Positions 1-10,071 of a DNA stretch of 10,071 bases are shown in pieces. A program made the translations under genes and the position numbers. This stretch comes from an uncultured Clostridiaceae bacterium (GTDB taxonomy: Bacteria > Bacillota > Clostridia > Lachnospirales > Lachnospiraceae): assembly GCA_949841235.1 (NCBI GenBank), contig CATKZA010000028.1:1-10071 (forward strand), read 5' to 3'. Within the stretch, counting starts at the first letter, position 1. The number at the start of each line of letters is the position of its first letter. Below the pieces are notes generated by a model, which had not been told where the DNA came from, did no database searches, and worked only from the letters and a program-made list of their open reading frames with translations.

Positions 1-648
1 GCCCAAAATCTTGTCATAGACCGTGTCCAACGTATCACTGGGAGTGATGGCAATGCTGGTGTCATTGATTTTAATGCTGCTAGTCCCTGTCCCGGGAATG
101 GAATATGTGAGATTTCCCTGTGCCGCCTCCGGCAGCGCATCCACCGTCAACTGGTATGCGCCCGCCAATACCCCGGAAGAAACCCCCAGGGAATCTATGC
201 CAATCTCGTCAAAGGTCACCACCCGGCTGCAAGAACCGTCTAGCAGCTTGGTTCCATTGAAATCCGTGGTGCCGGCAATTCGATCCACCTCGTCCAGCAA
301 TTCGTTGATCTCCTTCTGTATCGCATAGCGGTCATCCACGGTGTTGGTGTCATTTGCCGCCTGCACGCTCAATTCCCTGGATCGCTGCAATAGGGATTCA
401 ATCTCAGTCAAAGCCCCCTCTGCCGTCTGGATAATGGAAGAACCATCATCCGCATTCCTGTTCGCCTGCTCCAAAGCCTGAATCTGCATGCGCATCTTAT
501 TGGAAACTGCCAGCCCTGCGGCATCATCCGCCGCCTTATTGATCTTATACCCGGAACTCAGGCGCTCCAAGGAGGTTGTCATCCTTTTGTCCGCCCTCTT
601 CAGGCTTAAGTTCGCCAGATGGGCTGAATAGTTGTTATTAAGTTTCAT
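1..648 (-). CDS. Flagellin, N-terminal 216 codons (3' end outside window)
   Basis: Flagellin is the filament subunit exported by the flagellar type III system and polymerised outside the cell. The translation from the ATG at 648-646 begins MKLNNNYSAHLANLSLKRAD and continues with the conserved D0/D1 signature: SLERLSSGYKINKAADDAAG (about 23-42), then LAVSNKMRMQIQALEQANRN and AEGALTEIESLLQRSRELSV, and AGTTDFNGTKLLDG near 124-137. From about residue 140 the sequence turns into a variable beta-rich domain that is still open at the left edge. A GGAGG box sits 6-7 bases upstream of the start. The start is 68 bp after the stop of the upstream DUF6240-like gene on the same strand, so the two may be co-transcribed. 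I see no convincing sigma-28 promoter in that 68-bp gap. One oddity is a cysteine near residue 140, as flagellins usually lack cysteine. A flagellin-like minor filament or hook-associated protein is the main alternative. Confidence 0.95.
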   Translation of the reverse strand, partial: MKLNNNYSAHLANLSLKRADKRMTTSLERLSSGYKINKAADDAAGLAVSNKMRMQIQALEQANRNADDGSSIIQTAEGALTEIESLLQRSRELSVQAANDTNTVDDRYAIQKEINELLDEVDRIAGTTDFNGTKLLDGSCSRVVTFDEIGIDSLGVSSGVLAGAYQLTVDALPEAAQGNLTYSIPGTGTSSIKINDTSIAITPSDTLDTVYDKILG

Positions 649-716
649 GAAATTCCTCCATTCTAAATTACTGACTGCCACCATTCACGGTCATTCAATC
701 CATCACGGGATAGACT

Positions 717-3700
717 CTAATGAATAGTAACAACCGACCTCACATAGCGCACCAGCATTTTAGAAATCTGGTACAGATGTGCCGTGTCTGCCTCCTGTGT
801 CTCTATCTGACTGTTCAGCAACTCATTTCTCGACTTGAAATCCATTCCAAAAGAAATGTTCCTGACCTGGAATCCGGCATTCTCCATATTCTCCCTCAGT
901 GCATCCTCCCCGGCTTTCAACGCCTCGTAGCCACTGCGCTCGTCACAGAGCACAAAGCCCTTCACCTTGCCGTCAGACAACTTGAAGTCCAGAGAAATAT
1001 TGCCATAATTCCCGTCTTCCATAGAAACCTGAATCCTCCCTGACTCATCTGCCCCATGGATAATCGTTAGATTCAATGAAGTGATGGTATCCCCTGTACG
1101 GATGGGAATATCATAACTGCGGGACTGCCTCATCGCCCCCTGCAAGCGGATTCCCCGCCCCAGCTGCCGCAATGTCTGCAAATCCTCAAAAGATATATCG
1201 GCTTGTTCATAGGATTTCGTGAGAATGTCCTGCATAATTTTTTCTGACCGCTCGCACTTCTCCTGAAGGACAGCCTCCTCCCCCAGGGCATCTTCTATGG
1301 AATCCACCACATCTTCCAACTCCTGACGCTCCTCCTGAGGCAGCACATTTCTCCTCTTGTATGTCTCTCCATAGACATTCTGCTGTCCCTCCAGCACAGT
1401 CTGCATGGCCATGATATTCCCCATGGTGTCCGGTATCCCCAATTTTCCAAGATACTCCTGAGCCTCCACGGAGGACTGCATCTGCTCCCTCACTTCCGCC
1501 GCCAGCATCTCGTAGTATTCCCGCTTGACTTCCTTATTCCCCGGCGCATTCTTCAACTGTTCGAAAAACTTCTCCACGGACACGTCCAGCAATTTCTCCA
1601 TATCCCCGTCAGTGATATCGGTTAATTTCTCCGGAGTGAGCGCCTGCAAGCTCTCTTCCACAAGATTCTGGTAATACCGTGCCTGGCTGACCTGTCCCTG
1701 TATCTCCTGTCCGTCACTCTGACCGGAAAATCCTCGCTGAATCTGCTCCGTGATGGTCTCCTTCGTTCTGGAAATCTCCCGCACGCCTGCGCTGTCATCC
1801 ACAGTGGAATCAATGCCATTCCCCTTGCGGATTCTGGCCTGGGTCAGCAGATTCCCCAGCGTCAGTTCCTGCTTCGCCCCCATCAGAGCGCCAATTACCG
1901 CCCCGTCAGACTGCTCAATCTGATGCAGCAGACGGTACACGCCGATATATCCCGCCCTCTCGTTCTCCGTAATCTGATTGGACTTCTCTAGCTGCCACAG
2001 GAACCGGCTGTATTTCTCCTGATCGTCAATGCCCTTCTCTTCATTGATCTGCTTTAATTTTTCATTCAGTTCGTCAATTGGCATATCCAGCGGATTTTCT
2101 CCCCGGCGGATCAGTTCCAGTACCGTAGCGGGCTTCATATTCTCAATGACCTGATTCACCTTGCTGTCAAACACCTTGACCTGATTGATATTCTCCTCGG
2201 TAATCTCCATGCTGTTGTATCCCAAGATGCGCACTGCCCTCTCATTGGCCTGGGTATCCTCAAGCCCCATGTCCGAAAGCATCTCCGGCACGCCCTGGAA
2301 GGCTTTCTCGATGGAATCACCCAAATCCGTCCTCACCTGGGTGCTTACCGTCTCATACACGCCATTCCATTCCTGCCTATTTGCCACCTGGCTGCTCACG
2401 GCCTTGTGCAACTCGTTCACCGTGAGGAGTTCCTGCTGCCTTACTCTGGTACCCAGAATGGCCGCATGGGCATCCGCAATATCTTTGGCCTTGGATAAGG
2501 TTTCTTGCAGCAAGTCAATCTGCTCCGGGGCAATATCCTCCACCCGGGTGCCAATCTGCCCGCTGTAATAATTCTGCTCCTGCCGGCGCAGTTCCGAAAT
2601 AATCTGATTCAGGGAAGCCGTCTCCACCCGGATGCCCTTCTGAGCCATGCGAACCGCCGACTGCAATGTCATCTTCTGGCGAATCTCCTCCACCTGCCTC
2701 TTCAATGTCACCTGGGCAATCTCATCCTCGGACATATCCTTCCTGTAAATCGTAGGCACCGGATCTCCCTGTCCGCCGCCGGATACCCGGATCTTATCCT
2801 GGATCTCCCGAATCAGTTCCAGATTCACAAAACCCCGCTTATCCTGAGTTTCGTCCTCCTGTCCCGCTGCCCCCTCCTGAGCCTCCGCCCCTACAGGAAT
2901 CATCTGGGGATGTTCTTTCAGATAATCCACCACATGAATAATCGTGCTATCGTCAATCTGCTGGAAATCCTTCACCGCATCCCTGGCCACCACGAACTGG
3001 CTGTCGTCCAGCACCGCCTCCTTGGCAGACAGACCCGCAGACATGGCGAAGAGAATCTGTTCCAGCACCTTATCCCCCGTCATATTCTTCGGAACCTGCT
3101 CTAACGTCTCCAGTTTGGACAGGGTGACCTGGTTGATGGGAAGCTCCCTGTCAAAGAGCCACCGGGCATTCTCCCTTCCCTCCGGGGTATCATAGCCGCA
3201 GTTTTGCAGTATCTGCTCAATCTGCTTTTGATAGGCCCTGTAATCCTGCCCCGCATCGGAACTGCTTCCCGAGCCAAACACAGAAAATTTCCCCTGATAC
3301 AGATGATCGATGGTGGGGGATAGATTCTGCCCCACGATATAGGCTTTGGACTGATCTGTCATCTCCAGAGCGGAATGGCTCATGGACAGGGCGGAAATCA
3401 CCTGGGACAAATTCTCCTCTGTGGCGGGAATGCCCGCATCCTCCATGGCCTGGCGAATCTGCCCCTCGCTCTTCTGATCCAGAAATCCAGCCAGCTGCAT
3501 CCTCTCCAAATCCTCCTGGAGCTTCTTCCGAAACTCCTGATTCTCCTCCATCTTCTGCTGCTGCCAGTTCCTCCTGGCCTTCCCCTTCTCGATGGCACTC
3601 TCCACCACCTCTTTGGTCATCTTCTCCAGAGAGCCTTCTTCCTCTTCAATCTCCTGATAATCCTCGCCGCTCAGCACGGCAAACTGCTCCCCCTCGTCCA

Positions 3701-4079
3701 GAGTTCCCGCCGCTTCCTTTGCACTCTTCTCCAGATAATCGGCAAAGCCGTATCCATTGGGAACTGCACCGGCGCTCATCCTGTCCCCGGCATCCCCCGT
3801 CTCCGGTCCCCTGTCCACTTCCTTCAGCACGATGCTGTCCTTGGAGATATCCATGATGCGGAAACTCCTGACATCGCCCTCCACCGGGTTCTTCACCGCA
3901 TTCTTCGCCACCGATACGCTGATTCCATTAAAATTCAGCGTAATCTGCCCGGAGACAGCCCCGATCATCCCCTCCACGGTCTGCCCTTTTTTTCCAATAT
4001 TCAGAAAGGAGTTCGCCAGGGCATGCTCCTTCTGGTTGTTTGCACGATTGCCATAAATGGTCACACTTCTAACGTCCAT
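717..4079 (-). CDS. DUF6240-like large protein, candidate FliK-type hook-length protein
   Basis: A 1120-residue soluble, helix- and glutamine/glutamate-rich protein with no signal peptide or membrane segment. I recognise it as DUF6240-like; the family has no established function that I know. Residues about 35-90 form a small beta domain (KGQTVEGMIGAVSGQITLNF, then a 'PVEGDV..F.I...S.D.IVLKEV' pattern) like the N-terminal beta modules of some FliK proteins. The long middle is mostly amphipathic helix with coiled-coil-like stretches. Residues about 985-1080 follow the FliK C-domain plan: beta strands (DIPIRTGDTITSLNLTIIHG, RIQVSMEDGNYGNISLDFKL), then a helix ending in ALRENMENAGFQVRNISFGM. The first ATG at 4091 is probably not used: its GGGGGA is the ribosome binding site for the ATG at 4079, 4-5 bases downstream. 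The neighbouring flagellin fits a flagellar role. The FliK assignment is inference; gene reality is near certain. Confidence 0.9.
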   Translation of the reverse strand: MDVRSVTIYGNRANNQKEHALANSFLNIGKKGQTVEGMIGAVSGQITLNFNGISVSVAKNAVKNPVEGDVRSFRIMDISKDSIVLKEVDRGPETGDAGDRMSAGAVPNGYGFADYLEKSAKEAAGTLDEGEQFAVLSGEDYQEIEEEEGSLEKMTKEVVESAIEKGKARRNWQQQKMEENQEFRKKLQEDLERMQLAGFLDQKSEGQIRQAMEDAGIPATEENLSQVISALSMSHSALEMTDQSKAYIVGQNLSPTIDHLYQGKFSVFGSGSSSDAGQDYRAYQKQIEQILQNCGYDTPEGRENARWLFDRELPINQVTLSKLETLEQVPKNMTGDKVLEQILFAMSAGLSAKEAVLDDSQFVVARDAVKDFQQIDDSTIIHVVDYLKEHPQMIPVGAEAQEGAAGQEDETQDKRGFVNLELIREIQDKIRVSGGGQGDPVPTIYRKDMSEDEIAQVTLKRQVEEIRQKMTLQSAVRMAQKGIRVETASLNQIISELRRQEQNYYSGQIGTRVEDIAPEQIDLLQETLSKAKDIADAHAAILGTRVRQQELLTVNELHKAVSSQVANRQEWNGVYETVSTQVRTDLGDSIEKAFQGVPEMLSDMGLEDTQANERAVRILGYNSMEITEENINQVKVFDSKVNQVIENMKPATVLELIRRGENPLDMPIDELNEKLKQINEEKGIDDQEKYSRFLWQLEKSNQITENERAGYIGVYRLLHQIEQSDGAVIGALMGAKQELTLGNLLTQARIRKGNGIDSTVDDSAGVREISRTKETITEQIQRGFSGQSDGQEIQGQVSQARYYQNLVEESLQALTPEKLTDITDGDMEKLLDVSVEKFFEQLKNAPGNKEVKREYYEMLAAEVREQMQSSVEAQEYLGKLGIPDTMGNIMAMQTVLEGQQNVYGETYKRRNVLPQEERQELEDVVDSIEDALGEEAVLQEKCERSEKIMQDILTKSYEQADISFEDLQTLRQLGRGIRLQGAMRQSRSYDIPIRTGDTITSLNLTIIHGADESGRIQVSMEDGNYGNISLDFKLSDGKVKGFVLCDERSGYEALKAGEDALRENMENAGFQVRNISFGMDFKSRNELLNSQIETQEADTAHLYQISKMLVRYVRSVVTIH

Positions 4080-4104
4080 AAAATCCCCCATTCTTACTTA
4101 GCCT

Positions 4105-4157
4105 GCAAGTTTGTGCGCAAGCACAAATCTTGCGTGTGAAAAATTTATTTTTCACAC
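4105..4157. repeat. Two adjacent hairpins in the leader of the DUF6240-like gene
   Basis: Two inverted repeats lie side by side. The first pairs GCAAG+TTTGTGC (4105-4116) with GCACAAA+CTTGC (4121-4133), with one bulged T and a 4-base loop. The second pairs GTGTGAAAAA (4134-4143) perfectly with TTTTTCACAC (4148-4157) around a 4-base loop. They sit 26 bp before the start codon at 4079 on the minus strand, so they would be in the 5' untranslated RNA. A GGGAGG box (4161-4166 on the minus strand) lies just upstream of the hairpins and precedes no usable ORF (GTG then TGA). This looks like a small palindromic element that has separated an old ribosome binding site from its gene, or a folded leader. 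A smaller hairpin, ACGGC/GCCGT, is at 4215-4227. Confidence 0.6.
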
Positions 4158-4243
4158 TATCCTCCCGCACGTACAATTAATAATAGTAAAAGCAACTATA
4201 AACTGTCACTGTTCACGGCTTCGCCGTTCCAGCAACCTATAAC

Positions 4244-4287
4244 TCTTTATTTATTTCGACCAAATAGCCTCTTCTCTTTACTCATTA
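4244..4287. repeat. Left copy of 44-bp exact direct repeat
   Basis: These 44 bases are identical to 7930-7973 in the same orientation; identity stops at both edges (preceding base c versus a, following base a versus g). Read on the plus strand the copy encodes SLFISTK plus stop, the exact C-terminus of the 413-residue protein at the other repeat. Here nothing upstream is in frame with it, so it is either a remnant of a lost relative or a duplicated boundary sequence. Its last three bases form the TAA stop of the minus-strand small ORF. See the finding on the cassette. Confidence 0.93.
4253..4280 (-). promoter_or_regulatory. Weak sigma-28/sigma-D-like promoter candidate
   Basis: On the minus strand TAAA (4280-4277) is followed after 16 bases by GTCGAAAT (4260-4253), which matches 6 of 8 bases of the sigma-D -10 consensus GCCGATAT. 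It points at the DUF6240-like and flagellin genes, about 170 bp upstream of the former's start, which makes sense for late flagellar genes. The spacer and two mismatches make it only a candidate. The same bases lie in the right repeat copy, where they would read antisense into the 413-codon gene. Confidence 0.3.
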
Positions 4288-4428
4288 AATTAGATTTGTA
4301 TCTGCTATCATATGGATCGCAACTCTTTCTCGATCTGGTTGTTTGTCATTATTCAATACTAGATTTAGACGCTGTTTTGTTGTCAATGTATCAAATAGAT
4401 GCCGGTTTTTTCTCGATTTTTCAGGCAT
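4285..4428 (-). CDS. Small ORF, 47 residues, basic N-terminus, unknown function
   Basis: The ATG at 4428-4426 follows an AAAGGA ribosome binding site with a 6-base spacer. The product begins MPEKSRKNRHLFDTLTTKQR and ends DRERVAIHMIADTNLI before TAA (then TGA). It is charged and probably helical, with no signal peptide, cysteine or membrane segment. I do not recognise it. It is divergent from the plus-strand promoter at 4469-4497, an arrangement seen for small autoregulators. Its stop codon is made from the first three bases (minus strand) of the 44-bp repeat. It may therefore be the 5' end of a longer gene that was cut at the repeat boundary and acquired a stop by chance. I judge it a plausible real or recently truncated gene because of the good ribosome site and protein-like composition. 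Confidence 0.45.
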   Translation of the reverse strand: MPEKSRKNRHLFDTLTTKQRLNLVLNNDKQPDRERVAIHMIADTNLI

Positions 4429-4468
4429 TTACGTTCCTTTTCGATATGGGAAGTTTGAGTCTATTTCA

Positions 4469-4497
4469 TTGACATTTTCTATCATAAGCGTTATGAT
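4469..4497 (+). promoter_or_regulatory. Strong sigma-A-type promoter
   Basis: TTGACA at 4469-4474 (6/6) and TATGAT at 4492-4497 (5/6) are separated by an optimal 17 bases. Transcription would start near 4503-4506, about 100 bases before the first ribosome binding site (AGAAAGGA, 4592-4599). It would drive the 106-codon ORF and the tandem-module protein. No other comparable promoter lies upstream of these genes within the block. Confidence 0.7.
4481..4497. promoter_or_regulatory. Palindromic operator candidate over the -10 box
   Basis: ATCATAAGCGTTATGAT is a perfect 7-bp inverted repeat around a 3-base centre. Its right arm contains the TATGAT -10 box, so a dimeric repressor bound here would block the promoter. 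The regulator is unknown; the divergent small ORF ending at 4285 is one possibility. Confidence 0.45.
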
Positions 4498-4606
4498 TTG
4501 GTTATATGGAAATCAGTAGAGTTATTGGCATTGGACAATTTTATACAAAGTTTTTTGAAAGATATGGATTTATAGCAGCATTTTTAAAAAAAGAAAGGAT
4601 GTTACC

Positions 4607-4927
4607 GTGGTTATGCCAGGATGGTCTGGAAGTAATTGTCATGCGTATACCTGGCCTGGCAATCATAAAATATGGCTGCAGCATCCAGGAGCCTTTTTGA
4701 CAGATGGCAGTTATAAAAAAGTGAATAATTCGGACGGAAGGCCTACGAAAAATTATCAGAAGATAGTAAACACCTCGCGTCAGCATTCTGCCATTGTGAT
4801 AGATTGTAAAAATCAGCGCATTAGAACAAAGAATCTCGGAGATCCAATTTACGAATGTGATTTAAAGGCAGATTTTGGCACAATTATCTCTTCATATGCA
4901 ATTTATGAACGCAACTATGTGTGCTGA
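4607..4927 (+). CDS. Hypothetical protein, 106 residues, possible gene fragment
   Basis: A GTG start at 4607 has AGAAAGGA 7 bases upstream; an in-frame ATG follows at 4613. The product begins VVMPGWSGSNCHAYTWPGNH and ends SSYAIYERNYVC, with many aromatic, asparagine and basic residues and three cysteines plus histidines. There is no signal peptide or membrane segment. I do not recognise a family. The reading frame is open for 17 codons upstream of the GTG, and another frame stays open to a TGA at 5004-5006 that overlaps the next gene's ATG. The area may therefore hold a decayed, frameshifted gene rather than an intact one. A competing 64-codon frame from 4506 has no ribosome site for its first ATG. 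It sits 75 bp before the tandem-module gene, behind the same promoter. Confidence 0.4.
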   Translation: MVMPGWSGSNCHAYTWPGNHKIWLQHPGAFLTDGSYKKVNNSDGRPTKNYQKIVNTSRQHSAIVIDCKNQRIRTKNLGDPIYECDLKADFGTIISSYAIYERNYVC

Positions 4928-5002
4928 TTTTGATAAAGCAAAAGTGAACTTTGTTCGCTATGCAGAAATGAGGATTATTATGGCAAAAAGGAGTTGGGAT
5001 TT

Positions 5003-6625
5003 ATGAAGAAAAGATATGCTATCTTAGCCGGGGGGCTTTTGATGCTTTTGGCGGCAAGCCTATTGCTGGGCATGATATATTTAAATCATGATGGCGGCAA
5101 AAGGAACAAGGCTACAGTGAAAGAAAGCGATGCACCAAAAGGGCAAGCCACAGCTACTGAATCCGATGCATCGGAGAAACCGATACGGTTCAATGTTAAC
5201 CTTTCTGTGTCTTGGTCTCACTATAGTCCTATGGAAGGGTGGTTTATAGAAGAGCATTTGAAAGAAAAGTTTGGAATAGAGGTTTGGCAGGCGGATGCCT
5301 CCCGCGGTGGTTTCGATGGAACCGAGGAGGGCATAGAATTATGCTGGCTGCAATCATACACCAATTTTTATGATGCGGTCAAGGAAGGTAAATTAAGGAA
5401 CTTGGAGGATGAAATCAAAGAGCATCCGGAAGTTTATCGAAGATATCGGAAGGCAATCAAAAAGATTAAAGCCGATACCTATAAGAATACCGGGAAAAAG
5501 GGAGTTTTCGGCATTCCCTCATGGCTGTCTTCTTTTGACGATACCGGGATAGAGGGGGTTTGCGTGGTAGTTCCTGCGAATGCCCCCCATCCGGAGCTTG
5601 CGCTGGAATTGCTTACCTATTCTGCTTCTGATGAGGGCATTATGAATATTGCTTTCGGGCCGGAAGGGCAGATGTGGAAAAAAGAGAATGGGAAGTATGT
5701 ACTTTTGCAGGACGGGTATCAAATCAATGATGAAAATCCAGGGAAAAAGTTTGTGAAGACCAAGTCCGGGATGGTGGATTTTGGATCTGCCATATGTCCT
5801 CTGGAATTGGTGGGCAATGTGGGTTTAGGACGGGAACTGCTGAAACGATCGTCTGGCAAGAACAAGGCTACAGTGAAAGAAAGCGATGCACCAAAAGGGC
5901 AAGCCACAGTTGCTGAATCCGATGCATCGGAGAAACCAATACGGTTTTATGTAAAACTTTCTGCAGGCTGGAGTCCGAATAGCCCTATGAAGGGGTGGTT
6001 TATAGAAGAGCATTTGAAAGAAAAGTTTGGAATAGAGGTTTGGCAGGCGGATACCTTCCGCAGTGGTTTCGATGAAAGCGAGGAAGACATAGAATTATGC
6101 TGGCTGCAATCATACACCAATTTTTATGATGCGGTCAAAGGAGGGAAATTGCGGAATTTAGAGGATGAAATCAAAAAGCATCCGAAAGTTTATCGAAGAT
6201 ATCGGAAGGCGATCAAGAAGATCAAAGCCGATACCTATAAGAATACTGGGAAAAAGGGAGTTTTCGGCATTCCCACATGGCTGTCTTCTTTTGACGATAC
6301 CGGAATAGAGGGGTATTGCGTGGTAGTTCCTGCGAATGCCCCCCATCCGAAGCTTGCACTGGAATTGCTTACCTATTCCGCTTCCAATGAGGGCATTATG
6401 AATATTGCTTTCGGGCCGGAGGGGCAGATGTGGAAAGAGGAGAATGGAAAGTATGTGCTTTTGCAGGACTGGTATCAAATCAATGACGAAAACCCAGGGA
6501 AAAAGGTTGTGAAGACCAAGTCCGGCATGGAGGATCGTGGAACTGCCATATGTCCTCTGGAATTGGTGGGCAATGTGAGTTTAGGACGGGAACTGCTGAA
6601 ACGATCGTCTGGCAAGACCAAATAA
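5003..6625 (+). CDS. Membrane-anchored protein with two tandem shortened solute-binding-protein modules
   Basis: A 540-residue protein. The ATG at 5003 follows AAAAAGGAG with a 9-base gap; the TTG at 4994 is too close to that box to be the start. Residues 5-27 are a hydrophobic signal-anchor or signal peptide without a lipobox cysteine. Two 252-residue units follow (35-286 and 287-538), about 88% identical by my hand count. Each begins with a hydrophilic linker bearing two ESDA motifs, then a segment like the N-lobe of family-1 extracellular solute-binding proteins (LCWLQSYTNFYDAVKEGKLR, ending TGKKGVFGIPSW, like the usual 'GK.YGIP'). The C-lobe signature follows almost directly (VVVPANAPHPELALELLTYS and EGIMNIAFGPEGQMW). 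The roughly 200 central residues of a normal binding protein are missing. No ABC permease genes are nearby, so a transport role is doubtful; a cell-surface binding or scaffold role is equally possible. Confidence 0.88.
   Translation: MKKRYAILAGGLLMLLAASLLLGMIYLNHDGGKRNKATVKESDAPKGQATATESDASEKPIRFNVNLSVSWSHYSPMEGWFIEEHLKEKFGIEVWQADASRGGFDGTEEGIELCWLQSYTNFYDAVKEGKLRNLEDEIKEHPEVYRRYRKAIKKIKADTYKNTGKKGVFGIPSWLSSFDDTGIEGVCVVVPANAPHPELALELLTYSASDEGIMNIAFGPEGQMWKKENGKYVLLQDGYQINDENPGKKFVKTKSGMVDFGSAICPLELVGNVGLGRELLKRSSGKNKATVKESDAPKGQATVAESDASEKPIRFYVKLSAGWSPNSPMKGWFIEEHLKEKFGIEVWQADTFRSGFDESEEDIELCWLQSYTNFYDAVKGGKLRNLEDEIKKHPKVYRRYRKAIKKIKADTYKNTGKKGVFGIPTWLSSFDDTGIEGYCVVVPANAPHPKLALELLTYSASNEGIMNIAFGPEGQMWKEENGKYVLLQDWYQINDENPGKKVVKTKSGMEDRGTAICPLELVGNVSLGRELLKRSSGKTK
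5105..5860 (+). repeat. Tandem duplication, unit 1 (756 bp)
   Basis: This unit matches 5861-6616 at a constant offset of 756 bp (252 codons) with no insertions or deletions at any of several anchors checked. Both start AACAAGGCTACAGTGAAAGA and end GTCTGGCAAG. Substitutions are scattered and many change residues, so the duplication is fairly recent but not brand new. Confidence 0.95.
5861..6616 (+). repeat. Tandem duplication, unit 2 (756 bp)
   Basis: Second copy of the 756-bp in-frame unit, directly abutting the first. The protein ends only two codons after it. Differences from unit 1 cluster in the first 75 residues (for example WSHYSP to WSPNSP, ADASRGGFDG to ADTFRSGFDE), while the C-lobe part is nearly unchanged. 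Confidence 0.95.
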
Positions 6626-6643
6626 AACGAATGGATCATTCAT

Positions 6644-6683
6644 AACGCAAACGCCCCGCATGATTGTGCAGGGCGTTTGCGTT
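6644..6683 (+). terminator. Large hairpin, probable terminator of the tandem-module gene
   Basis: AACGCAAACGCCC (6644-6656) pairs perfectly over 13 bp with GGGCGTTTGCGTT (6671-6683); the 14-base loop can add a further GCA/TGC pair. It begins 19 bp after the stop at 6625 and precedes the ribosome site of the next gene. The stem is very stable, but the tail (GTACTAG) has no proper T-run, so it may reduce rather than stop read-through into the 413-codon gene, or serve to protect mRNA. Confidence 0.6.
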
Positions 6684-6711
6684 GTACTAGAATCAGAGAA
6701 AGGATGGACTG

Positions 6712-7953
6712 ATGAGATACCAAATCATTTTAGATGGATTGTCTTGGGAGGGGCTTCCCTGGAAATCCTTTTGCAAATATGCGAAAAGAAGGTACAGATA
6801 TCTGGATTTCCCCGCTCGGGGAGTGGTTGAACTATGTGATGATTCCGGTCGCATATCAGAGTATGAGGCAAATATCATTGTAAAAGGCATGCTGTCGGAG
6901 TATATGGATGATAAATTCCCGCTAAAACAGTATGCTCCCTCAGAGCATGGCAAGGCAGTGCTGCCGATTGAGACGGATGTTATCGCTGATACTTATTTGT
7001 TTTTGAGCCTGAAATTAGCAATATTGCAGGCTGATGTTCGGAGTTCTTCTGTGATAGACCGCTATTTTCTTGATATTAGGGTGAATTATCATGCCGATTA
7101 CTGGCATTTTTATGATTTTGAGGAAGATCTGGCTTCTTTGCTGGACATCAAGGGGATTGTTTATGAGGATATTCCGGTAAATGGCATATGCAATCTGATA
7201 AAGGAAACCACAGGGAGAGGGACGTATGTCATGATGCATTTGGATGAGTTTTACATTTCCAGAAAGGTATCCTATCATAATCAGCATTTGGTGAAGGAAA
7301 ACTTGATCTATGGATATGATGACGAAGAACGGATATTTTACGCCTTTGGATTTGGCAGGAGGGAGCAGATCGAAGCCTTTTCTATTACATACGACGAGAT
7401 GGTTCTTTCCTTTGAAAAGGGGAGATTTTTTTATTTTAGCGGAGCAGCGTATTTGTCAATGGATGGATTCTATCCGGTCACGCTGATTGACATTTCCTGC
7501 GATGAGACATTTGAATTGACAGAAGCCTATTTGCTCTCAAAGATGAAGGACTTTATGCATCCAAAAGAACGGCGGGTTTCAACGGATGGCATTCAGATCT
7601 ATGGGTCCGATGCATACGCATGGATTTTGGAAGAACTGGAGGGGAAGGCAGATCGGCAAACCGTGGATTATCGAACCTTTCACCTATTATATGAGCATAA
7701 GAAAAATGTCTATCGATGTCTTCAGAAATTAGGAACGATGGGAGGGCTGGAAGAGAAATATCGGGAGGTAGTCAGGGGCTTTAACAGACTGCGGATTATG
7801 TATATGAAAGAAGCCGGAATGAGCGAAAGATTAATGAAAACCCAAAAGATATATAAGATTCAGGATGCCAATAGCAAATTTATTTTGGAATTCAAAAGGG
7901 AGATTGAAAAAGAGGCAAAGATAAATTCATCTTTATTTATTTCGACCAAATAG
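6712..7953 (+). CDS. BtrH-N / C39-peptidase-like papain-fold protein, 413 residues
   Basis: The ATG at 6712 has AAAGGA 7 bases upstream. The product is soluble, with no signal peptide or membrane segment. Residues about 120-240 match the layout I know from BtrH N-terminal / C39-like proteins common in Firmicute biosynthetic clusters. A short helix region is followed by a strand and the motif MMHLDEFYIS (174-183), then H189 and H192 (YHNQHLVKEN), then LIYGYDDEERIFYAFGF (198-214) and a 'F.ITYDEM..SF' segment (223-234). I see no clear N-terminal catalytic cysteine, so it may be a non-enzymatic or acyl-transfer variant. Residues about 260-413 are mainly helical and charged, ending in a coiled-coil-like tail. 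The last seven codons and the stop lie inside the right 44-bp repeat, so the C-terminus may have been donated by it. It follows the tandem-module gene by 86 bp. No peptide-synthesis genes are in view. The family call is by pattern only. Confidence 0.88.
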   Translation: MRYQIILDGLSWEGLPWKSFCKYAKRRYRYLDFPARGVVELCDDSGRISEYEANIIVKGMLSEYMDDKFPLKQYAPSEHGKAVLPIETDVIADTYLFLSLKLAILQADVRSSSVIDRYFLDIRVNYHADYWHFYDFEEDLASLLDIKGIVYEDIPVNGICNLIKETTGRGTYVMMHLDEFYISRKVSYHNQHLVKENLIYGYDDEERIFYAFGFGRREQIEAFSITYDEMVLSFEKGRFFYFSGAAYLSMDGFYPVTLIDISCDETFELTEAYLLSKMKDFMHPKERRVSTDGIQIYGSDAYAWILEELEGKADRQTVDYRTFHLLYEHKKNVYRCLQKLGTMGGLEEKYREVVRGFNRLRIMYMKEAGMSERLMKTQKIYKIQDANSKFILEFKREIEKEAKINSSLFISTK

Positions 7954-7973
7954 CCTCTTCTCTTTACTCATTA
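7930..7973. repeat. Right copy of 44-bp exact direct repeat
   Basis: Identical to 4244-4287. It covers the last seven codons (SLFISTK) and the stop of the 413-codon gene and the bases just before the extended -10 promoter of the GrpE-like gene. The base composition rises in GC a little beyond it. Confidence 0.93.
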
Positions 7974-7977
7974 GATA

Positions 7978-7986
7978 TGATATAAT
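7978..7986 (+). promoter_or_regulatory. Extended -10 promoter for the GrpE-like/Hsp70-like genes
   Basis: TGATATAAT contains a perfect TATAAT (7981-7986) preceded by the TG of an extended -10 element. The -35 region 17 bases upstream (TTCTCT) is poor, and lies in the 44-bp repeat. Transcription from about 7993 would give a 45-base leader before the start at 8038. Confidence 0.6.
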
Positions 7987-8037
7987 AAGATTTAACTTGA
8001 TATTTTTTTATGAAGCAATGATTGTATGGGGGTACAT

Positions 8038-8571
8038 ATGGATACTAGGGATTTGCAGACTCAAATCCATGATTTGACGGAACGGTTGATTCAGACCGAG
8101 AAAAATCGGGATGAATACAAAACGAAATACTTTCAATTCAAGGGAATCTTCCAGCGGCAGACGCACACATTGTATCTCTATCAGAGCCTGTCGGAGAGCA
8201 GCAAGGAAGCTTTGAAGGGAATTGTCAAGGGAATGTCCTTCGAGGAGTTCCTCGCATGCGGCGTACAGCCCGGGAATATCGATGCCCTGTGGGAGTTTTC
8301 CAGAAACGAAGCCCTGAAGGGCAATAAGAATGACTTGCCCATTCTGGAGCAGATCATCTCTTACTTCGTCCGGCTGTATAACGGCACCAACGACTCCCCT
8401 GTTATTGATTTTCTCACCTTATCAGAGGGGGATTCTTTTGACTTTGACCTCCACATCCGAACCCAGGACAGCAAGCCCGCCGGGAAGATTTCAAAAGTAC
8501 TGCTGCCGGGCCTTGTGAACGCCTTTACCGGAGAAGTCATAAAAAAAGCGGTCGTCGAAATCCTTGAATAA
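8038..8571 (+). CDS. GrpE-like protein, 177 residues, candidate exchange factor for the adjacent Hsp70
   Basis: The start is taken as the ATG at 8038, 5-6 bases after GGGGGT; the in-frame ATG at 8026 has no ribosome site. Residues 1-40 are a charged coiled-coil-like helix (LQTQIHDLTERLIQTEKNRD). Residues about 50-125 are helical. Residues 129-175 follow the GrpE C-terminal beta-domain pattern: 'SEGDSFDFDLH' against the family's 'GdpFDpnlHeA', then 'AGKISKVLLPG' against 'gtVveVlqkGY', then 'VIKKAVVEI' against 'vlRpAmVkV'. Coiled coil, helices and small beta domain in that order is GrpE architecture and the length is typical (about 170-200). The HEA residues are not kept (HIR here), and the central helices look divergent. 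GrpE proteins release ADP from Hsp70; here the next gene is an Hsp70-like ATPase 248 bp downstream on the same strand. The gene is solid; the GrpE call is inference. Confidence 0.9.
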   Translation: MDTRDLQTQIHDLTERLIQTEKNRDEYKTKYFQFKGIFQRQTHTLYLYQSLSESSKEALKGIVKGMSFEEFLACGVQPGNIDALWEFSRNEALKGNKNDLPILEQIISYFVRLYNGTNDSPVIDFLTLSEGDSFDFDLHIRTQDSKPAGKISKVLLPGLVNAFTGEVIKKAVVEILE

Positions 8572-8574
8572 AAA

Positions 8575-8792
8575 AGCGCAAAACCAGCGTTTTGCGCTGC
8601 AAGAATTGCTTCGCAATTCTTGGTTGGCGCACCGCTACTTTGCGAGCATTTTCCTATACAGTAAAAAAGGTGCGAAGTCATTCTAGGCTCGCAATAACCT
8701 CGCCAAGAATAACTACGATCGCACCTAAGAAGAACGCAAGACCAGCGTTCTTCGCTTTGCAGATTTTGAGCAATTTCCTATACATTAAAAAA
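8575..8792. repeat. Hairpin-rich, internally repeated intercistronic element
   Basis: The spacer between the GrpE-like and Hsp70-like genes starts inside the stop region. Perfect hairpins: AGCGCAAAAC/GTTTTGCGCT (8575-8598), CAAGAATTGC/GCAATTCTTG (8600-8622) and GAAGAACGC/GCGTTCTTC (8729-8753). AGGTGCGA (8668-8675) can pair with TCGCACCT (8719-8726), with nested ATTCT/AGAAT inside. Two parts recur directly: 8578-8598 with 8736-8756 (18/21 identical) and 8644-8668 with 8768-8792 (23/25). On the minus strand the first hairpin is followed by six T, a terminator shape, but no minus-strand gene precedes it. A 72-codon frame across it (8592-8810) is judged spurious. This looks like a small dispersed palindromic element inserted in the operon. 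Confidence 0.75.
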
Positions 8793-8819
8793 TTTGATAC
8801 GGAATATTAGGAGGTACCT

Positions 8820-10071
8820 ATGAACATCACAACGAAACAAGTGGATAAGATTGCTATCGGAGAGGATCTCTTTACAGAGGTGGTGGAGGAGCATATCCCC
8901 ACCCTGATCAAGAAGCAGACCGCTCTGCTCACGTCATTTTTTGACGGCGTGCTGGCATATATCCGAAAGCATAACAGGCAGTCCAATTGGTTTTATATGG
9001 GCAACCGCCATCTCTTGTATAACAATGCTGTGGCGGCGCTCTTCCCCGACTTAGGCGAGTTCGACCTGGGACACTGCCCGCTGAACCGCCCCTATGACCC
9101 CATCACTTTCCACAATGAATTCGACCGATATACCGGCACGCTGATGACCCCCAACGAATTTAAAACCGCTTTTGCGGGAAAGTTTGACAAAATATACCAG
9201 CATTGCCCTGAGTACCTCTTCGACGGCTATTTCACCGTGATGGACTTCCACAAGGCGTTCCATGCGGACGGCATCCACTCCAAAAGGTGGAACGGATTTT
9301 CCAAAATCGAGGCATACCATATTCCCATGTACCGCCTAAATGGCATGGATAGCTCCTCCATCCCCCCGGCCATGACGCTGCATTTCTGGCTGGAACACGA
9401 ATTGATTCCTGATGATTTGCCGGAGGATCTGGCCGCAGCCTACCAACATGTAATCTCTCTGTATCAGATTACGCCTGACTGCTTCCTGTGGGAAAAAGAT
9501 GTAGTTAGAATACAGGACGATATTATCCTACAGAGCGTACTGGACGGAAAGGCCAACTTCCTCTTTGACGAGGAGGATGCCTCCTTCCTGTATAATGTCA
9601 ATGAAAAAACGATTACCTTGGACAACCTGTCCCCGGCCTCCCTGCAGATCGTGAAGGATCACTTGCTAGGATCCGACCAGAGACGGGCTGATTTTGACAG
9701 GTACGATGAGAATATTTTGATTGACCCCAACCGGGGCCACTGGGGACTGTGGCAGGACGAGCATTCCCATGTGAAATACACCGCCAAGCTGGACACGCCC
9801 CTCATCGCTAGGAATCCGGAAGCTGACGTGAACTATGACGGCATCATCGGGATCGACTTCGGAACCAAAAGCACGGTGGTAGTGTATCAGGACAATCGGG
9901 AGCGGATCATCCCCATGCGTATCGGCACCAGCCATTTTTCCAAAAAAGCCGATCTGAAACAGTATGAGAACCCCACGGTGATGGAACTGATCAATGTTGA
10001 CCGCTTCATGAAATTATACCGCCAGAAAGAGGGTCGCCCCGACACCCTGTGGGAGGATCTTACCATTTCCC
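8820..10071 (+). CDS. Hsp70/actin-fold ATPase with ~340-residue N-terminal extension (3' end outside window)
   Basis: The ATG at 8820 has a strong AGGAGGT five bases upstream, and 417 codons are open to the right edge. The Hsp70 phosphate-1 loop GIIGIDFGTKSTVVVYQ lies at residues 341-357. It is followed, as in DnaK, by a 'RERIIPMRIG' strand and 'YENPTVMELI' (the usual 'PS/TvV.f'), so the fold is confident even though the rest is missing. In ordinary DnaK this loop is at about residue 5-15. Here 340 residues precede it, rich in aromatic, histidine and acidic residues (for example WFYMGNRHLLYNNAVAALFP at 57-76 and LHFWLEHELIPDDL around 187-200), with no signal peptide or membrane segment and no family I recognise. 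The extension could select clients or partners. The upstream GrpE-like gene suggests a dedicated chaperone pair. Confidence 0.92.
   Translation, partial: MNITTKQVDKIAIGEDLFTEVVEEHIPTLIKKQTALLTSFFDGVLAYIRKHNRQSNWFYMGNRHLLYNNAVAALFPDLGEFDLGHCPLNRPYDPITFHNEFDRYTGTLMTPNEFKTAFAGKFDKIYQHCPEYLFDGYFTVMDFHKAFHADGIHSKRWNGFSKIEAYHIPMYRLNGMDSSSIPPAMTLHFWLEHELIPDDLPEDLAAAYQHVISLYQITPDCFLWEKDVVRIQDDIILQSVLDGKANFLFDEEDASFLYNVNEKTITLDNLSPASLQIVKDHLLGSDQRRADFDRYDENILIDPNRGHWGLWQDEHSHVKYTAKLDTPLIARNPEADVNYDGIIGIDFGTKSTVVVYQDNRERIIPMRIGTSHFSKKADLKQYENPTVMELINVDRFMKLYRQKEGRPDTLWEDLTIS

Follow-up and report, generated by a model that had tools for sequence, protein, structure and literature searches.

The last two genes of the window probably encode a dedicated Hsp70 machine, composed of a divergent Hsp70 and a putative GrpE-type nucleotide exchange factor of its own. 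The window is the whole stretch of DNA analysed here, 10,071 nucleotides corresponding to positions 1-10071 of contig CATKZA010000028.1, from a 2.1 Mb assembly of a gut bacterium that is 66% complete. A preliminary description had read the genes as a GrpE-like protein paired with a non-canonical Hsp70, and this reading is supported by the match to the GrpE fold and by the conserved adjacency of the two genes.

Gene layout and signals in the window

The features of the pair are as follows.

8038..8571, + strand: GrpE-like protein, 177 aa (open reading frame, profile, model and Foldseek; alternative start at 8026 upstream)
8044..8184, + strand: predicted long N-terminal helix of the GrpE-like protein, residues 3-49 (AlphaFold model)
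8404..8559, + strand: predicted C-terminal beta-domain of the GrpE-like protein, residues 123-174, the part aligning with GrpE (profile and AlphaFold model)
8809..8814, + strand: Shine-Dalgarno-like AGGAGG ahead of the Hsp70-like gene (sequence)
8820..10071, + strand: Hsp70-like ATPase, first 417 aa, the frame still open at the last base and cut by the contig end
8820..9824, + strand: N-terminal extension of the Hsp70-like protein, residues 1-335 (structural matches start at about 335-342)
9840..9875, + strand: phosphate-1 loop GIIGIDFGTKST, residues 341-352 (sequence)

The open reading frame of the small gene spans 8026-8571 (+) and has two candidate starts, 8026 and 8038, of which the latter is the likelier because of a Shine-Dalgarno-like GGGGG run at 8028-8032. 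The Hsp70-like gene had been placed directly downstream; it is indeed the next gene on the same strand, but a gap of 248 bp containing a palindromic repeat intervenes, as against 25 bp in the closest relative, locus L005. The 237-bp insert within this gap (8572-8808) is a dispersed palindromic repeat. It has 32 matches within its own genome, is also matched in 13 of the 28 genus genomes, and gives an RNA fold z of -5.9. No sigma-70-like promoter was found at 7900-8850.

Both genes of the pair are under purifying selection. The dN/dS values against L005, 0.041 for the small gene and 0.020 for the 5' part of the Hsp70-like gene, indicate that both frames behave as real genes; against L007, L011 and L014 the synonymous sites of the window are saturated.

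Elsewhere in the window, a large protein of about 1100 aa adjoining flagellin is encoded at 717-4091 (-), and its counterpart in L005 matches DUF6240. The protein encoded at 4994-6625 has 543 aa, contains an internal duplication and matches a solute-binding protein (SBP_bac_1); in L005 the interval from the flagellar block to the pair lacks this gene. Just 5' of the pair and on the same strand, a 413-aa open reading frame (6712-7953) has no counterpart at the same place in L005 and gave zero family matches above cut-off.

The GrpE-like protein

GrpE is the nucleotide exchange factor of DnaK, and Hsp70 is its known partner. The GrpE order of domains and the C-terminal GrpE pattern that had been claimed for the small protein are borne out by the AlphaFold layout (pLDDT 92.5; helix 3-49, further helices and six strands) and by the match of residues 123-174 to the GrpE beta-domain profile. 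The fold search proposed at the time pointed the same way, with hhalign values of 77-87% for the beta-domain and with GrpE/GrpEL1 chains as the ten best Foldseek matches, at TM-scores of about 0.3. The VIA-align Z of the small protein was below 8, and unrelated helical proteins score 5.5-6.1.

Family databases gave no such assignment. Pfam returned 0 families for the small protein of the window, which did not reach the curated cut-off of GrpE (PF01025), and the best PF01025 score among those seen for its relatives was 19.6 bits against a cut-off of 25.8; NCBIfam and PADLOC likewise returned zero families for the window protein. One may thus argue from the missing Pfam call that the small protein is a mere coiled-coil scaffold whose resemblance to GrpE reflects convergence on a common helix-plus-beta layout. 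Generic coiled coils also make up most sub-threshold Pfam matches of its relatives, and a PDB sequence search with the small family gave weak coiled-coil matches only, among them GrpE 3a6m at E 0.24 over the helical part only. We nevertheless regard the scaffold explanation as very improbable, since the profile match sits in the beta-domain, outside the coiled coil, and lies far above shuffled controls, since GrpE structures take the first ten Foldseek ranks, and since the neighbouring gene encodes the known partner of GrpE.

With GrpE (PF01025) the small protein shares the long helix, a helical segment, the C-terminal beta-domain with its conserved pattern, and the adjoining Hsp70 gene. It differs in a helical segment, F.ACGVQ..N(I/L)..LW, which is conserved in the small family and missing from the canonical GrpE alignment consensus, as well as in the lack of a Pfam call, the divergent Hsp70 partner, and surroundings in which no hrcA or CIRCE was found.

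The Hsp70-like protein

The complete Hsp70-like protein has 1029 aa in L005, where it is 97% identical across the 417 residues of the window; over these residues, identities to the proteins of L005-L015 range from 64 to 97%. Its single match in its own genome is the copy in the window. The phosphate-1 loop was correctly located at residue 341 in the preliminary description: GIIGIDFGTKSTV starts there (nt 9840), and D346, G348 and T349 of the loop are invariant in 38/38. The protein has the fold of a nucleotide-binding domain (NBD) with phosphate and adenosine motifs, and the ATPase residues are kept. The 50 structural matches listed were of the Hsp70 family, except for two with titles naming just a complex, and an actin-like or SrfB-type identity is unsupported by them. 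Alignments with full-length Hsp70s reach residues 1026-1029, and in the whole-protein search the C-terminal beta region was aligned with SBD-beta.

DnaK/Hsp70 (PF00012) and the protein described here have in common the NBD fold, the phosphate loops and the catalytic residues, and the aligned C-terminal beta region is a candidate SBD-beta. The differences are the N-terminal extension of about 335 aa, a 73-residue disordered linker in the predicted model, the absence from that model of lid helices (SBD-alpha) after the beta region, and the lack of a Pfam HSP70 call, for which five full-length relatives gave zero matches. NCBIfam DnaK/HscA matches were far below cut-off, and a PDB sequence search gave one irrelevant match. 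The motif spacing is presumably also longer than in DnaK, given the positions that we take the DnaK motifs to occupy.

A probable machine apart from the housekeeping locus

That the pair lies apart from hrcA and CIRCE, as initially noted, agrees with our searches: no CIRCE element was found in the window with up to 3 mismatches allowed, and no hrcA, dnaK or dnaJ among the four + strand window open reading frames scanned. A separate canonical GrpE above the Pfam cut-off was found in 20 of the 21 genomes searched, the sole miss being the 66%-complete assembly of the window itself. This argues for a second Hsp70 machine and, together with the lack of CIRCE in the window, led us to reject the housekeeping hrcA-grpE-dnaK-dnaJ locus. 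The pair itself encodes no J-domain protein, and in the open reading frames of 13 paired loci that were searched, no HPD motif had what we would read as a J-like context.

Further divergent GrpE domains of relatives, above the Pfam cut-off, were noted at L049, L050 and L051; two of these sit within long open frames (653 and 574 aa). Two GrpE proteins are described for Myxococcus xanthus in the part of a published study drawn on here (PMC10313047).

Pairing across loci and occurrence

The pairing was followed over 34 distinct loci of the Hsp70-like family, namely L005-L027 (23, from the genome collection), L053, L054, L090, L091, L094, L095 and L116-L120. Same-contig duplicates (L088=L005, L089=L007, L093=L008, L107=L014), short loci at places already counted (L001-L004, L108-L115), further genus copies seen as search rows, the weak contig-end fragment L092 and five viral matches were omitted. 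The small gene was scored as not found when no open reading frame of at least 60 aa matched an HMM of the C-terminus of the small protein at E <=1e-3. Interrupted genes (the first Hsp70 of L016, the small gene of L025 and the Hsp70 of L120) were counted as found, as was the small gene of L006, within which the contig begins.

Conserved synteny had been named as a check on the pair, and the small gene was present in 23/34 loci, immediately 5' of an Hsp70-like gene and on the same strand in 22 of the 23; at L095 three genes lie between. It was not found at the other 11 loci (the nine chromosomal loci L017, L019-L024, L026 and L027, together with L054 and L119), which suggests that this type of Hsp70 may also work without the small protein. 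On the Hsp70 tree the loci with the small gene cluster, four changes being needed compared to 9.5 in shuffles. Small-gene and Hsp70 distances correlate strongly (Mantel r 0.97 with 18 loci, and r 0.79, p 0.0002, with 11 loci when a single one represents the flagellar clade) and more weakly among distant pairs (Spearman 0.39, 124 pairs), a correlation that would equally follow from co-inheritance alone. The second Hsp70 of L016 and L094 was used in the distance test, and one piece of L120 in the tree.

Lone Hsp70-like genes form two well-supported groups (L017, L019, L021-L023; and L020, L024, L026, L027) of Oscillospiraceae and Clostridiaceae records. At L054 a 337-aa gene with coiled-coil matches lies just 5' of the Hsp70-like gene and may be a relative that has diverged beyond recognition.

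Of the 28 genus genomes, the small gene was found in 14 and the Hsp70-like gene in 15; the genome with an Hsp70-like match and no small gene (G654) has a match that starts at base 2 of its contig. Occurrence of the Hsp70-like family is sporadic: 6/398 genomes were positive in a phylum sample and 3/250 in a family sample, the window's own included in each, and in a class sample searched with a different query the window's own was alone (1/391).

The flagellar neighbourhood

In the close clade (L005-L015) a DUF6240-like gene, identified by Pfam in L005, lies on the upstream side of the pair in 9 of 11 contigs, and flagellin, a FliS/FlgN-sized gene and malQ follow beyond it in 7 of 11, the other contigs being truncated too close to the pair to show them. 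On the downstream side, the pair is followed by trmL, named from sequence, in 8 of the 11. At least 9 of the 14 genus genomes with the small gene have flagellin on the contig that carries it. This arrangement invites the explanation that the pair acts as a chaperone dedicated to the flagellum, with flagellin or the giant protein encoded by the DUF6240 neighbour as its client, an explanation that we consider unlikely. Transcription of the pair points away from the flagellar genes, and flagellin is found in 28/28 genus genomes as opposed to 15 for the Hsp70-like gene. Eleven of the 13 genus genomes without the latter were examined at the flagellin locus, and all 11 keep the DUF6240-flagellin block without the pair (one cut by a contig end), so that the flagellar link looks positional. 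Moreover, no flagellin or DUF6240 relative was found at 12 other pair loci.

Possible conflict- and secretion-type neighbourhoods

Outside the flagellar clade, a HerA/FtsK-like ATPase lies in the same gene run in 8 of 12 small-gene loci (L016, L018, L025, L053, L090, L095, L118 and L120), and the HerA-like proteins match the PADLOC HerA and mad8 models. In the Hsp70 tree, the closest relative outside the flagellar clade is one of these ATPase-bearing loci, L120 (support 90/97, branch not starred). A copy on an Acinetobacter plasmid is flanked by an IS element and an integrase and surrounded by genes for a WYL regulator, HEPN, dynamin and HipA, and relatives of the WYL-like gene of L018 are found at L116, with DUF4280-AHH nuclease and Hcp-like genes, and at L117, with a VgrG-like gene. 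A Helicobacter plasmid Hsp70-like copy is accompanied by WXG100, WHH nuclease, SMI1 and FtsK genes.

These neighbourhoods, along with the sporadic occurrence and weak matches of two Hsp70-like relatives to the candidate PADLOC model PDC-M61B (14.5 and 11.4 bits), are compatible with the pair being what remains, or an active minimal form, of a system for anti-phage defence or for conflict between bacteria, where the cycling of the Hsp70 would control a partner ATPase or effector. We consider this a plausible explanation, short of a probable one. The clade of the window is without the ATPase, none was found in its own (incomplete) genome, and a related ATPase in 6 genus genomes is not beside the pair in 5 of them. 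PADLOC gave zero matches for the small protein of the window and the Hsp70 of L005, and neither was there a match in phage records. A phage origin was rejected on the latter ground; matches in viral contigs numbered 5 for the Hsp70-like protein, of which 4 are confined to the phosphate-2 stretch and the fifth spans residues 342-621 at 24%, and 0 for the small protein.

Several of the loci hold further gene sets. Regions 11593-16606 of L116 and 2865-9336 of L117 form a possible injection or toxin module, and L117 also encodes a plain 305-aa Hsp70. In the Helicobacter plasmid (L054, 6125-13810; no recognised small gene) the Hsp70-like gene is in two open reading frames, with an FtsK/SpoIIIE gene nearby. 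At L090 another gene set (131-5196), 5' of the operon of pair plus ATPase, includes a 929-aa protein with a canonical-looking Hsp70 motif, GIDLGTTNSVLA, near its start.

Comparison with known systems

Dedicated Hsp70-GrpE pairs are no new idea. In the part of Kaur et al. 2020 (PMC7159879) drawn on here, an HSP70 with its own GrpE is reported in about 14% of GAP1-N2 GTPase neighbourhoods, sometimes with a second HSP70, in a conflict setting and in Firmicutes. For the notion of such a pair, the preliminary wording of a new system was thus too strong, as such pairs in conflict systems had been described. What sets the GAP1-N2 theme apart, as set out in that part, is the presence of GTPases and of an FNIII protein with a DnaJ or TPR fusion. 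No such gene was seen among the pair neighbours scanned, a subset of all neighbours; these have a HerA/FtsK-like ATPase or nothing more. The Hsp70 described here is furthermore extended, its GrpE goes unrecognised by Pfam and its partner is HerA/FtsK. CoCoNuT (PMC11090510), in the sections consulted, similarly places an Hsp70-like NBD/SBD unit in a defence system, with HerA-superfamily ATPases in some extended operons, but there the unit is fused to McrB/McrC, and the word 'GrpE' is absent from the main text. No description of the pair was found in the full texts searched, a scope with subscription papers mostly outside it.

Proposed mechanism and significance

The recurring pairing, often in mobile defence-like clusters, suggests a second chaperone machine apart from the housekeeping one. 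In such a dedicated machine the small protein would dimerise via its long helix, and its beta-domain would open the nucleotide cleft of the Hsp70, releasing ADP. The Hsp70 would thereby be reset to take up ATP and to let go of a client that its C-terminal beta region had been holding. The N-terminal extension, with its 335 residues, may be the part specific to a client or partner, and could perhaps stand in for a J-protein or the lid.

It is less certain that the pair originated in a multi-gene system of conflict or secretion type that included a HerA/FtsK-like ATPase, and that the Lachnospiraceae lineage retained it as a unit of two genes, at a site on the chromosome next to flagellar genes. 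As a tentative extension, one may speculate that the pair is the core of an undescribed class of Hsp70-powered conflict or secretion machines. These would load or license an effector through Hsp70 cycling that a dedicated exchange factor tunes, and the lineage of the window would hold a reduced two-gene form. The parts of such a machine might then be the GrpE-like protein, one or two extended Hsp70s, the HerA/FtsK-like ATPase, a hydrophobic glycine/alanine-rich protein of about 240 aa, a protein of about 172 aa and a WYL-type regulator.

The findings suggest that the GrpE family reaches past what the Pfam profile detects, and point to a second Hsp70 machine, encoded apart from the first and present as a gene pair in distant bacteria. 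Should the connection with conflict or secretion operons prove true, it would provide a direct handle on the use of the Hsp70 ATPase outside general protein folding, and the pair offers a compact two-gene version for biochemistry.
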